Below, one piece after another: positions 1 to 64,000 of a DNA stretch of 64,000 nucleotides. Both the position numbers and the translations under genes were made by a program. The notes under the pieces are model-generated. The model ran no database searches, was not told the DNA's origin, and was given only the letters and a program-made list of their open reading frames with translations. Source of the stretch: an uncultured Eubacteriales bacterium. Its GTDB lineage: Bacteria; Bacillota; Clostridia; Lachnospirales; Lachnospiraceae. The stretch spans positions 1 through 64,000 of the forward strand of contig OMVN01000007.1 in NCBI GenBank assembly GCA_900314525.1, given 5' to 3'. Each line of letters opens with the position of its first letter. Positions within the stretch are counted from its first letter, which is position 1.

Positions 1-10
1 CACTCCTTTT
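1..10 (-). promoter_or_regulatory. Ribosome binding site of a gene lying left of the window
   Basis: Read on the minus strand, the first ten bases are AAAAGGAGTG, a strong Shine-Dalgarno sequence. The start codon it serves would lie just outside the window. The gene would be divergent from lexA and share its SOS control region, so it is probably a LexA-regulated gene, but its identity cannot be seen. Confidence 0.55.
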
Positions 11-17
11 AATTAAT

Positions 18-109
18 CGAACACATGTTCCTTAACATATTTATATTATATAATGCAAACATATGTTTGTCAATGATTAAATCAAACAAATGTTTGGAAC
101 ATATGTTTG
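18..109. promoter_or_regulatory. Four LexA (SOS) boxes
   Basis: Four copies of a 14-bp palindrome like the Bacillus-type SOS box (CGAAC-N4-GTTYG) are visible: CGAACACATGTTCC at 18-31, CAAACATATGTTTG at 56-69, CAAACAAATGTTTG at 83-96 and GGAACATATGTTTG at 96-109. The second is a perfect palindrome, and the last two abut, sharing one G. The fourth box overlaps the -35 element of lexA, which fits autorepression. The first lies near the divergent gene to the left, so it probably controls that gene. Confidence 0.88.
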
Positions 110-135
110 ATTTTTAGACATATATATGATATAAT
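107..135 (+). promoter_or_regulatory. lexA promoter (sigma-A type)
   Basis: A -35 element TTGATT lies at 107-112 and a -10 element TATAAT at 130-135, with a 17-bp spacer. The -35 element overlaps the fourth LexA box, so bound LexA would block RNA polymerase. Confidence 0.8.
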
Positions 136-166
136 TGTACAAATTAGTTTCGAAAGGAATAATAAT

Positions 167-784
167 ATGGAATATGGTAAAATCTCTGCTAAACAGCAGG
201 AAATATTAGAATATATTAAATCAGAAATTGTTAATCGAGGTTACCCACCCACAGTCAGAGATATATGTAATGCTGTTAATTTGAAATCAACATCATCAGT
301 TCATTCGCATCTTGCTACTCTAGAGCGTGAGGGATATATAATCAGGGATAAGACTAAACCAAGGGCTATAGAAATAGTTGATGAATCTTTTAATACTACC
401 AGAAGGGAAATTGTGAATATTCCGGTTGTTGGACGCGTAGCTGCCGGTGAACCTATTCTTGCTGTTCAGAACATTGATAATTACTTTCCAGTTCCTGCAG
501 AATATCTCAGTAATTCGGTTACATTTATGCTGACTGTTAAGGGAGAAAGTATGATAAATGTAGGGATTTATGATGGAGATACCATTATTGTCGAACAATG
601 TAATACTGCTTCTAATGGTGAAATAATTGTGGCTCTTGTTGAGGATTCGGCTACGGTTAAGACGTTTTACAAGGAAAATGGCCATATCAGACTGCAGCCA
701 GAGAATGACACAATGGATCCAATAATTGTGCCAGACTGCAAGATATTAGGCAGGGTTATTGGCCTTTTCAGATTGATGAGATAA
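167..784 (+). CDS. lexA: LexA, SOS-response repressor and self-cleaving protease
   Basis: LexA represses DNA-damage genes and inactivates itself by RecA-stimulated self-cleavage. The N-terminal winged helix covers about residues 1-70. The cleavage site Ala-Gly is at residues 93-94, in VGRVAAGEP. The S24 peptidase domain carries the catalytic Ser128 (in KGESM) and Lys165 (in ATVKTF). I chose the ATG at 167 rather than the in-frame ATG at 107: 167 has the AAAGGA ribosome binding site at 153-158 and gives the normal 205 residues, whereas 107 lies inside the promoter and operator. The gene has its own promoter with four SOS boxes and ends at a strong terminator. Confidence 0.96.
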   Translation: MEYGKISAKQQEILEYIKSEIVNRGYPPTVRDICNAVNLKSTSSVHSHLATLEREGYIIRDKTKPRAIEIVDESFNTTRREIVNIPVVGRVAAGEPILAVQNIDNYFPVPAEYLSNSVTFMLTVKGESMINVGIYDGDTIIVEQCNTASNGEIIVALVEDSATVKTFYKENGHIRLQPENDTMDPIIVPDCKILGRVIGLFRLMR

Positions 785-785
785 G

Positions 786-826
786 AAAAAACCTGTATTG
801 TGTTAATCACACAGTACAGGTTTTTA
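786..826. terminator. Two-way terminator between lexA and rsfS
   Basis: The arms AAAAACCTGTA and TACAGGTTTTT form a stem, with an inner TGTG/CACA pairing. It has T tracts on both strands, so it can end lexA on plus and the rsfS operon on minus. Confidence 0.85.
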
Positions 827-850
827 TTTGTATTAAAAATTATGTGTTAA

Positions 851-1201
851 TTATAAATTATCAATTTCTTCAATTACTTTGCCATCTTTCCATAATCTCT
901 CAAGATCATAAAATAATCGGTCTTCCTGGTTAAAAATATTTACAATAATGTCGTTATAATCCATAAGTATCCATCCAGCCTGAGAATATCCCTCTACGTG
1001 ACCTGGATGAATTGATTCTTTTACAAGTTTTTCAGTTATATTATCAGCTATTGCTTGTACCTGACTTTTGTTATTACCACCTGCAATAATCATATAGTCT
1101 GCAATAACAGAAATTCCCGAAATATCAATTATTGTAATATTTATTCCAAGCTTTTCGTCAATTGCATTGTAAATATCTTTTACTTTATCTTTTATATTCA
1201 T
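851..1201 (-). CDS. rsfS: RsfS, ribosomal silencing factor
   Basis: RsfS binds L14 on the large ribosomal subunit and blocks subunit joining under starvation. The 116-residue length is normal. Family hallmarks include the DYMIIAGG segment near residues 35-42, the AGWILMDYNDIIVNIF core and the C-terminal RLFYDLERLW helix. It is the last gene of the nadD-yqeK-rsfS group, a common order in Firmicutes, and ends just before the shared terminator. Confidence 0.93.
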   Translation of the reverse strand: MNIKDKVKDIYNAIDEKLGINITIIDISGISVIADYMIIAGGNNKSQVQAIADNITEKLVKESIHPGHVEGYSQAGWILMDYNDIIVNIFNQEDRLFYDLERLWKDGKVIEEIDNL

Positions 1202-1226
1202 ATATTATGCTCCTAAATCTATATAT

Positions 1227-1826
1227 TTAAGTTAGTTGTGTCTTATTTCTGTTATCAATAAGGTCTTTGTAATAAGTATATGCAATATTTGTATTATTAT
1301 CTATGACATTCCCCTTAGAGTTAAGATAATTAATTGTATCCCTCATAATTACATAAACAGCCATATCGATATCTGTAAACGCAAGTTTTCTGACTTCTGT
1401 CAGGTTAGCCGCCTTGTATCTCTTTGGCTCTATATAGTCAGCAACATATACTATTTTTTCCAGCATTGTCATATTATCAGAACCTGTGGTATGTTTTATT
1501 ATTGAGTTTAATATGTCTTGATCATCTACGTTATATTTGCTTTCTGCAATATATGCACCTAATTTGGAATGCAGAAGATATGGGTGTTCCATCTCTACAT
1601 TTGTTATCTCAATGTTGTTTTCCAGGCACATTTTGATTTTCTTTTTATCAGGAATACATTTGGCACAGTCATGTAATAAACCAGCAATTTCAGCATTTTT
1701 TATATTTTCCTCATATCTCATTGCAAGACACATTGCAGTATATGAGACCCCAACTGTGTGATTATATCTGTCTTTATCTAATGTTTTAATCAGTTCTTTT
1801 TTTATGCTATTTATATTGATGTCCAT
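1227..1826 (-). CDS. yqeK: YqeK, HD-domain diadenosine tetraphosphatase
   Basis: YqeK-family proteins hydrolyse Ap4A symmetrically. The HD metal site is seen as His23, the His-Asp pair at residues 52-53 (GLLHDCAK), and later histidines in EHPYLLHS and IIKHTTG. The reading frame extends up to a GTG at 1847, but that start would lie against the nadD stop with no Shine-Dalgarno. The ATG at 1826 has AAGGA seven bases upstream, so I use it (199 residues). It lies between nadD and rsfS, the classical position. Confidence 0.92.
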   Translation of the reverse strand: MDININSIKKELIKTLDKDRYNHTVGVSYTAMCLAMRYEENIKNAEIAGLLHDCAKCIPDKKKIKMCLENNIEITNVEMEHPYLLHSKLGAYIAESKYNVDDQDILNSIIKHTTGSDNMTMLEKIVYVADYIEPKRYKAANLTEVRKLAFTDIDMAVYVIMRDTINYLNSKGNVIDNNTNIAYTYYKDLIDNRNKTQLT

Positions 1827-1849
1827 AAACTGGTCCTTCTTTCTCACGG

Positions 1850-2443
1850 TTATTTATACAGATTATTTTTATTAATGTAATTTTCAACATCCACTGGTAC
1901 CAGATATTTGATGCTTTTGCCTGAATTTACAAGTTCGCGTATTTCAGAAGATGAGATGTCGATATAAGGCGTAACCACATAAATAATATTGGCATCATAT
2001 TTATTTTCAAATGATTTAATCTTATCTCTTACAGTTTCTCTATTGAAATCTCTGTCAGTTACCACAACTGTACATAATTTGAAAATTTCGCTGGGTTCAT
2101 GCCAGCTTTCCATCTGAAGAAGGGAATCTGCTCCGATTATAAAGTATAATTCATAATCTTTGTTTTGCTGTTTCATGAGACTTAGCGTATCTGCTGTATA
2201 AATTATACCAGTTCTCTTTAATTCAAAGTCTGAGTACTCAAAATTCTGATTCCCATTGATGGCAAGTTTAATCATATCACCTCGTATTTCACCATTTAAG
2301 ACGTTTTTCTTGTGAGGAGGATTACCAGAAGGCATAAATAATATTTTGTCCAAATTCAGGGCTTCTAAGCACTTCTCAGCTATAATCAAATGACCAAGAT
2401 GTATAGGATTAAATGTACCACCTATAATTCCTATTTTCTTCAT
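1850..2443 (-). CDS. nadD: NadD, nicotinate-nucleotide adenylyltransferase
   Basis: NadD joins ATP and nicotinate mononucleotide to give deamido-NAD. The nucleotidyltransferase signature GGTFNPIHLGH is at residues 8-18, with the two histidines that stabilise the ATP phosphates. The second signature SSSEIRE is near residue 164. The length of 197 residues is normal. It is followed by yqeK with almost no gap. Confidence 0.96.
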   Translation of the reverse strand: MKKIGIIGGTFNPIHLGHLIIAEKCLEALNLDKILFMPSGNPPHKKNVLNGEIRGDMIKLAINGNQNFEYSDFELKRTGIIYTADTLSLMKQQNKDYELYFIIGADSLLQMESWHEPSEIFKLCTVVVTDRDFNRETVRDKIKSFENKYDANIIYVVTPYIDISSSEIRELVNSGKSIKYLVPVDVENYINKNNLYK

Positions 2444-2470
2444 TATTGTTCTTCTCTTTTCAAAATGTAA

Positions 2471-2755
2471 TTACAATTCAATTTTTGGGTTTTCTTTTGA
2501 TCTTCTGTATAACACTATTTTTCTGCCCATAACATGAACTATTTCAGAATGAGTTCTCTCAGATATTGTTCTAGCAAGTGTCATTGGATCATACATGCAG
2601 TTTTTTAAAACACTTATTTTTATTAGTTCTCTTGCTTCAAGTGCTTCGTCAATACCTTTTGTGAACTCAGGAGTGATGTCACTTTTCCCAATCTGATATA
2701 TAGGCTGGATAGTACTCGCTAAACTTCTTAAATGTGCTCTCTGTTTGCTATTCAA
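2471..2755 (-). CDS. yhbY: YhbY, CRS1/YhbY-type RNA-binding protein
   Basis: This small protein of the CRM fold associates with pre-50S ribosomes. It has the family start KQRAHLRSLA, the QIGKSDIT segment that replaces the GxxG loop, and the ending GRKIVLYRRS. The start codon is TTG, preceded by AAAGGAG at suitable spacing; no ATG is available upstream. It sits between obgE and nadD. A perfect hairpin lies between its ribosome binding site and the obgE stop. Confidence 0.92.
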   Translation of the reverse strand: MNSKQRAHLRSLASTIQPIYQIGKSDITPEFTKGIDEALEARELIKISVLKNCMYDPMTLARTISERTHSEIVHVMGRKIVLYRRSKENPKIEL

Positions 2756-2770
2756 TATTTTCTCCTTTCG

Positions 2771-2799
2771 AAGTAGACATAATATAATTATGTCTACTT
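2771..2799 (-). repeat. Perfect intercistronic hairpin holding the obgE stop codon
   Basis: The arms AAGTAGACATAAT (2771-2783) and ATTATGTCTACTT (2787-2799) pair perfectly over 13 bp with a 3-base loop. The obgE stop (2794-2796) is inside one arm. No T tract follows on the minus strand, so it is more likely an RNA-processing or stability element than a terminator. Confidence 0.75.
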
Positions 2800-4080
2800 A
2801 TAATAATCAAATTCATGACCATAGATTTTTACAGTATCCCCGTCTGTAATTCCAAGGTCTACTAACATATCTAGTATTTTGTTGTCCTTCATGAATTTCT
2901 GGAAGAACATAAATCCTTTTTCTGATTCAAGATTTGTATATCCAAGCATTTTCTCTATTCTTGGTCCTTCAATAGAAAATACGCCGTCCTCAATTTTTAG
3001 TACTGTAAATGGATCATCTGGATTATCATTAAATTCATCTGGGAAATATTCCTGCTCAAATTCAACAGGCTCTCTATCCATAGTTTTAAGCAAATCATTT
3101 ACAAAATATAAAAGTTCCTTAAGACCTTTTCCACTCACTGCAGAAATAGGGAATACTCGTATTCCTTTTGGTTCAAACTCATCCTTAAGTGTCTTAATAA
3201 TACTATCTTCTTCTGAATAAATTGCGTCAATTTTATTTGCAGCTATAACTTGAGGTCTTGAAAGCAGATTTTCATTATAAGCTTTTAATTCTTCGTTTAT
3301 TTTATTTATATCAGTTATAGGGTCTCTTCCTTCTGTAGATGCAGCATCAACAACATGAATTAAAACTTTCGTTCTCTCAATGTGTCTTAAGAACTCGTGT
3401 CCTAAACCAACACCGTCGGCAGCACCTTCAATAAGACCGGGAATATCAGCAATTACAAAGCCGTTTGAACCATCAAGATCTACTACACCGAGATTTGGAC
3501 TAAGTGTTGTAAAGTGGTAATTGGCAATCTTTGGTTTTGCATTTGTAACTCTTGAAAGAAGAGTCGATTTTCCTACGTTTGGATAACCAACAAGTCCAAC
3601 ATCAGCAATTACTTTAAGTTCGAGTGTTACATAGAGTTCCTTTGAACTCTGTCCTGGTTGGGCATATTTTGGAACCTGCATTGTAGGGGTTGCGTAGTGC
3701 ATATTACCCTTTCCACCACGGCCTCCCTTAAGTATGGTTACTTTTTTGTCAATCTTTGACATATCCGCAATTACTTTTCCTGATTCGGCCTCTTTTATAA
3801 TTGTGCCAAGGGGAACTTTAATTATTAAATCTTCGCCATCTTTACCGTGCTGTCTCTTTTTGCCACCTTCTTCACCGGAAGTTGCAACATATTTTCTGAC
3901 ATGTCTAAAATCAGTAAGAGTATTTAATCCTTCATCTACGACAAAAATTATATCGCCACCTCGGCCACCATCGCCACCATCAGGTCCGCCTGCAGGTACA
4001 TATAATTCTCTTCTGAAACTTACATGGCCATCTCCGCCTTTACCTGATTTTATAAATATTTTCGCTCTGTCAGCAAACAT
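2794..4080 (-). CDS. obgE: ObgE, ribosome-assembly GTPase
   Basis: Obg is an essential GTPase for 50S maturation and stress control. The glycine-rich Obg fold spans about residues 1-158. It is followed by a G domain with P-loop GYPNVGKST (165-173), DIPGL (212-216) and NKID (282-285), then an OCT domain ending in VKIYGHEFDYYK. The frame is open 60 bases further up, but that extension would overlap a terminator hairpin. The ATG at 4080 opens with the canonical MFADRAKIF and has AGAAAGG and GGTGAT motifs upstream, so I use it (428 residues). Confidence 0.96.
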   Translation of the reverse strand: MFADRAKIFIKSGKGGDGHVSFRRELYVPAGGPDGGDGGRGGDIIFVVDEGLNTLTDFRHVRKYVATSGEEGGKKRQHGKDGEDLIIKVPLGTIIKEAESGKVIADMSKIDKKVTILKGGRGGKGNMHYATPTMQVPKYAQPGQSSKELYVTLELKVIADVGLVGYPNVGKSTLLSRVTNAKPKIANYHFTTLSPNLGVVDLDGSNGFVIADIPGLIEGAADGVGLGHEFLRHIERTKVLIHVVDAASTEGRDPITDINKINEELKAYNENLLSRPQVIAANKIDAIYSEEDSIIKTLKDEFEPKGIRVFPISAVSGKGLKELLYFVNDLLKTMDREPVEFEQEYFPDEFNDNPDDPFTVLKIEDGVFSIEGPRIEKMLGYTNLESEKGFMFFQKFMKDNKILDMLVDLGITDGDTVKIYGHEFDYYK

Positions 4081-4103
4081 GATATCACCATGCCTTTCTA
4101 TAT

Positions 4104-4139
4104 AAAAATATGGCTCCAAACCATAATGATTTGAAGCCA
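4104..4139 (-). terminator. Terminator or attenuator between rpmA and obgE
   Basis: The stem arms TGGCTCCAAA (4111-4120) and TTTGAAGCCA (4130-4139) pair with one G-U, and the loop is 9 bases. On the minus strand a TATTTTTAT tract follows. It would lower obgE expression relative to the ribosomal proteins. Confidence 0.72.
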
Positions 4140-4145
4140 CAATTA

Positions 4146-4430
4146 TTATTTTGCTACTGGAACGATAGAAACCTGTTTCTTGTCTCTACCCTTTCTTTCA
4201 AATCTAACAACACCATCAACTAAAGCAAATAATGTGTCATCTCCACCGATACCAACATTAACACCTGGATGGATCTTTGTTCCACGCTGTCTATAAAGAA
4301 TATTTCCAGCTTTAACAAACTGTCCGTCTGCTCTCTTTGCACCTAATCTCTTAGATTCTGAATCTCTTCCGTTCTTAGTAGATCCAACACCCTTTTTATG
4401 TGCAAAAAACTGAAGGTTCATCTTTAACAT
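4146..4430 (-). CDS. rpmA: Ribosomal protein L27 with a cleavable N-terminal extension
   Basis: L27 reaches the peptidyl-transferase centre of the 50S subunit. After an N-terminal extension [10 protein letters not shown] comes the canonical [14 protein letters not shown]. Extensions ending in LQFF-A are known in Firmicutes and are removed by the protease Prp, which is encoded just upstream here. The length (94 residues) and the [18 protein letters not shown] core are normal. Confidence 0.97.
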
Positions 4431-4433
4431 AGT

Positions 4434-4760
4434 TCACACCTCCTTGATTTTTACAGTAATATACTTTTTATTTTCCTGTGCTATTTCCGATATACCTAAG
4501 TAAAGGGAATTTAGCAATAATTTTGACTCATTACTCAATTTTACATTCGGATGTAATTTAATCAATCCTGATTCTTCATCAGCATCACATTTAAAATTAT
4601 CATCTGTAAACTTTTCAATAGAATTTATCGTATTAATCACTAAAACAGAAACTGATGCACAGACAATATCTTTGCCATATTCATCGTATCCTGCATGACC
4701 ACTTAACTCAAATCCTACAAATTGATCAGAGGAGTCTTTAAAAAATGTTACATTAATCAT
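4434..4760 (-). CDS. prp: Prp, cysteine protease that processes L27
   Basis: Prp (YsxB) removes the N-terminal extension of L27. The catalytic pair is visible as His22 in SGHAGYDEYG and Cys34 in DIVCASVS, the same positions known in Staphylococcus aureus. The protein has 108 residues. It lies between rplU and rpmA with very short gaps, so enzyme and substrate are made from one transcript. Confidence 0.94.
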   Translation of the reverse strand: MINVTFFKDSSDQFVGFELSGHAGYDEYGKDIVCASVSVLVINTINSIEKFTDDNFKCDADEESGLIKLHPNVKLSNESKLLLNSLYLGISEIAQENKKYITVKIKEV

Positions 4761-4772
4761 AAATTCTAAAAA

Positions 4773-5081
4773 TTAAGCATTGATCTTGTCAATCTTAACT
4801 TCTGTGTAGGCCTGTCTATGACCATTTTTCTTATGATAACCAGTTTTTCTCTTATACTTATAAACGATAACCTTTTTAGCTTTTCCGTTAGATACAACTG
4901 TTGCATCAACGCTTGCATTAGCTACTGTTGGATCACCAACTTTAACATCGCTATCGCTAACAAGTAATACCTGATCAAATGTAACTTTCTCGTCAGCTTC
5001 TTTACCAAGTTTTTCAACTCTGATAACATCGCCTTCTGAAACTTTGTACTGTTTACCACCTGTTGCTATAATTGCGTACAT
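4773..5081 (-). CDS. rplU: Ribosomal protein L21
   Basis: L21 is a 50S subunit protein. The 102-residue sequence opens with MYAIIATGGKQYKV and ends with the KTGYHKKNGHRQAYTEVKI segment, both diagnostic. A strong GGAGGTG ribosome binding site precedes it, and a separate promoter with a structured leader drives rplU-prp-rpmA. Confidence 0.97.
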   Translation of the reverse strand: MYAIIATGGKQYKVSEGDVIRVEKLGKEADEKVTFDQVLLVSDSDVKVGDPTVANASVDATVVSNGKAKKVIVYKYKRKTGYHKKNGHRQAYTEVKIDKINA

Positions 5082-5158
5082 ATGGCACCTCCTATTTCAA
5101 TTACTCGCCAGTTACGGTATTGAAAAAATCAAATTTAAAACCTCACTGTGCGGCACAC
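5082..5158 (-). ncRNA. Candidate L21 leader (structured 5' UTR of rplU)
   Basis: The untranslated leader between the promoter and rplU is about 75 bases. It contains GTGTGCCGCAC, GTGAGGTTTT and ACCGTAACTGGCGAGT, segments I recall from ribosomal L21 leaders in clostridia. That match is from memory and should be confirmed with the Rfam L21 leader model. The likely role is autoregulation by L21. Confidence 0.5.
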
Positions 5159-5164
5159 TAAGAT

Positions 5165-5193
5165 AGTGTAGCATAATGAGGTTTTTATGTCAA
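5165..5193 (-). promoter_or_regulatory. rplU promoter (sigma-A type)
   Basis: TTGACA (minus strand, plus 5188-5193) and TACACT (5165-5170) are separated by exactly 17 bp. The same DNA also forms a long hairpin (AAAACCTCA at 5137-5145 with TGAGGTTTT at 5177-5185), which could end transcripts arriving from the RNase gene. Confidence 0.75.
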
Positions 5194-5206
5194 TTATTTT
5201 TCTATA

Positions 5207-6412
5207 TTAATTTATAACTTTTTCATATTGCTCTACCAGTGAAGCTTTAGTTTTTTTTCTTGTCAGTTCTACAAGATCTAATTTAGTCATTTCAATATAA
5301 TCTGTTTTAATTTTATCTTTCAGAATATATTCTTTTACTTTATCAATTAGAATAACTTTATCTTCTTCACTGCTCATATTTATAAAATCAATTATTATAA
5401 TACCTGATAGGTTTCTTAAGGATAGCTGCAGTGCAATTTCCTTTGCTGCCTCAATATTGACGTTTAAAATGTGTTTCTTTGAATTATTCCCTTTTATGCA
5501 TTTGCCTGTATTTACGTCAATTACAACCATAGCTTCTGTCTGCTCGATATATAAATATGCGCCTGATTTTAGCCATACTTTTTTATTCAGGGTATCGTTT
5601 AGAGTCTTTTCAATACTATGGAGCTTGTAGAGCGGTAGCAAATCATCCTCATACAAATTTAAAGAAATTTCAATATTAGTCTTTTCCATGTAATCAGATA
5701 TATTCTCGTATAAATCACGATTATCAGTCACTATCTCGGAAACTTCATTCTTATAAAATCCTTTAATCCAGGTAAGATAATCTTTTGGTTCGTTGTGCAG
5801 AATACTGTATTTTGTCCTGTATTCTGATTTTGACAGAATTTCAGTCATTTTCTGTTTGAGCTCTGTAATCTCTGATTCTATATCAACTAGTCGGGCAGTC
5901 GTTGCATTAGTTCTGATGATAACACCAAAACTGTATCTGTCATCTTTTAACAGATTTGATAGCTTATCTCTGACTTCTGACTTAAAATTTTGATCTTTGA
6001 TTTTCCCAGAGAAACCTATCCCTGTTTTATTATAGTTTAGTACACAGTATTTTCCTGTAAGACTTATGTTAGATGTAAGAACAGGGAATTTTGTTTTAAT
6101 GGCATTTTTTGATATCTGTACAAGTACTAGGTCGCCCTGACATATTTTATCAGTATTTTTTTTATTTAAGAACACAGGATTTTTATTATCATTAATCGAA
6201 AAATATCCTGTTTTTCCATCCTGATATTCAATGAATGCGGCATCAATATTTTTAACAATGTCTTTGACATAGCCTACATAAACATTCCCAATCAGATCAG
6301 AATTATCTGGTGTATCTAGCGAAATTCGGTAAAATCCTGATTCATTTTTTATTCCGTAGAATAGTATATCTTTTTCTTTGTATTTAAATCTGGTAATTAC
6401 ATATTTTCCCAT
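5207..6412 (-). CDS. rng: Ribonuclease E/G family endoribonuclease
   Basis: RNase E/G enzymes cut single-stranded RNA 5' ends and process rRNA. An S1 domain covers about residues 38-110 (GNVYVGYVKDIVKNIDAAF). The two catalytic aspartates are Asp299 in VVIDVNTGK and Asp342 in IIIIDFINM. At 401 residues it is short. It ends soon after LTRKKTKASL and shows no CPxC zinc-link motif, which usually follows there. It lies directly downstream of the two radical SAM genes and before rplU, a common clostridial order. Confidence 0.9.
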   Translation of the reverse strand: MGKYVITRFKYKEKDILFYGIKNESGFYRISLDTPDNSDLIGNVYVGYVKDIVKNIDAAFIEYQDGKTGYFSINDNKNPVFLNKKNTDKICQGDLVLVQISKNAIKTKFPVLTSNISLTGKYCVLNYNKTGIGFSGKIKDQNFKSEVRDKLSNLLKDDRYSFGVIIRTNATTARLVDIESEITELKQKMTEILSKSEYRTKYSILHNEPKDYLTWIKGFYKNEVSEIVTDNRDLYENISDYMEKTNIEISLNLYEDDLLPLYKLHSIEKTLNDTLNKKVWLKSGAYLYIEQTEAMVVIDVNTGKCIKGNNSKKHILNVNIEAAKEIALQLSLRNLSGIIIIDFINMSSEEDKVILIDKVKEYILKDKIKTDYIEMTKLDLVELTRKKTKASLVEQYEKVIN

Positions 6413-6421
6413 AGAAAACTC

Positions 6422-7108
6422 CTAATTTATCTCAGAACCAAAATCTAGCAATGGGATGATTTCGTCCTCTCTTTTACCGTATATTTCCAGACGTTCAGTA
6501 TTAATATCAAATTGACTGAACTCTTCATTTAAGTAGTTATAAAAAGCATTTATTACAAGTTCAGGTTTTAAGTTATTTTCACTTCCAGTTTTTAATTTCA
6601 TGAAAATTTTGTCATTGTCCAATGAATATTCAAGTATCATTGGTTTTATATCCAGAGACATCTCACTTTTCTTTGTCTTCTTTACAATGTTGATTGATTC
6701 CTGACTCATAAAATCATTAAAAGTATCAATCCTTGATAAAATTTTTTTATTAATAATTGTGACATTATAATCTGCTGCTGCAACAATTGACATAGCATTT
6801 TTAGAATTTTCATCAAGAAGTCTGTATCCAGTTACTTTCATGCCTTCAACCATTGTTTCATTCATTCGTTCAATCATTTTAGAAGATGAATCAGTAGAAT
6901 TAACTTCAATATCAAAATATTCTGAGAGACTTGTAAGACCAACGCCGAGGGGTGCAGCAAAGGACATTTTCTGATGTGGGCTAAATCCTTCAGAATAACA
7001 TATGTCCACATCAGCACGTCTCATAACTTTCTGGAAATATCTCATAATATCCAGATGACCGACAAATTTCATGCATCCCGTTTTCTCAAATTTAATTCTT
7101 ATTTTCAA
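6422..7108 (-). CDS. DUF2344 (TIGR03936) radical SAM-linked protein
   Basis: The family is conserved beside the TIGR03960 radical SAM protein, and its exact function is unknown. It opens with IRIKFEKTGCMKFVGHLDIM and continues with the ICYSEGFSPHQKMSFAAPL motif typical of TIGR03936. The frame is open to 7141. I prefer the TTG at 7108 because a very strong GGAGGAGG lies about eight bases upstream and the protein then begins at the conserved KIRIKF (228 residues). The start overlaps the end of the radical SAM gene, suggesting coupled translation. Confidence 0.85.
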   Translation of the reverse strand: MKIRIKFEKTGCMKFVGHLDIMRYFQKVMRRADVDICYSEGFSPHQKMSFAAPLGVGLTSLSEYFDIEVNSTDSSSKMIERMNETMVEGMKVTGYRLLDENSKNAMSIVAAADYNVTIINKKILSRIDTFNDFMSQESINIVKKTKKSEMSLDIKPMILEYSLDNDKIFMKLKTGSENNLKPELVINAFYNYLNEEFSQFDINTERLEIYGKREDEIIPLLDFGSEIN

Positions 7109-8960
7109 AGCACACACCTCCTCCAAATTTTGCAACACCACAGCCTGCGCATTTCATTCGGCAGTTTGGAGTGACTTCCTCATTTACAGCTCGTTTGTAT
7201 TCATTTATAAGGAACTGTTTTGTGACACCTATATCAATATAATCCCATGGGAGAATTTCATCAAAATCACGTTGTCTTGTAATATAGAAATCCATATCTA
7301 TTCCATTTTCATTAATAGAATCAATCCATTTACGGTTATCAAATGTTTCTCCCCATGCATCGTAAATGCATCCTTTTTTATATGCGGAAAGAATTACATT
7401 ACAGATTTTTCTGTCACCTCTTGCTAAGAGGCCTTCAAGCACTGATACATCTGCCTCGTGCCAGTTATATTTGAGACTTTTCCTGTTAAGCATTTCTTTC
7501 ATTTTAGCATTTACGATTTTAGCTTTGTCAAGGAACATTTCTTTCGTGTTCATGCTAACCCACTGAAATGGTGTAAATGGCTTAGGAACGAAGAATGAAG
7601 TACTTGCCACTACAGACACCTTTCCATTTCTCTGGTCTTTAGGAATTTCATCATAATAGAGTTCTGCAATTTTCTCAGACAATAGGGCAATTCCTTCGAT
7701 ATCTTCCGTAGTTTCAGTAGGAAGTCCAAGCATAAAATAAAGCTTGACTCTGTTCCAGCCACCGTGGAACGCAAGATTTGCTCCATTTAGTATTACTTCC
7801 TCTGTAAGGCCTTTATTTATAACATTTCGCATACGCTGGGAACCGGCCTCAGGAGCAAATGTGAGACTGCTTTTTCTGACATCCTGTACTTTACTCATTA
7901 TATCTAATGAAAAAGCATCAATTCTAAGTGATGGAAGTGAAATATTTACACCCTTTCCTTTGAATTCATCAACGAGGAAATTAAGTATTTCACTCAGATG
8001 AGAATAATCACTTGAACTTAAGGAACTCAAAGATATTTCCTCGTGACCTGTGCTCTTTAACATTTTATAGGCCTTATCTTTAATGTAATCGATGTCTCGC
8101 TCTCTCACTGGTTTGTAAACAGAACCTGCCTGGCAGAATCTACAGCCCCTTATACATCCTCTCTGAATTTCAAGGACAACTCTGTCTTGAGTTGATTTAA
8201 TAAATGGTACAAGTGGCTTTTCTGGATAATATGTATTGCTTATATCCATTACCAACTGTTTATTAATCTTGTCTTTGGCATGAGAATTATTTTTCCTAAA
8301 TGATTTAATTGTATTATCATCATTATATTCAACATCATAGAAGGATGGAACATAAATACCTTCAATTTCAGCAGCTATTTCAAGAAAATCATGTCTACTC
8401 CCATTATTCCTTTTATTCTCTTTATAGCGGTCTAGAAGCTCATTATATACAGTCTCTCCCTCACCAATATAAAACAGGTCAAAGAAATCGGCTATAGGTT
8501 CTGGATTATACGTACATGGTCCTCCACCTATAACAATTGGATCATCCTCAGTTCTGTCTTTTGATAATAGAGGGATGTTACTAAGATCTAAAACCTGTAA
8601 TATATTTGTATAACACATTTCGTATTGTAGTGTTATACCTAAGAAATCAAATAATTTTACGGGATCCTGCGATTCTAAGGCAAATAAAGGTATATTCTTC
8701 TCTCGCATAATCTTATCAAGATCAGTCCATGGAGAATATACCCTTTCACAATAAACATCATCTCTCTGATTAAACATATCATAAAGAATCTGTATTCCTA
8801 AATGTGACATGCCTATTTCATAAACATCAGGAAAACACATGGCAAATCGGATATCCACCTTGGATGGATCCTTTTTTACCATGTTTACTTCATTTCCAAT
8901 GTATCTTGCCGGCTTATCGATACTTAAAAGTATTTCATCTGATAAAGCTAGTTTTCTCAA
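7092..8960 (-). CDS. TIGR03960 family radical SAM protein
   Basis: The first 230 or so residues look like a B12-binding-type domain (YEIGMSHLGIQILY). A radical SAM core follows with the [4Fe-4S] cysteines at 269, 273 and 276 in RGCIRGCRFC. The C-terminus carries another cysteine set, CRMKCAGCG, near residue 605. The substrate is unknown, though the constant pairing with TIGR03936 and RNase G suggests RNA or translation. Length 622 residues. The strand order puts it first in the set running into the ribosomal genes. Confidence 0.88.
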   Translation of the reverse strand: MRKLALSDEILLSIDKPARYIGNEVNMVKKDPSKVDIRFAMCFPDVYEIGMSHLGIQILYDMFNQRDDVYCERVYSPWTDLDKIMREKNIPLFALESQDPVKLFDFLGITLQYEMCYTNILQVLDLSNIPLLSKDRTEDDPIVIGGGPCTYNPEPIADFFDLFYIGEGETVYNELLDRYKENKRNNGSRHDFLEIAAEIEGIYVPSFYDVEYNDDNTIKSFRKNNSHAKDKINKQLVMDISNTYYPEKPLVPFIKSTQDRVVLEIQRGCIRGCRFCQAGSVYKPVRERDIDYIKDKAYKMLKSTGHEEISLSSLSSSDYSHLSEILNFLVDEFKGKGVNISLPSLRIDAFSLDIMSKVQDVRKSSLTFAPEAGSQRMRNVINKGLTEEVILNGANLAFHGGWNRVKLYFMLGLPTETTEDIEGIALLSEKIAELYYDEIPKDQRNGKVSVVASTSFFVPKPFTPFQWVSMNTKEMFLDKAKIVNAKMKEMLNRKSLKYNWHEADVSVLEGLLARGDRKICNVILSAYKKGCIYDAWGETFDNRKWIDSINENGIDMDFYITRQRDFDEILPWDYIDIGVTKQFLINEYKRAVNEEVTPNCRMKCAGCGVAKFGGGVCFENKN

Positions 8961-8979
8961 AAATTATACCTTGCCTTTC

Positions 8980-9366
8980 TTATTCTGTGATGTTTCTGTA
9001 AAAACATGATCTGTTTCCAGTGTGACATGCAGCACCAGTCTGAATGACTTTAGCTAATAATGTGTCATTATCACAGTCTATTGTTAATGACTTTACATGC
9101 TGGTAGTGACCAGAGGTGAGGCCTTTTATCCAGATTTCCTGTCTGCTTCTGCTATAATAGGTCATTATTCCAGATTCTGCAGTGATATTAAAGGCTTCTT
9201 CGTTCATGTAAGCAACCATTAAAACCTGGTTATTCTCGTAGTCCTGAACAACAACTGGAATCATATTATCAGAATTAAGTTTGAATTTGGAAAAATCCAT
9301 TTTGCAGTTTAGACTGACAATTTCAAGACCTGCGTTTTCAAACTGTTTTCTAATTTCTTCTTTCAT
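8980..9366 (-). CDS. hisI: HisI, phosphoribosyl-AMP cyclohydrolase
   Basis: It catalyses the third step of histidine biosynthesis. Visible motifs are [12 protein letters not shown], the [13 protein letters not shown] segment and the zinc-binding DCDNDTLL and [13 protein letters not shown] segments. The 128-residue protein is HisI alone; no HisE domain is fused. It ends the hisZGDBI run, 20 bases before the radical SAM gene. Confidence 0.95.
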
Positions 9367-9381
9367 AATAAGTTTCTCCTT

Positions 9382-9975
9382 TTATAATGTTCCTTTTGTT
9401 GAAAGAACATCTGTAATTCTTGGGTCTTTAATTGTTGCCATATCAAGGGCTTTTGCAAATGATTTGAATATGCATTCAATCATATGGTGGTTATTGCCAG
9501 GTGACATAATTTTAATATGTAAATTCATGCCTGCACTATATGATACAGCGTAGAAGAATTCTTTTACCATTTCAGTATCAAAATAGCCCACTTTATCTGT
9601 TGTAAAATCTGCATCAAAGACTAAATATGGTCTTCCAGACAAATCAAGAGCACAAAGACACAGGGTCTCATCCATAGGAAGAATAACACTGCCAAATCTT
9701 TTTATTGATTTTTTATCACCTATAGCCTGTTTTATTGCAGTACCCAGAACAATTCCGCAGTCTTCTATTGTATGGTGACAATCAACATATAAATCTCCTT
9801 TTATATCGACATTAAGATCAAATAGACCGTGTCTGGCAAAGCTGTTTAACATATGGTCAAAAAATCCAATACCTGTATTTATTGAAGTTTTTCCAGTTCC
9901 ATCTATATTTAACTCAAGGGAAATATCTGTTTCCCCGGTTGTGCGGTTTATTTTTGCAATTCTGTTATCTTCCAT
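9382..9975 (-). CDS. hisB: HisB, imidazoleglycerol-phosphate dehydratase
   Basis: A manganese enzyme for the dehydration step of histidine synthesis. The metal-binding motifs GFFDHMLNSFARHG and DCHHTIEDCGI are intact, and a second copy of the pattern is seen in NNHHMIECIFKSFAKAL. The length of 197 residues matches monofunctional HisB, without the phosphatase domain found in enterobacteria. GGAGG precedes the ATG. Confidence 0.96.
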   Translation of the reverse strand: MEDNRIAKINRTTGETDISLELNIDGTGKTSINTGIGFFDHMLNSFARHGLFDLNVDIKGDLYVDCHHTIEDCGIVLGTAIKQAIGDKKSIKRFGSVILPMDETLCLCALDLSGRPYLVFDADFTTDKVGYFDTEMVKEFFYAVSYSAGMNLHIKIMSPGNNHHMIECIFKSFAKALDMATIKDPRITDVLSTKGTL

Positions 9976-10011
9976 ATGGACCTCCCGATATCTTTAAATG
10001 AATGTGTCAGA

Positions 10012-11307
10012 TTATTTTTCAAATCTTACTTTTATTGAGTTAGCATGAGCTGTAAGATGTTCAGCATTTGCAAACGAAATAATATCTTCATGAATTGGTT
10101 CAAGAGCTTCTCTTGAATATGAAATTATACTTGATTTTTTGATGAAATCATTTACACATAATGCAGAGAAGAATTTAGCTGTACCATTGGTTGGAAGTAC
10201 ATGATTTGGTCCTGCAAAATAATCGCCTAAAGGTTCAGAACTGTATTCTCCGAGGAAAATTGCACCTGCATTTCTAATTTTAGTCATAGTATCAAAAGGA
10301 TTCTTTGTAACTATTTCTAAATGCTCTGATGCAATTTCGTTTGCAGTAGCAATTGCATCATCCATATTATCAGCAAGGAGAATATATCCATAATTATCAA
10401 TTGATTTGGAAATTATTTCACTTCTTGATAACTCTTTTAAGAATCCGTCAATTTCATCAGAAACCTTCTCTGCAAGTTCTTTGGAAGTTGTAATCAAAAT
10501 AGCAGATGCCATTTCATCATGTTCGGCCTGTGAAAGTAAATCTGCTGCAACATATCTAGGGGTAGCAGTCTCATCTGCAAGAACTAATATCTCACTAGGT
10601 CCTGCAATTGAATCTATACTTACATTTCCGTAAACAGACTTTTTAGCAAGTGCAACATAAATGTTTCCAGGTCCTACAATTTTATCTACTTTTGGGATGG
10701 ATTCTGTACCATAGGCAAGAGCTGCTATGGCCTGCGCTCCTCCAACTTTATAGATAATATCTGCACCGGCTTCTTTGGCTGCAACTAATGTAGCTGGATT
10801 AACTTTGCCTTCCTTGTTAGGAGGTGTTGTCATAATAACTTCATCTACCCCTGCTACTTTGGCTGGAACAACGTTCATAAGAACTGAAGATGGATATGCT
10901 GCTTTTCCGCCCGGAACGTAAACACCAACTCTCTGAAGTGGAGTAACTTTCTGGCCTAAAATGCTTCCATCAGGTTTTGAATCAAACCATGAATGCTCTT
11001 TCTGTTTCTCATGATATTCTCTGATATTAACAAGGGATTTTCTTATGATTTCAACAAGGCCTGTTTTTTCAACAATTTCATATGCCTCTTTAATTTCTTC
11101 ATCTGTTACAACAATATTAGAAGCATTTATATCTGCTTTATCAAAATTCTTTGTGTACTCAAAAACAGCCTCATCTTTTCTTGTCTTTACATCTTCAAGA
11201 ATACTTTTAACTCTTCCCTCAAATTCGTCATAGTTGTTAGGACTTCTCTTTAAGAGATTTTCAAGTATATTTTTTTTGTTTTCCTCGTTAAGATTTACAA
11301 TTCTCAT
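10012..11307 (-). CDS. hisD: HisD, histidinol dehydrogenase
   Basis: HisD performs the last two NAD-dependent oxidations to histidine. At 431 residues it is full length. Recognisable segments are VTPLQRVGVYVPGG, the GPGNIYVALAK stretch, SIDSIAGPSEILVLAD and the C-terminal AGPNHVLPTNGTAKF. It sits between hisG and hisB with short gaps, in one operon. Confidence 0.97.
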   Translation of the reverse strand: MRIVNLNEENKKNILENLLKRSPNNYDEFEGRVKSILEDVKTRKDEAVFEYTKNFDKADINASNIVVTDEEIKEAYEIVEKTGLVEIIRKSLVNIREYHEKQKEHSWFDSKPDGSILGQKVTPLQRVGVYVPGGKAAYPSSVLMNVVPAKVAGVDEVIMTTPPNKEGKVNPATLVAAKEAGADIIYKVGGAQAIAALAYGTESIPKVDKIVGPGNIYVALAKKSVYGNVSIDSIAGPSEILVLADETATPRYVAADLLSQAEHDEMASAILITTSKELAEKVSDEIDGFLKELSRSEIISKSIDNYGYILLADNMDDAIATANEIASEHLEIVTKNPFDTMTKIRNAGAIFLGEYSSEPLGDYFAGPNHVLPTNGTAKFFSALCVNDFIKKSSIISYSREALEPIHEDIISFANAEHLTAHANSIKVRFEK

Positions 11308-11322
11308 TTTTTTCGCCTTTCA

Positions 11323-11958
11323 TTAAAGTATATTCTTTAAATCATTTATTAACTTCATTATTCTCTCATTTTCCATCTTCATGCTTACCTGGTTAACTAC
11401 CATTCTGGCTGAAAGTGGACATACCTCTTCAAGTACAGTTAAACCATTTTCTCTTAAAGTGGAACCAGTTTCTACAATATCTACTATAACTTCGGAGAGG
11501 TTGACAATTGGTGCAAGTTCTACAGAACCGTTTAATTTTATAATTTCTACTGTCTGATGTTTTTTATTATAAAAATAATCTCTTGCAATATTTGGGTATT
11601 TACTTGCAACTCTGATCATTTCATGATGTTTTAATAATTCCCTTGCTGATTCAGGACCGCATACACACATTTTACATTTCCCAAATCCAAGATCCATAAC
11701 TTCATAGAGATTTCTTCCTTCTTCAAGAATAGTATCTTTACCTACAACGCCGATATCGGCAGCCCCGTATTCAACATATGTAGGAACATCACCGGCTTTA
11801 GCTAAGAAAAATTTAATTTTTAACTCCTCGTTGACAAATATAAGTTTTCTTGTCTTCTCATCTTTCATTTCTTCACAGGTAATTCCGATTTTTTCAAACA
11901 TTTCAAGTGACTTTTTAGCAAGTCTTCCTTTAGCAAGTGCAAATGTAAGGTATCTCAT
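11323..11958 (-). CDS. hisG: HisG, ATP phosphoribosyltransferase (short form)
   Basis: It commits ATP and PRPP to histidine synthesis. It has 211 residues, so it lacks the C-terminal regulatory domain and needs HisZ, which is encoded just upstream. Typical segments are [22 protein letters not shown], and the PRPP site [14 protein letters not shown]. Confidence 0.96.
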
Positions 11959-11973
11959 AACTTTTCCTTTCTG

Positions 11974-13185
11974 TTAAACATTAATCTGAGTTGTATTATT
12001 GTTTTCTACAAATAATATTTCATTGACTTTATATCTCTTAGCATACTCTTTATAATCTTCTAAGGAATGATTTGAACGCTTCCTTACCATTATTATTTTT
12101 TGTCCATTGTCACGAAGAGACTTAGCGTAACTGATAGCATATTCCCTGTCATTTTCTGAATATAAAACAATCTTTGAATCATTTATATTTTCTGACAAGA
12201 GATGCTGTCTCTCCATTGCCATCATAAGTCTGTCCAAATTAACAGCAAAACCAATAGCAGGGGCATTTTTTCCAAACTGGCTTAAAAGATTATCATACCT
12301 TCCACCAGTTACAATTGCGTCACCAGTACCATATGTATAACCTTTGAAAACAACACCTGTATAGTATTCATACATACTTAACATTGATAAATCAAAAGAA
12401 ACATATTTTTCTAGTCCATAAACTGTTAATATATTGTATAATTTCTCAAGTCTTTCAAGTGCCTGTAAAGATCTGTTGTTTAAATCTAATTTTTTTAAAT
12501 TTAAAATCATATCAATATTTCCAAAATAATCCTGGAATCCTACAAAGATATCAAAAAGTTCCTTGTCTATATTGGTATCCTCAAGAACTGTCTCTATTCC
12601 AAAATATTTTTTGTTATCAATTAATTCTCTAAGTTGTTCAGTCTTTTCTTCGCTTAATCCTGACTGCTCAATTAATCCCTTAAAAAATTCAGGATGACCG
12701 ATTTCTAACTGGAATTCTTTAACACCTGAACTTAGAAGGGAATCTATTACCATTGAAATAACTTCTGCATCTGCGTCAGAAGTATCGTCTCCTATAAGTT
12801 CTGATCCAATTTGTGTAAATTCCTTTAATTTACCTTGGTACTCAGAATTATTGATATATGCATTTCCAACATAACAGAATCGTATTGGCATTTCTTCATC
12901 CATAAAATATTTGGCAGCAGATCTTGCTATAGATGGTGTCATATCTGGTCTTAATACAAGTGTATAGCCCTCTCTGTCAAAAAACTTATACATATTGTTA
13001 GATGCAACACTACCTCTTTCTTTATTAAAAATATCAAAATACTCAAATGTTGGAGTCTGAATATCATCATATCCATATGAATGGAAAACAGAATGAATCT
13101 TATCAAGAACATTTAATTTGTTCTTGCATTCATCTCCGTATATATCTCTTACTCCAACTGGTGTATGTAATAATTTGCTATTCAT
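11974..13185 (-). CDS. hisZ: HisZ, regulatory subunit of ATP phosphoribosyltransferase
   Basis: A histidyl-tRNA synthetase paralogue that activates and regulates short HisG. It resembles class II synthetases (LHTPVGVRDIYG start, PDMTPSIAR, and YYTGVVFKGY). The final domain is short and diverged, as is usual for HisZ. The frame opens with a GTG at 13206 that lies inside a hairpin. The ATG at 13185 has AAAGGA eight bases upstream, so I use it (403 residues). It is first in the operon with its own promoter. Confidence 0.92.
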   Translation of the reverse strand: MNSKLLHTPVGVRDIYGDECKNKLNVLDKIHSVFHSYGYDDIQTPTFEYFDIFNKERGSVASNNMYKFFDREGYTLVLRPDMTPSIARSAAKYFMDEEMPIRFCYVGNAYINNSEYQGKLKEFTQIGSELIGDDTSDADAEVISMVIDSLLSSGVKEFQLEIGHPEFFKGLIEQSGLSEEKTEQLRELIDNKKYFGIETVLEDTNIDKELFDIFVGFQDYFGNIDMILNLKKLDLNNRSLQALERLEKLYNILTVYGLEKYVSFDLSMLSMYEYYTGVVFKGYTYGTGDAIVTGGRYDNLLSQFGKNAPAIGFAVNLDRLMMAMERQHLLSENINDSKIVLYSENDREYAISYAKSLRDNGQKIIMVRKRSNHSLEDYKEYAKRYKVNEILFVENNNTTQINV

Positions 13186-13203
13186 AAATATTATCCTTTC
13201 TGT

Positions 13204-13223
13204 CACTTTAACGAATTAAAGTG
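13204..13223 (-). promoter_or_regulatory. UUCG-capped hairpin in the hisZ leader
   Basis: On the minus strand CACTTTAA-TTCG-TTAAAGTG forms a perfect 8-bp stem with a UUCG tetraloop just upstream of the hisZ Shine-Dalgarno. There is no T tract, so it is not a terminator. It may stabilise the mRNA or set the 5' boundary of the ribosome site. Confidence 0.65.
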
Positions 13224-13256
13224 CTACCATAGTAAAACATGAAATTACAGTCAAAA

Positions 13257-13285
13257 ATTATACTGTATTATATTATATATGTCAA
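13257..13285 (-). promoter_or_regulatory. his operon promoter (sigma-A type)
   Basis: Consensus TTGACA (13280-13285) and TATAAT (13257-13262) on the minus strand are 17 bp apart. The predicted leader is only about 65-70 bases, too short for a T-box. The -35 element overlaps the recU stop region. Confidence 0.85.
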
Positions 13286-13815
13286 TCTCTGTTTTGTAAA
13301 TCGATTGCTAATGTTTCCAAATAATGAACGGGAACTCCTTTGTCAGTATTTATCTGATACTGAAGATCAATTTCTTCAAATCGGAAACTTTTTCTACCTC
13401 CTGCGGCACTTCTCAAATAAAATTTTTCTACAAGATAAAATGGAAGGTAATACATTTCATTTCTATTTGTGTAATAAATTATCATAAAAGAAATTCCGCC
13501 TTGCTTTTCGAATTCCCTCATAAATTCAACCTGGTGTTTATGGATATTCTGCATGGGAAATGTGTCAGTATTACATTCTTTTGCGTCAAAACAGATGGGA
13601 ATATTCTGTGCTACACCAATATAATCAACTGTACTCTTTTGTTCAAAATAAGCCAGAGTGATATGCCTGCTATTTTTATCTATGGACACTGGCTTTATAG
13701 GTGTTGGTATTTTCTGAACAAGAGCCATATGCAGTTCCTGATATTTATCATTTGTCATATTTATTAATTCTTCTAGTGAGGAACCTCTAAGGCCCCTTGA
13801 ATTCCATGTACCCAT
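13282..13815 (-). CDS. recU: RecU, Holliday junction resolvase
   Basis: RecU cuts Holliday junctions during recombination and chromosome segregation in Firmicutes. The match rests on the RGLRGSSLEELINMTN start, the QKIPTPIKPVSID stretch, the catalytic core STVDYIGV (Asp64) with CFDAKE (Asp77 and Lys79), and KHQVEFMREFEKQGGISFMI. Other members have Glu where Asp77 is seen. The 177-residue length is a little short of the Bacillus protein. No penicillin-binding protein gene is next to it, unlike in Bacillus. Confidence 0.9.
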   Translation of the reverse strand: MGTWNSRGLRGSSLEELINMTNDKYQELHMALVQKIPTPIKPVSIDKNSRHITLAYFEQKSTVDYIGVAQNIPICFDAKECNTDTFPMQNIHKHQVEFMREFEKQGGISFMIIYYTNRNEMYYLPFYLVEKFYLRSAAGGRKSFRFEEIDLQYQINTDKGVPVHYLETLAIDLQNRD

Positions 13816-13830
13816 TCTATAATTGTCCTT

Positions 13831-14835
13831 TTAACTTGTAATATTGTTTTCTAATCCCTCTGATTTAATAATTCTATCAAAAACCAGAGGAATTTCTGCG
13901 GTAAAGTCTTTATCGGTTAAATAATTCATATCTCCGTGCATCTCTTCAAATTTAAGTTGATATGAATGGAGAAGCTGGTGATTTAACCTATACTTTTCAT
14001 TAAAATATCGGTTAATCTTATTGTCACCATATTTTGAATCACCGATAAGAGGATGACCAATACTAGCAAGATGAGCTCTGATCTGGTGAGTTTTACCTGT
14101 AATCAGCAATACTTTAAGAAGTGTCAAATTGTTATTAGAGAAAATCGGATAGTAAACTGTTTTTATAAAGTCACCATTCTGTTCACCAGATTTATCAATT
14201 TTCACAAGATTCTTTGTATTGTTTTTAGTTAGAAAACCTGTTATCTCACTGCTCTTAGTTAATTTTCCTTTTACAATACATAAATAATATTTGTGCATTT
14301 CCCTGTTTTTAAGAAGTTCAGAAAAATATTGTAATGCCTTCAAGGTTTTTCCAAATATGATAAGACCACTGGTGTTTCTGTCAAGTCTGTTACATATTGA
14401 TGGTTTGAAAGTTTTTAATTCAGTATCACTTAACTGACCAGTGGCAGTCATATACTCAATTAAAATATCGTTAACGGATATATCCTCAGGTTTTGACTTC
14501 TGTGAGAGAAGTCCAGCATCCTTGTTATAAAGAATTATATTTTCGTCCTCATATATAATAGATTTTTTTATTTTGTTGACGTCTGCAGTGCTTTTTTTTG
14601 AAACAGCTTTTTCATCTGCTGTAAATTTATTTAAAGTATCATCTGAAAAGAAAATCTTAATGCTGTCGTTTAATGACAAAATTTCGTTACCTGTCATTTT
14701 TTTGTCATTTAGTGTTATGTTTTTTTTTCGAATCATTTTGTATATAAATCCACCAGTAGCATTACAAAGATATTTCTTTAAAAATTTATCAGATCTCTGA
14801 CCGGCTTCGTTTTTGTTTATTATTAACTCTTTCAT
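13831..14835 (-). CDS. RluC/RluD-family pseudouridine synthase
   Basis: It isomerises uridine to pseudouridine in RNA, probably in 23S rRNA. An S4-type RNA-binding domain covers about residues 1-65. A lysine-rich linker follows, then the catalytic domain with Asp152 in CNRLDRNTSGL. GKTHQIRAHLASIGHPLIGD is the second hallmark. The motif usually reads HRLD; here it is NRLD. The exact target cannot be told. Confidence 0.92.
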   Translation of the reverse strand: MKELIINKNEAGQRSDKFLKKYLCNATGGFIYKMIRKKNITLNDKKMTGNEILSLNDSIKIFFSDDTLNKFTADEKAVSKKSTADVNKIKKSIIYEDENIILYNKDAGLLSQKSKPEDISVNDILIEYMTATGQLSDTELKTFKPSICNRLDRNTSGLIIFGKTLKALQYFSELLKNREMHKYYLCIVKGKLTKSSEITGFLTKNNTKNLVKIDKSGEQNGDFIKTVYYPIFSNNNLTLLKVLLITGKTHQIRAHLASIGHPLIGDSKYGDNKINRYFNEKYRLNHQLLHSYQLKFEEMHGDMNYLTDKDFTAEIPLVFDRIIKSEGLENNITS

Positions 14836-14852
14836 TTATATATATCTCCGTT

Positions 14853-15410
14853 CTACATGGAATAAATTAATAATAATTCCTTTATTCTGTCATCATATCT
14901 TCCAGATTCATTGCCGCTTAGACTATTCACTGCATTTCTATATGACTCCAGATTATCAAAGGATTTAACTGCTGATAACCTACACTGTTTTTCAAACATA
15001 AGTCTGATAAATTTTTCAATTTCAGCTTTGGTTTTTTTATGGTTCTTTGTGTATACATATATGGAATTGTCCTTTACTGCCACAACTTCTAAATGCATAA
15101 TCTTTTCTTTTGAGGAGACAAGCAAATCATATAATAGAGTAATATCCTTGCATTGATTTAAATATTCATAGGATTTTCTGTCAATAACCTTATGAGGTGC
15201 CATTACGATGTAGCTAACTAGAAATCTTGCTGTTGGAATTACGGAAACTGCAGCAAATACAGTAAATATATTCTTGGTGTTTTTATATTTGATATAACCG
15301 GTATAAAAAATAATTAAAACCATGAGAATTAAAACAAAGGAAATTATTAATTCCCTAAGCTTTGCCTTATTTAAGTATCCATAATCACCTTTTTGCAATT
15401 TGTTTTTCAT
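14853..15410 (-). CDS. Unknown two-pass membrane protein
   Basis: I do not recognise this 185-residue protein. A basic N-terminus is followed by two predicted membrane helices (about residues 28-45 and 49-70). A soluble domain of about 115 residues follows, predicted to face the cytoplasm if the basic N-terminus is inside. It lies between a short-chain dehydrogenase gene (2-base gap) and a pseudouridine synthase gene, so it is likely co-transcribed with both. The coding pattern and ribosome site support a real gene. Confidence 0.75.
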   Translation of the reverse strand: MKNKLQKGDYGYLNKAKLRELIISFVLILMVLIIFYTGYIKYKNTKNIFTVFAAVSVIPTARFLVSYIVMAPHKVIDRKSYEYLNQCKDITLLYDLLVSSKEKIMHLEVVAVKDNSIYVYTKNHKKTKAEIEKFIRLMFEKQCRLSAVKSFDNLESYRNAVNSLSGNESGRYDDRIKELLLIYSM

Positions 15411-15411
15411 G

Positions 15412-16200
15412 TTATATATCTTCCTCTTTTGCTTCCTTTGAAATTAAGTTAATTATATTTAATATAACTTTGTGTGGAATGACCTTCGCAGCAAATCTGA
15501 ATCCACGCATTGATAATCCATAAACGGATATTTCCTTCCTGTTTATAGAATCAGTAAGTGCTTTTTTAACAACATCCTCAGGTTTTGCCATGAAATATTT
15601 TTTGTACCACTGCTGCTTAGAACCTTTCTCTGCAATTGAGAAAAATTCAGTACTAACAGGACCTGGACATACAGCAGTTACATATATTTTTTTATCCTTA
15701 AGTTCAATATTAAGTGCCCTTGAATAACTTAAAACATATGCTTTAGTAGCGGCATATATTGCAAAATATGGCTGAGGCATAAAACCTGCAGAACTGGCAA
15801 GATTAATTATTCTGCTGTTTTTAGACATAAATGGGATTGTTACATTAGTAATAGCTGTTAGAGCTTTACAGTTTGTGTCAATCATACCTGTTTCTACTTC
15901 TATAGCTTCTCTTCCTGCTCTTCCCATAATTCCATAGCCTGCACAGTTTATAAGAAGTTTTACTTTTACATCTTCTTGTTTCAAGGCTTTTTTGTAAAAA
16001 TTAATAAAATTAACGTCATTGATATCTTCACTGATTATTAGACATGGCTTCGAGATTCTGTCTTTTAGTTCAGTCAGTCTTTCATATCTTCTGGCTATTA
16101 GCCATATTTCATCAACTGACTTAAAAGTTTTATCTGTTAACAGTGCAAATTCCAGCCCCATACCAGAAGATGCACCAGTAATTATTGCTATCTTTTTCAT
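15412..16200 (-). CDS. Short-chain dehydrogenase/reductase
   Basis: An NAD(P)-dependent oxidoreductase of the classical SDR type. The cofactor motif TGASSGMG is at residues 8-15, NCAG at 85-88, the catalytic Ser near 136, and YAATK with Tyr149 and Lys153. The C-terminal part resembles the DltE/YqjQ type, with a helical end that may touch the membrane. The substrate is unknown. Its start overlaps the stop of the upstream rsuA-type gene (TAATG). Confidence 0.88.
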   Translation of the reverse strand: MKKIAIITGASSGMGLEFALLTDKTFKSVDEIWLIARRYERLTELKDRISKPCLIISEDINDVNFINFYKKALKQEDVKVKLLINCAGYGIMGRAGREAIEVETGMIDTNCKALTAITNVTIPFMSKNSRIINLASSAGFMPQPYFAIYAATKAYVLSYSRALNIELKDKKIYVTAVCPGPVSTEFFSIAEKGSKQQWYKKYFMAKPEDVVKKALTDSINRKEISVYGLSMRGFRFAAKVIPHKVILNIINLISKEAKEEDI

Positions 16201-16937
16201 TATTTAGTGTTCCTCCATCTTGGTGGATTTTTTAGTTTTTTTATCTCCTCGTCTGTTAGTCTTCTATACTCTCCAGGAGATAATTTTTCATCAAGACTGA
16301 TACCAGCCATCGTAATACGTTTTAAAAATACTACTTTTTTATCAAGCGCCTGAAACATTTTCTTAATCTGATGAAATTTTCCTTCAGCAATAGTAACATA
16401 TACCCTGCTTATAGAAGCACTTTCAAGAATTTCAAGGCATGCTGGCTTAGATATAGTATCTTTTTCAAATTCTATTCCATTTTCAAAACAAATAGCATCA
16501 GTATTTGTTACAGTTCCATCAATTTCTGCATAATAGGTTTTGGCAACATGCTTTGTTGGAGTTAAAAGATTGTGAGCTAATTCACCATCATTTGTTATAA
16601 ATAGCAAGCCTTCAGTATCAATATCAAGTCTGCCTACAGGAAATAAATCCTTTCGCTTTTCACAGTCAATTAAATCTATAACAGTCTTGTAATGATTATC
16701 TTTTGTTGCACTTACAACTCCTGATGGTTTATATAACATATAATATTCAAATTCTGAATATACAACTTCCTTGTTATCATATAAAATTACGGTTTTTGAA
16801 GGATCGATTTTTAAATCTGATTTTTTTATTACCAAACCGTCAACAGAAATTCTACCAGATTTTACCGCATCCTTAATTTCTCTTCTTGTTCCGTAATTCA
16901 TTTCGGAAAGAAGTTTATCTATTCTAATTTCACTCAT
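16200..16937 (-). CDS. RsuA/RluB-family pseudouridine synthase
   Basis: It modifies uridine in rRNA (16S or 23S). The S4 domain is MSEIRIDKLLSEMNYGTRRE. The catalytic Asp105 is in PVGRLDIDTEGLLF, and the KFHQIKKMF motif follows near residue 190. It has 245 residues. The start lies inside the end of the alarmone synthetase gene (8-base overlap), so the two are coupled. Confidence 0.93.
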   Translation of the reverse strand: MSEIRIDKLLSEMNYGTRREIKDAVKSGRISVDGLVIKKSDLKIDPSKTVILYDNKEVVYSEFEYYMLYKPSGVVSATKDNHYKTVIDLIDCEKRKDLFPVGRLDIDTEGLLFITNDGELAHNLLTPTKHVAKTYYAEIDGTVTNTDAICFENGIEFEKDTISKPACLEILESASISRVYVTIAEGKFHQIKKMFQALDKKVVFLKRITMAGISLDEKLSPGEYRRLTDEEIKKLKNPPRWRNTK

Positions 16938-17742
16938 TATTTTCCAGTCCCTGTGCCATGTATCCTTCTGCTATAATATCAAGTTCTTTTCCAAATTTCT
17001 CAAGTTCGTCAACTTCTCCAGTTTTATAGACTTTATAAAATTCATCCTGAATTTTAATAATTTCACGTTTGTTTGCTGCACTGTACAGATTCTGAATTGT
17101 ATTTAAAATCTCTGCAACAACCTGAGCTTTTATCTGAAATGAATTCTGTGAATCCATAATTTCGTCACGGACAGAAGACATTTCCTTATCAAGGGCGATA
17201 ACTGCTGCAGCTGCACCATTTAAACGCTCTCTGATATGTAATGGCATATTATGTTTGTACTTGTATTGCAGAGAATGTTCTATTGTTGCCCAGAAATTCA
17301 TGGCTAGTGTTCTTATCTGGATTTCGACATTAATGCTTTTTGTTCCGTTAAGAGTTATAACATTGTACTTGATAATCAGGTGATAACTTCTGTAACCGCT
17401 TTTTTTGGGATTGTTAAGGTAATCTTTTTCCTTAATAATCTCCATATCACTTCTGTTTTTTATAATATTTACTACACTGTCAATATCTTCAACAAACTGA
17501 CAGATTATTCTTATTCCAGCCAAATCATCAATCTTATTTTCAATGTCTTCAAATTCAATTTTCTTTTTGTGCATTTTTTCAAGAATACTTGAAATTTTCT
17601 TTACTCGTCCGTTTACCTCTTCAATTGGCGAGTACATACCTTTTCCCCTATATTCTCTAATAAGATACTGGAATTTGATAAGTAGTTCTTCAACCGCTAT
17701 ATGATAGGGTTCAAGTAAATCTTTCCATAATTGTATCTCCAT
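16930..17742 (-). CDS. Small alarmone synthetase (RelQ/YjbM type)
   Basis: It makes (p)ppGpp from ATP and GDP/GTP without a hydrolase domain. Motifs are PIEEVNGRVKKISSI (39-53), DDLAGIRI (72-79), KKSGYRSYH (113-121) and EIQIRTLAMNFWATIEH (140-156). At 270 residues it lacks HD, TGS and ACT domains, so it is a single-function synthetase. It probably responds to stress through transcription rather than ribosome binding. Confidence 0.93.
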   Translation of the reverse strand: MEIQLWKDLLEPYHIAVEELLIKFQYLIREYRGKGMYSPIEEVNGRVKKISSILEKMHKKKIEFEDIENKIDDLAGIRIICQFVEDIDSVVNIIKNRSDMEIIKEKDYLNNPKKSGYRSYHLIIKYNVITLNGTKSINVEIQIRTLAMNFWATIEHSLQYKYKHNMPLHIRERLNGAAAAVIALDKEMSSVRDEIMDSQNSFQIKAQVVAEILNTIQNLYSAANKREIIKIQDEFYKVYKTGEVDELEKFGKELDIIAEGYMAQGLENNE

Positions 17743-17766
17743 AAATAACCTCCAATAAAATACCTA

Positions 17767-17786
17767 TATGGTAAAATTTTACCATA
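17767..17786. repeat. 20-bp perfect palindrome between coaE and the alarmone synthetase gene
   Basis: TATGGTAAAATTTTACCATA reads the same on both strands. It lies between the coaE stop and the alarmone synthetase ribosome binding site. It could be an operator or, with an AATT loop, a weak terminator; no strong T tract follows. Confidence 0.7.
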
Positions 17787-17793
17787 AAATGCC

Positions 17794-18378
17794 CTAAAAC
17801 TCTAGCAATTTTTGAATCTGCAAAGCTGTATCAGATAAATTACTGCTATTATCAATGACAATATCTGAGTACTTCAGAAATTTGCTCTTATCAAGCTGAT
17901 TTCCTATAATTTCATCAATTCTTTTATCAGTAAGATTCCTGCTTTCTTTTAATCGCTTTCTTCTCACATCAGTATTAGTATCTATATACCATATCTGATC
18001 ACAGAGTTTATAACATCCAGATTCAATTAGAAGTGCTGCTTCGATTACAAATTTATCTTCCCCATGATTTCTCAAATTTGCAATTCTTCTTTCTATTTCT
18101 TCAATAACTCCTGGATGAACAATATTATTTAACATATTTAATTTATCTCTGTTGTTAAATACAATTGAAGAAATTTTTTCACTGTTTAAAGAATTGTCAT
18201 CATTTAGTATCTCTGTGCCGAAATATTCCACAATTTTATTGTATACAGCATTTCCCTCAGTCATAATTTCTTTGGCAATTGCATCAGCTTCAAATATATT
18301 GTAGCAATAATTGTTCTTCAGAATATTTAAAATAGTTGATTTTCCAGCGCCAATACCGCCTGTAATACCTATAATCAT
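17794..18378 (-). CDS. coaE: CoaE, dephospho-CoA kinase
   Basis: Last step of CoA synthesis. The P-loop GGIGAGKST is at residues 7-15, and the lid region includes RKRLKESRNLTDKRI. The frame opens with TTG at 18390. The ATG at 18378 has GGAG six bases upstream and gives the usual MIIGITGG start, so I use it (194 residues). It follows polA closely, which is a common order. Confidence 0.94.
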   Translation of the reverse strand: MIIGITGGIGAGKSTILNILKNNYCYNIFEADAIAKEIMTEGNAVYNKIVEYFGTEILNDDNSLNSEKISSIVFNNRDKLNMLNNIVHPGVIEEIERRIANLRNHGEDKFVIEAALLIESGCYKLCDQIWYIDTNTDVRRKRLKESRNLTDKRIDEIIGNQLDKSKFLKYSDIVIDNSSNLSDTALQIQKLLEF

Positions 18379-18399
18379 AAAATTCTCCAATCTTTACCT

Positions 18400-21060
18400 C
18401 TAATGGGCTTCAAGCCAGTTATAACCCATACCCATTCCAATCTCTAATTCTACTTTGAGAGGAATAACATTTTTCATTTCTTTCTCAAGGATTTCTTCTA
18501 CCTCTTTTATTTCATCTTCATGACATTCTATAAGGAGTTCATCATGAATCTGAAGCACAATGTGAGACTTTAAATTTCTGTTAAACAGTTCTCTGTCTAC
18601 ATTTATCATTGCAAGTTTCATTATATCGGCAGCAGTTCCCTGAATTGGTGAGTTCATAGCAATTCGTTCACCAAAAGATCTCTGCATAAAATTGCTGGAT
18701 GAAAGTTCAGGAATTGGACGTCTTCTGCCAAATAAAGTGGTTACATATCCGTCTTTTTTTGCATTCTCAACTGTTTCATCTAAGAATTTTTTGATATCTT
18801 TATATGTTTCAAAATATGACTCAATATATTCACTGGCCTGTTTTCTAGATATCATAAGATCCTTGGCAAGACCAAATGCACTGATGCCATATACAATACC
18901 AAAATTTACTGCTTTAGCATTTCTTCTCTGTAGCTCACTTACTTCTTCTAGCGGAGTGCCAAATACTTTAGAAGCAGTAATTCTATGAATGTCTTTCTTG
19001 GTTTTATAAGCATCTATCAGATTATTATCTCCAGATAGATGAGCAAGAAGTCTTAATTCAATCTGAGAATAATCAGCATCAATAAATTTATATCCTTTTT
19101 CGGGAACAAATACCTTTCTGAATGCCTTTCCAATTTCCATACGTATAGGGATGTTCTGGAGATTTGGCTCTGTACTGCTTATTCTTCCAGTGGCAGTTAT
19201 AGTCTGATTGAATGTGCCATGAATTCTTCCATCATCACATATATAATTAATAAGACCATCAGCATAAGTGGATTTTAATTTGGAAAGCTGTCTGTATTCT
19301 AATATTTTTCCAACAAATGGATATTCAGGGGCAAGATTTTCTAAAACCTCAGCCGATGTAGAATATCCTGTCTTTGTTTTTTTGCCTCCCTTAATTCCCA
19401 TGTCAGTAAATAATATTTCACCTAGCTGTTTTGGAGAATTAATATTAAATTCTTTGCCAACCTCATTATAAATTTCTGATTCCAGTACACTTATTTTAGA
19501 AGATAATTCATCTCCATATTTTTTTAATTCTTCTTTTTCAGCGATAACTCCATATTTTTCCATCCTGTCAAGTGCATAAATCAAAGGCATTTCAATGTTA
19601 TTATATAGGTCAAATTCCTGCAATTCTTTAAGTCGGTCAAAGATATTGTCTTTTGCCATTAATGGAATGAGAGCTGTATAACTGCAATAATTTATAAAAT
19701 TATCTTCATTGGCTTCGATTCCAGTAAAGTCATCATTTTTACCTAATAATTCTTGTCTGTTGTAAAGAGTGACTGATAGATAGTCTCTTGCAAGATCGTC
19801 GTAGTAATAAGTATCTTTAAGTGGATTTACCAGATAAGCTGCAATTGACAAATCATATACAGAAGGATAATATAGTACATCCATTTTGACATATTTAAGT
19901 ATATTTTTCAGATTTGTGAGATATACACTAGTCTTATCAGAGAGTAGTACAGCACTTAGTTTTTCGCTTAATAAATCATCGGTAATAAACCATTGCTTTT
20001 TGATTACAAATATTTCATGCTCAGAAAATGCAACAGAAATAGCAGCGAATTCAAAGGAAACATTGTCAGCTTTTCCAAATACTCCAATACCTATATTGTC
20101 AGACTTGGCAGCTTTATCTAAAATCTTTACGGCCTCATCATAATCCTCTACGATAACAGGTTTTATATTAATTTCAGTATCAAGAGTTGATAACTTGTCT
20201 GAAAATTTCTTTATAATACTCTTAAATTCAAGTTTTTTTACCATTTCGAGAGCTTCTGTAGTATACATATCCTCAATAAGGGTGTTTGAAAAATCAAGTT
20301 CTACAGGGCTGTTTATATTAATGCGCGCAAGATCTTTGCTTAAAAATGCAAGATCCTTGTTTTCTGTTAATGATTCATGGAGTTTCTTCTTTGTAATTTT
20401 ATCAAGGTTTTCGTATATTTTCTCAACACTTCCATATTCCTTTATAAGAGATGTGGCTGTTTTTTCACCAACTGATGGTACCCCTGGAATATTATCTGCA
20501 GTATCACCCATAAGGGCCTTTACATCGATAAATTCATCTGGTGTAACCTGATATTTAAGAAGTACATCGTTTGCAAGATAATTCTCTACTTCTGTGCCGC
20601 CTTTTTTTGTCTTTGGAATTCTTATCATTATATGTTCGGTTGCTAATTGGAGCAAGTCACGGTCACCAGTTATTATTCTTACTTCATATCCCTCATTTTC
20701 AGCTTTCTTAGCCAATGTACCAAGAATATCGTCAGCTTCGTAACCTGGAAGTTCCACAGTCTGAATGCCCATTTTCTGTAAAAGTTCTTTTATAACAGGC
20801 ACCTGCATAGTAAGTTCGTCAGGCATCTTTTTTCTGGTACCTTTATATTCTTTAAACAATTTATGTCTGAAAGTTGGTTCTTTTCTGTCAAAGGCAATTG
20901 CTATGTTTGTAGGATTCTCTTCTTCTAAAAATTTAAACATAATGTTTAAAAAACCATAAACAGCATTTGTATGAAGCCCCTCACTATTTGTGAGATCAGG
21001 AACACCATAAAATGCACGATTTAAGATACTATGTCCATCTATTAATATTAATTTCATCAT
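18400..21060 (-). CDS. polA: DNA polymerase I
   Basis: Replication and repair polymerase of 886 residues. A 5'-3' exonuclease domain comes first (residues 1-290, LIDGHSILNRAF, GYEADDILGTLA). The middle domain lacks the DxE residues of the proofreading nuclease, so that activity is probably lost, as in Bacillus Pol I. The polymerase domain has motif A DYSQIELRLLAHLSG (from 663), motif B RRNAKAVNFGIVYG and motif C QIHDEL (His839-Asp840). GGGAGG precedes the first of two ATG codons. Confidence 0.97.
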   Translation of the reverse strand: MMKLILIDGHSILNRAFYGVPDLTNSEGLHTNAVYGFLNIMFKFLEEENPTNIAIAFDRKEPTFRHKLFKEYKGTRKKMPDELTMQVPVIKELLQKMGIQTVELPGYEADDILGTLAKKAENEGYEVRIITGDRDLLQLATEHIMIRIPKTKKGGTEVENYLANDVLLKYQVTPDEFIDVKALMGDTADNIPGVPSVGEKTATSLIKEYGSVEKIYENLDKITKKKLHESLTENKDLAFLSKDLARININSPVELDFSNTLIEDMYTTEALEMVKKLEFKSIIKKFSDKLSTLDTEINIKPVIVEDYDEAVKILDKAAKSDNIGIGVFGKADNVSFEFAAISVAFSEHEIFVIKKQWFITDDLLSEKLSAVLLSDKTSVYLTNLKNILKYVKMDVLYYPSVYDLSIAAYLVNPLKDTYYYDDLARDYLSVTLYNRQELLGKNDDFTGIEANEDNFINYCSYTALIPLMAKDNIFDRLKELQEFDLYNNIEMPLIYALDRMEKYGVIAEKEELKKYGDELSSKISVLESEIYNEVGKEFNINSPKQLGEILFTDMGIKGGKKTKTGYSTSAEVLENLAPEYPFVGKILEYRQLSKLKSTYADGLINYICDDGRIHGTFNQTITATGRISSTEPNLQNIPIRMEIGKAFRKVFVPEKGYKFIDADYSQIELRLLAHLSGDNNLIDAYKTKKDIHRITASKVFGTPLEEVSELQRRNAKAVNFGIVYGISAFGLAKDLMISRKQASEYIESYFETYKDIKKFLDETVENAKKDGYVTTLFGRRRPIPELSSSNFMQRSFGERIAMNSPIQGTAADIMKLAMINVDRELFNRNLKSHIVLQIHDELLIECHEDEIKEVEEILEKEMKNVIPLKVELEIGMGMGYNWLEAH

Positions 21061-21090
21061 AAATTCAAACCTCCCATTAACATTAGTGCG

Positions 21091-21128
21091 AAAAAAAAGC
21101 CGAAAACCAATAATTGATGGTTTTCAGC
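21091..21128 (-). terminator. Terminator after tRNA-Leu
   Basis: On the minus strand GCTGAAAACCA pairs with TGGTTTTCGGC, followed by eight T. It ends the tRNA transcript and isolates polA from the upstream genes. Confidence 0.9.
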
Positions 21129-21168
21129 TGAAGTTCAAAACTATTGGCTGTAAATCTACAGCATTAAA

Positions 21169-21251
21169 TGCAGGTGGCGGGACTTGAACCCGCACGATGT
21201 TGCCACCGGCAGATTTTGAGTCTGCTGCGTCTGCCATTCCGCCACACCTGC
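21169..21251 (-). tRNA. tRNA-Leu (anticodon CAA)
   Basis: The minus strand folds into a tRNA with acceptor arms GCAGGTG and CACCTGC, and discriminator A. The anticodon arm is GCAGA-CTCAAAA-TCTGC, giving anticodon CAA (codon UUG). The T arm is GCGGGTTCAAGTCCCGC. A long variable arm is present, as expected for leucine. The 3' CCA is not encoded. Confidence 0.96.
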
Positions 21252-21272
21252 GTTGCAACTCAATGCTTTATG

Positions 21273-21301
21273 ATTTTATCATTTTATTGCAACAATGTCA
21301 A
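21273..21301 (-). promoter_or_regulatory. tRNA-Leu promoter (sigma-A type)
   Basis: TTGACA (21296-21301) and TAAAAT (21273-21278) on the minus strand are 17 bp apart, about 20 bases upstream of the tRNA 5' end. Confidence 0.82.
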
Positions 21302-21311
21302 TTGTTTATTT

Positions 21312-24308
21312 CTATTCAGTCCTTAGTGCAACAACAGGGTCTTTCTTTGATGCAGATCTTGATGGAATAATTCCAGCGATAAGTGTAAGAACTACACTTA
21401 TAAATATTAAAATCAGAGCTGCAGAAACTGGAAGATTTGCACTTAAATTGTTTAATCCTGTAAGCTTGTGTATTATTATATTTGCAGGAATACACACTAT
21501 GTATGTAACCACTACCCCAAGCATACCTGCACAAAGTCCAATTATTATTGTCTCAGCATTGAACATAGAAGATACATCTCTCTTAGATGCTCCCAAGGCT
21601 CTTAAAATACCTATTTCTTTTGTTCTTTCCTGTACAGAAATAAGAGTAATAACACCAATCATTATAGAAGATACTATAAGCGAAATTGCAACAAAAGCAA
21701 TAAGAACATTTGTTATTGCATTGATAATGGTTGTGATTGAAGATAAAATCACACCAATATAATCTGTATATACAATTTTTTGCATTTCAGATTTATCTTT
21801 GTTGTATTTTTTTATAACATCTTTTATATTATCTTTTTCTTCAAAAGATGAGGAATATAGATTGATTTTTGATGGATTATCTAAATCAATATATCCAAGA
21901 TCTTTTAGTCTGTCATCTCTGCTTACATCAGAAAACTCCATTACTTCATCATAATATTTAACGCAATCTGAATCAGACATATCCAAAGAATCTAGTAAAG
22001 CAGCTAATTCTTCATCTGATTTTCCATCAAGCTGTGCTGAAATATCAGCTTTATATTCTGATTCTAATTTTTTGGAAATAAGTTTTTTGAATGTATCTCT
22101 GAGATCATTTTCTTTCATATTTGTGAGATACTTTTTGATATCGTCTTCATTCATTCCCATCTGGTTACTTAGTCCCATTGAAATAGTTGAAATCATTGTT
22201 TCGGTATCAGTAGTAGCAAGTACCTGGTCTATTTGGGCATTAATTTTTTCAGCAGGTGGTAAGTTCATAATCGATTTATATATCTGTGCTTTTTTGCCAG
22301 TATCTGCATTGCTTATGAAATTTTTAAACAGTACTGCTTTGGAAGAATCATCTGTTTCACCTTCCGACTCGTCAAATGGAAGACCTGTTATTATGTCGGT
22401 ATTTTCATTTGCAAGCTGTTCCTTTATCACTTCTGAATCCTGCATTTTATTTATAATATATCTTGTAAGTTTTGAAGTATAGGCGATACTTCCTTTCAAC
22501 ATTGAGGAAGTATTATCTTTGTTAGGTCTTATTATACCTGTAACTTTAATATTTAATGCATTGCCATACAAATACTGAAGTCCTGCCTCACTATTTCTCA
22601 AATCCTGATATGAACCTGTCTTTTCATCTTTTTTATAGCAGTCAGAATTTAATATTATCTTGTATTCTTTGTTGCAAATATCTTCATATGACCATTTTGA
22701 ATCATCTATTTTAACTTCGGATTTAACACCATTCATGGCAGCTGAAACAATGTTTTCAACATCTGATTTTGGTTCTAACCCAAGGGCATACAAAGTGAGA
22801 TCATCCAACTCATTATTTTCGTCCAAAACAAGAACAACTTCATTATATTCCTTTGGCCATTCTCCATAAACTACATCATATTGTTTTTTTATAAGATTAT
22901 TTATGGTTTTTCCGTTTTCTCCCTCGAGCATTTCTTCCCATAATGAAGTAGTGGTCATCATCTGTGATGTGTCAATTCCAAAGAAAGACTGGTTCTGCCC
23001 CATCATTTTTGTCATGTCGGTACCATAAAATTCAGACAAAAGTTCAGTCATTATCTGTGTAGTGTCTGATTTGATAATATTTCCGTCATAATCCTTAGTA
23101 TACATAAGCATATCAAGATCATATGAATACGAAACACCAGATAGAGATTTGCTTAACTTAGATCCTTTTATTTCCTTCTCTTTTTCTATAAATGACTTAA
23201 AAGATTTTAAATCGTTATGGGTTGTCTTCAAATTTCTGATAGCATTCATCATTTCATAAATTGAAGATTTTTTATAAACAGCATCATTGTCGTGATTACC
23301 CTTAGAATTATTCGCTTTCATAAATGTTTCCATGATTGCGCCAAGACCAGTGTGATTTTCTTCAATTGTAAGAGGATATGTTGAAAGCGCGTCCTCCTGC
23401 ACATCATTTATATAGTTGGTAAAACCCTGTGAAATAGAGATTACAAGGGCAATTCCTATTATACCAATACTACCAGCAAATGAAGTAAGTATAGTTCGTC
23501 CCTTTTTTGTAAATAGATTTTTAAGAGAAAGAGAAAAAGATGTAGCAAAAGACATTGAAGATTTCTTTGTTTTCTTTCTATTAATCTGGATTTTATTATC
23601 TTCTTCTTGCTCTTTTTCAATTTCATCTTCAGACAAAGGATTTGAGTCACCAGTAATTAATCCATCAAGTATATTTATTATTCTAGATGAATATTTGTCC
23701 GCAAGCTCAGGGTTATGTGTAACCATAATTATAAGTCTGTCATTAGAAATCTTTTTAAGAATTTCCATTACAGAAACACTTGTCTCTGTATCTAATGCAC
23801 CTGTTGGTTCATCTGCCAGTATTATGTCTGGGTTGTTTACCAGAGCTCTGGCTATAGCTACCCTCTGCATCTGTCCTCCAGACATTTCAGAAGGCTTTTT
23901 TGATAGCTGGTTCGAAAGACCAACATCTTCAAGTGCCTTTATAGCCCGTTTTTTTCTTTCTGATTTAGACACACCAGAAAGAGTAAGTGCAAGTTCCACA
24001 TTCTGCAGAACAGTTTGATGTGGTATTAGATTATAACTCTGAAATACAAAACCAATTGAATGATTTCTGTATGTATCCCAGTCTCTGTCTTTAAAATCTT
24101 TTGTGGATCTTCCGTTTATTACTAAATCACCGTCAGTGTATTTATCAAGACCACCAATGATATTAAGCATAGTCGTCTTTCCACATCCTGATGGTCCAAG
24201 AATAGAGACAAATTCATTCTTTCTGAATTTAAGGTCCACTCCTTTTAGTGCATGTACACTTAAATCACCCGCAATATAATCTTTTTTTATATTTTTTAAT
24301 TCAAGCAT
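21312..24308 (-). CDS. Fused ABC transporter ATPase and FtsX-type permease (MacB-like)
   Basis: One 998-residue protein carries a complete ATPase (Walker A GPSGCGKTT from 38, signature MSGGQMQRV from 142, Walker B ILADEPTG from 163). After a charged linker, a membrane helix near residue 275 leads into a very large extracytoplasmic domain of about 570 residues. Three C-terminal helices of the FtsX type follow, with the SVQERTKEIGILRALGASKRDV coupling region. Such type VII (MacB/FtsX) systems export or sense peptides or act on the cell wall; the substrate is unknown. No accessory membrane-fusion gene is nearby. Confidence 0.9.
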   Translation of the reverse strand: MLELKNIKKDYIAGDLSVHALKGVDLKFRKNEFVSILGPSGCGKTTMLNIIGGLDKYTDGDLVINGRSTKDFKDRDWDTYRNHSIGFVFQSYNLIPHQTVLQNVELALTLSGVSKSERKKRAIKALEDVGLSNQLSKKPSEMSGGQMQRVAIARALVNNPDIILADEPTGALDTETSVSVMEILKKISNDRLIIMVTHNPELADKYSSRIINILDGLITGDSNPLSEDEIEKEQEEDNKIQINRKKTKKSSMSFATSFSLSLKNLFTKKGRTILTSFAGSIGIIGIALVISISQGFTNYINDVQEDALSTYPLTIEENHTGLGAIMETFMKANNSKGNHDNDAVYKKSSIYEMMNAIRNLKTTHNDLKSFKSFIEKEKEIKGSKLSKSLSGVSYSYDLDMLMYTKDYDGNIIKSDTTQIMTELLSEFYGTDMTKMMGQNQSFFGIDTSQMMTTTSLWEEMLEGENGKTINNLIKKQYDVVYGEWPKEYNEVVLVLDENNELDDLTLYALGLEPKSDVENIVSAAMNGVKSEVKIDDSKWSYEDICNKEYKIILNSDCYKKDEKTGSYQDLRNSEAGLQYLYGNALNIKVTGIIRPNKDNTSSMLKGSIAYTSKLTRYIINKMQDSEVIKEQLANENTDIITGLPFDESEGETDDSSKAVLFKNFISNADTGKKAQIYKSIMNLPPAEKINAQIDQVLATTDTETMISTISMGLSNQMGMNEDDIKKYLTNMKENDLRDTFKKLISKKLESEYKADISAQLDGKSDEELAALLDSLDMSDSDCVKYYDEVMEFSDVSRDDRLKDLGYIDLDNPSKINLYSSSFEEKDNIKDVIKKYNKDKSEMQKIVYTDYIGVILSSITTIINAITNVLIAFVAISLIVSSIMIGVITLISVQERTKEIGILRALGASKRDVSSMFNAETIIIGLCAGMLGVVVTYIVCIPANIIIHKLTGLNNLSANLPVSAALILIFISVVLTLIAGIIPSRSASKKDPVVALRTE

Positions 24309-24328
24309 AAAATTATCCTTTAAAATTC

Positions 24329-24907
24329 TTATTTGTTAAACTGCAAAACATTATTTTCTTCAAATTCTATTTCACCGTTCATATTTTTTCTGGTTGTATA
24401 TATAAAATCTATTAGATAATATACGATAGCAAAAATAATGATAAATTTGCCTAATTTAACTGGAATATAGCTTATCACCATAAATATTCCATTTTTAAGA
24501 AATGCCATATCACAGATACAATAAAGTCCCCATCCGATACTGCTCTCTAAACATAGTATCCCTTTATAATTAAAAGGTTTGTTTGTGTAATCCCACCACA
24601 GGCATCCAAATAATTTTATCATTACTATAGCAGTAATATATTCTACAGTTGTAGCCAAAATTGATCCAACGAGAAAAATTAATATATAATTTCCTGCAAA
24701 ACGTTGTAGAATAACATGAATTAATGTCCCGCCAAAACCGTATATTGGACAAATTGGCCCTTTAATATAACCTCTGTTAGTTATCTTTTTATTACATAAT
24801 GAGATATAAATAGATTCTACAATCCAGCCCATTACACTATATGTTAAAAACCATAATGCCACACCGTAAAAACTCTCATTAAATAAAGGTAATGTATAAT
24901 TCCACAT
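24329..24907 (-). CDS. CmpB-like (PF06541-type) membrane protein
   Basis: A 192-residue protein with four or five membrane helices. It matches the putative ABC-transporter type IV family by the GWIVESIYIS start, NRGYIKGPICPIYGFGG and WWDYTNKPFN. The function in this family is not established. It sits 20 bases upstream of the fused ABC transporter and 18 bases after the HD gene, so all are likely co-transcribed. Confidence 0.82.
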   Translation of the reverse strand: MWNYTLPLFNESFYGVALWFLTYSVMGWIVESIYISLCNKKITNRGYIKGPICPIYGFGGTLIHVILQRFAGNYILIFLVGSILATTVEYITAIVMIKLFGCLWWDYTNKPFNYKGILCLESSIGWGLYCICDMAFLKNGIFMVISYIPVKLGKFIIIFAIVYYLIDFIYTTRKNMNGEIEFEENNVLQFNK

Positions 24908-24924
24908 AATAAGTACTCTCCATT

Positions 24925-25467
24925 TTAAAACATATATTGAAATTTAGACTTTACTCTGTTTGCTGTTTCTATAAATCCGCAATATTTATCAGCATACATA
25001 ACTACATATCCTTCGATTGATTTTGGAGGGATAACAGTTAGAGGCCACATATGTTTTACAATTATATCTCTTTCTAAATTGTTTAATTTATAGTATTTGT
25101 TTGCATTATGAAGTGCAACCACTGGATGAGTGAAACCATGAAAATGATTCCCAGTCTCTTTACAATGGGTGTGCCAGTCATATAAAAACAAATCATGAAG
25201 CAGAGCCCCTCTGGCTGCAGATTTGTAATCCAGTCCAAAGGCTTTGCTTATTTTATAACTAACATATGAAACAGAAATGCAGTGTTCCATTGTTGTGGTT
25301 GTTCCGTGCTGAATGTAATCATTCATTTTCTGGAATGGTTTAGAGTTCATTATGTCATATACACATTCCATATATTTCTTATCTTTTAGGCAGTCATTAT
25401 TATCAAGCCAATCCTGTTTAGATAAATACTCAATTATCTCTTTTTTACTTACAGAATGTTCTTTCAA
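24925..25467 (-). CDS. HD-domain phosphohydrolase
   Basis: The HD site is visible as His62, the pair His91-Asp92 in GALLHDLFLYDWH, and later histidines in HFHGFTHP and VKHMWPL. It has 180 residues. The substrate is unknown; a nucleotide or phosphorylated compound is usual for this superfamily. It follows glgA after 16 bases. Confidence 0.85.
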   Translation of the reverse strand: MKEHSVSKKEIIEYLSKQDWLDNNDCLKDKKYMECVYDIMNSKPFQKMNDYIQHGTTTTMEHCISVSYVSYKISKAFGLDYKSAARGALLHDLFLYDWHTHCKETGNHFHGFTHPVVALHNANKYYKLNNLERDIIVKHMWPLTVIPPKSIEGYVVMYADKYCGFIETANRVKSKFQYMF

Positions 25468-25483
25468 TTTTATCTCCTTTTTT

Positions 25484-26929
25484 CTACCAACCTAATAACC
25501 AGTTATAGAGGTTTTCGTATTTATTAGCAGACACTTTCCAAGAGAAATCAGCTGCCATAGCTCTGTCGATAAGTTTATTCCATTCTCTCTTCTTATCATA
25601 GTAAATATGTTTTGCATATCTAATTGTTCCAAGCATTTCGTGAGCATTGTAATTAGTGAATGAAAATCCAGTACCAGTACTCTCGAATTCATTATATGGA
25701 ATTACCGTATCCTTAAGTCCGCCTGTTTCTCTAACAATTGGAATAGTACCATATCTTAGAGACATAAGCTGGCTTAGTCCACAAGGCTCAAAGAGTGAAG
25801 GCATAAGAAGCGCATCACATGCTGCATAAATCTTATGAGACATGTCCTCTGAATAGTAAATATTTGCAGAAACTCTGTTTCCATATTTCCAATCATAATA
25901 TCTGAACATATTTTCATACTGGTCATTACCAGTACCTAATACAACAAACTGTACATCTTCTGTACAGATCTCGTCCATTACGCATGCAACAAGGTCAAGA
26001 CCTTTCTGATCAGTAAGTCTTGAAACAATACCAATCATAAATTTATTATCGTTTACTTCTAATCCTAGCTGCTGCTGAAGATCTCTCTTATTTTTGATTT
26101 TTTCTTTTCTAAAATTAATTGGATTATATTTATAAGGTATTCTGTAATCTGTTTCAGGGTTATACTCGTTGTAATCTATTCCATTTACAATACCACATAA
26201 ATCAAAACTACGGGCTCTTAAGAGACCATCGAGTCCTTCTCCATAAAATGGAGTTTTTATTTCTTCTGCATAAGTTTCACTTACTGTAGTTACATAATCA
26301 GCATATGCAATACCACCCTTTAAGAGGTTTCCGTCTTCTTTAACTCTCATTTTGTCTATTGTAAAATAGTAGTCTGAAAGACCTGTATCCTCCTGAATTG
26401 TCTCTACATCCCATACACCCTGGAATTTAAGATTATGTATAGTAAGAATTGATTTCATATCTTTGTAGAAATCACCGCCTCTGAAACTGTCCTTCATATA
26501 TACTGGAACCAGAGCTGTCTGCCAGTCATGACAATGTACAATATCTGGTTTAAATCCTACTACAGGAAGAATTGACAGAGCTGCTCTTGAGAAAAATGCG
26601 AATTTTTCCAAATCGTACTTAAGATCACCATAAGGCTTTGGACCTCCAAAATAAGCCTCATTATCTATAAAATAAAATGTGATTCCATCATGAACTAACT
26701 TAAAAACTCCAACATACTTACTTTTATATCCTATATCCATATAAAAATATGAAATAAATTCAAGCTTTTCAGTAAAATGCCAAGGCATACTTAAGTATTT
26801 TGGTAATACTACCCTTACGTCAAAATATCTCTTATCAAAACATTTTGGTAATGATCCGACAACGTCTGCAAGACCACCAGTTTTCATAAAAGGAACCGCC
26901 TCAGATGCAACAAATAATATGTTTTTCAT
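25484..26929 (-). CDS. glgA: GlgA, glycogen synthase
   Basis: It extends glycogen using ADP-glucose. The N-terminal ADP-glucose site KTGGLADVVGSLPK is at residues 16-29. The C-terminal GT-B catalytic region includes GIVSRLTDQKGLDL and the LFEPCGLSQLMSLRYGT motif. 481 residues is normal. No other glycogen gene (glgB, glgC, glgD) is nearby. The intergenic DNA upstream (26930-27001) shows no strong promoter. Confidence 0.95.
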   Translation of the reverse strand: MKNILFVASEAVPFMKTGGLADVVGSLPKCFDKRYFDVRVVLPKYLSMPWHFTEKLEFISYFYMDIGYKSKYVGVFKLVHDGITFYFIDNEAYFGGPKPYGDLKYDLEKFAFFSRAALSILPVVGFKPDIVHCHDWQTALVPVYMKDSFRGGDFYKDMKSILTIHNLKFQGVWDVETIQEDTGLSDYYFTIDKMRVKEDGNLLKGGIAYADYVTTVSETYAEEIKTPFYGEGLDGLLRARSFDLCGIVNGIDYNEYNPETDYRIPYKYNPINFRKEKIKNKRDLQQQLGLEVNDNKFMIGIVSRLTDQKGLDLVACVMDEICTEDVQFVVLGTGNDQYENMFRYYDWKYGNRVSANIYYSEDMSHKIYAACDALLMPSLFEPCGLSQLMSLRYGTIPIVRETGGLKDTVIPYNEFESTGTGFSFTNYNAHEMLGTIRYAKHIYYDKKREWNKLIDRAMAADFSWKVSANKYENLYNWLLGW

Positions 26930-27001
26930 AAATCCTCCAATCTACAATCGTTACCACTCTCATAAATACAAAATTTAAATTGAGAACAATATTTCTCGTC
27001 T

Positions 27002-27052
27002 AAAAAAATGAGCTATAATAGTTCATATCTATCCTATTATAACTCATTTTTA
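27002..27052 (-). terminator. Terminator after spo0A
   Basis: On the minus strand AAATGAGTTATAATAG pairs with CTATTATAGCTCATTT over about 16 bp and is followed by a T tract. It separates spo0A from glgA. Confidence 0.85.
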
Positions 27053-27073
27053 TATTCTTTTAAAGCATATTTT

Positions 27074-27877
27074 TTATGATGCGTTGCACTTATATTCAAG
27101 CCTTATTTTGTCTGCAATTAGTGCTATAAACTCTGAATTAGTCGGTTTACCTTTCAGCTTGTTTACGGTATATCCAAATATTCTGTCAATTGTTTCAATT
27201 TCACCTCTTGTCCACGCAACTTCAATAGCATGTCTGATTGCCCTCTCTACTCTGCTGGAGGTTGTTCCGTTTTTCTTAGCAATTGCGGGATATAAAATTT
27301 TCGTAATTGAATTTAACATTTCAGGATCATTTATAGAAAACATAATGGCATCTCTAAGAAACTGATACCCCTTTATATGAGCAGGAATACCTATCTCGTG
27401 TATTATAATAGTAACATCGTTTTCGAGATTTCTCTCTATGTACTGTTCTTTGTTTTCAAAAGCCTTTATTTTTCTAGGCTCTAAATTACTTCTCTTGATT
27501 GTACTTTTTACATGTTTTACTCTGTTTAAAACCATTTCATTATCAAAAGGTTTCAATATATAGTAGTAAGCACCTAATTCAAAAGCGTCATCTGTTATTG
27601 TTTCCCTGCCAACGGCAGATAAAACGATAAAAATTGGTTTTTTCTTAAGTTCCTTTTTGTTGTTAATTTTTTCCATAACTGCAAGTCCATCAAATTTTGG
27701 CATAATAACATCAATAAGTGCAACATCTGGTTCTGTATCAGAAATCACATTTATGGCTTCTTCTCCGTTTTTTGCTTTGCCAACAACTTCAAGGTCTTCA
27801 TCTGAAGCTAAAATGTCTTCTAGTAATTGTAAAATTCTTTCATTATCGTCAGCGATTACAACCCTGGTTTTTTCCAT
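27074..27877 (-). CDS. spo0A: Spo0A, master regulator of sporulation
   Basis: A response regulator that starts sporulation when phosphorylated. The receiver has Asp10, Asp11, the phosphoacceptor Asp56 in ALIDVIMP and Lys108 in ILKPFD. The DNA-binding domain carries [19 protein letters not shown] and [19 protein letters not shown], the diagnostic helix. 267 residues. No phosphorelay genes are next to it. It has its own promoter and upstream Spo0A boxes. Confidence 0.98.
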
Positions 27878-27921
27878 TTAATACAAAATCCTCCCCATTT
27901 ATTCAATTTTTTATCAAAAAT

Positions 27922-27950
27922 ATTATATATTCTGTATAAATTTTATGCAA
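27922..27950 (-). promoter_or_regulatory. spo0A promoter (sigma-A type)
   Basis: TTGCAT (27945-27950) and TATAAT (27922-27927) on the minus strand with a 17-bp spacer. A sigma-H promoter was not clearly seen. Confidence 0.7.
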
Positions 27951-27955
27951 TATAA

Positions 27956-27979
27956 TTTTGTCGTATTGTTTCGACAAAA
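27956..27979. promoter_or_regulatory. Spo0A boxes in an inverted repeat
   Basis: The arms TTTTGTCG (27956-27963) and CGACAAAA (27972-27979) form an inverted repeat. A perfect 0A box, TTCGACA, lies at 27970-27976, and a second with one mismatch, TGTCGTA, at 27959-27965. They sit just upstream of the spo0A promoter, so autoregulation is likely. As RNA, the same repeat could weakly end spoIVB. Confidence 0.7.
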
Positions 27980-27987
27980 GATGACAT

Positions 27988-29205
27988 CTACTCTTCATTT
28001 ATCATTGTTTCAATAAATATTCCATATCCTCTGGTAGGATCATCTACAAATACATGTGTAAGAGCTCCTATGAGTTTGTTACCCTGAATGATGGGACTTC
28101 CACTCATACCCTGGATAATACCGCCTGTTTTTTTCAGAAGTATATCATCTGTCACATGAATAATCATTCCTTTTTCTCTTCCATTATTTGTGTGATCGAT
28201 TTTTTCTATCTCAATTTCGAAATCTTGTATTTTGTTATCAATCCTGCACCTTATAACTGCTTTGCCTGTTTTTATCTCATCTTTCAGAGCTATACTCATA
28301 TATTTTTTTTCTGTCATATCTAATAGTTTTTTATTTGCAATTCCAAAAATTCCAAAATTTGTATTGTGCCTTATTGTTCCAAGTTCATTTTCTTTATCAT
28401 AATTAATTGTGCCAAGAAGTCCTCCTGGATTTCCTCGTTTTCCAGTTTTAATTCCCCAAATGTTAGCATTATATATTATTCCATTTTCTGAACTTAATAA
28501 ATTACCTGTATCTACATCATTAATTCCATGACCAAGACCAGCAAATATTCCATCTTTTGTAATATAAGTAAGAGTACCTATGCCTTGGGAATCATCTCTG
28601 ACCCATATGCCTGCCTTAAACTGATTTTTACCGGTGCTAACTGGTTTTATTTTTACCTCAAAATTACTTCCATGTCTGTTTATTCCAAGTGTTATATCTG
28701 AATTACCATATTTATTGATAAGAAATGTAAGCTGTGATTTTGAACTGACTTTTATACCGTTAAGAGATACTATATAATCATCTTTTTGGACAATATTATT
28801 GGCTGGGGAACTCTCATTCCCATGTATATCTTTTACGTTCTCTGTACCAATTACCATTACACCATTTGTGTGGAGATACAAACCTATTTGGAAGCCACAG
28901 GGTATTACACTTATTTTTGGAATAACGTTAATTTTTATGTTTTTAAGAGGAATCATATTAAATAACTTAGCTTCAACATTGTAGCTATCAGATTTTACTT
29001 GGTTAGAGACATTAACTGAGCACGGAAAATCTTTTTTTATAAATGAAACAGGATATCTGGATTTTATATTTAATTCGTCACCATAATATATTGTATACTG
29101 ATCTGGAAGGCTGGATTTAATCTTTCCATAACAATAAAAGGATGCCATAGTAAATGTACATAGAATTGTGAGTATAGTTATTTTTCTGTATAAACTGTTT
29201 TTCAT
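27988..29205 (-). CDS. spoIVB: SpoIVB, sporulation serine peptidase
   Basis: In the forespore SpoIVB cleaves SpoIVFA and so activates mother-cell sigma-K. An N-terminal membrane anchor (about residues 5-25) is followed by a PDZ-like region with KDDYIVSLNGIKVSS. The S55 peptidase domain has His in GLGHGIND (about 226), Ser in GMSGSP (about 368) and the DDPTRGYGIF end. An ATG at 29217 is also in frame, but it abuts the Shine-Dalgarno with no spacing, so I use 29205 (405 residues). Gene order recN-spoIVB-spo0A is typical. Confidence 0.94.
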   Translation of the reverse strand: MKNSLYRKITILTILCTFTMASFYCYGKIKSSLPDQYTIYYGDELNIKSRYPVSFIKKDFPCSVNVSNQVKSDSYNVEAKLFNMIPLKNIKINVIPKISVIPCGFQIGLYLHTNGVMVIGTENVKDIHGNESSPANNIVQKDDYIVSLNGIKVSSKSQLTFLINKYGNSDITLGINRHGSNFEVKIKPVSTGKNQFKAGIWVRDDSQGIGTLTYITKDGIFAGLGHGINDVDTGNLLSSENGIIYNANIWGIKTGKRGNPGGLLGTINYDKENELGTIRHNTNFGIFGIANKKLLDMTEKKYMSIALKDEIKTGKAVIRCRIDNKIQDFEIEIEKIDHTNNGREKGMIIHVTDDILLKKTGGIIQGMSGSPIIQGNKLIGALTHVFVDDPTRGYGIFIETMINEE

Positions 29206-29210
29206 AAAAT

Positions 29211-29255
29211 AATCCATCCTTCATATCTTTTTATTAATTATATGAAGAATGGATT
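29211..29255 (-). repeat. Hairpin covering the spoIVB ribosome binding site
   Basis: The arms AATCCATCCTTCATAT (29211-29226) and ATATGAAGAATGGATT (29240-29255) pair with one mismatch. The AAGGA site for spoIVB lies in the downstream arm. It may dampen spoIVB translation in vegetative read-through RNA from recN, or be a weak terminator. Confidence 0.65.
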
Positions 29256-29267
29256 TAATTTAATCTG

Positions 29268-30962
29268 TTAATTATTTACATTATTTAGTTTTTTTAATTC
29301 AATTGCATTCTGACGTACTGCATCAGTAATTTTCACACCAGAAAGCATTCTGGCCAATTCGTCAATTGATTCTTCTTCACTCAACTCCAAAATATTAGAA
29401 GTTGTGATATTGTTAACTGCACTCTTCTCTATCAGAAAATGCCTGTCAGCCATTGAAGCGATCTGAGGAAGGTGTGTAATACAGATAACCTGGTGTATTT
29501 TACTTAGTTCCTTTAATCTGATAGCAACTAACTGGGCAGTCTTTCCACTTATACCAGTATCAATTTCATCAAAAATAAGTGTATCAATTCTATCTTTTGA
29601 TGCCATAATTGTCTTGATTCCAAGCATTATTCTAGACAACTCACCACCTGATGCAACTTCATTTAAAGGTCTTAGTGCTTCACCAGGATTTGTAGAAATC
29701 ATAAATTTGATTTCATCTTTTCCGTTTGATGAAAATTCTTTCTTTGTATCAAATTTTATTTCAAATTTTGCATCAAGAAAGTTTAGACCTTTGAGTACTT
29801 CCTCGATTTTCTTTGAGAGATCATAAGCTTTTTTCTTTCGAATGTCAGTAAGCTTAGAACACAACTTGGTAAGATGTTCTTCTGAGTTTAAAAGTCTTTT
29901 ATTTAAATCTTTTTTTCTTTCCTCAAAATTTAATAGATTTTCAAGGTTTTCTGACTGTTTATTCTTATAATTTATAATGTTAATTACAGGGTCATCACTT
30001 ACTGTTTCTTTCTCGTATTTTTGTCTGAGCAAATTTAGTTCATTAAATCTGACTTCTGTATTTTTAGCATCATCTGCATCAAATGTCATTGTATCAATAT
30101 AAGAGGAAATCTCTCTTTTAATGTCATCACACAGGTTTTCAACTGTCTGGAGCGAATCAGAAAGCTCATCAAATTCAGAGCCAAAATTTCTAAGAGTATT
30201 CAGTTCTCTTCCTGCGTCTGTAAGTCTGTCCATAACAGAGCCATTATCCTCAGCTAAATTATAATACACGGAATTTAGTTTGGTTATAATATCTTTTGAA
30301 GAAGAAATCATTTTAAATTTCTTTTCTGTCTCATCATATTCCCCTGGAATCAAATGAGCATTGTCTATTTCATTGATTTCAAATTCGCAGAAAGAAATTT
30401 CCCTCTGTCTACTGTCATTATCTATGTCAAATTCAGATAATTCATTTTTAAAATTCTGATAATTATGAAACTCTGTGTTAATTTCACTCTTAATTTTATC
30501 TATAGAATCCGAAGCAAAATCGTCCAGAATGTCAAGCTGTTTTGATACCTTTAATAAAGACTGGTGATCATGCTGACCATGAATATCAATAAGCAGTTCA
30601 GTGATTTTTCTAAGATTATTTATTGTAAAAGTTTCGCCATTAACTCTGATTGTACTTCGCCCATTAACTATTTTTCTGGAAATGACTAGGGTGTTGTCAG
30701 GGTCAAGTTCAATTGACATATCTCTTAATTTACTCACAACTTCCTCATCTGAAATCTGAAAAACCAGTTCTGCCAGGGCCGGCTTTTCAGGATTCCTTAA
30801 AATGTCTTTTGGTAGTTTTCCACCAAGAGCAATTAATATAGATCCTATAATTATTGATTTACCTGCACCAGTTTCACCCGACATAATATTCAACCCCTCA
30901 GAAAAATATACGTCGGCATGATCAATCAATGCCAGATTTTTAACATTTACATTTATTAACAT
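29268..30962 (-). CDS. recN: RecN, DNA repair SMC-like ATPase
   Basis: RecN helps double-strand break repair. The P-loop GETGAGKS is at residues 29-36. Coiled-coil stretches occupy about residues 150-360. The signature LNEVASGGELSRIMLGIK and Walker B DTLIFDEIDTGISG complete the ATPase head. 564 residues is normal. It sits between argR and spoIVB, the conserved Firmicutes order, and no LexA box is seen near it. Confidence 0.96.
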   Translation of the reverse strand: MLINVNVKNLALIDHADVYFSEGLNIMSGETGAGKSIIIGSILIALGGKLPKDILRNPEKPALAELVFQISDEEVVSKLRDMSIELDPDNTLVISRKIVNGRSTIRVNGETFTINNLRKITELLIDIHGQHDHQSLLKVSKQLDILDDFASDSIDKIKSEINTEFHNYQNFKNELSEFDIDNDSRQREISFCEFEINEIDNAHLIPGEYDETEKKFKMISSSKDIITKLNSVYYNLAEDNGSVMDRLTDAGRELNTLRNFGSEFDELSDSLQTVENLCDDIKREISSYIDTMTFDADDAKNTEVRFNELNLLRQKYEKETVSDDPVINIINYKNKQSENLENLLNFEERKKDLNKRLLNSEEHLTKLCSKLTDIRKKKAYDLSKKIEEVLKGLNFLDAKFEIKFDTKKEFSSNGKDEIKFMISTNPGEALRPLNEVASGGELSRIMLGIKTIMASKDRIDTLIFDEIDTGISGKTAQLVAIRLKELSKIHQVICITHLPQIASMADRHFLIEKSAVNNITTSNILELSEEESIDELARMLSGVKITDAVRQNAIELKKLNNVNN

Positions 30963-30974
30963 ATGTCCTCCAAA

Positions 30975-31424
30975 TTAACTCTCTAGTAATTTGTTGATTT
31001 TATCCATCACTATAAGAGTATCATCAACACTGGAAATAGCACACATAATTGTATCATCTCCAGCAATACATCCTACCATCTCTTCCCATTGCATTGCATC
31101 GAGTGTAGCTGCAACCGCCATAGCAAGACCAACACCAGTTTTAATGACTAGAATATTTTGAGCCATTGCCATAGACACAAACCCTTCTTTTAATATACTT
31201 ATATTCTTATTCATAGTGTTTGAGGTATTATTTTGATATACAGCATATTTATGTTTTCCGCCAACATTTTTCTTTATAAGTTTTAGCTGTTTAATATCTC
31301 TTGATACAGTTGCTTGTGTAACATTATATCCTTCTCTGTTAAGCATTTCAGCAAGTTCATACTGTGTTTCAATGTCATTTTTGTTTATTATCTCAATAAT
31401 CTTCCTGTGTCTTTCAATTTTCAA
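30975..31424 (-). CDS. argR: ArgR, arginine repressor
   Basis: A hexameric regulator of arginine genes that uses arginine as co-repressor. The N-terminal winged helix carries NVTQATVSRDIKQLKLIK. The C-terminal arginine-binding half includes a diverged GCIAGDDTIMCA (usually GTIAGDDTI). 149 residues. It lies just upstream of recN in the transcription order. Confidence 0.95.
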   Translation of the reverse strand: MKIERHRKIIEIINKNDIETQYELAEMLNREGYNVTQATVSRDIKQLKLIKKNVGGKHKYAVYQNNTSNTMNKNISILKEGFVSMAMAQNILVIKTGVGLAMAVAATLDAMQWEEMVGCIAGDDTIMCAISSVDDTLIVMDKINKLLES

Positions 31425-31444
31425 TGGTTTTCATCTCCTAATCC

Positions 31445-32305
31445 CTAATTCATTTTATTATGCAATACCTCTACAAAACTTCTTCGGTTTAATTTCATAA
31501 TCCTAGTGCATAATTTTGACTTTCTGATTTTTATAACGTCCCCTTTAGCAAGTTCGAATAATGTTTCACCATCAAAGTACAGAGCTGTTTTATTATTCTC
31601 GTTATGTCTGTCCTCACATATTTCAATCTTAATGTTAGAATCCGCAGACAGGACTATACTTCTTGATCCCAGGTTATGATTACAAATTGGTGTAATAACT
31701 ATAATATTTGCCCCTGGTTCCACTATAGGTCCTCCAGCAGATAAGTTATATGCAGTTGAACCTGTCGGAGTTGAAATAATTATTCCGTCAGCACTATATA
31801 AATTCAAGAATTCATCGTTAACGTATACTTTAAAATCAATTATTTTTAAGACTGACGATCTGGAACAGACAATATCGTTTAAAGAAATATCCTCATAAAT
31901 AAGTTTTCCATCCCTGTAAATATCACCTGTGAGCATGATTCGTGATTCGATTTTGAAATTATTATTTTCAATCATGGAAATCATTTCGTCTATTCCATCT
32001 GGCTCGACTTCAGCCAGATAGCCAAGATATCCTAGGTTTATTCCTATAATTGGAATATCAATAACAGCAAGGTCTCTTGCTGCCTGTATTAATGTGCCAT
32101 CTCCACCAATAACAATGATGCAGTCTGTATCCTTATCTATTTTACTGGCGTCAGTATATTTAAAATTATAGCTACCCTTTTTTGTACCAGTCTCATCTCT
32201 CAGATTATATTCCAACCCATGTTTTTTTAGTGATTTTATCAGTTTACTTGTAACTAAATTATCTTTATCTTTTACAGTATTAGAAATTATGTAAAATTTT
32301 TTCAT
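31445..32305 (-). CDS. nadK: NAD kinase
   Basis: It phosphorylates NAD to NADP. The GGDGT motif is at residues 67-71, followed by GINLGYLGYLAEVEPD and the glycine-rich STPTGSTAYNLSAGGP. The start overlaps the tlyA stop by the four bases ATGA, so translation is coupled. 286 residues. Confidence 0.96.
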   Translation of the reverse strand: MKKFYIISNTVKDKDNLVTSKLIKSLKKHGLEYNLRDETGTKKGSYNFKYTDASKIDKDTDCIIVIGGDGTLIQAARDLAVIDIPIIGINLGYLGYLAEVEPDGIDEMISMIENNNFKIESRIMLTGDIYRDGKLIYEDISLNDIVCSRSSVLKIIDFKVYVNDEFLNLYSADGIIISTPTGSTAYNLSAGGPIVEPGANIIVITPICNHNLGSRSIVLSADSNIKIEICEDRHNENNKTALYFDGETLFELAKGDVIKIRKSKLCTRIMKLNRRSFVEVLHNKMN

Positions 32306-33114
32306 GCCTCTTCCTTTTTATCAAGCTCTGAATGAGCCAGATTAACAATATTTTCAATAATTGACTCATCAAAATCACCTTCAGCATCCTTTCTAATATG
32401 CATAAGGTATTCGATGTTACCTTTTGGTCCTTTTATAGGCGAATAATCAAGATTTAATACAAGAAATCCAGAATTATTTGTAAATTCGATGATATTTCTT
32501 ACTACCTCTTCATGAACTTTCTTATCCCTAACAACGCCGTTCTTGCCAACTTTATCTTTTCCAGCTTCAAACTGTGGTTTAATAAGACAGACCATCTCTC
32601 CGTTCTCCGATAATATTTCATGAATTGCAGGGAGAATCTTAGTGAGAGAAATAAAAGATACATCACAGGATGCAAAATCAATTGTGTCGTCAATATCCTC
32701 TCTTGTTAGGTATCTTGCATTAGTGCCTTCCATACAGACAACTCTGTCATCATTTCTGAGTTTCCAGTCAAGCTGACCATGTCCAACATCTACAGAATAT
32801 ACTTTTACTGCGCCATTTTGCAACATACAGTCCGTAAATCCTCCGGTTGACGAGCCTATGTCCATACAGACTTTTCCACTAAGAGTTACGTCAAAATTAT
32901 TCATGGCTTTTTCGAGTTTTAGTCCACCTCGGCTAACGTATTTAAGAGTATTTCCATGAACCTCGATTATGCAGTCATCATTAAAACTCTGTCCAGGTTT
33001 ATCTTCTCTCTGATTATTTACAAATACCTGTCCACTCATAATTATAACCTTGGCTTTTTCTCTAGATTCAGCCAGACCATTCTTTACGAGTAAAACATCA
33101 AGTCTTTCTTTCAT
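32302..33114 (-). CDS. tlyA: TlyA-family rRNA methyltransferase
   Basis: It has an S4 RNA-binding domain at residues 1-60 and an FtsJ/RrmJ-type methyltransferase with the SAM site CMDIGSSTGGFTDC. A later conserved segment is KPQFEAGKDKVGKNGVVRD. TlyA relatives 2'-O-methylate rRNA; a haemolysin role is historic and uncertain. It lies between dxs and nadK with no gaps. Confidence 0.92.
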   Translation of the reverse strand: MKERLDVLLVKNGLAESREKAKVIIMSGQVFVNNQREDKPGQSFNDDCIIEVHGNTLKYVSRGGLKLEKAMNNFDVTLSGKVCMDIGSSTGGFTDCMLQNGAVKVYSVDVGHGQLDWKLRNDDRVVCMEGTNARYLTREDIDDTIDFASCDVSFISLTKILPAIHEILSENGEMVCLIKPQFEAGKDKVGKNGVVRDKKVHEEVVRNIIEFTNNSGFLVLNLDYSPIKGPKGNIEYLMHIRKDAEGDFDESIIENIVNLAHSELDKKEEA

Positions 33115-34986
33115 TTAATTCATCTCACTTTTATATCTGTTTTTTATTTTTGTTACTATACTGTCACAGTCAATTCCAATCTCTTTTCTGAGAATAGATA
33201 CATTTCCGTGTTCCACATATATATTTGGAACTGCAATATTAACTACATCTGTTTTTAAATTTTGCTCTAAAATAAATCTGTTTACTTTTTCACCAAATCC
33301 TCCATTTAGAACATTTTCCTCTAATGTAATTATAAGATTATGATTATTTGATAATTCCATTATGATATCTTCATCTATAGGTCGAATAAATCTGGCGTTT
33401 ACAAGTGTAACATTGTAATTATCTTTCTTTAGTAATTCTCTGACCTTGACTGCTGTTTCTACCATTGAACCAATTGCAAATAATGCAATATCTTTTTCTT
33501 TGTAAATATACTCACTTTTTCCTAATCTGATTTCCTGCCTGAATTCCTTAAGACCTTCATATGCAGTTCCCCTTGGATATCTTATGGCAAGGGGATGATT
33601 GAAATCCACAGAAAAATTAATCATATCGTATAATTCAAATTTATTCTTAGGTGCCATGATATTCATATTAGGAATATTAGACATATACGACAAGTCAAAT
33701 ATTCCCTGATGTGTTTCACCATCATTTCCTACCAGACCTGCTCTGTCAACTGCGAAAACTACTGGCAAATCCTGAATACATACATCGTGCAGAATCTGAT
33801 CATAACCCCTTTGCAGGAATGATGAATATACAGCAAAATAAGGTTTAAGACCTGCACTTGCAAGTCCGGCAGCAAATGTAACAGCATGTTCTTCCGCAAT
33901 ACCAACATCAAAAAACCTGTCGGGATATAACTTCTTAAATTTCTTCAATCCAGTACCATCAGGCATTGCAGCAGTGATGGCCACAATTTTATCATTCTTT
34001 TTTGCAGCAGTTAAAATGGATTTCGAAAAAGCATCTGTCCATGTTGGCTTATCTTTACGTGTAATCGGCTGACCAGTTTCAATATTAAAAGGAGAAACCC
34101 CATGAAATGCAGATGGATGTTTTTCAGCAGGAAGATATCCCTTACCCTTTTTAGTCATAACATGAATTAAAACAGGATGGTTTAATTTTTTTGCTTCTCT
34201 GATAATTTTAACCATGTCATTTATGTTATGTCCATCAACTGGACCTAAGTATGTAATTCCCATATCTTCAAATAGCATTCCTGGAATAACTAATTGTTTT
34301 ATGCTACTTTTAGTTTTTCTTATTTTGCTTACAAGCTTGTCGCCTATTACAGGGATTCTGTTTAATGTTGCTACAACGCCATTTTTCATATCATTGTAGA
34401 ATTCACCAGCTCTCATTCTGCTGAGATACGATGACATTCCTCCAACATTTTCTGAAATTGACATATTATTATCATTTAATATAATAATAAAGTTTCTCTT
34501 TAAAGTTGCTGCATTATTTAAAGCTTCAAATGCCATACCTCCAGTAAGGGCCCCGTCCCCTATAACAGATACGACAGCTGAATTATTTCCTGTCAATTCG
34601 TTGGCAGTTACAATTCCAAGACCTGCCGATATTGAAGTTGAGCTGTGTCCAGTGTCGAAAACATCACAGCAGTTTTCCCTTCTTTTTGGAAAACCGCTCA
34701 TACCTCCATAATTTCTTAAAGAATCAAAATAATCTTTTCTTCCAGTTAATATTTTATGTGTATATGACTGGTGACCAACATCAAAAATAATTTTATCGTC
34801 TGGAAGTTCAAGTGCTAGATGTAATGCCATTGTCAGTTCTACTACACCCAGATTAGAAGCTAAATGGCCACCATGTTCACTAATCTTTTCAATGAGAAAT
34901 GTTCGGATTTCTTCTGCAAGCACAGGATAATCTTCTTTTGGTATTTCTTTTATATCGTTTAATTTGTTTATCTTTTCAAGCACCAT
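33115..34986 (-). CDS. dxs: Dxs, 1-deoxy-D-xylulose-5-phosphate synthase
   Basis: First enzyme of the MEP route to isoprenoids. Thiamine-diphosphate-binding GDGALTGGMAFEALNNA, transketolase motif DRAGLVGNDGETHQGIFDL and GHNINDMV are present, and the C-terminal transketolase domain is complete. 623 residues. It follows ispA, so precursor supply and prenyl chain synthesis are co-expressed. Confidence 0.97.
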   Translation of the reverse strand: MVLEKINKLNDIKEIPKEDYPVLAEEIRTFLIEKISEHGGHLASNLGVVELTMALHLALELPDDKIIFDVGHQSYTHKILTGRKDYFDSLRNYGGMSGFPKRRENCCDVFDTGHSSTSISAGLGIVTANELTGNNSAVVSVIGDGALTGGMAFEALNNAATLKRNFIIILNDNNMSISENVGGMSSYLSRMRAGEFYNDMKNGVVATLNRIPVIGDKLVSKIRKTKSSIKQLVIPGMLFEDMGITYLGPVDGHNINDMVKIIREAKKLNHPVLIHVMTKKGKGYLPAEKHPSAFHGVSPFNIETGQPITRKDKPTWTDAFSKSILTAAKKNDKIVAITAAMPDGTGLKKFKKLYPDRFFDVGIAEEHAVTFAAGLASAGLKPYFAVYSSFLQRGYDQILHDVCIQDLPVVFAVDRAGLVGNDGETHQGIFDLSYMSNIPNMNIMAPKNKFELYDMINFSVDFNHPLAIRYPRGTAYEGLKEFRQEIRLGKSEYIYKEKDIALFAIGSMVETAVKVRELLKKDNYNVTLVNARFIRPIDEDIIMELSNNHNLIITLEENVLNGGFGEKVNRFILEQNLKTDVVNIAVPNIYVEHGNVSILRKEIGIDCDSIVTKIKNRYKSEMN

Positions 34987-34996
34987 AAGTATACCC

Positions 34997-35896
34997 CTAT
35001 TTATTTCTGTTAATTAGTTTCTCAATTAGAATAAATAAAAATTCATTTTCCCTTCCTAAAGATTTGAGACGTTCTATTGCATGGTTAGAAAGTTCTTCTA
35101 CTTTATTGCCAGCCTCTTCGATTCCAAGAAGATTTACATAAGTTGATTTATTATTTTTTTCATCTGATAGAACTGGTTTGCCCAAAACCTCTGTAGTGCT
35201 GGTAACATCTAAAATATCATCCTGTATCTGAAAAGCCTGTCCAATCATAGATGCACATTCATTTACAAGAGTTATTTCCTCTTTGGATGCACCTGCAAGT
35301 GTTGCTCCCATCGTCATTGCAGCCTCTATAAGAGCACCTGTTTTAAGTTCATTTATGTAATCTAATGTATTGATATCAATCTTTTTACCATCATTTTTTA
35401 TATCTACTACCTGTCCGCCAATCATTCCAAATACACCGGCTTTTTCAGATAAAATGGAAAGTGAATCAATAGCCAGATTTTTATCAGACGCCTTTTTAAT
35501 TCCATCAAGCCCGATTTCAAATGCATAATTTAATAGTGCATCACCGCATAATACCCCCATTGCTTCACCATATACTGCATGTGTAGTCTTTTTGCCTCTA
35601 CGATACTCGTCATTATCCATAGCTTCAAGATCATCATGGACAAGGGAATAAGTATGAATTAATTCAATTGCAGTCATAAACGGAAAAGTATCTTCATCTG
35701 CTCCGCCAAACAATCGTGAAGTTTCCAAAAGCAGCATTGGTCTTAATCTTTTTCCACCTGACATTACGCTGTAATTCATTGCCTCATATATCTGATACTG
35801 AAGGTCGTCTTTTTTTGAATTTTCATCTATAAGATTATTATTTATAATTTCTTCAATATAATTGATTCTATCGTTAAGTTCTTTTTTAAAGTCCAT
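34997..35896 (-). CDS. ispA: Polyprenyl diphosphate synthase (IspA type)
   Basis: Makes short prenyl diphosphates, most likely farnesyl. The first aspartate-rich motif DDLEAMDNDEYRRGKKT begins at residue 88, and the second, DDILD, is near 230. Residues before the first motif (TYSLVH) fit a farnesyl synthase, though chain length cannot be proved. 299 residues. It lies directly after xseB. Confidence 0.94.
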   Translation of the reverse strand: MDFKKELNDRINYIEEIINNNLIDENSKKDDLQYQIYEAMNYSVMSGGKRLRPMLLLETSRLFGGADEDTFPFMTAIELIHTYSLVHDDLEAMDNDEYRRGKKTTHAVYGEAMGVLCGDALLNYAFEIGLDGIKKASDKNLAIDSLSILSEKAGVFGMIGGQVVDIKNDGKKIDINTLDYINELKTGALIEAAMTMGATLAGASKEEITLVNECASMIGQAFQIQDDILDVTSTTEVLGKPVLSDEKNNKSTYVNLLGIEEAGNKVEELSNHAIERLKSLGRENEFLFILIEKLINRNK

Positions 35897-35897
35897 T

Positions 35898-36092
35898 TTA
35901 ACTCTCGATTCCGTTAATTTCTATTAACTTTTTTTCTACTTCATCAATTGTACCTCGGCAATTATCCAATAGTATTTTGCCTTCGCTATACAATTTAAAT
36001 GATTCCTCTAGGGAAACATCATCATTATCCATTTTGCTGATTATTTCTTCAAGTAACTTTATATTTTCTTCCAGTGAATTATTCTGCTCCAT
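35898..36092 (-). CDS. xseB: Exodeoxyribonuclease VII small subunit
   Basis: A 64-residue helical subunit with LEEIISKMDNDDVSLEESFKLYSEG, the family core. It is encoded between the large subunit and ispA. Confidence 0.93.
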   Translation of the reverse strand: MEQNNSLEENIKLLEEIISKMDNDDVSLEESFKLYSEGKILLDNCRGTIDEVEKKLIEINGIES

Positions 36093-36119
36093 TTAAACTA
36101 AAACCTCCGGTATAATGTG

Positions 36120-37340
36120 TCAGATTTTATTATCAATATGTTCTTTTTCGATTACTTTTGCTTTGATACGACCGTCCATAAGGTAAATATCTAAAATATC
36201 ATCAGAATTCACATCATCAATATTTTTTACTGAACGACCGTCCAATCTGCTTACATAAGCATAACCACCTGATAACTTGTTTAGAGGAGACATACCATGA
36301 AGTTTTTCGGAAAATATGTCAAGCTTATTCCTCCTCTGTTCAATCTTGTTGATTAAAACCTGTAGCATTTTATGTGAAATCAAATCTATTTTTTCTTCTC
36401 TTGATTTTAATTTACTCTCTGGAGAAAGTTTATTAATTTTCCAGTCGTAATCAGACAATTTAGTTTTATAATCCCTTATTCTTGAATTCATTAACTTTCT
36501 GAGTTTAGTGTCAATATCATTCATCTGACTTGAAAATTCATCATAAGAAAATACAGCAAGAGCTGCTGCGGCAGTTGGAGTTATTGCTGCAGCATCAGCT
36601 ACAAGATCAGATATAGGTTCATTAATATTATGTCCAACTGCAGAAATTACAGGAGTGGTACAGTTAAAAATAGCTCTTGCAACTGCTTCAGTATTATATG
36701 CCGACAAGTCATCAAGAGAACCCCCTCCTCGTCCTACTATTATTACGTCAACACCGTAGTTGTCCAAAACCTCTATGCCGTTTGCAATGCTGTATTCAGC
36801 ATTCTGTCCCTGAACTCTGGAACTATACTGAACTAACTGAATATAAGGGTTTCTTTTAAGTGCTGCCTGAACAATATCTCCAGAAGCTGCTCCGCCAGAA
36901 GATGCAGATGCTGTAACAATGCCAACGCACATGGCATATTTAGGCAAAGGCTTTTTGTACATCTCATCAAACATCCCCATATCCATCAGTTTCTCTTTTA
37001 ATTTAAGATAATCGGCATATTTATCACCAGTCCCTTTTTCCTCCACAGAAGTAACCTGCATTTGGAATGAGCCATTTCTAAGATATAAGTCAATATGTCC
37101 CTTCAAAATTACCTTTTTACCATTTTCAATAGAAATATTATTTAGATTTCTGATACGATTTAGTACAACACATGAAAGTTTGGATAAATCATCTTTTATT
37201 GTAAAATAAATACCAGTGGGATGATTCGTGCAATTAGTGACTTCTCCGGAAACAGATATTTCTCTTCCAAGCAAAAAATCCTCTTTAATCAACCCACTGA
37301 CATATTTATTAATTTCTGATACAGAAAAAATTTTTGACAT
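36120..37340 (-). CDS. xseA: Exodeoxyribonuclease VII large subunit
   Basis: It degrades single-stranded DNA with XseB. An N-terminal OB fold (SVSEINKYVSGLIKEDF, SGEVTNCTNHPTGIYFTIKDD) leads to the nuclease domain with VGRGGGSLDDLSAYN and PVISAVGHNINEPISD, and then a coiled coil. The frame opens with a GTG at 37349. The ATG at 37340 with AGGTGA upstream gives the usual start (406 residues). Confidence 0.95.
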   Translation of the reverse strand: MSKIFSVSEINKYVSGLIKEDFLLGREISVSGEVTNCTNHPTGIYFTIKDDLSKLSCVVLNRIRNLNNISIENGKKVILKGHIDLYLRNGSFQMQVTSVEEKGTGDKYADYLKLKEKLMDMGMFDEMYKKPLPKYAMCVGIVTASASSGGAASGDIVQAALKRNPYIQLVQYSSRVQGQNAEYSIANGIEVLDNYGVDVIIVGRGGGSLDDLSAYNTEAVARAIFNCTTPVISAVGHNINEPISDLVADAAAITPTAAAALAVFSYDEFSSQMNDIDTKLRKLMNSRIRDYKTKLSDYDWKINKLSPESKLKSREEKIDLISHKMLQVLINKIEQRRNKLDIFSEKLHGMSPLNKLSGGYAYVSRLDGRSVKNIDDVNSDDILDIYLMDGRIKAKVIEKEHIDNKI

Positions 37341-37349
37341 ATGTTTCAC

Positions 37350-37748
37350 CTACAACAGTTTTGCCAATACTCCGTTTATAAATGAAGAAGACTCACTTCC
37401 TCCGTAAATCTTTGAAATTTCTACTGCTTCATTAATGGCAACAGCAGTTGGAACTTCATCATCGTATGCAATCTCATAATAGGCAAGTCGTAATATAGAT
37501 AAATCAACATAATTAATTCTGTTTACTTTCCATCTCTCTGCCTTCTCATCTATTACACTATCAATTTCAGGGATGAGTCTGATAATTTCCTTAACGCGAT
37601 TTTTGATAAATTCACTATCCTTAACATCAGCTTCTACTTCAGGATCTTCTAAATATAATTCTATCTGTTGATCTAACTCTTCTTCTGAGTAGAAAAATAC
37701 TCTGTATAATAATTTAAAAATATGTGTTCTAAGTTCTCTTCTTGTCAT
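37350..37748 (-). CDS. nusB: NusB, transcription antitermination factor
   Basis: NusB works with S10 in rRNA antitermination. The RRELRTHIFKLLYRVFF start and the VNRINYVDLSILRLAYYEI and AINEAVEISKIYGG segments are diagnostic. 132 residues. Its stop abuts the xseA start region. Confidence 0.95.
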   Translation of the reverse strand: MTRRELRTHIFKLLYRVFFYSEEELDQQIELYLEDPEVEADVKDSEFIKNRVKEIIRLIPEIDSVIDEKAERWKVNRINYVDLSILRLAYYEIAYDDEVPTAVAINEAVEISKIYGGSESSSFINGVLAKLL

Positions 37749-37784
37749 ATAAGGGGCTCCTATAATCTATCTAAATAAATTATT

Positions 37785-38162
37785 TTATTCACTGTGTCCA
37801 ACTGTAATATTTGCAATTCGAATATCAACCTTTTCAACATTAAGACCAGTCATTGTTTCAATTGCACTTTTTACCTTTTCCTGAACTTTTAATGAAACTT
37901 CTTTGATACTGTATCCAAATTTAACATTTAAAGTCAGATTAACTAAAACTCCCTCTTCAGTTAATTCAGCTTTTACACCTTTAGAAAGATTTTTCATACC
38001 AAGTTTTGAAACAAGCTCGTTTGTTATGTTGCCATACATTGCTGCAACACCTTCTACCTCAGTGGCTGCTAAACCTGCAATTATTGCAACAACATCATCA
38101 GCAATACGAACTTCTCCGAGATCGTCATCATGTATAGTATGAATATTTCTATTATCTTCCAT
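37785..38162 (-). CDS. Asp23/Gls24 family envelope-stress protein
   Basis: A 125-residue Asp23 protein (GEVRIADDVVAIIAGLAATEVEGVAAM; KVQEKVKSAIETMTGL). Proteins of this family are linked to cell-envelope homeostasis. The frame opens with TTG at 38174; the ATG at 38162 has GGAGG five bases upstream and is preferred. First gene of the long operon reaching spoIVB. Confidence 0.92.
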   Translation of the reverse strand: MEDNRNIHTIHDDDLGEVRIADDVVAIIAGLAATEVEGVAAMYGNITNELVSKLGMKNLSKGVKAELTEEGVLVNLTLNVKFGYSIKEVSLKVQEKVKSAIETMTGLNVEKVDIRIANITVGHSE

Positions 38163-38221
38163 AATTTCCTCCAATCATGTGTATCAAAACACAATTTGCT
38201 ATTTTGTACATGCTCATTACA

Positions 38222-38249
38222 ATTATATCAAAATAAGTAATAATTGCAA
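38222..38249 (-). promoter_or_regulatory. Asp23 operon promoter (sigma-A type)
   Basis: TTGCAA (38244-38249) and TATAAT (38222-38227) on the minus strand, 16-bp spacer. It likely drives the asp23-nusB-xseAB-ispA-dxs-tlyA-nadK-argR-recN set. Confidence 0.65.
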
Positions 38250-38870
38250 CTAATTTTCAACAGTTATGGGAGTTATAACTATTGCAGAAGCATCAAACCC
38301 TGTCTTTCTTTTTACAATATCTTCGATTTTTGCTCTCTGACTGTCGGACACCTCTGTCAGATTTAGTACAACATCAACATTTTCTTTACCTATACTTACA
38401 ACTACATCGGTGAATCCTTTCGCTTCAATCAGTGTTTCAATTTCACTTTCTAGTTGTGCTGTCTCTGTAATATGTACCATTTCTCCTGAAATATCTGCCT
38501 TCTGTTCCTCAGATAAATTGCCACTGTTTAACATATTCATAAGTGTTTCTTTGTTTTTTGCACGTACCTGTTCTCGCTGGAGACGTGCATTTGCTGAGAA
38601 TGTACCTGTATTTGTCAGTATGGCGGTACCTGGCTCTAAATCAGTTGATGATTCATCTTCAGGCAAAATGGTTTCTTTTGCTGATTCATTTTCTGATTCG
38701 ACTTCTGTATTCTTTAATACTTTTTCATTTGCCGGTTCACTCTTTTCAGTTTTTGATTTAATTGTGATATCTTTAAGATTATTTTCACTGTAATTTAGAT
38801 ATCCTGCTACAGCTATAAGTATTGCAAGAGATGTAATGATTACCTGGTTTTTAAGTGCAAATTTTTTCAT
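38250..38870 (-). CDS. spoIIIAH: SpoIIIAH, forespore-engulfment channel protein
   Basis: It spans the mother-cell membrane and pairs with forespore SpoIIQ. A single N-terminal helix (residues 8-25) is followed by an acidic low-complexity linker. The C-terminal YscJ/FliF-like domain includes RLQREQVRAKNKETLMNMLN and VDVVLNLTEVSDSQRAKIED. 206 residues. Last gene of the spoIIIA operon. Confidence 0.93.
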   Translation of the reverse strand: MKKFALKNQVIITSLAILIAVAGYLNYSENNLKDITIKSKTEKSEPANEKVLKNTEVESENESAKETILPEDESSTDLEPGTAILTNTGTFSANARLQREQVRAKNKETLMNMLNSGNLSEEQKADISGEMVHITETAQLESEIETLIEAKGFTDVVVSIGKENVDVVLNLTEVSDSQRAKIEDIVKRKTGFDASAIVITPITVEN

Positions 38871-38887
38871 AAATTCCTCCGTTATTT

Positions 38888-39304
38888 TTATACTCCTATT
38901 ACTGATATTTTATGCTGTTCTATTTGAAATAATGCCAGGAGCATGTTAGTAATTTTTAATGGTGTAAAAGAATCATATTTGCCTTTTATAATCACTGCAA
39001 CTCCTTCTATTTCAGTATTTAGATTATCACTGGCTGAAATATGATCAGTCTTATCAGATTTTAAGGTAATCATGACATCAGCTGATTCAATCCCATCAAA
39101 TTTCATAACAAGATTTTTTACTTTATCCTCAATACGTGTACAATAGTTGAAACTGTCAAATGAAGATGAATTGTCAGAAAAATCATTAGACAATTTGGAA
39201 GTACCTGAAGATTTTCCTGGCAGTGACAGACTAATAAGAACAATTCCACATACTGCAATAATAATAAGCTTGTCAAATCCTATATTTTTAATTATATCTT
39301 TCAT
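38888..39304 (-). CDS. spoIIIAG: SpoIIIAG, sporulation channel protein
   Basis: It forms a large ring in the mother-cell membrane during engulfment. One N-terminal helix (about residues 12-29) is followed by a ring-building domain with VMITLKSD and EIEGVAVIIKG. At 138 residues it is shorter than the Bacillus protein (about 229), mainly in the linker and insertion. Confidence 0.9.
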   Translation of the reverse strand: MKDIIKNIGFDKLIIIAVCGIVLISLSLPGKSSGTSKLSNDFSDNSSSFDSFNYCTRIEDKVKNLVMKFDGIESADVMITLKSDKTDHISASDNLNTEIEGVAVIIKGKYDSFTPLKITNMLLALFQIEQHKISVIGV

Positions 39305-39313
39305 TTATGCTCC

Positions 39314-39832
39314 TTAATAGCAATGTATTATTTCAGGGTCAATATTCAATTTTTTAGATAGTATCTGCTTTACATAATATTTCTCTGTCAAGATATTTTC
39401 CGAGCATTTTTCTTGATTTGAACTTTTGCTAGATGTTATGTAAACCAAAATGCTATTAATAAAATATTTATTATCATCGGTATCTATATGTACCTCTGCT
39501 CTCTCGATCTTGATACCATTTTCAGATAAAATTTCTATTATATATTTAGAAATTCTGCTTTCAGAAATCCGTATCTCTTTCAGTCTTGTTTCTTTACTAA
39601 TATTTTTAAGAGAATAATTTTCACTTATAATTTCCATATCCATAATTTCTTTAATAAATTTATTTTCATAGGTTTTACCTTTCACAAATGAGTTTATTGG
39701 TGATATAATAAGAGTGACAGCAACTATTCCTGCCACAAGTTTCAAGTATTTTCTGTAATTTGTATTAACTATTATACTTTCAAGTAAATCACATATTAAT
39801 ACAAATATTAAAATTCTTCTGATATAAATCAT
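39314..39832 (-). CDS. spoIIIAF: SpoIIIAF, sporulation membrane protein
   Basis: Two N-terminal helices (IYIRRILIFVLICDLLESII and LKLVAGIVAVTLIISPI) and a soluble C-terminal domain fit SpoIIIAF. The frame extends to 39853, overlapping the spoIIIAE stop. The ATG at 39832 follows GAGGGGG and gives 172 residues, so I use it; spacing is a little short, and the upstream starts cannot be excluded. Confidence 0.85.
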   Translation of the reverse strand: MIYIRRILIFVLICDLLESIIVNTNYRKYLKLVAGIVAVTLIISPINSFVKGKTYENKFIKEIMDMEIISENYSLKNISKETRLKEIRISESRISKYIIEILSENGIKIERAEVHIDTDDNKYFINSILVYITSSKSSNQEKCSENILTEKYYVKQILSKKLNIDPEIIHCY

Positions 39833-39843
39833 ATACCCCCTCT

Positions 39844-40926
39844 TCATATACATACAATAGCAATAGTAACAGTTAACATAATTAGAATTGCAAATACAAG
39901 TCTGATTATCATCTCCGAGCCATCACATATGAATGACAGACATTTTAATATTCTTTTATCAGAAACAGGCTGAATCACAGCAGACAGTATACGGTATCCA
40001 AGACTAAATACAATAAGTTTTATCATGGGTATAGATGACAGAAGTACCAGAATACATAATCCTGCTAGTCCAACTGTATTTCTTATCACTGTACCTGCGC
40101 CATATATAAGCCCCAGGATACTCTCCCCTGCCACTGGTGAAAACGAATTTATTATGTTTCCAGTAATGCTTCCATATCCCCCTGCTTTAATACCACCTGC
40201 GATTTTCTGTACAATATTGAGACCAATCACTGTTAATGTAATAATTTTCAACAAAAAGTTAATTGAACATTTTAAAAGCTGGCAAGTTTTTGAGAAATAA
40301 TCTTCTAACGAAATATTATTAATAATTCCAGTTACAACATATATATGTATAAGTGGAAATATAAATTTAATGAGCAAATATTCTAAAATTCCTATTATCA
40401 GTACGGAAGTTTTATAATATACCTCCCCTGATCCGGTTTTATTTAAACCTACTGTAACTGAATATACTGGAATTAATGAACCCATAAATGCAAGAATTCC
40501 ATCTGTCAGTTCTTTTGAAATCTTTATTATTATTTCGAATGAAGTTAATAAATAGGTTATTAAACAAATATATCCAATTGAAAATCCCACAGTCGATATA
40601 TTGGATTTTTCAAATGATTTTGTAAAATTATTGATAACTGCCAAAAATAATATCAAGACAGCAGTTTTAAACATTATACTTTTATTTAAATTTATTTCGC
40701 TAAATAATCTCTGATAAATAAATTGTTTCATTTGTGTAATTACTTTACTCATATTTCCAGAATAGAAATCTTCTGCCACATCACCAAACGAAAGTGTTAT
40801 ATCATTTCCGGTGTCAATATCTGACATATCAATTACATCTGAAATATCGTCATCTCCAAATACATTTACATTATACGAGACAATAACTAATAAACTAATT
40901 AATATTGATATCATTATTTTACTCAT
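39844..40926 (-). CDS. spoIIIAE: SpoIIIAE, multi-pass sporulation membrane protein
   Basis: It has a signal-like N-terminus and about seven membrane helices, and it is part of the SpoIIIA secretion-like complex. The segments FSPVAGESILGLIYGAGTVIRNTVGLAG and LSSIPMIKLIVFSLGYR are as in the family (quoted in part: SPVAGESILGLIYGAG). 360 residues; normal length about 400. Confidence 0.9.
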   Translation of the reverse strand: MSKIMISILISLLVIVSYNVNVFGDDDISDVIDMSDIDTGNDITLSFGDVAEDFYSGNMSKVITQMKQFIYQRLFSEINLNKSIMFKTAVLILFLAVINNFTKSFEKSNISTVGFSIGYICLITYLLTSFEIIIKISKELTDGILAFMGSLIPVYSVTVGLNKTGSGEVYYKTSVLIIGILEYLLIKFIFPLIHIYVVTGIINNISLEDYFSKTCQLLKCSINFLLKIITLTVIGLNIVQKIAGGIKAGGYGSITGNIINSFSPVAGESILGLIYGAGTVIRNTVGLAGLCILVLLSSIPMIKLIVFSLGYRILSAVIQPVSDKRILKCLSFICDGSEMIIRLVFAILIMLTVTIAIVCI

Positions 40927-40929
40927 ATA

Positions 40930-41313
40930 CTAAATCATTCCTGTCAGTGTATCGACTAATTTTATAAACACAGGAAGTCCAGATACAATTATTCCAACCT
41001 TGCCGAACATTTCTATTTGTGACGCCAGAGTAGACATTCCACTATCTCTTGAAATATCAGATGATATTTGACAGATAAAGGAGATTCCTGTTATTTTAAG
41101 AAGTAATTCTATGTAAGATATATCTATCATAGATTTTTTTCCAATGTCCTTTATTATGCTGATAGTGTTCATTAGTTTTTCGCTGCAAAAATAAAAAATT
41201 ATTATTGTTGTTATTATCATAATTAACACGGTATATTCGCTTTTTACCTGTTTGAATTGTAACGATAGTATAACCGCCGCTAAGCTTATTACACATATTT
41301 TAAATATTGGCAT
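40930..41313 (-). CDS. spoIIIAD: SpoIIIAD, sporulation membrane protein
   Basis: A 127-residue protein with about four helices in the SpoIIIAC/AD family. It includes SYIELLLKITGISFICQIS and SGMSTLASQIEMFGKVGI, and IIVSGLPVFIKLVDTL at the end. It lies in the conserved order between AC and AE. Confidence 0.92.
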   Translation of the reverse strand: MPIFKICVISLAAVILSLQFKQVKSEYTVLIMIITTIIIFYFCSEKLMNTISIIKDIGKKSMIDISYIELLLKITGISFICQISSDISRDSGMSTLASQIEMFGKVGIIVSGLPVFIKLVDTLTGMI

Positions 41314-41325
41314 TTTAAATCTCCT

Positions 41326-41520
41326 CTACAACGAAAATAATGATTTTATTGTTTCAAACAATTCGTATATACAGGGAATAATCCAGTATAGTACCAGTAT
41401 AAGACCGGCAAGACTTGTAAGAAACGCATGCTCCTCTCTTCCACTTTGTTTTAATACCTGGCTAATTACAGACACTAAAATACCAACTGCAGCAATTTTA
41501 AATATAATATTTACATCCAT
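41326..41520 (-). CDS. spoIIIAC: SpoIIIAC, small sporulation membrane protein
   Basis: A 64-residue protein with two helices (IIFKIAAVGILVSVISQVLK and the AFLTSLAGLILVLYWII stretch). The sequence KQSGREEHAF is typical of the family. Confidence 0.93.
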   Translation of the reverse strand: MDVNIIFKIAAVGILVSVISQVLKQSGREEHAFLTSLAGLILVLYWIIPCIYELFETIKSLFSL

Positions 41521-41536
41521 GAAATCTTCCTCTTAA

Positions 41537-42055
41537 TTAAATAAATATTAATACAATTAATAATCCTCCCATAAATCCAAGATACTTATACAATTTACAG
41601 TTAGTCTTCTGTTTTGTTAGATTTTCATTTATTTCATCATCAAGGTAAATAAGAAACAGGTTTATATTATTAACCTGCATTGATTTATCAAGAAATCCGA
41701 GACTTTTTCCAAAATCACTAAATCGCTCAATTTGATTTACGTTAAGTATACAAGGTCTGAAATTATTAAGGATATTCTGTTTCCATATCTCACCTAGTGT
41801 CTTGTCTGGTTTTTCCTGAATTTCATGTGCTATAATCCTATAAGTGCTTCCAAGTGGTTCTGCTATTTTATCAGATATGTCATATAATGCATCAGACAGA
41901 TTAGTGATATTATATTCAATTTCACCACGGAGATATATGATTGATTTTTTTATTGACATAAGTTCATTATTCTGCTGATAAAGTTTGCTGCATAATTTAA
42001 GACCAATGCCGGTACTAGAGAATATAACAATAAGACTTCCTATAATTTTTAACAT
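41537..42055 (-). CDS. spoIIIAB: SpoIIIAB, sporulation membrane protein
   Basis: A 172-residue protein with an N-terminal helix, an alpha-helical soluble body and a C-terminal helix (YLGFMGGLLIVLIFI). The segment RGEIEYNITNLSDALYDIS is diagnostic. It resembles GspF-type assembly factors. The start overlaps the spoIIIAA end. Confidence 0.92.
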   Translation of the reverse strand: MLKIIGSLIVIFSSTGIGLKLCSKLYQQNNELMSIKKSIIYLRGEIEYNITNLSDALYDISDKIAEPLGSTYRIIAHEIQEKPDKTLGEIWKQNILNNFRPCILNVNQIERFSDFGKSLGFLDKSMQVNNINLFLIYLDDEINENLTKQKTNCKLYKYLGFMGGLLIVLIFI

Positions 42056-43032
42056 AACTCATATCCTATATTATTAAGATTTTCATTATATATTTGCACT
42101 TTTCTGACAGAATTGCTATTTTGAAGCACTATGAATCTTCTAAATATTTTTTCCGAAATCAATTTCTTCATTGATTCTTTTAATAAAACATCATTTATGC
42201 TATCTCCATGTATTGTTGCAATCATTTTGCATCCGCAGTTTATTGAATATATTATTGCATCAGAATCTGTTTTACTCCCTATTTCATCTGCAGCTATGAC
42301 TTCTGGAGACATTGTTCGTATTAGCATCATAATGCCATTGTCTTTACTTGCCAAACTTAGTACATCGCTTCTGATTCCAAGATTATTTTGAGGAATACCG
42401 TTATATGATGCTGATAACTCACATCTCTCATCAACTACCCCTACCTTTAATCCCGGAATACGACTACCGCCACAAATTGTGTACCCATTGCTCAGATTTC
42501 TTATAATATCCCTTAACAATGTTGTTTTGCCAAACATTGGAGGCGAAACAATTAATGTATTATATATTGTTCTGTTTCCTGAATATAAATATTTCATTAT
42601 ATTATCAGAACAACCAATTATTTCGTGAGCTGCTCTTATATTAATTGATGCAATATTTTTTATTGTTTTTATCTTACCGTCAGAAATAACAACCTCTCCG
42701 CATATTCCAACTCTGTGACCACCTCTTACACTTATAAAACCTTGTCTTAATTGTTCCTCATATGCATATAGAGAATAATTGCTTACATAATCTATAGTTT
42801 GTCTAAGCTCTTTTTCATGAATATGTATAACACAATCAGTACTAAATACTTTATCTGAATCCTCAATTTTGTTCTTTGAAAGAAAATATTCTCTATTATC
42901 ATATTCTATGATAATTGGCATATTGCACCTCAGCCTGATTTCCTGAAGTTTTTCAAAATCAAGAGTACAATGAACAAGAATTTCCCTTATATTATGAGGA
43001 AGAAGAGAAAAATAACTTTCACGTTTGTCCAT
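42049..43032 (-). CDS. spoIIIAA: SpoIIIAA, secretion-type ATPase for sporulation
   Basis: An AAA-type ATPase that powers the SpoIIIA complex. It contains IRLRCNMPIIIEY, GGHRVGICGEVV, the Walker A PPMFGKTTLLRD, GVVDERCE and the Walker B DEIG. The first glycine of Walker A is Ser here (SPPMFGKT), a small deviation. The frame opens at 43128, but the ATG at 43032 follows a very strong AAGGAGGTGAGG, so I use it (327 residues). Confidence 0.94.
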   Translation of the reverse strand: MDKRESYFSLLPHNIREILVHCTLDFEKLQEIRLRCNMPIIIEYDNREYFLSKNKIEDSDKVFSTDCVIHIHEKELRQTIDYVSNYSLYAYEEQLRQGFISVRGGHRVGICGEVVISDGKIKTIKNIASINIRAAHEIIGCSDNIMKYLYSGNRTIYNTLIVSPPMFGKTTLLRDIIRNLSNGYTICGGSRIPGLKVGVVDERCELSASYNGIPQNNLGIRSDVLSLASKDNGIMMLIRTMSPEVIAADEIGSKTDSDAIIYSINCGCKMIATIHGDSINDVLLKESMKKLISEKIFRRFIVLQNSNSVRKVQIYNENLNNIGYELC

Positions 43033-43051
43033 ATACCTCACCTCCTTGTAC

Positions 43052-43080
43052 AATATATGAGACAAGATATATAAATATAA
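43052..43080 (-). promoter_or_regulatory. Sigma-E-type promoter of the spoIIIA operon
   Basis: On the minus strand, TTATATT (43074-43080) and CATATATT (43052-43059) are 14 bp apart. This matches the sigma-E pattern KMATATT-N14-CATACANT at most positions. Transcription in the mother cell is expected. Confidence 0.65.
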
Positions 43081-43081
43081 C

Positions 43082-43138
43082 AAAAATACCTGATACATGT
43101 TTAGGAACTTAATTTGTTTCCAAAACATATATCAGGTA
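43082..43138 (-). terminator. Terminator after the CapA-like gene
   Basis: On the minus strand ACCTGATATATGTTT pairs with AAACATGTATCAGGT, allowing one mismatch, and is followed by TTTTTG. It separates the surface operon from spoIIIAA. Confidence 0.85.
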
Positions 43139-43141
43139 ATA

Positions 43142-44515
43142 TTAATTTCGGGTTATAAAATTGAAATTTTCATCAACACTGCATCCAGATGAGAGTGAAT
43201 TTATGTAATCTCTGTATTTATTAAGTTCTTCCTGATTAGAAATCTTTGAAGTAGTAAATTCTGACTGAATTGTTGGAACAATCGACATATTTACATAACC
43301 ATTACTGTTTATATCAAGGCTGATAAGACCATTATATTTTGTTTCACTATTAAACCAGAAATCCCCAAGACTATAAACTACTGGACATCCGTTTATATAT
43401 TCCATTCCCTGGAGCACATGAGGATGAGCTCCAATTATTGCATCTGCACCATCATTTATTAATTCAGAAGCAAGATTATGTTGATCATTTGTATAATACT
43501 TGCTGTCTTCATTTCCCCAGTGCAAAAAAGCTATAAGATAATCACATCGTTTAGATGCGTCAACGCATTTGTTGATTAAATCGGTGTGATCATACATCAG
43601 AAAAATGCCTGGAGAATTTTCTGTTGCACCAGGAGTGAATCTGTTTTTTTCTGCGTTACAAGCAGAAATAAAACCAATTTTAATCCCATTTACATTTATG
43701 TATATTGGTTTTTCAGCTTCTTCTATATTAGCACCTGCACCAACATAAGGGATATTATGTGACGAAAGATTCAATAATGTATCAGAAAAAGCATCAACTC
43801 CGTAATCATATACATGATTGTTAGCAAGAGATACTATATCCGTTCCCAGCTGATCAAGAATAGATAAATTTGAAGGATTTGCCCTAAAAGTATAGAATTT
43901 TCCTTTTAAAGGTTCTCCTCTTTCACTTACTGAAAACTCATTATTTAGCATAAATAAATCTGCATTATTGGTTAAATCTATTATATTATTTCCAATACAG
44001 TCATATATATTATTGGTCTGTTTAAATCTGTCCATAACAAAAGTTGGGCTATCTGTAAGACAAATATCACCAGCAAAAACAAGATTAGCATTTCCGACAG
44101 ATTTATTAATCTGTTTTGAACATTCATTTATTCCCAGAAATTCATCCATGAGCAGATAAATGGTAACTCCTGTATTAGTATATATATAATTTTTTAAATC
44201 GTCAGATTGTGACAACTTCTCAATAAACGAATAGCCATACTTCTTGTAAAGCCAGTCGGCAAATTCTAAACCAGAGTGATTATTTATTGCCATATATTCA
44301 TTTATTTCACCCAAATTACTTAGAATCGTGTTATACATATTTTCATCAGGTGTTTTCTGAGTATCAGAAATATCTGTTTTTTTTACTAATTTATCATTAG
44401 TACTTTGTGTCTTATTTTTGGACGAATTAATTATTGATTTACATCCTGTGAGTGCAGCAGAAATTAAAATTATACCTGCAATGCACCCTAGAATCGTACT
44501 TATTTTTTTAGTCAT
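43142..44515 (-). CDS. CapA-family (PGA_cap) lipoprotein
   Basis: A metallophosphatase-like CapA domain, related to poly-gamma-glutamate capsule proteins. The N-terminus is a lipoprotein signal with lipobox LTGC (Cys25). Motifs are NLVFAGDICL, SLANNHVYDYG, FLHWGNEDS and IIGAHPHVLQGMEYI, all carrying likely metal ligands. The frame opens with GTG at 44530; the ATG at 44515 has GGGAGG seven bases upstream and overlaps the GGDEF stop as ATGA. 457 residues. No other capsule gene is nearby. Confidence 0.9.
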   Translation of the reverse strand: MTKKISTILGCIAGIILISAALTGCKSIINSSKNKTQSTNDKLVKKTDISDTQKTPDENMYNTILSNLGEINEYMAINNHSGLEFADWLYKKYGYSFIEKLSQSDDLKNYIYTNTGVTIYLLMDEFLGINECSKQINKSVGNANLVFAGDICLTDSPTFVMDRFKQTNNIYDCIGNNIIDLTNNADLFMLNNEFSVSERGEPLKGKFYTFRANPSNLSILDQLGTDIVSLANNHVYDYGVDAFSDTLLNLSSHNIPYVGAGANIEEAEKPIYINVNGIKIGFISACNAEKNRFTPGATENSPGIFLMYDHTDLINKCVDASKRCDYLIAFLHWGNEDSKYYTNDQHNLASELINDGADAIIGAHPHVLQGMEYINGCPVVYSLGDFWFNSETKYNGLISLDINSNGYVNMSIVPTIQSEFTTSKISNQEELNKYRDYINSLSSGCSVDENFNFITRN

Positions 44516-47500
44516 TTTATGTCCTCCCACAGAACATAATGACCTTTTGTGTTCCTCTTCATATAGTATAACGCATTATCTGCTTCTTTAAGTGCTGTAT
44601 TAATATTATCAAGTGAGCTATCTTCAGAAAATGAGATTCCAATTGAGCAGCAAACAAGTTTTTCAGTCGGAATGCTTATATCTTTTTTCAAATAATTTCT
44701 AACTACATCAACAAATCCATCTTTAATATCGGAATAAATCTGCTTTGCGCATTTTATTGTATAATCCCTGGTTACGTTTCTGAGCACAATCAAAAATTCA
44801 TCTCCGCCATATCTGACAGCAAATCCTTTTTCCTTAGAAATATTATTTATAACATTTGCAAATGAACTTAATATTATATCACCTACATCATGTCCAAAAG
44901 TATCATTATAATATTTGAAATTATCTAAATCTGCGTATAAAATAGCGACGTTTTCATTGCTGTTTTTATTCATATCAAGCATTTTTGATAATCCCTGTCT
45001 GTTATAAAGAGATGTAAGCATATCGGTAATAGCCAGGTCATTTAATCTCTTATTCATCTCAATTATATCTTGCTTATTTTTAATTCTCTCAATAGCATTT
45101 TCAAGCTGAATAATTGCAGTTTTTATAATCATAATATTTCCTTCGTCAATTTTATTCCTTGAATGACGGAAGTTTTTATGAATTTTAATGAAACCAGCAA
45201 ATATTCCAACAATTGTGTCATCTTCAATAAGCGGAATAGCCACCATAACAAGTATTTTATTATTTTTAAATAAGTCATTAAAAAGTTTATACTCCACAAA
45301 GGACTTGTCGTTACTATTAATTATATATGCTTTTTTATTATCTTTTATATAATCCTTTATAATAATAATGTCGTCGTCACTTAAATGTGTGTTGTTATAG
45401 ATAATACTGTCATTATCTTTATTTATATTAATAAGAATTACTTCATCCAGATTGAAATTTTTCTGTAAAGTCATAATTGAAGTTGAAATAAAATCTGTAG
45501 TACTGAGATCATCTCTATTTAATTTTTCCTGCCATGTTGAAAGGAAACTGATATCTTTCTTGCTTTCATATAACTGCTTCTCTTTGCCTAAGCTGTAAGA
45601 TAATTCAACGAGTTTTTCTACATCAATATCATTTTCTGATAAATCAAATGATATATAATTTTTATTATTTTTCTGACTTTCAGAAACAAGTAGAAGCTTC
45701 TTAAATTTATGGGTATATCCATTCTTTTTGTAATAATTAAGTCCATAATCCAAAATTTTAAAAGCGGATTTCTCGTCATTTATCTTTATAAAGTAATCAT
45801 AATATTCTTTAAAAAACATATAATCACAATAAAATATTGTGGCGTAGCACGAATCAAAATAGCCTAATGCCTCTTTAAAATTTATTCCTGCACTTTCAAA
45901 ATCTCCATTTTCTTTATCTAACATTGCCTGAATCATATAATAAAGAAATACATCTTCGTTCCATCTTCTGTAATCCGAAACCATTTTATTAGGATTTATA
46001 ATGAACTGGTTTACAATATGTCGTGTATTTTCTAGTACTTTGAAACATCTGTAATTATTTCCAATACCATAATAAGAAATTGCCAAGAGACTATATAATT
46101 TCGAAGTGTTACAAATCTGTATGGTTTCAATTCCAATATTATCAAGAATTTTAAATATTGCGTTCATAAACAATAGTGAAGATTGGAAATCCTCGACACA
46201 AATACAATTTTCAGCCATATTATAAAGAGTTTCTGCTATCTCTTCTGCATTTTTCTCTTTATATAAAATTTTAAGTGCTGCAATAAAATTTCCGCTGGCC
46301 TTGTTGTATTCCTCATTAATCATATTATTGTATCCCATCCCCATAAGAAGATGAGCACGTCTTCTCTCATTATGTTCATTAGTAAGAATTTCAAGTTTTT
46401 TATCGTATAAAGACTGAAGATGTTTGTGAAAACCGTTTTCTGTGAACATAACAATATATTTAGTATATGCTGATAACAGAAAACAGGTATTACCTAATCT
46501 CTTACCAATAGATATAGCCTCATTATATGTGTCTGAATTAATACCAGAAACCATTCTTTCTATAGATTCATAATCATTATCATGACCATAAATTAAGTAA
46601 TATGCAAGTGTATTATAATATTTGTGCTTTTTAAGTTTTTCAATCATGCTGTCATCAATTTTTAATTCGCTGAAATCAACAACAAAAACATCTCTCCATC
46701 CGCCAAACTGAGCTTCCTGATATAGTACTTCTGATTCAAAAATCAATTCATCATCTTCAAGTTTTTTTGCTATCTTTAAACAGTTGTTGGCAAAATTAAT
46801 AGTGAGATCAGACTGTTCCCTGCTCATTTGAATTAAACCACAGACATAATTATACAAATATTCATGTTTCAAGTCTTTTTTTCTATCATAGAAATTCATA
46901 AGTCTCTCGCTAGTTACAAGTGCAAGATTTATATCCTTAGTGAGAATTGAACAAAGCGAACTGTAAAAATATAAATCAAATTTACTGTCGTTACTTACAT
47001 TCATTTTATCTTCTACGATTTCTCGGTGAATTTTATTTATATAATACTGTGCATCTTCAATTGCAAGCATATTAAATAAATTTTTTATTTTCATGATATA
47101 GTTATCGAAATCATTAGCTACGATTTTTTCAGATGTTTTCTTGAATTTGCCACTTTGGTCTTCCCATTCATATAAAAAATTAGTATCATCTGACTTCTGC
47201 AATACATAATTAAAATCTTCAGAAATATAATTAATTGCAGAGTGATTTTCATTATAGATAATCAAAATCTTAAAATGAAGTTCGCTGATATTATCAAGGA
47301 TTGATTTTAAAACCTGAATGGTTCCAAGTTGTGCAAACTGAATATTATTTATCGCAACAAAAACATCTCTTTTTGTACTTATATAATTATAGCAGCTGAT
47401 TATAGAATTAATAAATTTCTTCTTTTCAAAAAGATATTCAGAAAATATTATCTGCTCCGCTCTTTTCGAATTACCCTTTTCAATATATGATGAAAATATT

Positions 47501-47802
47501 TCCTTGTGTAAAGCATACACTCCAGAATTCTCCAGAAATTCATCAATAGAAATCTCTTCCTTTAAAAATGAATTATATAAATATCTAATTCCATCTATAA
47601 ATGGTTCATAAGGATTGCATATTATGCCTTTTTTAAAATTAGTATATATTAAATTTTCTTTATAAGCAGGATCTAATGTATTAAGAAGCTTGTCCCTGTC
47701 TATACAAAATGAATTTGAATGTCTAATTAAAAATAACTTATCCCCGTCTTCATTCTTTAAAAATGAATTATATAGATTATGAATATATGATATATTATTC
47801 AA
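44512..47802 (-). CDS. Large GGDEF protein with ATPase-like, helical-repeat and GAF-like regions
   Basis: A 1096-residue protein that ends in a diguanylate cyclase domain. The active-site GGDEF is intact at 999-1003; no inhibitory RxxD site precedes it. Residues 1-250 resemble a signal-transduction ATPase, but no Walker A is seen and the Walker-B-like segment is VAINNIQFAQLG (149-160), with Asn where Asp is expected. Residues 270-700 look like TPR-type helical repeats. A GAF-like segment lies near 760-900. It probably makes c-di-GMP in response to an unknown signal. It is flanked by a lysozyme and a CapA gene. Confidence 0.88.
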   Translation of the reverse strand: MNNISYIHNLYNSFLKNEDGDKLFLIRHSNSFCIDRDKLLNTLDPAYKENLIYTNFKKGIICNPYEPFIDGIRYLYNSFLKEEISIDEFLENSGVYALHKEIFSSYIEKGNSKRAEQIIFSEYLFEKKKFINSIISCYNYISTKRDVFVAINNIQFAQLGTIQVLKSILDNISELHFKILIIYNENHSAINYISEDFNYVLQKSDDTNFLYEWEDQSGKFKKTSEKIVANDFDNYIMKIKNLFNMLAIEDAQYYINKIHREIVEDKMNVSNDSKFDLYFYSSLCSILTKDINLALVTSERLMNFYDRKKDLKHEYLYNYVCGLIQMSREQSDLTINFANNCLKIAKKLEDDELIFESEVLYQEAQFGGWRDVFVVDFSELKIDDSMIEKLKKHKYYNTLAYYLIYGHDNDYESIERMVSGINSDTYNEAISIGKRLGNTCFLLSAYTKYIVMFTENGFHKHLQSLYDKKLEILTNEHNERRRAHLLMGMGYNNMINEEYNKASGNFIAALKILYKEKNAEEIAETLYNMAENCICVEDFQSSLLFMNAIFKILDNIGIETIQICNTSKLYSLLAISYYGIGNNYRCFKVLENTRHIVNQFIINPNKMVSDYRRWNEDVFLYYMIQAMLDKENGDFESAGINFKEALGYFDSCYATIFYCDYMFFKEYYDYFIKINDEKSAFKILDYGLNYYKKNGYTHKFKKLLLVSESQKNNKNYISFDLSENDIDVEKLVELSYSLGKEKQLYESKKDISFLSTWQEKLNRDDLSTTDFISTSIMTLQKNFNLDEVILININKDNDSIIYNNTHLSDDDIIIIKDYIKDNKKAYIINSNDKSFVEYKLFNDLFKNNKILVMVAIPLIEDDTIVGIFAGFIKIHKNFRHSRNKIDEGNIMIIKTAIIQLENAIERIKNKQDIIEMNKRLNDLAITDMLTSLYNRQGLSKMLDMNKNSNENVAILYADLDNFKYYNDTFGHDVGDIILSSFANVINNISKEKGFAVRYGGDEFLIVLRNVTRDYTIKCAKQIYSDIKDGFVDVVRNYLKKDISIPTEKLVCCSIGISFSEDSSLDNINTALKEADNALYYMKRNTKGHYVLWEDIK

Positions 47803-47821
47803 TGGTTATTTCCTCCGTTAC

Positions 47822-49675
47822 TTACTGATTTTGTGCCTGTATTTGCGATGGCATTTCTTCCATACTCTGACTCTCATTATTTTCTGAAATACCTGTTACA
47901 TCAGTGCTATTATTATCTGTAGACACTTGAGCTTCCTTTTTATTAATTACTAAATTAATTGTTCTGGCATTATTTAACCCTTTATGATCATCTGTATAAT
48001 ATGTAATTCTATATGTTCCGTTCTGAATTGAATTATTTACTATAATATTTTCAAATCCACCGTATACTGCATCATTAATTACGATTTTATCAGAATATCC
48101 CTCAAATTTATCCCAGTAACATGAAGATATTTTTGAAGAAAAAATTCTTTTTATAATATCTAGATTACGCTCTGGAGTTAAATTATTGTTGTAATCATAT
48201 GTAATTGTTCTATCGTTATAATCCGACCATGCTGCCCCGCCAAAAAATATCTGAGGATAATTTCTCACATACAAGTCTGCATTTGCAGTCACAGTATTAA
48301 TATCATTAAGGGTATACGTTATTTTATATACTCCAGGAGTATTTATGGCATCCTGTTTTGAAACCTCATTTCCATTTGTATTTCTTATTGATACTGTCAG
48401 ATTACTTATTGCATCATTTCCGTTTGAGTTGACTGCCGTTACCCCCTCTAGTAAATCTATATCTGACATCCAGTTTGTTATAAATTCGTTTTTGGAAATA
48501 TTTATCTCAGGATCATAAACCTGACCACCCTGATCAAATATGAGATTCATATCAACTCTTGTGCTGATTCCATTAACACTTCCCTTACTAGAATACTGCC
48601 ATACACTATAAGGAAAAGGAACGTCAGGAAGATTATCTCCATAAACAAACCTGTTAGATGCGTAATTATCTGATTTGTATTTATCAAAATACCATGCCAG
48701 CCAGATTTTATATTTTGCAGCCAATACAGAATAATATACCCTATTGTATAAATCGGATTTATTCATATAAACCATAGGAGTATATCCATAAGAAGCTACT
48801 GTATCACAGAAAACAGATACAATATTTGTGAGTTTATTCTGAGAAAGACCAGAATATGTTCTGTAATCTGAACTTGTTTCCCAGTCAATAACAACTGGAA
48901 GTGTAATATCATAATTTCTTATATAATTTAAGGTTACAGAGGCCTCTTCAAGAGCTTCCTGCTCAGTAATAGCCTGTGAGAAGAAATATACACCTACTTT
49001 TACTCCAGCATTAATTGCATTTCTCAGATTTTCTTCAAACTTCATATCTTTACCAATTTTTCCGCCTTCATAACCTCTGTAACCAACTCTTATAAAAGCA
49101 TAATCAATTCCTGAAGCTTTTACTGCATTCCAGTCTATTGTTCCATTATGATGGGAAACATCGATGCAATTAGCAAATTTACCTGCGGCCATATCTGCAG
49201 ATGAAACAAATGAACTTGGCTGTGGCTCGTAAGAGAGTTCTTGAGGTTTCTCTTCTGTTACAACATCATCTTCAAGCTGGACATTGCTCTCGACTACAAT
49301 ATTTTGAATAGGAATTGTTTCTCTTTCGATAATTGTAGTAGAATTATCGGTCTGAGGAATAGCCGGTGTTACAACGGCAGGTACAGTTTCAGGAGGAACA
49401 GTTATTATTTCTGTTGGTATCTCCGTTACTGTCTGCGTTTCAGGTGCAGCGGTTGTTGTTTCTTTTAACATAACCGTAGTCTGAACTTCATCACTCTCCT
49501 CTTCCTGTATAGAATATGAATCAGTATTTCCTGAAACTTTATTGTCAGAAAGTATTCCTCCAATTATTAATATTGCTATTATTGTAGCAACAAATCCGAG
49601 TGTTCCTGAAAATATTATTTTTCTATCCTCTGTATCATGAAATTTGTTTTTTATCTTTTCCGTAATTTTCAACAA
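47822..49675 (-). CDS. Membrane-anchored GH25 lysozyme
   Basis: Residues 21-42 form a membrane helix (N-in), followed by a Thr/Glu/Pro-rich linker to about 165. The GH25 muramidase domain has the catalytic Asp172 in CIDVSHHNG and the Asp264-Glu266 pair in VIDWETS. Two C-terminal Ig-like or bacterial-surface modules complete the 617 residues. The start is TTG at 49675, with AGGAGG six bases upstream and no ATG nearby. It likely remodels peptidoglycan outside the cell. Confidence 0.92.
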   Translation of the reverse strand: MLKITEKIKNKFHDTEDRKIIFSGTLGFVATIIAILIIGGILSDNKVSGNTDSYSIQEEESDEVQTTVMLKETTTAAPETQTVTEIPTEIITVPPETVPAVVTPAIPQTDNSTTIIERETIPIQNIVVESNVQLEDDVVTEEKPQELSYEPQPSSFVSSADMAAGKFANCIDVSHHNGTIDWNAVKASGIDYAFIRVGYRGYEGGKIGKDMKFEENLRNAINAGVKVGVYFFSQAITEQEALEEASVTLNYIRNYDITLPVVIDWETSSDYRTYSGLSQNKLTNIVSVFCDTVASYGYTPMVYMNKSDLYNRVYYSVLAAKYKIWLAWYFDKYKSDNYASNRFVYGDNLPDVPFPYSVWQYSSKGSVNGISTRVDMNLIFDQGGQVYDPEINISKNEFITNWMSDIDLLEGVTAVNSNGNDAISNLTVSIRNTNGNEVSKQDAINTPGVYKITYTLNDINTVTANADLYVRNYPQIFFGGAAWSDYNDRTITYDYNNNLTPERNLDIIKRIFSSKISSCYWDKFEGYSDKIVINDAVYGGFENIIVNNSIQNGTYRITYYTDDHKGLNNARTINLVINKKEAQVSTDNNSTDVTGISENNESQSMEEMPSQIQAQNQ

Positions 49676-49710
49676 TTTTTTCCTCCTAAATAGGCAAAAT
49701 ACTATAAATA

Positions 49711-49739
49711 ATTATACTATTATCTTTATTCATTTTCAA
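49711..49739 (-). promoter_or_regulatory. GH25-GGDEF-CapA operon promoter
   Basis: TTGAAA (49734-49739) and TATAAT (49711-49716) on the minus strand are 17 bp apart. Confidence 0.78.
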
Positions 49740-49751
49740 TAAAATTGAAAA
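49733..49751. repeat. Inverted repeat between divergent promoters
   Basis: TTTTCAAT (49733-49740) and ATTGAAAA (49744-49751) are perfect arms with a 3-base spacer, and each arm holds a -35 element. It may be only the result of two back-to-back TTGAAA boxes, or a shared operator. Confidence 0.5.
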
Positions 49752-49773
49752 AAATAACTAAATATGCTATAAC
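49745..49773 (+). promoter_or_regulatory. cobO-like gene promoter
   Basis: TTGAAA (49745-49750) and TATAAC (49768-49773), 17-bp spacer, on the plus strand. Confidence 0.72.
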
Positions 49774-49803
49774 TTTTTATATAATCAGAAAGGATTCATA
49801 TAA

Positions 49804-50325
49804 ATGGGGTTTATTCACTTATATTTTGGAAACGGCAAAGGCAAGACTACAGCAGCTATAGGACAGTGCATACGTGCACTTGGTTATGATAAAAAAATAA
49901 TTTTTGCTCAATTTTTAAAAGGAAGTCAGAGCGGAGAAATTAACTATCTATCAGATAAAGATAATATCATTATTCTCAGAAATTCAGAGGATCTTGGCTT
50001 CACCAATACAATGAACACACATGATATTAGGAGTATTACGGATTTTCATAATACTACACTTAAAGAAATCAGTCATATTTTAGATACTAAACAAATAGAT
50101 ATCCTTGTTCTGGATGAAATTCTTGATGCATACAATGAAAATCTCCTGGATAAAGATTTTTTAAAGAAAATTATTAATACTAAACCAGACAATTTAGAAA
50201 TTATACTAACAGGCAGAACACCAGACAAATATTTCATAGAAATTTCGTCTTATATAACCGAAATGAAAAAAATAAAACATCCTTATGACAATAAGATATT
50301 AGCAAGAAAGGGAATTGAATATTAA
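49804..50325 (+). CDS. Cob(I)alamin adenosyltransferase, CobO/BtuR type
   Basis: A P-loop enzyme that adenosylates corrinoids. The loop GNGKGKTTAAIG is at residues 9-20; other signatures are IIFAQFLKGSQSGE and LVLDEILDAYN. 173 residues matches the family. No other cobalamin gene is nearby, and no cobalamin riboswitch is seen upstream, so salvage is more likely than synthesis. It converges with dus, and their stops overlap. Confidence 0.9.
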   Translation: MGFIHLYFGNGKGKTTAAIGQCIRALGYDKKIIFAQFLKGSQSGEINYLSDKDNIIILRNSEDLGFTNTMNTHDIRSITDFHNTTLKEISHILDTKQIDILVLDEILDAYNENLLDKDFLKKIINTKPDNLEIILTGRTPDKYFIEISSYITEMKKIKHPYDNKILARKGIEY

Positions 50326-50337
50326 TTCAATTCCCTT
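50308..50337. repeat. Perfect hairpin holding both convergent stop codons
   Basis: AAGGGAATTGAAT (50308-50320) and ATTCAATTCCCTT (50325-50337) pair perfectly over 13 bp, with the loop ATTA. The cobO stop TAA (50323-50325) and the dus stop (50322-50324) both sit at the loop. T tracts are weak on both sides, so it may be a protective or weak two-way terminator element. Confidence 0.8.
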
Positions 50338-51257
50338 ATAAAACTTTTATATTCGTTTATGTTTTTTATTTTTTTAATTTTCTTAATTAATTTTGCATTG
50401 TTTTCATAGCTGTTTACCAAATATAGCCACACTTCTTTTAATTTAAATATAAGATTATTATCTTCTTTAATTATTTTTCTATAATTGTCAAAAAGAATAT
50501 CAGCAAATAAAAGGTTTTTCTTGATATCAATTTTTTCTGTATTATTTCTTATCTGATTTATTAAATCTGGATTCATTAGAAGTCCCCTGCCAATCATTAC
50601 AGATGATATTTTGCTATATTTAGTAATAATACTGTTATAAATTGATAAATTAGTTATATCGCCATTATAACACACGTCATTTTTACTATTGTCGTATCCA
50701 TATTTAAAAGCGTCATAATTTATTTTTTCTTTATACAGATCATTTCTAGTTCTAGGATGAATAATTAATTCGTAAATTGGAAATTTATTATATATCTCCA
50801 TTAATTCAAAAAATTCTTCAGGATTTTCATAACCTATTCTTGTTTTTATAGACAATTTAATATTTAATGATGTACATTTATTGAAAATCTCATATAAAAA
50901 ATTTTCATATTTTTCTGTATCTATAAGGATTCCTGCACCTCTACCTTTTGTTGTTACAGTTTTAGAAGGACATCCAGCATTTAAATTCACTTCAGAGTAA
51001 CCATATTCTGTGATTATTTTTGCAGCATCAAAAAATGCATCTGAATTATTTGACAGAAGCTGAGGAACAAGATTTATTCCCTCATTGTTTTCAGGGAGAA
51101 TATCTTTTGTCTCCTTCATATTCCTAATTCCATTAGGTCCTGCATAAATAAAAGGAGCAAAATATTTATCTACATTTCCAAATACCTGATTATATGAATT
51201 TCTATATATATAATTTCCCACACCTTCCATAGGTGCAAAATAAATTTTTGTATTCAT
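50322..51257 (-). CDS. dus: tRNA-dihydrouridine synthase family protein
   Basis: An FMN enzyme reducing uridine to dihydrouridine in tRNA. It has APMEGVGNYIYRN, the catalytic cysteine motif LNAGCPSKTVTTKGRGAGIL and GIRNM; the FMN site includes MIGRGLLMNPDLI. 311 residues. The start overlaps the NUDIX stop as TAATG. Confidence 0.92.
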   Translation of the reverse strand: MNTKIYFAPMEGVGNYIYRNSYNQVFGNVDKYFAPFIYAGPNGIRNMKETKDILPENNEGINLVPQLLSNNSDAFFDAAKIITEYGYSEVNLNAGCPSKTVTTKGRGAGILIDTEKYENFLYEIFNKCTSLNIKLSIKTRIGYENPEEFFELMEIYNKFPIYELIIHPRTRNDLYKEKINYDAFKYGYDNSKNDVCYNGDITNLSIYNSIITKYSKISSVMIGRGLLMNPDLINQIRNNTEKIDIKKNLLFADILFDNYRKIIKEDNNLIFKLKEVWLYLVNSYENNAKLIKKIKKIKNINEYKSFIRELN

Positions 51258-51772
51258 TATTTTTCAAAGGCCTGTTTTATACTGTCATAATGAAGGAAAA
51301 TACCCTGTCCTGCAATTTCCTTTATTTCATCCAGTGAGGCAATTTTATAACCTAAAGTTTCTGATTTCTGATTTTTTATGTCAGCTTCATCAAAATCAAG
51401 TGTAAATCTATATACATCTACAAAATAGTTATCTCCTTTACCTGGATTCTCTCTGTGATATGTGAATAAATATTCACACTGTTCTTTTTTTACATCAAGC
51501 CCTGTTTCTTCTGATACCTCTCTAATTACAGCATCTTCTGATGACTCACCTGCCTGTGCAGCACCACCAGATACCTCCCACCATCCTGGTGCCCAGAGTT
51601 TTGTCATTACTCTCTGAGTGATAAGAAATTTTCCATCAGTTCTTCTGACAACTCCAAGAACTGTAAGATGATATTCGTCATCTTTTAAATTAAAATTATT
51701 TCTTTCCATCTTACGTCCTGTGATATTTTTATCTTTATCATATATATCCCAATATTCTGTTTCTTTATTCAT
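51257..51772 (-). CDS. NUDIX hydrolase
   Basis: The NUDIX box GAAQAGESSEDAVIREVSEE, completed by TGL, is intact. The N-terminal WDIYDKDKNITGRKMERN resembles the YfcD or IPP-isomerase-like branch. The frame is open to 51859, but the ATG at 51772 follows AGAGAGGAAAATATT, and the N-terminal family start begins there (171 residues). It is translationally coupled to dus. Confidence 0.9.
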   Translation of the reverse strand: MNKETEYWDIYDKDKNITGRKMERNNFNLKDDEYHLTVLGVVRRTDGKFLITQRVMTKLWAPGWWEVSGGAAQAGESSEDAVIREVSEETGLDVKKEQCEYLFTYHRENPGKGDNYFVDVYRFTLDFDEADIKNQKSETLGYKIASLDEIKEIAGQGIFLHYDSIKQAFEK

Positions 51773-51789
51773 AATATTTTCCTCTCTAA

Positions 51790-53565
51790 TTACAACTTTA
51801 ATATTTTTTCCAACATAGATACTCTGTTGAATGGGAATGTAAAGTAATAACCATCGCAAAAATCCGAAACTTTTGTAATAACTTCTTTTGCAATGGAGAT
51901 TCCAATTTCTTCCCCATCTTCTCTTGTATCTGTATCTGAAAATCTGGCTACAATTTCATCTGTAACATTTATTCCAGCAATTTCATTTTTAATAAATAAT
52001 GCATTTTTCTTACTTATAAGAGGCATAATTCCACAAAGAATTCTTGCACCGGTTTTTTCCTTAATTGTCCTCAAGTTTGTAACATCATTATCAGAAAACA
52101 CTGGCTGTGACATAAAAAATGTAGCTCCTGCTTCCATTTTTTTTATAACTCTTTTTAATTCAACCTCTATATTTCTATCCTGATTTATTGCACCACCATA
52201 TGTCATAGGATTTTCGCTAAATAACTCCTGATTCATGTCCTTAATTATTTTCATAAGTCCTACTGATTCAAAATTAAATACTGATTTTACATTTTGTCTT
52301 GCAACAGATGGAACAGGATCTCCTGTGATAATTAAAAGGTTATTTATTCCATTTATATAGGCACCCATAATCTGAGACCTCATAGCAATAGCGTTTTTAT
52401 CTCTGCAGCATATATGAGGCATAACTTCTAATCCTGTCATATTCTTTATTTTTTCTGCCATTAGTACTGAATCAACTCTAGTTCTTCCGGAAGGCGAATC
52501 AGGAAGTGTAACAATATCCACGTTAGCTTTTTCAAGAATTTTTGCTGCATTTAAAATATTTCTATCATTTACATTTAAAGGAGGGGCAAGTTCTACTGCA
52601 ATTAATTTATCCTTTTTAACATTTCCATCTTTGTCATAATAAAAACCTGACGATGATTTTACATCATGTATTTTTATGCCATCTATTTTAATTTTTATGC
52701 CCTTATTATTATCACTGCAGATATTATTAAGCATTTTAATAAATTCAGGATTGGTACCGCAGCAACCGCCTAAAATATCGACACCCATTTCTTTAATTTC
52801 TGCCATATTCTCACAGAAATAACTCTTATTATCTGAAAATACAATTCTATTTCTTATTTTTTTTGGATAACCAGAATTTGGAAGTACAATAAAATATTTT
52901 CCAAAGTCTGTTCCAATCTCTGATAGTATTTTTTTCATATGGGCTGGTCCTACACCACAGTTAAAACCAATACAATCGATATCTTTGCATTCTGAAACCT
53001 CAAAAATAAGTTTTTTGGCACTGAAAGACATATTACTATAACCAAACTGATTTACACAGAACTGAGTAATAATAAAAATATCACTATATTCCTGTTTTAG
53101 TTTTTTAGCAACATTTATTAAGATATCAGATTCAGAAAAGGTTTCAAAATTAATTATATTAATTCCATTATCGATAAATAACTTTGCTATATTATAATAC
53201 TCTTTTTCTTTATCATCATCAGAAATTTCGCTTGACTCAATAGGCCCAATATCTCCTGCAATGAACAATTCCATTTTGTCTTGATAATTCTTTTTGACTT
53301 TTTTAGCTATATCTATTGAAAAAATAATATTTTCTATAAGATTAGATTTATTTGAAAATAAAATACTGTTTGATGCAAAGGTATTTGTTCTAATTAATCT
53401 AGCACCAGATTTTACATATTCCTCATGAATTTCATATACACGATCTGGATGAAGTATATTTGCATATTCAGGAGGTTCATTTGTATTATATTTTTCACAA
53501 TAATAAGTTCCAAAAGAACCATCTGCAATTAGTCTGTTTTCTTTTATGTACTCTCTTATATCCAT
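51790..53565 (-). CDS. Homocysteine methyltransferase fused to methylenetetrahydrofolate reductase
   Basis: An N-terminal homocysteine S-methyltransferase domain (residues 1-290) has its zinc cysteines in GFNCGVGP and GGCCGTN. A C-terminal MTHFR domain (about 300-591) has the TIM-barrel start AVELAPP and PHICCRDKN and LIITGDPVP. The fusion is like Bacillus YitJ and links methionine synthesis to C1 supply. I use the ATG at 53565 because AAAGGA precedes it (591 residues). Confidence 0.92.
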   Translation of the reverse strand: MDIREYIKENRLIADGSFGTYYCEKYNTNEPPEYANILHPDRVYEIHEEYVKSGARLIRTNTFASNSILFSNKSNLIENIIFSIDIAKKVKKNYQDKMELFIAGDIGPIESSEISDDDKEKEYYNIAKLFIDNGINIINFETFSESDILINVAKKLKQEYSDIFIITQFCVNQFGYSNMSFSAKKLIFEVSECKDIDCIGFNCGVGPAHMKKILSEIGTDFGKYFIVLPNSGYPKKIRNRIVFSDNKSYFCENMAEIKEMGVDILGGCCGTNPEFIKMLNNICSDNNKGIKIKIDGIKIHDVKSSSGFYYDKDGNVKKDKLIAVELAPPLNVNDRNILNAAKILEKANVDIVTLPDSPSGRTRVDSVLMAEKIKNMTGLEVMPHICCRDKNAIAMRSQIMGAYINGINNLLIITGDPVPSVARQNVKSVFNFESVGLMKIIKDMNQELFSENPMTYGGAINQDRNIEVELKRVIKKMEAGATFFMSQPVFSDNDVTNLRTIKEKTGARILCGIMPLISKKNALFIKNEIAGINVTDEIVARFSDTDTREDGEEIGISIAKEVITKVSDFCDGYYFTFPFNRVSMLEKILKL

Positions 53566-53577
53566 ATAATTTCCTTT

Positions 53578-53621
53578 CAAAAAAAATACCACCTATTATT
53601 AAACCATAATAAGTGATATTT
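53578..53621 (-). terminator. Terminator or attenuator before the methyltransferase gene
   Basis: On the minus strand ATATCACTTATTAT pairs with ATAATAGGTGGTAT, using two G-U pairs, and is followed by eight T. The T tract runs straight into the ribosome binding site of the downstream gene. It ends pflA or works as an attenuator. Confidence 0.8.
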
Positions 53622-53639
53622 TTCTACAAAAAATCTAAT

Positions 53640-54410
53640 TTATTTTACAATGCCTAGTAATTCTTCTGCTTTTTTGACTTCTTCCTTAGTTGGTGTCTTA
53701 ACTCCTTCAAGAGGATAATCAATTTTTAAATTCTTCCATTTTTCGAGACCTAATGTATGATAAGGTAATATCTCTACTTTAGATACAGTTTTTAAATCAT
53801 CGACAAATGATTTTAATTTCTTAAGACCTTCTTCGTCGTCAGTTATTCCAGGAACAAGTACATGTCTAATCCACATTTCTTTGCCGTTATCTGAGAGATA
53901 TTTGGCCATTTCAAGTATATTTATATTTGTCCACTTTGTAAGCTCCTTGTGTTTATCGTCTTCGATTTCTTTAATATCAAGCATAAACAAGTCTGTAACT
54001 TCCATTAATTTATCAAACTTGCTCTTAAAAGGTTCCTCAAAAGTAAATGGATTTCCGCTTGTATCAAGTGTTGTATGAACACCCTGCTCTTTTGCAAGTC
54101 TGAATACTTCTGTTACAAAATCAATCTGCAGTAATGCTTCACCACCACTGATTGTTATACCGCCAGTAATTCTTCCTTTTGCTTTATCAAAATTTGATCC
54201 CCAGTAGTTTTTATATCTCATTACCTTTTTGAATGCATCTTCTGCCGAGATTTCTTCACCACCATTTAGACTCCATGTTTCAGGATTATGGCAGTATTTA
54301 CATCTCATATGACATCCCTGTAAAAAGATAACATATCTAAGTCCTGGACCATCAGCAGCGCCAAATGATTCCCATGAATTTACTTTTCCCATTATTTTTT
54401 CTGTACTCAT
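53640..54410 (-). CDS. pflA: PflA, pyruvate formate-lyase activating enzyme
   Basis: A radical SAM enzyme that makes the glycyl radical of PflB. It has the CxxxCxxC motif in CHMRCKYC, LDTSGNPFTFEEP and the MLDIKE segment. 256 residues. It is encoded after pflB, with a strong terminator and small hairpins in between. Confidence 0.96.
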   Translation of the reverse strand: MSTEKIMGKVNSWESFGAADGPGLRYVIFLQGCHMRCKYCHNPETWSLNGGEEISAEDAFKKVMRYKNYWGSNFDKAKGRITGGITISGGEALLQIDFVTEVFRLAKEQGVHTTLDTSGNPFTFEEPFKSKFDKLMEVTDLFMLDIKEIEDDKHKELTKWTNINILEMAKYLSDNGKEMWIRHVLVPGITDDEEGLKKLKSFVDDLKTVSKVEILPYHTLGLEKWKNLKIDYPLEGVKTPTKEEVKKAEELLGIVK

Positions 54411-54455
54411 CTATCATTTCCTCCTTGAATATACAAATTTAAATTTTTAATAGTG

Positions 54456-54484
54456 ATTTTGCACTTTTCTATGTATAAAAACAA
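54456..54484 (-). promoter_or_regulatory. Possible weak pflA promoter
   Basis: TTGTTT (54479-54484) and CAAAAT (54456-54461) on the minus strand, 17-bp spacer. Both elements are poor matches. Confidence 0.3.
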
Positions 54485-54504
54485 TTTATGGTTTTATATA
54501 TAGA

Positions 54505-54547
54505 AAAATGCTGGTTCCCATAATAACTAGTATTACAGAAACCAGCA
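54505..54547 (-). terminator. Terminator after pflB
   Basis: TGCTGGTT pairs with AACCAGCA on the minus strand, followed by TTTTTC. The loop is about 23 bases. Confidence 0.72.
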
Positions 54548-54550
54548 CCT

Positions 54551-54579
54551 CCTATTCTAATAGGAAACAAAGTTTCCTA
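54551..54579 (-). repeat. Two mutually exclusive hairpins downstream of pflB
   Basis: CCTATT-CT-AATAGG (54551-54564) and TAGGAAAC-AAA-GTTTCCTA (54561-54579) are perfect stems that share bases 54561-54564. Only one can form at a time. They lie between the pflB stop and the terminator. Confidence 0.6.
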
Positions 54580-54608
54580 ATTAACTGCTCGTTTAATCAG
54601 TTATTATC

Positions 54609-56873
54609 TTACAAAGATTCGTGGCATGTTCTTGCGATAACGTCAAGCTGCTGTTTCTTTGTTAAGTCGATGAACTTAACAGCATATCCAGATACACGAA
54701 TTGTGAAGTTAGCATATTCTTCTTTTTCTGGATGTTCCATAGCATCGATTAATTTCTCTTTACCGAATACGTTAACGTTAAGGTGATGAGCACCCTGATT
54801 GAAGTATCCGTCTAATACAGAAACAAGGTTGTTAACACGAGCTGCTTTATCATTTCCTAATGCACTTGGGTTCATTGTCTGAGTATTAGAAATACCATCT
54901 AATGACCAGTGATATGGAATCTTAGCAACTGAGTTTAATGATGCTATTAAACCGTTCTGCTCTGCACCGTAGCTTGGTGATGCACCTGGGCTGAATGGTG
55001 TGAATGCTGCACGTCCGTTAGGCATAGCTCCTGTTGCTTCTCCGTAAACTACGTTTGAAGTAATTGTAAGAAGTGATGTTGTAGGCTCTGAATTACGGTA
55101 TGTATGTCTACGTTTTACTTTCTCAACGAATGTCTTTAATAACCATACACCGATTTCATCAGCACGATCATCATCATTACCATATTTAGGGAAATCTCCT
55201 TCAACTTTGAAGTCTTCTGTGATACCTTCATCGTCACGAACAACTGTTACTTTTGCATATCTGATTGCAGATAATGAATCGATAACATGTGAGAATCCTG
55301 CAATACCTGTAGCGAATGTACGACGTACATCTGTATCGATTAATGCCATTTCAGCTGCTTCATAGTAATATTTGTCATGCATATAGTGAATTAAGTTTAA
55401 TACATTTACATAGATGTCTGCACACCAGTCAAGCCATGTCTCATATGCAGCTTTAACCATCTGGTAATCTTCCTCACCACTAAGAACATCTTTTGTGATC
55501 TTCTGTAACTTTGGACCACACTGGATACGATGTTTCTCATCAAAACCACCATTGAAAGCGTAAAGTAATGTCTTACCAAGGTTTGCTCTAGCTCCGAAGA
55601 ACTGAATTTCTTTACCTGTCTGTGTTGCAGATACACAACAGCAGATTGAGTAATCATCGCCCCATACTGGTTTCATAACATCATCGTTCTCATACTGGAT
55701 TGAGCTTGTCTCAATTGAGATATGAGCTGCATAATCCTTGAACTGCTGTGGAAGAGCACTTGAATATAATACTGTAAGGTTTGGTTCTGGTGAAGGTCCC
55801 ATGTTCTCAAGTGTATGAAGGAAACGGTAGTCAGTCTTTGTAACCATGTGACGACCATCCATTCCGATACCACCAACTTCAAGAGTTGCCCATGTAGGAT
55901 CTCCTGAGAATAACTGGTTGTATGAAGGGATTCTTGCGAATTTAACCATACGGAATTTCATTGTCATATGATCAATAATTTCCTGTGCTTCTGTTTCTGT
56001 GATTACTCCGTTCTTTAAGTCACGCTCGAAGTAGATATCAAGGAATGTAGATACACGTCCAACTGACATAGCTGCACCATTCTGTGTCTTGATAGCTGCA
56101 AGGTAACCAAAGTATAACCACTGACAAGCCTCTTTAGCTGTCTTAGCAGGACCTGAAATATCATAGCCATAAATCTTAGCCATTTCTTTCATTCCTTTTA
56201 ATGCGTTAATCTGCATTGCGATTTCTTCACGAAGACGAATTACATCATCATACATGTTACCGCAACCACAGTTCTTCTTGTCTGCTTCTTTTGCTTTGAT
56301 TAAGTAATCAATACCGTATAAAGCTACTCTACGGTAATCACCAACGATACGTCCACGACCATATGTATCAGGAAGTCCTGTTACGATATGTGTTTTACGA
56401 GCTAATTTCATTTCATCTGTATAAGCAGCGAAAACAGCATCGTTATGTGTTGTCATATAGTTTTCAAATACATTTTTAAGTTCTGGATCAATTTCATATC
56501 CATAACTTTCAGCTGCCTGCTCAGCCATTCTGATACCACCATAAGGCATAAATGCTCTCTTTAATGGTTTATCTGTCTGGAGACCAACAACCTGCTCGAG
56601 ATCTTTTAAGTTCTCATCAATGTAACCTGGTCCGTAAGCTGTAAGACCTGAAACTACTTTTGTTTCGCAATCAAGAACGCCGCCTTTTGCACGCTCTTCT
56701 TTCTGTAACTTCTGTAAAGCACCCCATAATTTATTAGTTGCATCTGTAGGATCAACTAAGAATGATTCATCACCATCATATGGTTTGTAGTTTTTCTGAA
56801 TGAAATCACGAACATTTACTTCGTCTTTCCAGATTCTTCCTTCGAACCCTTCCCATGCGTCAAAATTTACCAT
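54609..56873 (-). CDS. pflB: PflB, pyruvate formate-lyase
   Basis: Cleaves pyruvate to acetyl-CoA and formate in fermentation. The active cysteines are in [13 protein letters not shown] (Cys411-413), and the glycyl radical is Gly729 in RVSGYAVKF. 754 residues. It has a consensus promoter with a long palindrome further upstream, and a terminator downstream. Confidence 0.98.
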
Positions 56874-56934
56874 TTTTCCTGGTTCCTCCTTGTATTTTTT
56901 CTTTTTTATTAGCTTATCGCTAACCTCTGATTAA

Positions 56935-56963
56935 ATTATAGTAATTATTACTATTTTTGTCAA
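56935..56963 (-). promoter_or_regulatory. pflB promoter (sigma-A type)
   Basis: Consensus TTGACA (56958-56963) and TATAAT (56935-56940) on the minus strand, with a 17-bp spacer. Confidence 0.88.
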
Positions 56964-56979
56964 TGGATTTTGATGTTCT

Positions 56980-57002
56980 AAAATAAGAACAATTCTTATT
57001 TT
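56980..57002. promoter_or_regulatory. 23-bp palindromic operator candidate upstream of pflB
   Basis: AAAATAAGAA (56980-56989) and TTCTTATTTT (56993-57002) are perfect 10-bp arms, separated by CAA, lying 16 bp upstream of the pflB -35 element. A binding protein cannot be named. It does not match the known Rex box. The rest of the 238-bp gap up to 57111 holds only a weak imperfect hairpin after the OhrR-type gene. Confidence 0.65.
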
Positions 57003-57111
57003 TGAAAATGTAACTTTCCCATCAACATTCATTATTAATTTATCATTTTTAACATACAAAATCAACTATAAACTTAGTAAGTACTTAAAAAAATACATAC
57101 TCAACAACCTA

Positions 57112-57540
57112 TTATAAGTTGCCTAAAATTTTATATAGTAATTTGTATAATAATATTTGTTCTTCTTTTGATAAATTAACACAATCACTTATCTTTTCTG
57201 GTACAGTAGATGCGTATTCTTTTAGTTTTGTTCCTTCTTTTGTGATTGAAACAATAAGATTTCTTTCGTCGTCTTTTGATCTGGCTCTGGTTATATATCC
57301 TTTTGTTTCTAATTTCTTAAGAAGCGGAGTCAGAGTACCCGAATCAAGATATAGGTTTTCACCTAACTCCTTTACATTAATATTTTTTTTATCCCATAAA
57401 ACCATCATAGTAATATACTGAGTATATGTTAAATCTATTTTATCAAGATATTCCTTATATTTTTTTACAATTTCTTTTGAACAAACATATAAAGGAAAAC
57501 AGAGTTGATTCTCAAGTTTGAGTTTATCATAATTATCCAT
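57112..57540 (-). CDS. OhrR-type MarR-family redox regulator
   Basis: MarR-family repressor resembling organic-peroxide sensor OhrR: KLENQLCFPLY (Cys14), GENLYLDSGTLTPLLKKLE and RSKDDERNL. Cys14 is the peroxide-sensing position. Another cysteine, Cys120, lies in KISDCVNL, at a spacing close to that of two-cysteine OhrR proteins. The frame opens at 57555, but the ATG at 57540 with GAGG seven bases upstream is preferred (142 residues). No ohrA gene is nearby; instead it follows trxA-trxB. Confidence 0.85.
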   Translation of the reverse strand: MDNYDKLKLENQLCFPLYVCSKEIVKKYKEYLDKIDLTYTQYITMMVLWDKKNINVKELGENLYLDSGTLTPLLKKLETKGYITRARSKDDERNLIVSITKEGTKLKEYASTVPEKISDCVNLSKEEQILLYKLLYKILGNL

Positions 57541-57554
57541 TTCTATGCCTCGCA

Positions 57555-58460
57555 TTAAATCTTATTTATTCTTTCGCATGCAGTAAGTGCTGAAATTGCT
57601 CCATCTGAAGCTGCTGTTGTAAGCTGTCTCACATTTTTTGTTCTGCAGTCACCTGCAGTAAAAATTCCCGAAGCATTAGTCTGACAGTCCTCACCTGCAA
57701 TTATATATCCATTATTATCTAAATTCACAAGATTTTTGAAAACACTATTATCTGGAACATGTCCAATTGCAATAAAGAGTCCTTGAACTTTAATAAAACT
57801 TGTTTTCCCGTCTGTATTAGTTACCTTTAATCCCTCAACATGGTCTTCACCTATTATTTCAGTTATATTAGAGTTATATATAATCTCCACATTTGTCTTC
57901 TCTTTCAGAACCTTTATATCCCTTTCGTCAGCCCTAAATACATCACGTCTTAAAATTATATACACTTTTGAGCAATAATTTGATAAGAAAAGTGCATCTT
58001 CAACTGCTGTATTACCTCCACCAGCTACTGCAACTTCTTTATTTCTAAAAAATGCACCATCACAAGTTGCACAATACGATACACCCGCTCCTATAAACTT
58101 ACTTTCATTAGGTAGTCCAAGCATTCTATTTTTAGCACCAGTGGCTATTATAAGAGATTTACATTTATATGAACTTATTGGTGTGTTTACGATTTTATAA
58201 TCATCGTGATTTTCTATAGAAATAGCCTCCTCAAATTTGACCTCCACAGAAAGTTGTGTGACCTGTTCATACAAATGTGTTGCAAACTCAAAACCTGAGA
58301 TATCTTTTATTCCAGGATAATTCTCAATTTTTGGAGTATTAATAATCTGTCCGCCATAAGCTTTTTTCTCTAAAATTAATGCTGTCTTTCCAGATCTGGC
58401 AACATATATTCCAGCAGATAATCCAGCTGTACCTGCTCCTATAATTATAACGTCATACAT
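57555..58460 (-). CDS. trxB: TrxB, thioredoxin reductase
   Basis: A FAD and NAD(P)H disulfide reductase. The FAD motif GAGTAGLSAG is at residues 8-17. The redox cysteines are Cys130 and Cys133 in CATCDGAFF. The NADPH motif is GGGNTAVEDAL, and TAGDCR ends the FAD site. 301 residues. It follows trxA and is followed by the OhrR-type gene. Confidence 0.96.
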   Translation of the reverse strand: MYDVIIIGAGTAGLSAGIYVARSGKTALILEKKAYGGQIINTPKIENYPGIKDISGFEFATHLYEQVTQLSVEVKFEEAISIENHDDYKIVNTPISSYKCKSLIIATGAKNRMLGLPNESKFIGAGVSYCATCDGAFFRNKEVAVAGGGNTAVEDALFLSNYCSKVYIILRRDVFRADERDIKVLKEKTNVEIIYNSNITEIIGEDHVEGLKVTNTDGKTSFIKVQGLFIAIGHVPDNSVFKNLVNLDNNGYIIAGEDCQTNASGIFTAGDCRTKNVRQLTTAASDGAISALTACERINKI

Positions 58461-58476
58461 ATTTTACCTCATAATT

Positions 58477-58791
58477 TTATGCATTCTTTACAAGTTCAAT
58501 TATCTGTTCCTTAGATATTAATCCTACAGATCTCTTAACTTCTTTACCACCATTAAATACTATAAGACATGGTATAGATGAAATATTAAATCTCATAGCG
58601 AGATCCATCTCATCATCAGTATTCACTTTACCAACTTTAAAATCTGTATGTTCTGTGGCAACCTGATCTACTATTGGTGAAAGCATCTGACATGGTCCAC
58701 ACCATGATGCCCAAAAATCTACAAGTACAGGCACATCTGAATTTAATACCTCATTTTCAAAGTTATCTTTATTAATTACTATTGGTTCCAT
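58477..58791 (-). CDS. trxA: Thioredoxin
   Basis: A 104-residue thioredoxin with the active-site WCGPC (Cys31, Cys34) and the cis-proline motif SIPCLIVF; the residue after the cis-Pro is Cys instead of the usual Thr. It likely reduces protein disulfides, with TrxB as partner. Confidence 0.97.
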   Translation of the reverse strand: MEPIVINKDNFENEVLNSDVPVLVDFWASWCGPCQMLSPIVDQVATEHTDFKVGKVNTDDEMDLAMRFNISSIPCLIVFNGGKEVKRSVGLISKEQIIELVKNA

Positions 58792-58837
58792 TATTTAATT
58801 CCTCCATTCATTTTAATTAATATTATGTACACCTTAT

Positions 58838-58880
58838 ATAATAAAATTCAAAATACACATTTCAATTGTTTACAATTGAA
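58838..58880 (-). promoter_or_regulatory. trxA operon promoter with a 20-bp palindrome
   Basis: TTGAAA (58860-58865) and TATTAT (58838-58843) on the minus strand are 16 bp apart. The perfect palindrome TTCAATTGTTTACAATTGAA (58861-58880) overlaps the -35 element. Its ACAATTG halves resemble OhrR operators, so autoregulation by the downstream OhrR-type gene is likely. Confidence 0.65.
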
Positions 58881-58940
58881 TTATATAAAAATTAAGTTTT
58901 TATGTCAATAATTTAAACATCAGATAATAATTAAATATTT

Positions 58941-60161
58941 CTAAAATAGAATATTAAAATATATTGTTTCATCTGCATAATTTACATTTATCTTAGCTTT
59001 TATCTTTTTTGAAATACTTTCTGCCATGGACAATCCAATTCCATAACCCGATTTTTTACTATTATGAGATGAATCTTCTCTGTAAAATCTATTGAAAAAT
59101 TTAGAATAGTCAATATTTTTTCCATCTGCATATGTATTTGAAATAGTTAATTTCACCTGTCTGCTTCCTAACCCTTTTCTTTTCAATGAAATATTTATAT
59201 TACCTGAATCATCACAGTATTTTACAGAATTATCTATAAAAATATTTATAAGTTCCGTTAATAATTTTTCATCAGACCCTACTTCTATTTTATCCTCTAT
59301 GTCGAAATTATATCTTTTTTTCTCTTTATCAATTACAGGTATAAATGCATCAGCACAGTTTCTTACTATTTTTGAAAGATTTATCTGTTTAAATTCCAAA
59401 TTTGTTTTCTCATTCATTTTTGATAAGAATATCAGATCCGAAACAAGATTAGACATTCGGTTAACCTGGTTAATTGTACTCTCCGTCCATTCATTTTTTC
59501 CATTAACCATTTCTAAAACTTCTGTATTTGCAGAAATAATAGCCAATGGAGTTTTTAACTCATGGCCCGCATTAGTAATAAATTCATTTTGAGCTTCAAT
59601 ATTTCTTATAACACTTCTTACAGCTCTCTTTGAAAAAGCTGATATAAGAACAAAGAAAAACATAAAACTCATACATCCAATGAGAAGAACAAATTTTACA
59701 AGTGTCCTCATATTCATTACAGACCTTGTACAATCAAGAAAAACGATTACCTTTTCTCCATCACTTTTACTTTTAATCATGTAATAATAAATAATACCAT
59801 TTTCTGTAATTTTTCCTTTTTCATTATTAAGCGCTTTTTTGGTCATTCCATAAGCTTGTTCATCAGTAACTGACACTATATGATTCATATCAATTATTTC
59901 AAAATTATCATTATTTGTTTTTAAACTAAAATATCTAAATTCATATTGAGTTTCCGGAGTTATTGTTATTTCTTTACTGTGATTTTCTTTATAATCAGGC
60001 ATAATTCCATCATTATCAAGAATATATTCTAGTTCATTATATGTTTTTGATTTAAGAGAATAATCAGAAACAACCAATATTAAACCAATTATTATTATAA
60101 GCATAAGTAAAACAGCCATACTTGAAACCAGTATAAATTTTGTTCTAATTTTTTTTGTCAT
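58941..60161 (-). CDS. Sensor histidine kinase
   Basis: Two membrane helices (about residues 10-32 and 155-175) frame an extracytoplasmic sensor domain of about 120 residues. The phosphoacceptor is His200 in NAGHELKTPLAI. The ATPase domain has N-box NIFIDNSVKYCDD and G-box SGYGIGLSMAE. It is the partner of the upstream response regulator, with a 10-base gap. The signal is unknown. Confidence 0.93.
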   Translation of the reverse strand: MTKKIRTKFILVSSMAVLLMLIIIIGLILVVSDYSLKSKTYNELEYILDNDGIMPDYKENHSKEITITPETQYEFRYFSLKTNNDNFEIIDMNHIVSVTDEQAYGMTKKALNNEKGKITENGIIYYYMIKSKSDGEKVIVFLDCTRSVMNMRTLVKFVLLIGCMSFMFFFVLISAFSKRAVRSVIRNIEAQNEFITNAGHELKTPLAIISANTEVLEMVNGKNEWTESTINQVNRMSNLVSDLIFLSKMNEKTNLEFKQINLSKIVRNCADAFIPVIDKEKKRYNFDIEDKIEVGSDEKLLTELINIFIDNSVKYCDDSGNINISLKRKGLGSRQVKLTISNTYADGKNIDYSKFFNRFYREDSSHNSKKSGYGIGLSMAESISKKIKAKINVNYADETIYFNILF

Positions 60162-60171
60162 ATTTTTCTCC

Positions 60172-60840
60172 TTAAATTGTTTTTAGAATATAATCTTCTC
60201 CTTTGGCACCATCTATATGAATGTCCGCATCAATTGATTTTAATTTGTTATTCAAATATGAAATATATACCCATACTACTTCTGGATTTTTTTCTTTTTC
60301 ATCATCCCATACATGACATAATATATCTGAATCAGTAAGTTTTTTTCCTGAATTCTTCATTAAAAATTCCATTAATTTTTCTTCTCTTCCAGAAAGTCTT
60401 ATTGAATTTTCACTTATTAATTCTTGATCTTCAGTATTTAAAGAAACTTTTCCAAAAGACAGAATTTTAGGTGAATATGATATATTTCTTCTAGTCATTG
60501 ACCTTATTCGTGCTAGTAATTCACCCATGGCAAACGGCTTTGTAAGATAATCATCTGCACCTGCATCAAGACCGTTTATTCTGTCATCTATTTCTGACTT
60601 TGCAGTTAGAAATATTGCTGGAGAAACATTTCCTTTTTCTCTTAGAATTTTTAGTGCACTGATACCATCAAGTTCTGGCATCATAATATCAAAAATCATA
60701 CAGTCATACACATTTTCTGAAGCTTTTTCTACAGCCTGATTTCCATTATCAACAGCATCAACTTCGTAATCGGAATATGAAAGCATTGTAACAAGTGCCC
60801 TTTGTAAATCAATTTCATCTTCAGCAAGTAAAATTTTCAT
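60172..60840 (-). CDS. OmpR-family response regulator
   Basis: A receiver with Asp8, Asp51 (IFDIMMPELDG) and Lys101 (YLTKPF), and an OmpR winged helix at 127-222, somewhat diverged (GREEKLMEFLMKNSGKKL). 222 residues. It is transcribed before its kinase and divergent from the Crp/Fnr gene; a 14-bp palindrome lies between them. Confidence 0.92.
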   Translation of the reverse strand: MKILLAEDEIDLQRALVTMLSYSDYEVDAVDNGNQAVEKASENVYDCMIFDIMMPELDGISALKILREKGNVSPAIFLTAKSEIDDRINGLDAGADDYLTKPFAMGELLARIRSMTRRNISYSPKILSFGKVSLNTEDQELISENSIRLSGREEKLMEFLMKNSGKKLTDSDILCHVWDDEKEKNPEVVWVYISYLNNKLKSIDADIHIDGAKGEDYILKTI

Positions 60841-60899
60841 TCTATTTCTCCCATCTTGCCTCGATGGTGTAAATATACTATACTATTTATATTAATTAC

Positions 60900-60913
60900 G
60901 TGGTCTAGACCAC
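60900..60913. promoter_or_regulatory. Perfect palindrome between the response regulator and Crp/Fnr genes
   Basis: GTGGTCTAGACCAC is a perfect 14-bp palindrome placed between the two divergent genes. It is a likely operator for one of the two encoded regulators. Its GC-rich arms stand out from the AT-rich intergenic DNA. Confidence 0.6.
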
Positions 60914-60987
60914 ATTTTTCAAAAAATATATTATTTATAAAATGTTATGTGATAAAAAACAAAGTATAAAGAAAGGCGGAAAATCAT

Positions 60988-61698
60988 ATGAATCTTGATG
61001 CATATAAAAAAAATATCCTTTTTCAGAATATGTCTGATGAGGATATCACAGAAGCACTTAAATGCCTCAACTCATATAAGAGAAGCTATCAGAAAAATGA
61101 AATCATCTATCACGCTGGTTCTTCTACAACTTTTATGGGATTAATTCTCAATGGTAGTGTTATAGTTGAGAGAAATGATGCCTGGGGAAATCGAACTATT
61201 CTAACAAAATTTAATTCAGGAGATTTCTTTGCAGAATCATACGCTATGAATCCTGCCAAAGTAATTCCAGTTGATATTATCGCCCAGGAACCTACACTTG
61301 TTGTCTTTCTTGAAATTAACAAGATTACAACTGACTCATGCTCAAGTCATAGAGTAATTAATAAACTAACAGCCAACCTGTTAAAGATTTCCCTTCAAAA
61401 AAATATGTTCCTATCTAACCGTTCTTTTCTTCTCTCTGCTAAAACTATGCGTGAGAAAATATTTGGATACTTAGACAATATCTCTTTACAGAATCATTCT
61501 AATGAATTTGATATACCATTTGACAGGCAGCAATTAGCAGATTTTTTAAAAATAGACCGCACTTCGCTCTCAAAAGAATTAAGCAAAATGCAGTCTGAAG
61601 GATTAATCACCTATAAGAAAAATCATTTTATTATTGATAAAGATCAACGAACTAAAAGCCACTGGAATAAATCCAATGGCTGTGTAATCTCTTGTTAA
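60988..61698 (+). CDS. Crp/Fnr-family transcription regulator
   Basis: A cyclic-nucleotide-binding-like domain (residues 10-120) and a C-terminal HTH with PFDRQQLADFLKIDRTSLSKEL. It lacks the N-terminal cysteine cluster of Fnr and the phosphate-binding cassette of Crp, so its ligand is unknown. AAAGGCGG precedes the ATG. The end contains an imperfect hairpin (61657-61681) and two cysteines (GCVISC). Confidence 0.9.
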   Translation: MNLDAYKKNILFQNMSDEDITEALKCLNSYKRSYQKNEIIYHAGSSTTFMGLILNGSVIVERNDAWGNRTILTKFNSGDFFAESYAMNPAKVIPVDIIAQEPTLVVFLEINKITTDSCSSHRVINKLTANLLKISLQKNMFLSNRSFLLSAKTMREKIFGYLDNISLQNHSNEFDIPFDRQQLADFLKIDRTSLSKELSKMQSEGLITYKKNHFIIDKDQRTKSHWNKSNGCVISC

Positions 61699-61778
61699 AT
61701 TATAAGCATAATCAATGACTAGATTGTTTTCTATTCTCTATACTCCACAATCTTCAATCCATTTTATTTGTATAAATC

Positions 61779-63575
61779 TTAATTATTTAAAGTAACCTCG
61801 TTTGCTGATGAAATGAATTCTTTCAAATATTTTTGCATATTAGAATTACATGCATACACATAACATCCTTTTATTCCTCTAGCCAGAATAGTTGTATATG
61901 TATTTATGATTAATTCTTTAAGAGTTTCTTCATCGGTAGCAGCTTTAACTTTTGAATCCTTATATTCATTTAAATTAACAACAAGTGAATTTGTTTCAAA
62001 ATCATAATCAATCTCTTTACCGAAAATAACACCTGCATAGTTCATATCATATCCTTGAGTAGTATGAATGCATCCGATGGTGTTGTGAGAATCCTGTCTC
62101 GTCATCCAAGAATCATTTGTCAAATTCCATATATACTTATTCCCCTCAATAGATATATCATATTCACCATTTTGAACTAATGAATTGTAGTACTGCATAT
62201 CGTCCTTAGGCTTTTTATTCGGTTTTGTCTTCCAATCCCACGAAAAACCTGCAACTGTTTTACACAATCCCATTTCATCATCTTTTTTACGTATAGACTC
62301 AATAAGAGTATTTACATCATCAAAAATAATGAAATCATAATTTTCTATTTTCTCTCGTTTATTGCGCAAGCAAGACATAACATCTTTCACATATTTAATG
62401 TATGTATCTCCTCCTTGACAACGCATTTGTGTTTCCAATTTATATTTATGAATTTCATATACATACTTGCTAAGTGTGTTTTTATATTCTTCATGTGTTA
62501 AATCCGATGACTTAACTGTTTGTGTCTGATCATAAAATAAAACAACATGTTTTGCTGATTTCATTATCCAATCAAGCTGATTTGCTTCATGTGGATCTAA
62601 CCCCAATCCCCTACATGTATCATCAAATGATTTATAACCAGTTAAGTTTTTTCTTTTTGACAAACGGTGTGATTCATCAACAAAAAGGATATCATATTTT
62701 TCTTTTACAACATCAGTTGGACCAATAACCATCTCTCCAACTAATCCATTTCCACATTCTTTAAATACTTTCTTTACAGTAGATCTTATTCCTGGCATTG
62801 GAAATACAAATCCAATTTTGAATGCTTTACCACCCCTATTCAAAGAGATATGTTTTTTTAACCTTAAAAGAGTTCCCCTTTTGTTCTCATCTATATCATC
62901 TTCAAAATTCTCAGCCTTGGTGTCTAATAAATTATCATCAATATTTATTGCATTGATTAATGAATTAATGATACTAATAGCAAGAACTGTTTTCCCTGTT
63001 CCTGCGCATCCATTTACCAGATTTACACCGTTAGCGCCTTTTTCAAATGTATCTATAATATCATTTATGATTGACACACTTACTTCATTCTGTTCGCCAG
63101 TTAATGCATTATACGGAGAAAATTTAAAAATATTATCGTTCTCAATAATATCTAAGGAATTTTTGGCAAGATTTTTATTAATTAGTTCTTTCCAAAGCAC
63201 TCTAAACTGTCCACGATACTCTTCTCGCTGATAATAATCATGAATAGCTTGCTGCCCCTTGTTTTTATTAATAATTCTTTTAAATTTTCCATCTACTGCA
63301 CAGTACTTTATCAATCTTTGCTCATAATCTAATATTACAGACTTGTTGTATCTTCCATCAAAAACAATTTCTATTCCCTTTAGTTTCTTCTTCTCATTAT
63401 TTTTTAAATGCTGGCTCATTCTGACTGCAGCACTTGTAGTCTCGCCAATGTACAGATTTTCATCGTCATGAATAAGATAAACTACAGGCCAATTAACACC
63501 TTTATCATGTTTTTTTAACAAAGTAAGACCACTATCATTAAAATCAAAATGTTTTATCTCATTAATAATTGGCAT
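61779..63575 (-). CDS. GIY-YIG nuclease fused to a DUF2075 helicase
   Basis: An N-terminal GIY-YIG domain (about 30-105) shows VYLI and YIG (42-44), Arg52 and Glu85, the expected catalytic residues. The DUF2075 superfamily-1 helicase follows: Walker A GCAGTGKT (189-196), Walker B FVDESHRL (DESH at 300-303), YDQTQTV and the CIHTTQGYDMNYAGVIFG motif. 598 residues. Its neighbour encodes a MazG-like pyrophosphohydrolase, 15 bases upstream. Likely defence or stress function, but this is inference. Confidence 0.88.
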   Translation of the reverse strand: MPIINEIKHFDFNDSGLTLLKKHDKGVNWPVVYLIHDDENLYIGETTSAAVRMSQHLKNNEKKKLKGIEIVFDGRYNKSVILDYEQRLIKYCAVDGKFKRIINKNKGQQAIHDYYQREEYRGQFRVLWKELINKNLAKNSLDIIENDNIFKFSPYNALTGEQNEVSVSIINDIIDTFEKGANGVNLVNGCAGTGKTVLAISIINSLINAINIDDNLLDTKAENFEDDIDENKRGTLLRLKKHISLNRGGKAFKIGFVFPMPGIRSTVKKVFKECGNGLVGEMVIGPTDVVKEKYDILFVDESHRLSKRKNLTGYKSFDDTCRGLGLDPHEANQLDWIMKSAKHVVLFYDQTQTVKSSDLTHEEYKNTLSKYVYEIHKYKLETQMRCQGGDTYIKYVKDVMSCLRNKREKIENYDFIIFDDVNTLIESIRKKDDEMGLCKTVAGFSWDWKTKPNKKPKDDMQYYNSLVQNGEYDISIEGNKYIWNLTNDSWMTRQDSHNTIGCIHTTQGYDMNYAGVIFGKEIDYDFETNSLVVNLNEYKDSKVKAATDEETLKELIINTYTTILARGIKGCYVYACNSNMQKYLKEFISSANEVTLNN

Positions 63576-63590
63576 TTTATCGTCTCCATC

Positions 63591-63923
63591 CTATAACTTA
63601 TTATATTTATCACTTTTACCTTTTGCCTTGGACACTGGGTATTTTTCATTATTCACTCGTATTTTTTCCTGAACAATTTCATCTATGTCTAGTCCGCATG
63701 CATCCGCCATAAGAACACAATAGTTTATCACATCGGCAAGTTCTTCCTTTATCTTCTCCTGCTTATTATCACTTGATGTATCCGAACCACTCCATTGAAA
63801 AACCTCAAGTAACTCTGCAGCTTCTAATGAAATTGAAATTGCTAAATCCTTCGGATTATGGAATTGCTTCCAATCCCTATCATCTCTAAATTTTAAAATC
63901 TGATTAATTGTCTCTTGAGTCAT
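63591..63923 (-). CDS. MazG-like nucleotide pyrophosphohydrolase
   Basis: A 110-residue all-alpha NTP pyrophosphatase of the RS21-C6/iMazG type. The metal ligands ExxE (34-37, SLEAAELLEVFQW) and ExxD (61-64, EELADVINYC) are visible. It cleaves (d)NTPs to monophosphates. It is just upstream of the helicase gene and probably co-transcribed. A GAAAT ribosome site (AAGGAG) precedes the ATG. Upstream DNA to the window end shows no clear promoter. Confidence 0.88.
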   Translation of the reverse strand: MTQETINQILKFRDDRDWKQFHNPKDLAISISLEAAELLEVFQWSGSDTSSDNKQEKIKEELADVINYCVLMADACGLDIDEIVQEKIRVNNEKYPVSKAKGKSDKYNKL

Positions 63924-64000
63924 TTTATTTCTCCTTGTCTATGTATAATTAATGTATTCACTATCAATTTTTTCACTTTCTTCCGTTCCTACGATTTGTT

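Follow-up and report, generated by a model that had tools for sequence, protein, structure and literature searches.

Several described systems lie close to the two-gene module analysed here, in which a fusion gene for a predicted GIY-YIG nuclease and helicase is accompanied by a MazG-like gene (Table 1; the window denotes the whole 64,000-nucleotide stretch of DNA that was analysed). SauUSI-type, type IV methyl-directed enzymes accompanied by a Nudix protein combine the same three elements (nuclease, helicase and NTP pyrophosphohydrolase), and a MazG protein of the same family adjoins them in loci L141 and L143; however, these enzymes carry a PLD-like nuclease, a ResIII/Helicase_C motor and DUF3427, whereas the window protein carries GIY-YIG and a Schlafen (SLFN) group 3 helicase. 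The window pair also differs from type IV restriction enzymes in having no recognised modified-base reader, readers being present beside its relatives. The Schlafen group 3 family (PF09848, which we take to be the former DUF2075) was matched by the window helicase domain at 205.5 bits, and the PADLOC candidate PDC-S41 was matched by three PD-(D/E)XK-type relatives that we scanned, whereas the window protein gave no PDC-S41 match at E ≤ 1; in place of the PD-(D/E)XK-like head it has GIY-YIG, and it has a MazG partner in addition. Similarly, three PD-(D/E)XK-type relatives of the helicase matched Nhi/AbiO over approximately 150–180 residues, whereas the window protein matched neither model at E ≤ 1. 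The PADLOC candidate PDC-S14 was matched by the window helicase protein in its GIY-YIG part (residues 27–106, E = 1.9e-6), but this match spans only positions 47–125 of the 305-position model, with the helicase lying outside it. The MazG-like protein shares its sequence family, the ExxE/ExxD metal sites and a WxQFHxP motif with dCTP pyrophosphatase 1 (dCTPP1)/RS21-C6, whereas the window version, a predicted enzyme, is linked to a nuclease-helicase gene.

The window pair is a GIY-YIG/SLFN group 3 plus MazG arrangement outside the models of PADLOC-DB 2.0.0: none covers the pair, the helicase protein matching PDC-S14 partially and mad8 at E = 0.015, and the MazG-like protein matching none at E ≤ 1. 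We found no published description of the pair among the matches listed, most subscription papers lying outside the search, and no literature linking DUF2075 with GIY-YIG or DUF2075 with a pyrophosphohydrolase. Searching SauUSI together with Nudix returned no paper relating them, the only co-mention being unrelated.

Table 1 Location of the module genes and domains in the window.
Feature	Position	Strand	Basis
Predicted GIY-YIG nuclease–SLFN group 3 SF1 helicase fusion, 598 aa	61779..63575	(-)	ORF, Pfam, 17-sequence alignment, AlphaFold model
Predicted GIY-YIG domain, residues 32-89	63309..63482	(-)	Pfam, alignment, PADLOC PDC-S14
Predicted SLFN group 3 helicase domain, residues 184-576; Walker A GCAGTGKT, Walker B DESH	61848..63026	(-)	Pfam, alignment
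Putative MazG-fold NTP pyrophosphohydrolase, dCTPP1/RS21-C6 type, 110 aa	63591..63923	(-)	ORF, Pfam, alignment, PDB searches

Both open reading frames were present on one strand, separated by 15 bases, as the initial annotation had described. In the 598-aa protein, the GIY-YIG profile PF01541 scored 24.4 bits against a Pfam cut-off of 22.6, and the PF09848 match (cut-off 24) ran over profile positions 3–353 of 354. Aligning the window protein with 16 homologues (two of the 17 rows being incomplete at their ends, L034 at a contig end and L029 at an early stop) revealed that Y42, G44, R52 and E85 of the GIY-YIG domain were invariant (17/17), and that the helicase residues G189, G192–T196 (Walker A) and D300/E301/H303 were invariant as well. 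The first GIY-YIG motif of the window protein reads VVY, not GIY; the Tyr, Arg and Glu of the core are presumably catalytic. With this core the protein is a predicted GIY-YIG nuclease, consistent with the earlier description of the domain as apparently active, and with a full-length helicase domain and invariant motifs it is, as judged from sequence, a member of SLFN group 3 (PF09848), which bears out the complete SF1 helicase of that description. An N-terminal Schlafen core (AlbA-type) RNase was not found in the window helicase by Pfam at E ≤ 1, the N-terminus being GIY-YIG. The AlphaFold model was of fair quality (mean pLDDT 81.4, pTM 0.68), and its top Foldseek match in the PDB was human SLFN11 (7zel, E = 2.4e-9), although the TM-score was just 0.33 and numerous other helicases ranked closely after it; a PDB sequence search with the window helicase gave no meaningful match. 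Pfam and other profile scans recognised no modified-base reader domain in either window protein, and none was recognised by eye in the 16 kb around the module, of which part of the genes were scanned; both results count against the reading that we favour below.

The 110-aa protein matched PF12643 at 83.3 bits (cut-off 27), and E34, E37, E61 and D64 were invariant in 16 of 16 aligned sequences, so that the ExxE and ExxD metal sites are kept, as had been claimed. Its nearest solved structures by PDB sequence search were 4qgp, a pyrophosphatase (E = 9.1e-21), and dCTP pyrophosphatase 1 (6sqw, E = 7.1e-18), the latter also being matched in a profile search at E = 7.2e-25. The structure was predicted as an all-helical monomer forming one compact domain with no sensor (pLDDT 88.6). 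With ExxE and ExxD in a predicted all-alpha fold, the protein is a putative pyrophosphatase of the MazG-fold/dCTPP1 type. According to the available part of PMC10742078, 5-methyl-dCTP hydrolase activity has been reported for mouse RS21-C6, human DCTPP1 and E. coli Orf135, and the available part of PMC3855555 reports that a mycobacterial MazG cleans 5-OH-dCTP. Neither a deaminase nor an HD-type dNTPase domain, as in the dCTP deaminase and dGTPase depletion defences, was found in the window pair by Pfam at E ≤ 1.

The 30 strongest PF12643 'MazG-like' loci of the phylum (L101–L130) were observed to be of another kind, 0 of 30 being recognised by a window-type MazG profile, which indicates that PF12643 lumps unlike proteins. 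PF12643 counts were dropped as a baseline for the window-type MazG since these loci belong to a different subfamily, and the MazG survey was therefore repeated with the window protein itself.

On the 3' side, the module is followed by a Crp/Fnr-like regulator and core genes (named by eye), and the earlier placement at the end of a core-gene run holds on this side within the window. It fails past base 64000, where the contig continues with a type I Wadjet operon (PADLOC JetC1, E = 4e-172; JetA1, E = 5.5e-65), whose gene run lies about 0.6 kb from the MazG gene, and with serine recombinases. The window helicase was found in 0 of 9 same-genus genomes searched, and a helicase match in 10 of 61 genomes searched, the window's own genome counted. 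Given the Wadjet and recombinase surroundings and this distribution, the module is accessory DNA in an island. The stretch beyond the window (L045:4550-15757; contig C56, approximately 64550-75757) holds the JetA1/JetC1 genes, then a phosphoesterase-like gene and the two serine recombinases (all three named by eye).

We ran the check proposed with the initial annotation, scanning genome contigs for conservation of the pair. MazG adjoins the helicase in 15 of the 18 helicase loci obtained, with MazG first in 4 and the helicase first in 11 (at one paired locus, L029, the helicase frame ends early); in the 3 unpaired loci the helicase is cut by a contig end (L034) or has a short frame (L041, L044). 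Counted by genome, the pair is present in 4 of the 10 helicase-matching genomes among the 61 searched (G000, G017, G027, G035) and absent from G013, G024, G030, G038, G041 and G057, of which G013, G024 and G030 carry MazG on another contig; the helicase matches in G030 and G038 were only partial. Thirty-seven plasmid or phage records had a helicase match, and 10 were opened on that hit. MazG adjoins the helicase in 5 of these 10 (Ligilactobacillus, Priestia, the archaeon Halalkalicoccus, a gut 'phage' clone whose faecal record is marked unverified, and the Microcystis phage Mwe-JY31), and an eleventh plasmid record, NZ_CP028230, opened via another gene, contains the pair too. In Halomonas L149 and Marivirga L148, both reached through a MazG hit, an SLFN-type helicase or fragments of one lie nearby; viral contigs searched with the window helicase yielded no relative. 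Many SLFN group 3 helicases have no MazG neighbour (5 of the 10 plasmid/phage loci, and the relatives in G013, G024, G041 and G057), which counts against our preferred reading.

In the 24 pairs with both ends read, the genes lie on one strand with spacing from a 23-base overlap to a 59-base gap. The MazG gene also pairs with helicases bearing an N-terminal D...ExK pattern, found by pattern search at L051, L067, L068, L070 and L132, and at L133 with one gene between; this pattern is typical of PD-(D/E)XK nucleases, and the N-terminal region of the L051, L067, L068 and L070 helicases received no Pfam name at E ≤ 0.01. Carriers of MazG plus an SLFN group 3 helicase with a PD-(D/E)XK-like head include an archaeal plasmid. 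Helicase and MazG distances correlated over 27 pairs (Mantel r = 0.675, with 0 of 2000 permutations as high). As judged from sequence identities, some pairs have clearly reassorted, for example L054, whose MazG is 83% identical to that of the window (85% by tblastn) and whose helicase is 25% identical. The pair is a conserved, mobile module, occurring in both gene orders and with two nuclease types.

We also surveyed 249 genomes drawn evenly from the phylum, in which PF09848 occurred at 10 places when counted at a minimum of 140 bits; matches below 100 bits cover part of the profile and were left uncounted, the first of these (G122) being a broken helicase gene. The dCTPP1-like MazG is rare, with 16 places in 15 of the 249 genomes (E ≤ 1e-8, window MazG as query). 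Four of the 10 helicases have a same-strand MazG, directly in the window, G066 and one G099 locus, and approximately 1 kb off with one gene between at the second G099 locus; two more have a Nudix gene instead (G000 contig 40, at 24 bases; G159, with one gene between). The G127 helicase is intact and has neither MazG nor Nudix, the partial helicases of G276 and G106 have neither in the stretch fetched, and the partial helicase of G132 was checked for MazG alone in a short stretch. By simple arithmetic that ignores accessory-gene clustering, approximately 0.001 helicase loci would be expected to have MazG within 2 kb by chance, versus 4 seen. Twelve of the 16 MazG copies have no such helicase next to them, most of these copies lying among ordinary genes (by eye), which counts against our preferred reading.

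A PADLOC scan of 130 neighbours drawn from 15 pair loci, that of the window among them, hit 282 models at E ≤ 1e-8, versus 6 for 50 other window proteins; the contrast is a rough one only, given the unequal set sizes and the many models that a single gene may match. PADLOC-matching neighbours include Ppl (L032), AbiEi/AbiEii (L027, L030), DruE (L029), a type II methyltransferase (L040) and a type IV mREase (L036); of ten neighbour proteins picked for a PADLOC scan, two (L027, L033) had no match. MrcB_N proteins stand beside the helicase in L061 and L067, L061 being without MazG in the stretch fetched. The pair thus occurs among defence genes, Wadjet, AbiE and Ppl included, and its homologues are not confined to the housekeeping contexts that would have spoken against the defence role first proposed.

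One neighbour at L036, a PLD/helicase/DUF3427 protein, matched PDB entry 7clg at E = 1.2e-191; the entry is named 'putative helicase', and we take it to be SauUSI, a type IV enzyme cutting methylated DNA. The L036 protein that PADLOC identified as a type IV mREase is a neighbour of this DUF3427 protein. Seventeen bases after this DUF3427 gene lies a Nudix gene, whose product has a putative CTP pyrophosphohydrolase as its top PDB match. Seven plasmid records cover at least 80% of the L036 DUF3427 protein; among the 6 opened, Nudix adjoins the DUF3427 gene in 4 (Hymenobacter, Lactiplantibacillus, Latilactobacillus and Limosilactobacillus, whose DUF3427 gene is spread over several frames), and the Peptoclostridium and Fusobacterium records are without an adjacent Nudix. 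Similarly, the 249 genomes contain 10 full-length DUF3427 loci (>200 bits), 7 of which have Nudix within approximately 1.8 kb, 5 on the same strand (four directly adjacent, one approximately 1.7 kb off) and two adjacent on the opposite strand; anywhere in the genome, such a Nudix was present in 108 of the 249 (E ≤ 1e-8). The 3 full-length loci without Nudix, among them that of the window's own genome (L183), and the 2 with Nudix on the opposite strand count against our preferred reading. Twenty shorter DUF3427 loci taken as a negative control proved unclean, 5 of 20 having Nudix within 1.5 kb.

On the Lactiplantibacillus plantarum plasmid NZ_CP028230 (L141), Nudix, SauUSI-like, MazG and GIY-YIG-helicase genes follow one another on the same strand, spaced by 17-base gaps and a 14-base overlap; the MazG of this run is only distantly related to that of the window (25% identity), and this too counts against the favoured reading. 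Limosilactobacillus fermentum (L143) has Nudix, SauUSI-like and then MazG genes, and no SLFN-type helicase was detected in the 11 kb retrieved there. Four associated Nudix proteins were scanned, and each scored slightly higher with the MutT model TIGR00586 than with the pyrimidine-type NF007834, no cut-off being reached; a third Nudix model scored best for the L134 and L141 proteins, also below its cut-off. In view of the 5-methyl-dCTP and 5-OH-dCTP activities reported in their families, modified pyrimidine dNTPs may be a substrate class common to the MazG and Nudix partners, although the Nudix model scores speak against this. The general tendency of defence genes to cluster could account for part of the overlap.

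As a tentative reading, which we favour while holding it to be somewhat short of probable, the window pair would be a mobile two-gene restriction-type module, combining a nuclease-helicase with a pyrophosphatase that removes modified dCTP and so shields the host DNA. The GIY-YIG/Schlafen-type helicase would be the motor and DNA-cutting arm of a putative anti-phage system. The MazG-like protein, as a dCTPP1-type pyrophosphatase, would convert non-standard dCTP (5-methyl-, 5-hydroxymethyl- and 5-hydroxy-dCTP being its proposed substrates) to the monophosphate. By keeping modified cytosine out of the host chromosome it would allow a nuclease that responds to modified or aberrant DNA to spare the host, and it might also withhold modified precursors from phages. 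In favour of this reading stand the pairing in both gene orders and with two nuclease types, the defence-island setting, the likeness of the MazG-like protein to dCTPP1, and the presence of the same MazG type, or of a Nudix pyrophosphohydrolase, beside modification-dependent nucleases (SauUSI-like, McrA-like and MrcB_N proteins). A nuclease acting on modified DNA endangers hosts in which modified nucleotides are recycled, a danger that a sanitiser gene alongside would remove, as a form of self-protection. Avoidance of the host's stray modified bases by modification-attacking systems is usually ascribed to binding specificity; if our reading is true, self and non-self would be enforced at the level of the nucleotide pool too, via operon-encoded precursor cleaning, and a function would be given to a branch of bacterial Schlafen-type helicases and to bacterial relatives of human dCTPP1.

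The MazG-like protein could instead act by depletion, hydrolysing dCTP on infection so that phage replication is starved, with phage DNA being cut by the GIY-YIG helicase at the same time. This would suit a member of the dCTP pyrophosphatase family encoded in defence islands, and attack on the nucleotide pool is, according to the available part of PMC12265719, an established defence principle. We nevertheless consider depletion unlikely: the 110-aa protein is modelled as a single compact helical domain with no sensor, its relatives occur in housekeeping-looking surroundings without a nuclease (by eye), and its place is taken elsewhere by a MutT/NudG-like Nudix rather than by a deaminase or dNTPase. 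Removal of modified precursors fits better than starvation because Nudix replaces MazG in related loci and the partners include modification-dependent nucleases; the lowering of nucleotide pools proposed in the initial annotation is accordingly less favoured, also in view of the likeness to dCTPP1 with its reported 5-methyl-dCTP hydrolysis.

It is rather improbable that the two genes form a generic housecleaning or damage pair, in which the helicase-nuclease would process damaged or stalled DNA and MazG would clean oxidised dCTP, with defence secondary or absent. The 5-OH-dCTP cleaning reported for mycobacterial MazG (PMC3855555, available part), the MutT-like Nudix neighbours and the top structural match to SLFN11, a Schlafen helicase, despite its low TM-score, speak for such a role; however, the distribution is patchy (0 of 9 same-genus genomes, 10 of 61 genomes with a helicase match), and the genes are carried by plasmids and have Wadjet, Ppl, AbiE, Druantia-like and R-M genes as neighbours. 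That both genes are separate island cargo, brought together by shared mobility with no functional link, appears very improbable in the face of 24 tightly spaced one-strand pairs, of an arrangement that spans both gene orders, two nuclease types and distant phyla, and of the 4 pairs seen in 249 genomes where approximately 0.001 was expected (accessory-gene clustering ignored), even though unrelated genes do cluster in defence islands and MazG is absent from 5 of the 10 plasmid/phage helicase loci.

Beyond the window pair, we consider it conceivable, if rather doubtful, that a general unnamed class of restriction operons exists, each joining a modification-dependent or helicase-driven nuclease to a precursor-purging enzyme, with the window pair as its GIY-YIG/Schlafen-helicase branch. 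The purging enzymes would be dCTPP1-type MazG, MutT/NudG-type Nudix, or both. The purge would allow such a nuclease to be kept without marking the cell's own genome, and would block phages making modified dCTP.

Several further gene arrangements were observed. The unit of a SauUSI-like DUF3427 enzyme with an adjacent same-strand Nudix recurs at L036:13225-16625, L139, L141, L142, L143, L185, L187, L188 and L189. Contig C40 of the window genome (L131:4511-7875) holds a second SLFN group 3 helicase, 24 bases behind a MutT/NudG-like Nudix and near an apparent type I R-M locus. A 251-aa neighbour there, guessed from its look to be an SRA-type reader, was confirmed by neither Pfam nor PDB, and so the G159 counterpart alone was used. 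In G159 (L134:8615-11661), Nudix, an McrA-like HNH nuclease and an SLFN group 3 helicase form a one-strand run; the HNH part of the nuclease matched McrA (6ghc) at E = 3.6e-20, and a longer stretch matched TagI weakly (E = 0.003). The G099 run consists of MazG, an HNH protein and the helicase, the HNH protein being weakly like phosphorothioate-DNA restriction enzymes (NF045808, E = 1.8e-7, 30.6 bits versus a cut-off of 180), and in G139 a protein resembling it (by eye) follows MazG. Six consecutive genes in G017 (L048:4163-10792) encode a GIY-YIG helicase, MazG, an HNH_4-type protein, a second MazG-like protein, a SauUSI-like enzyme in three frames and Nudix; the L038 relative of the second MazG-like protein had no Pfam match. 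On a Nocardiopsis plasmid (L150:4001-5361), a dCTPP1-like MazG gene overlaps an HNH endonuclease gene by 4 bases, a possible nuclease-sanitiser pair, with a DUF2075 gene ending approximately 3.6 kb off.
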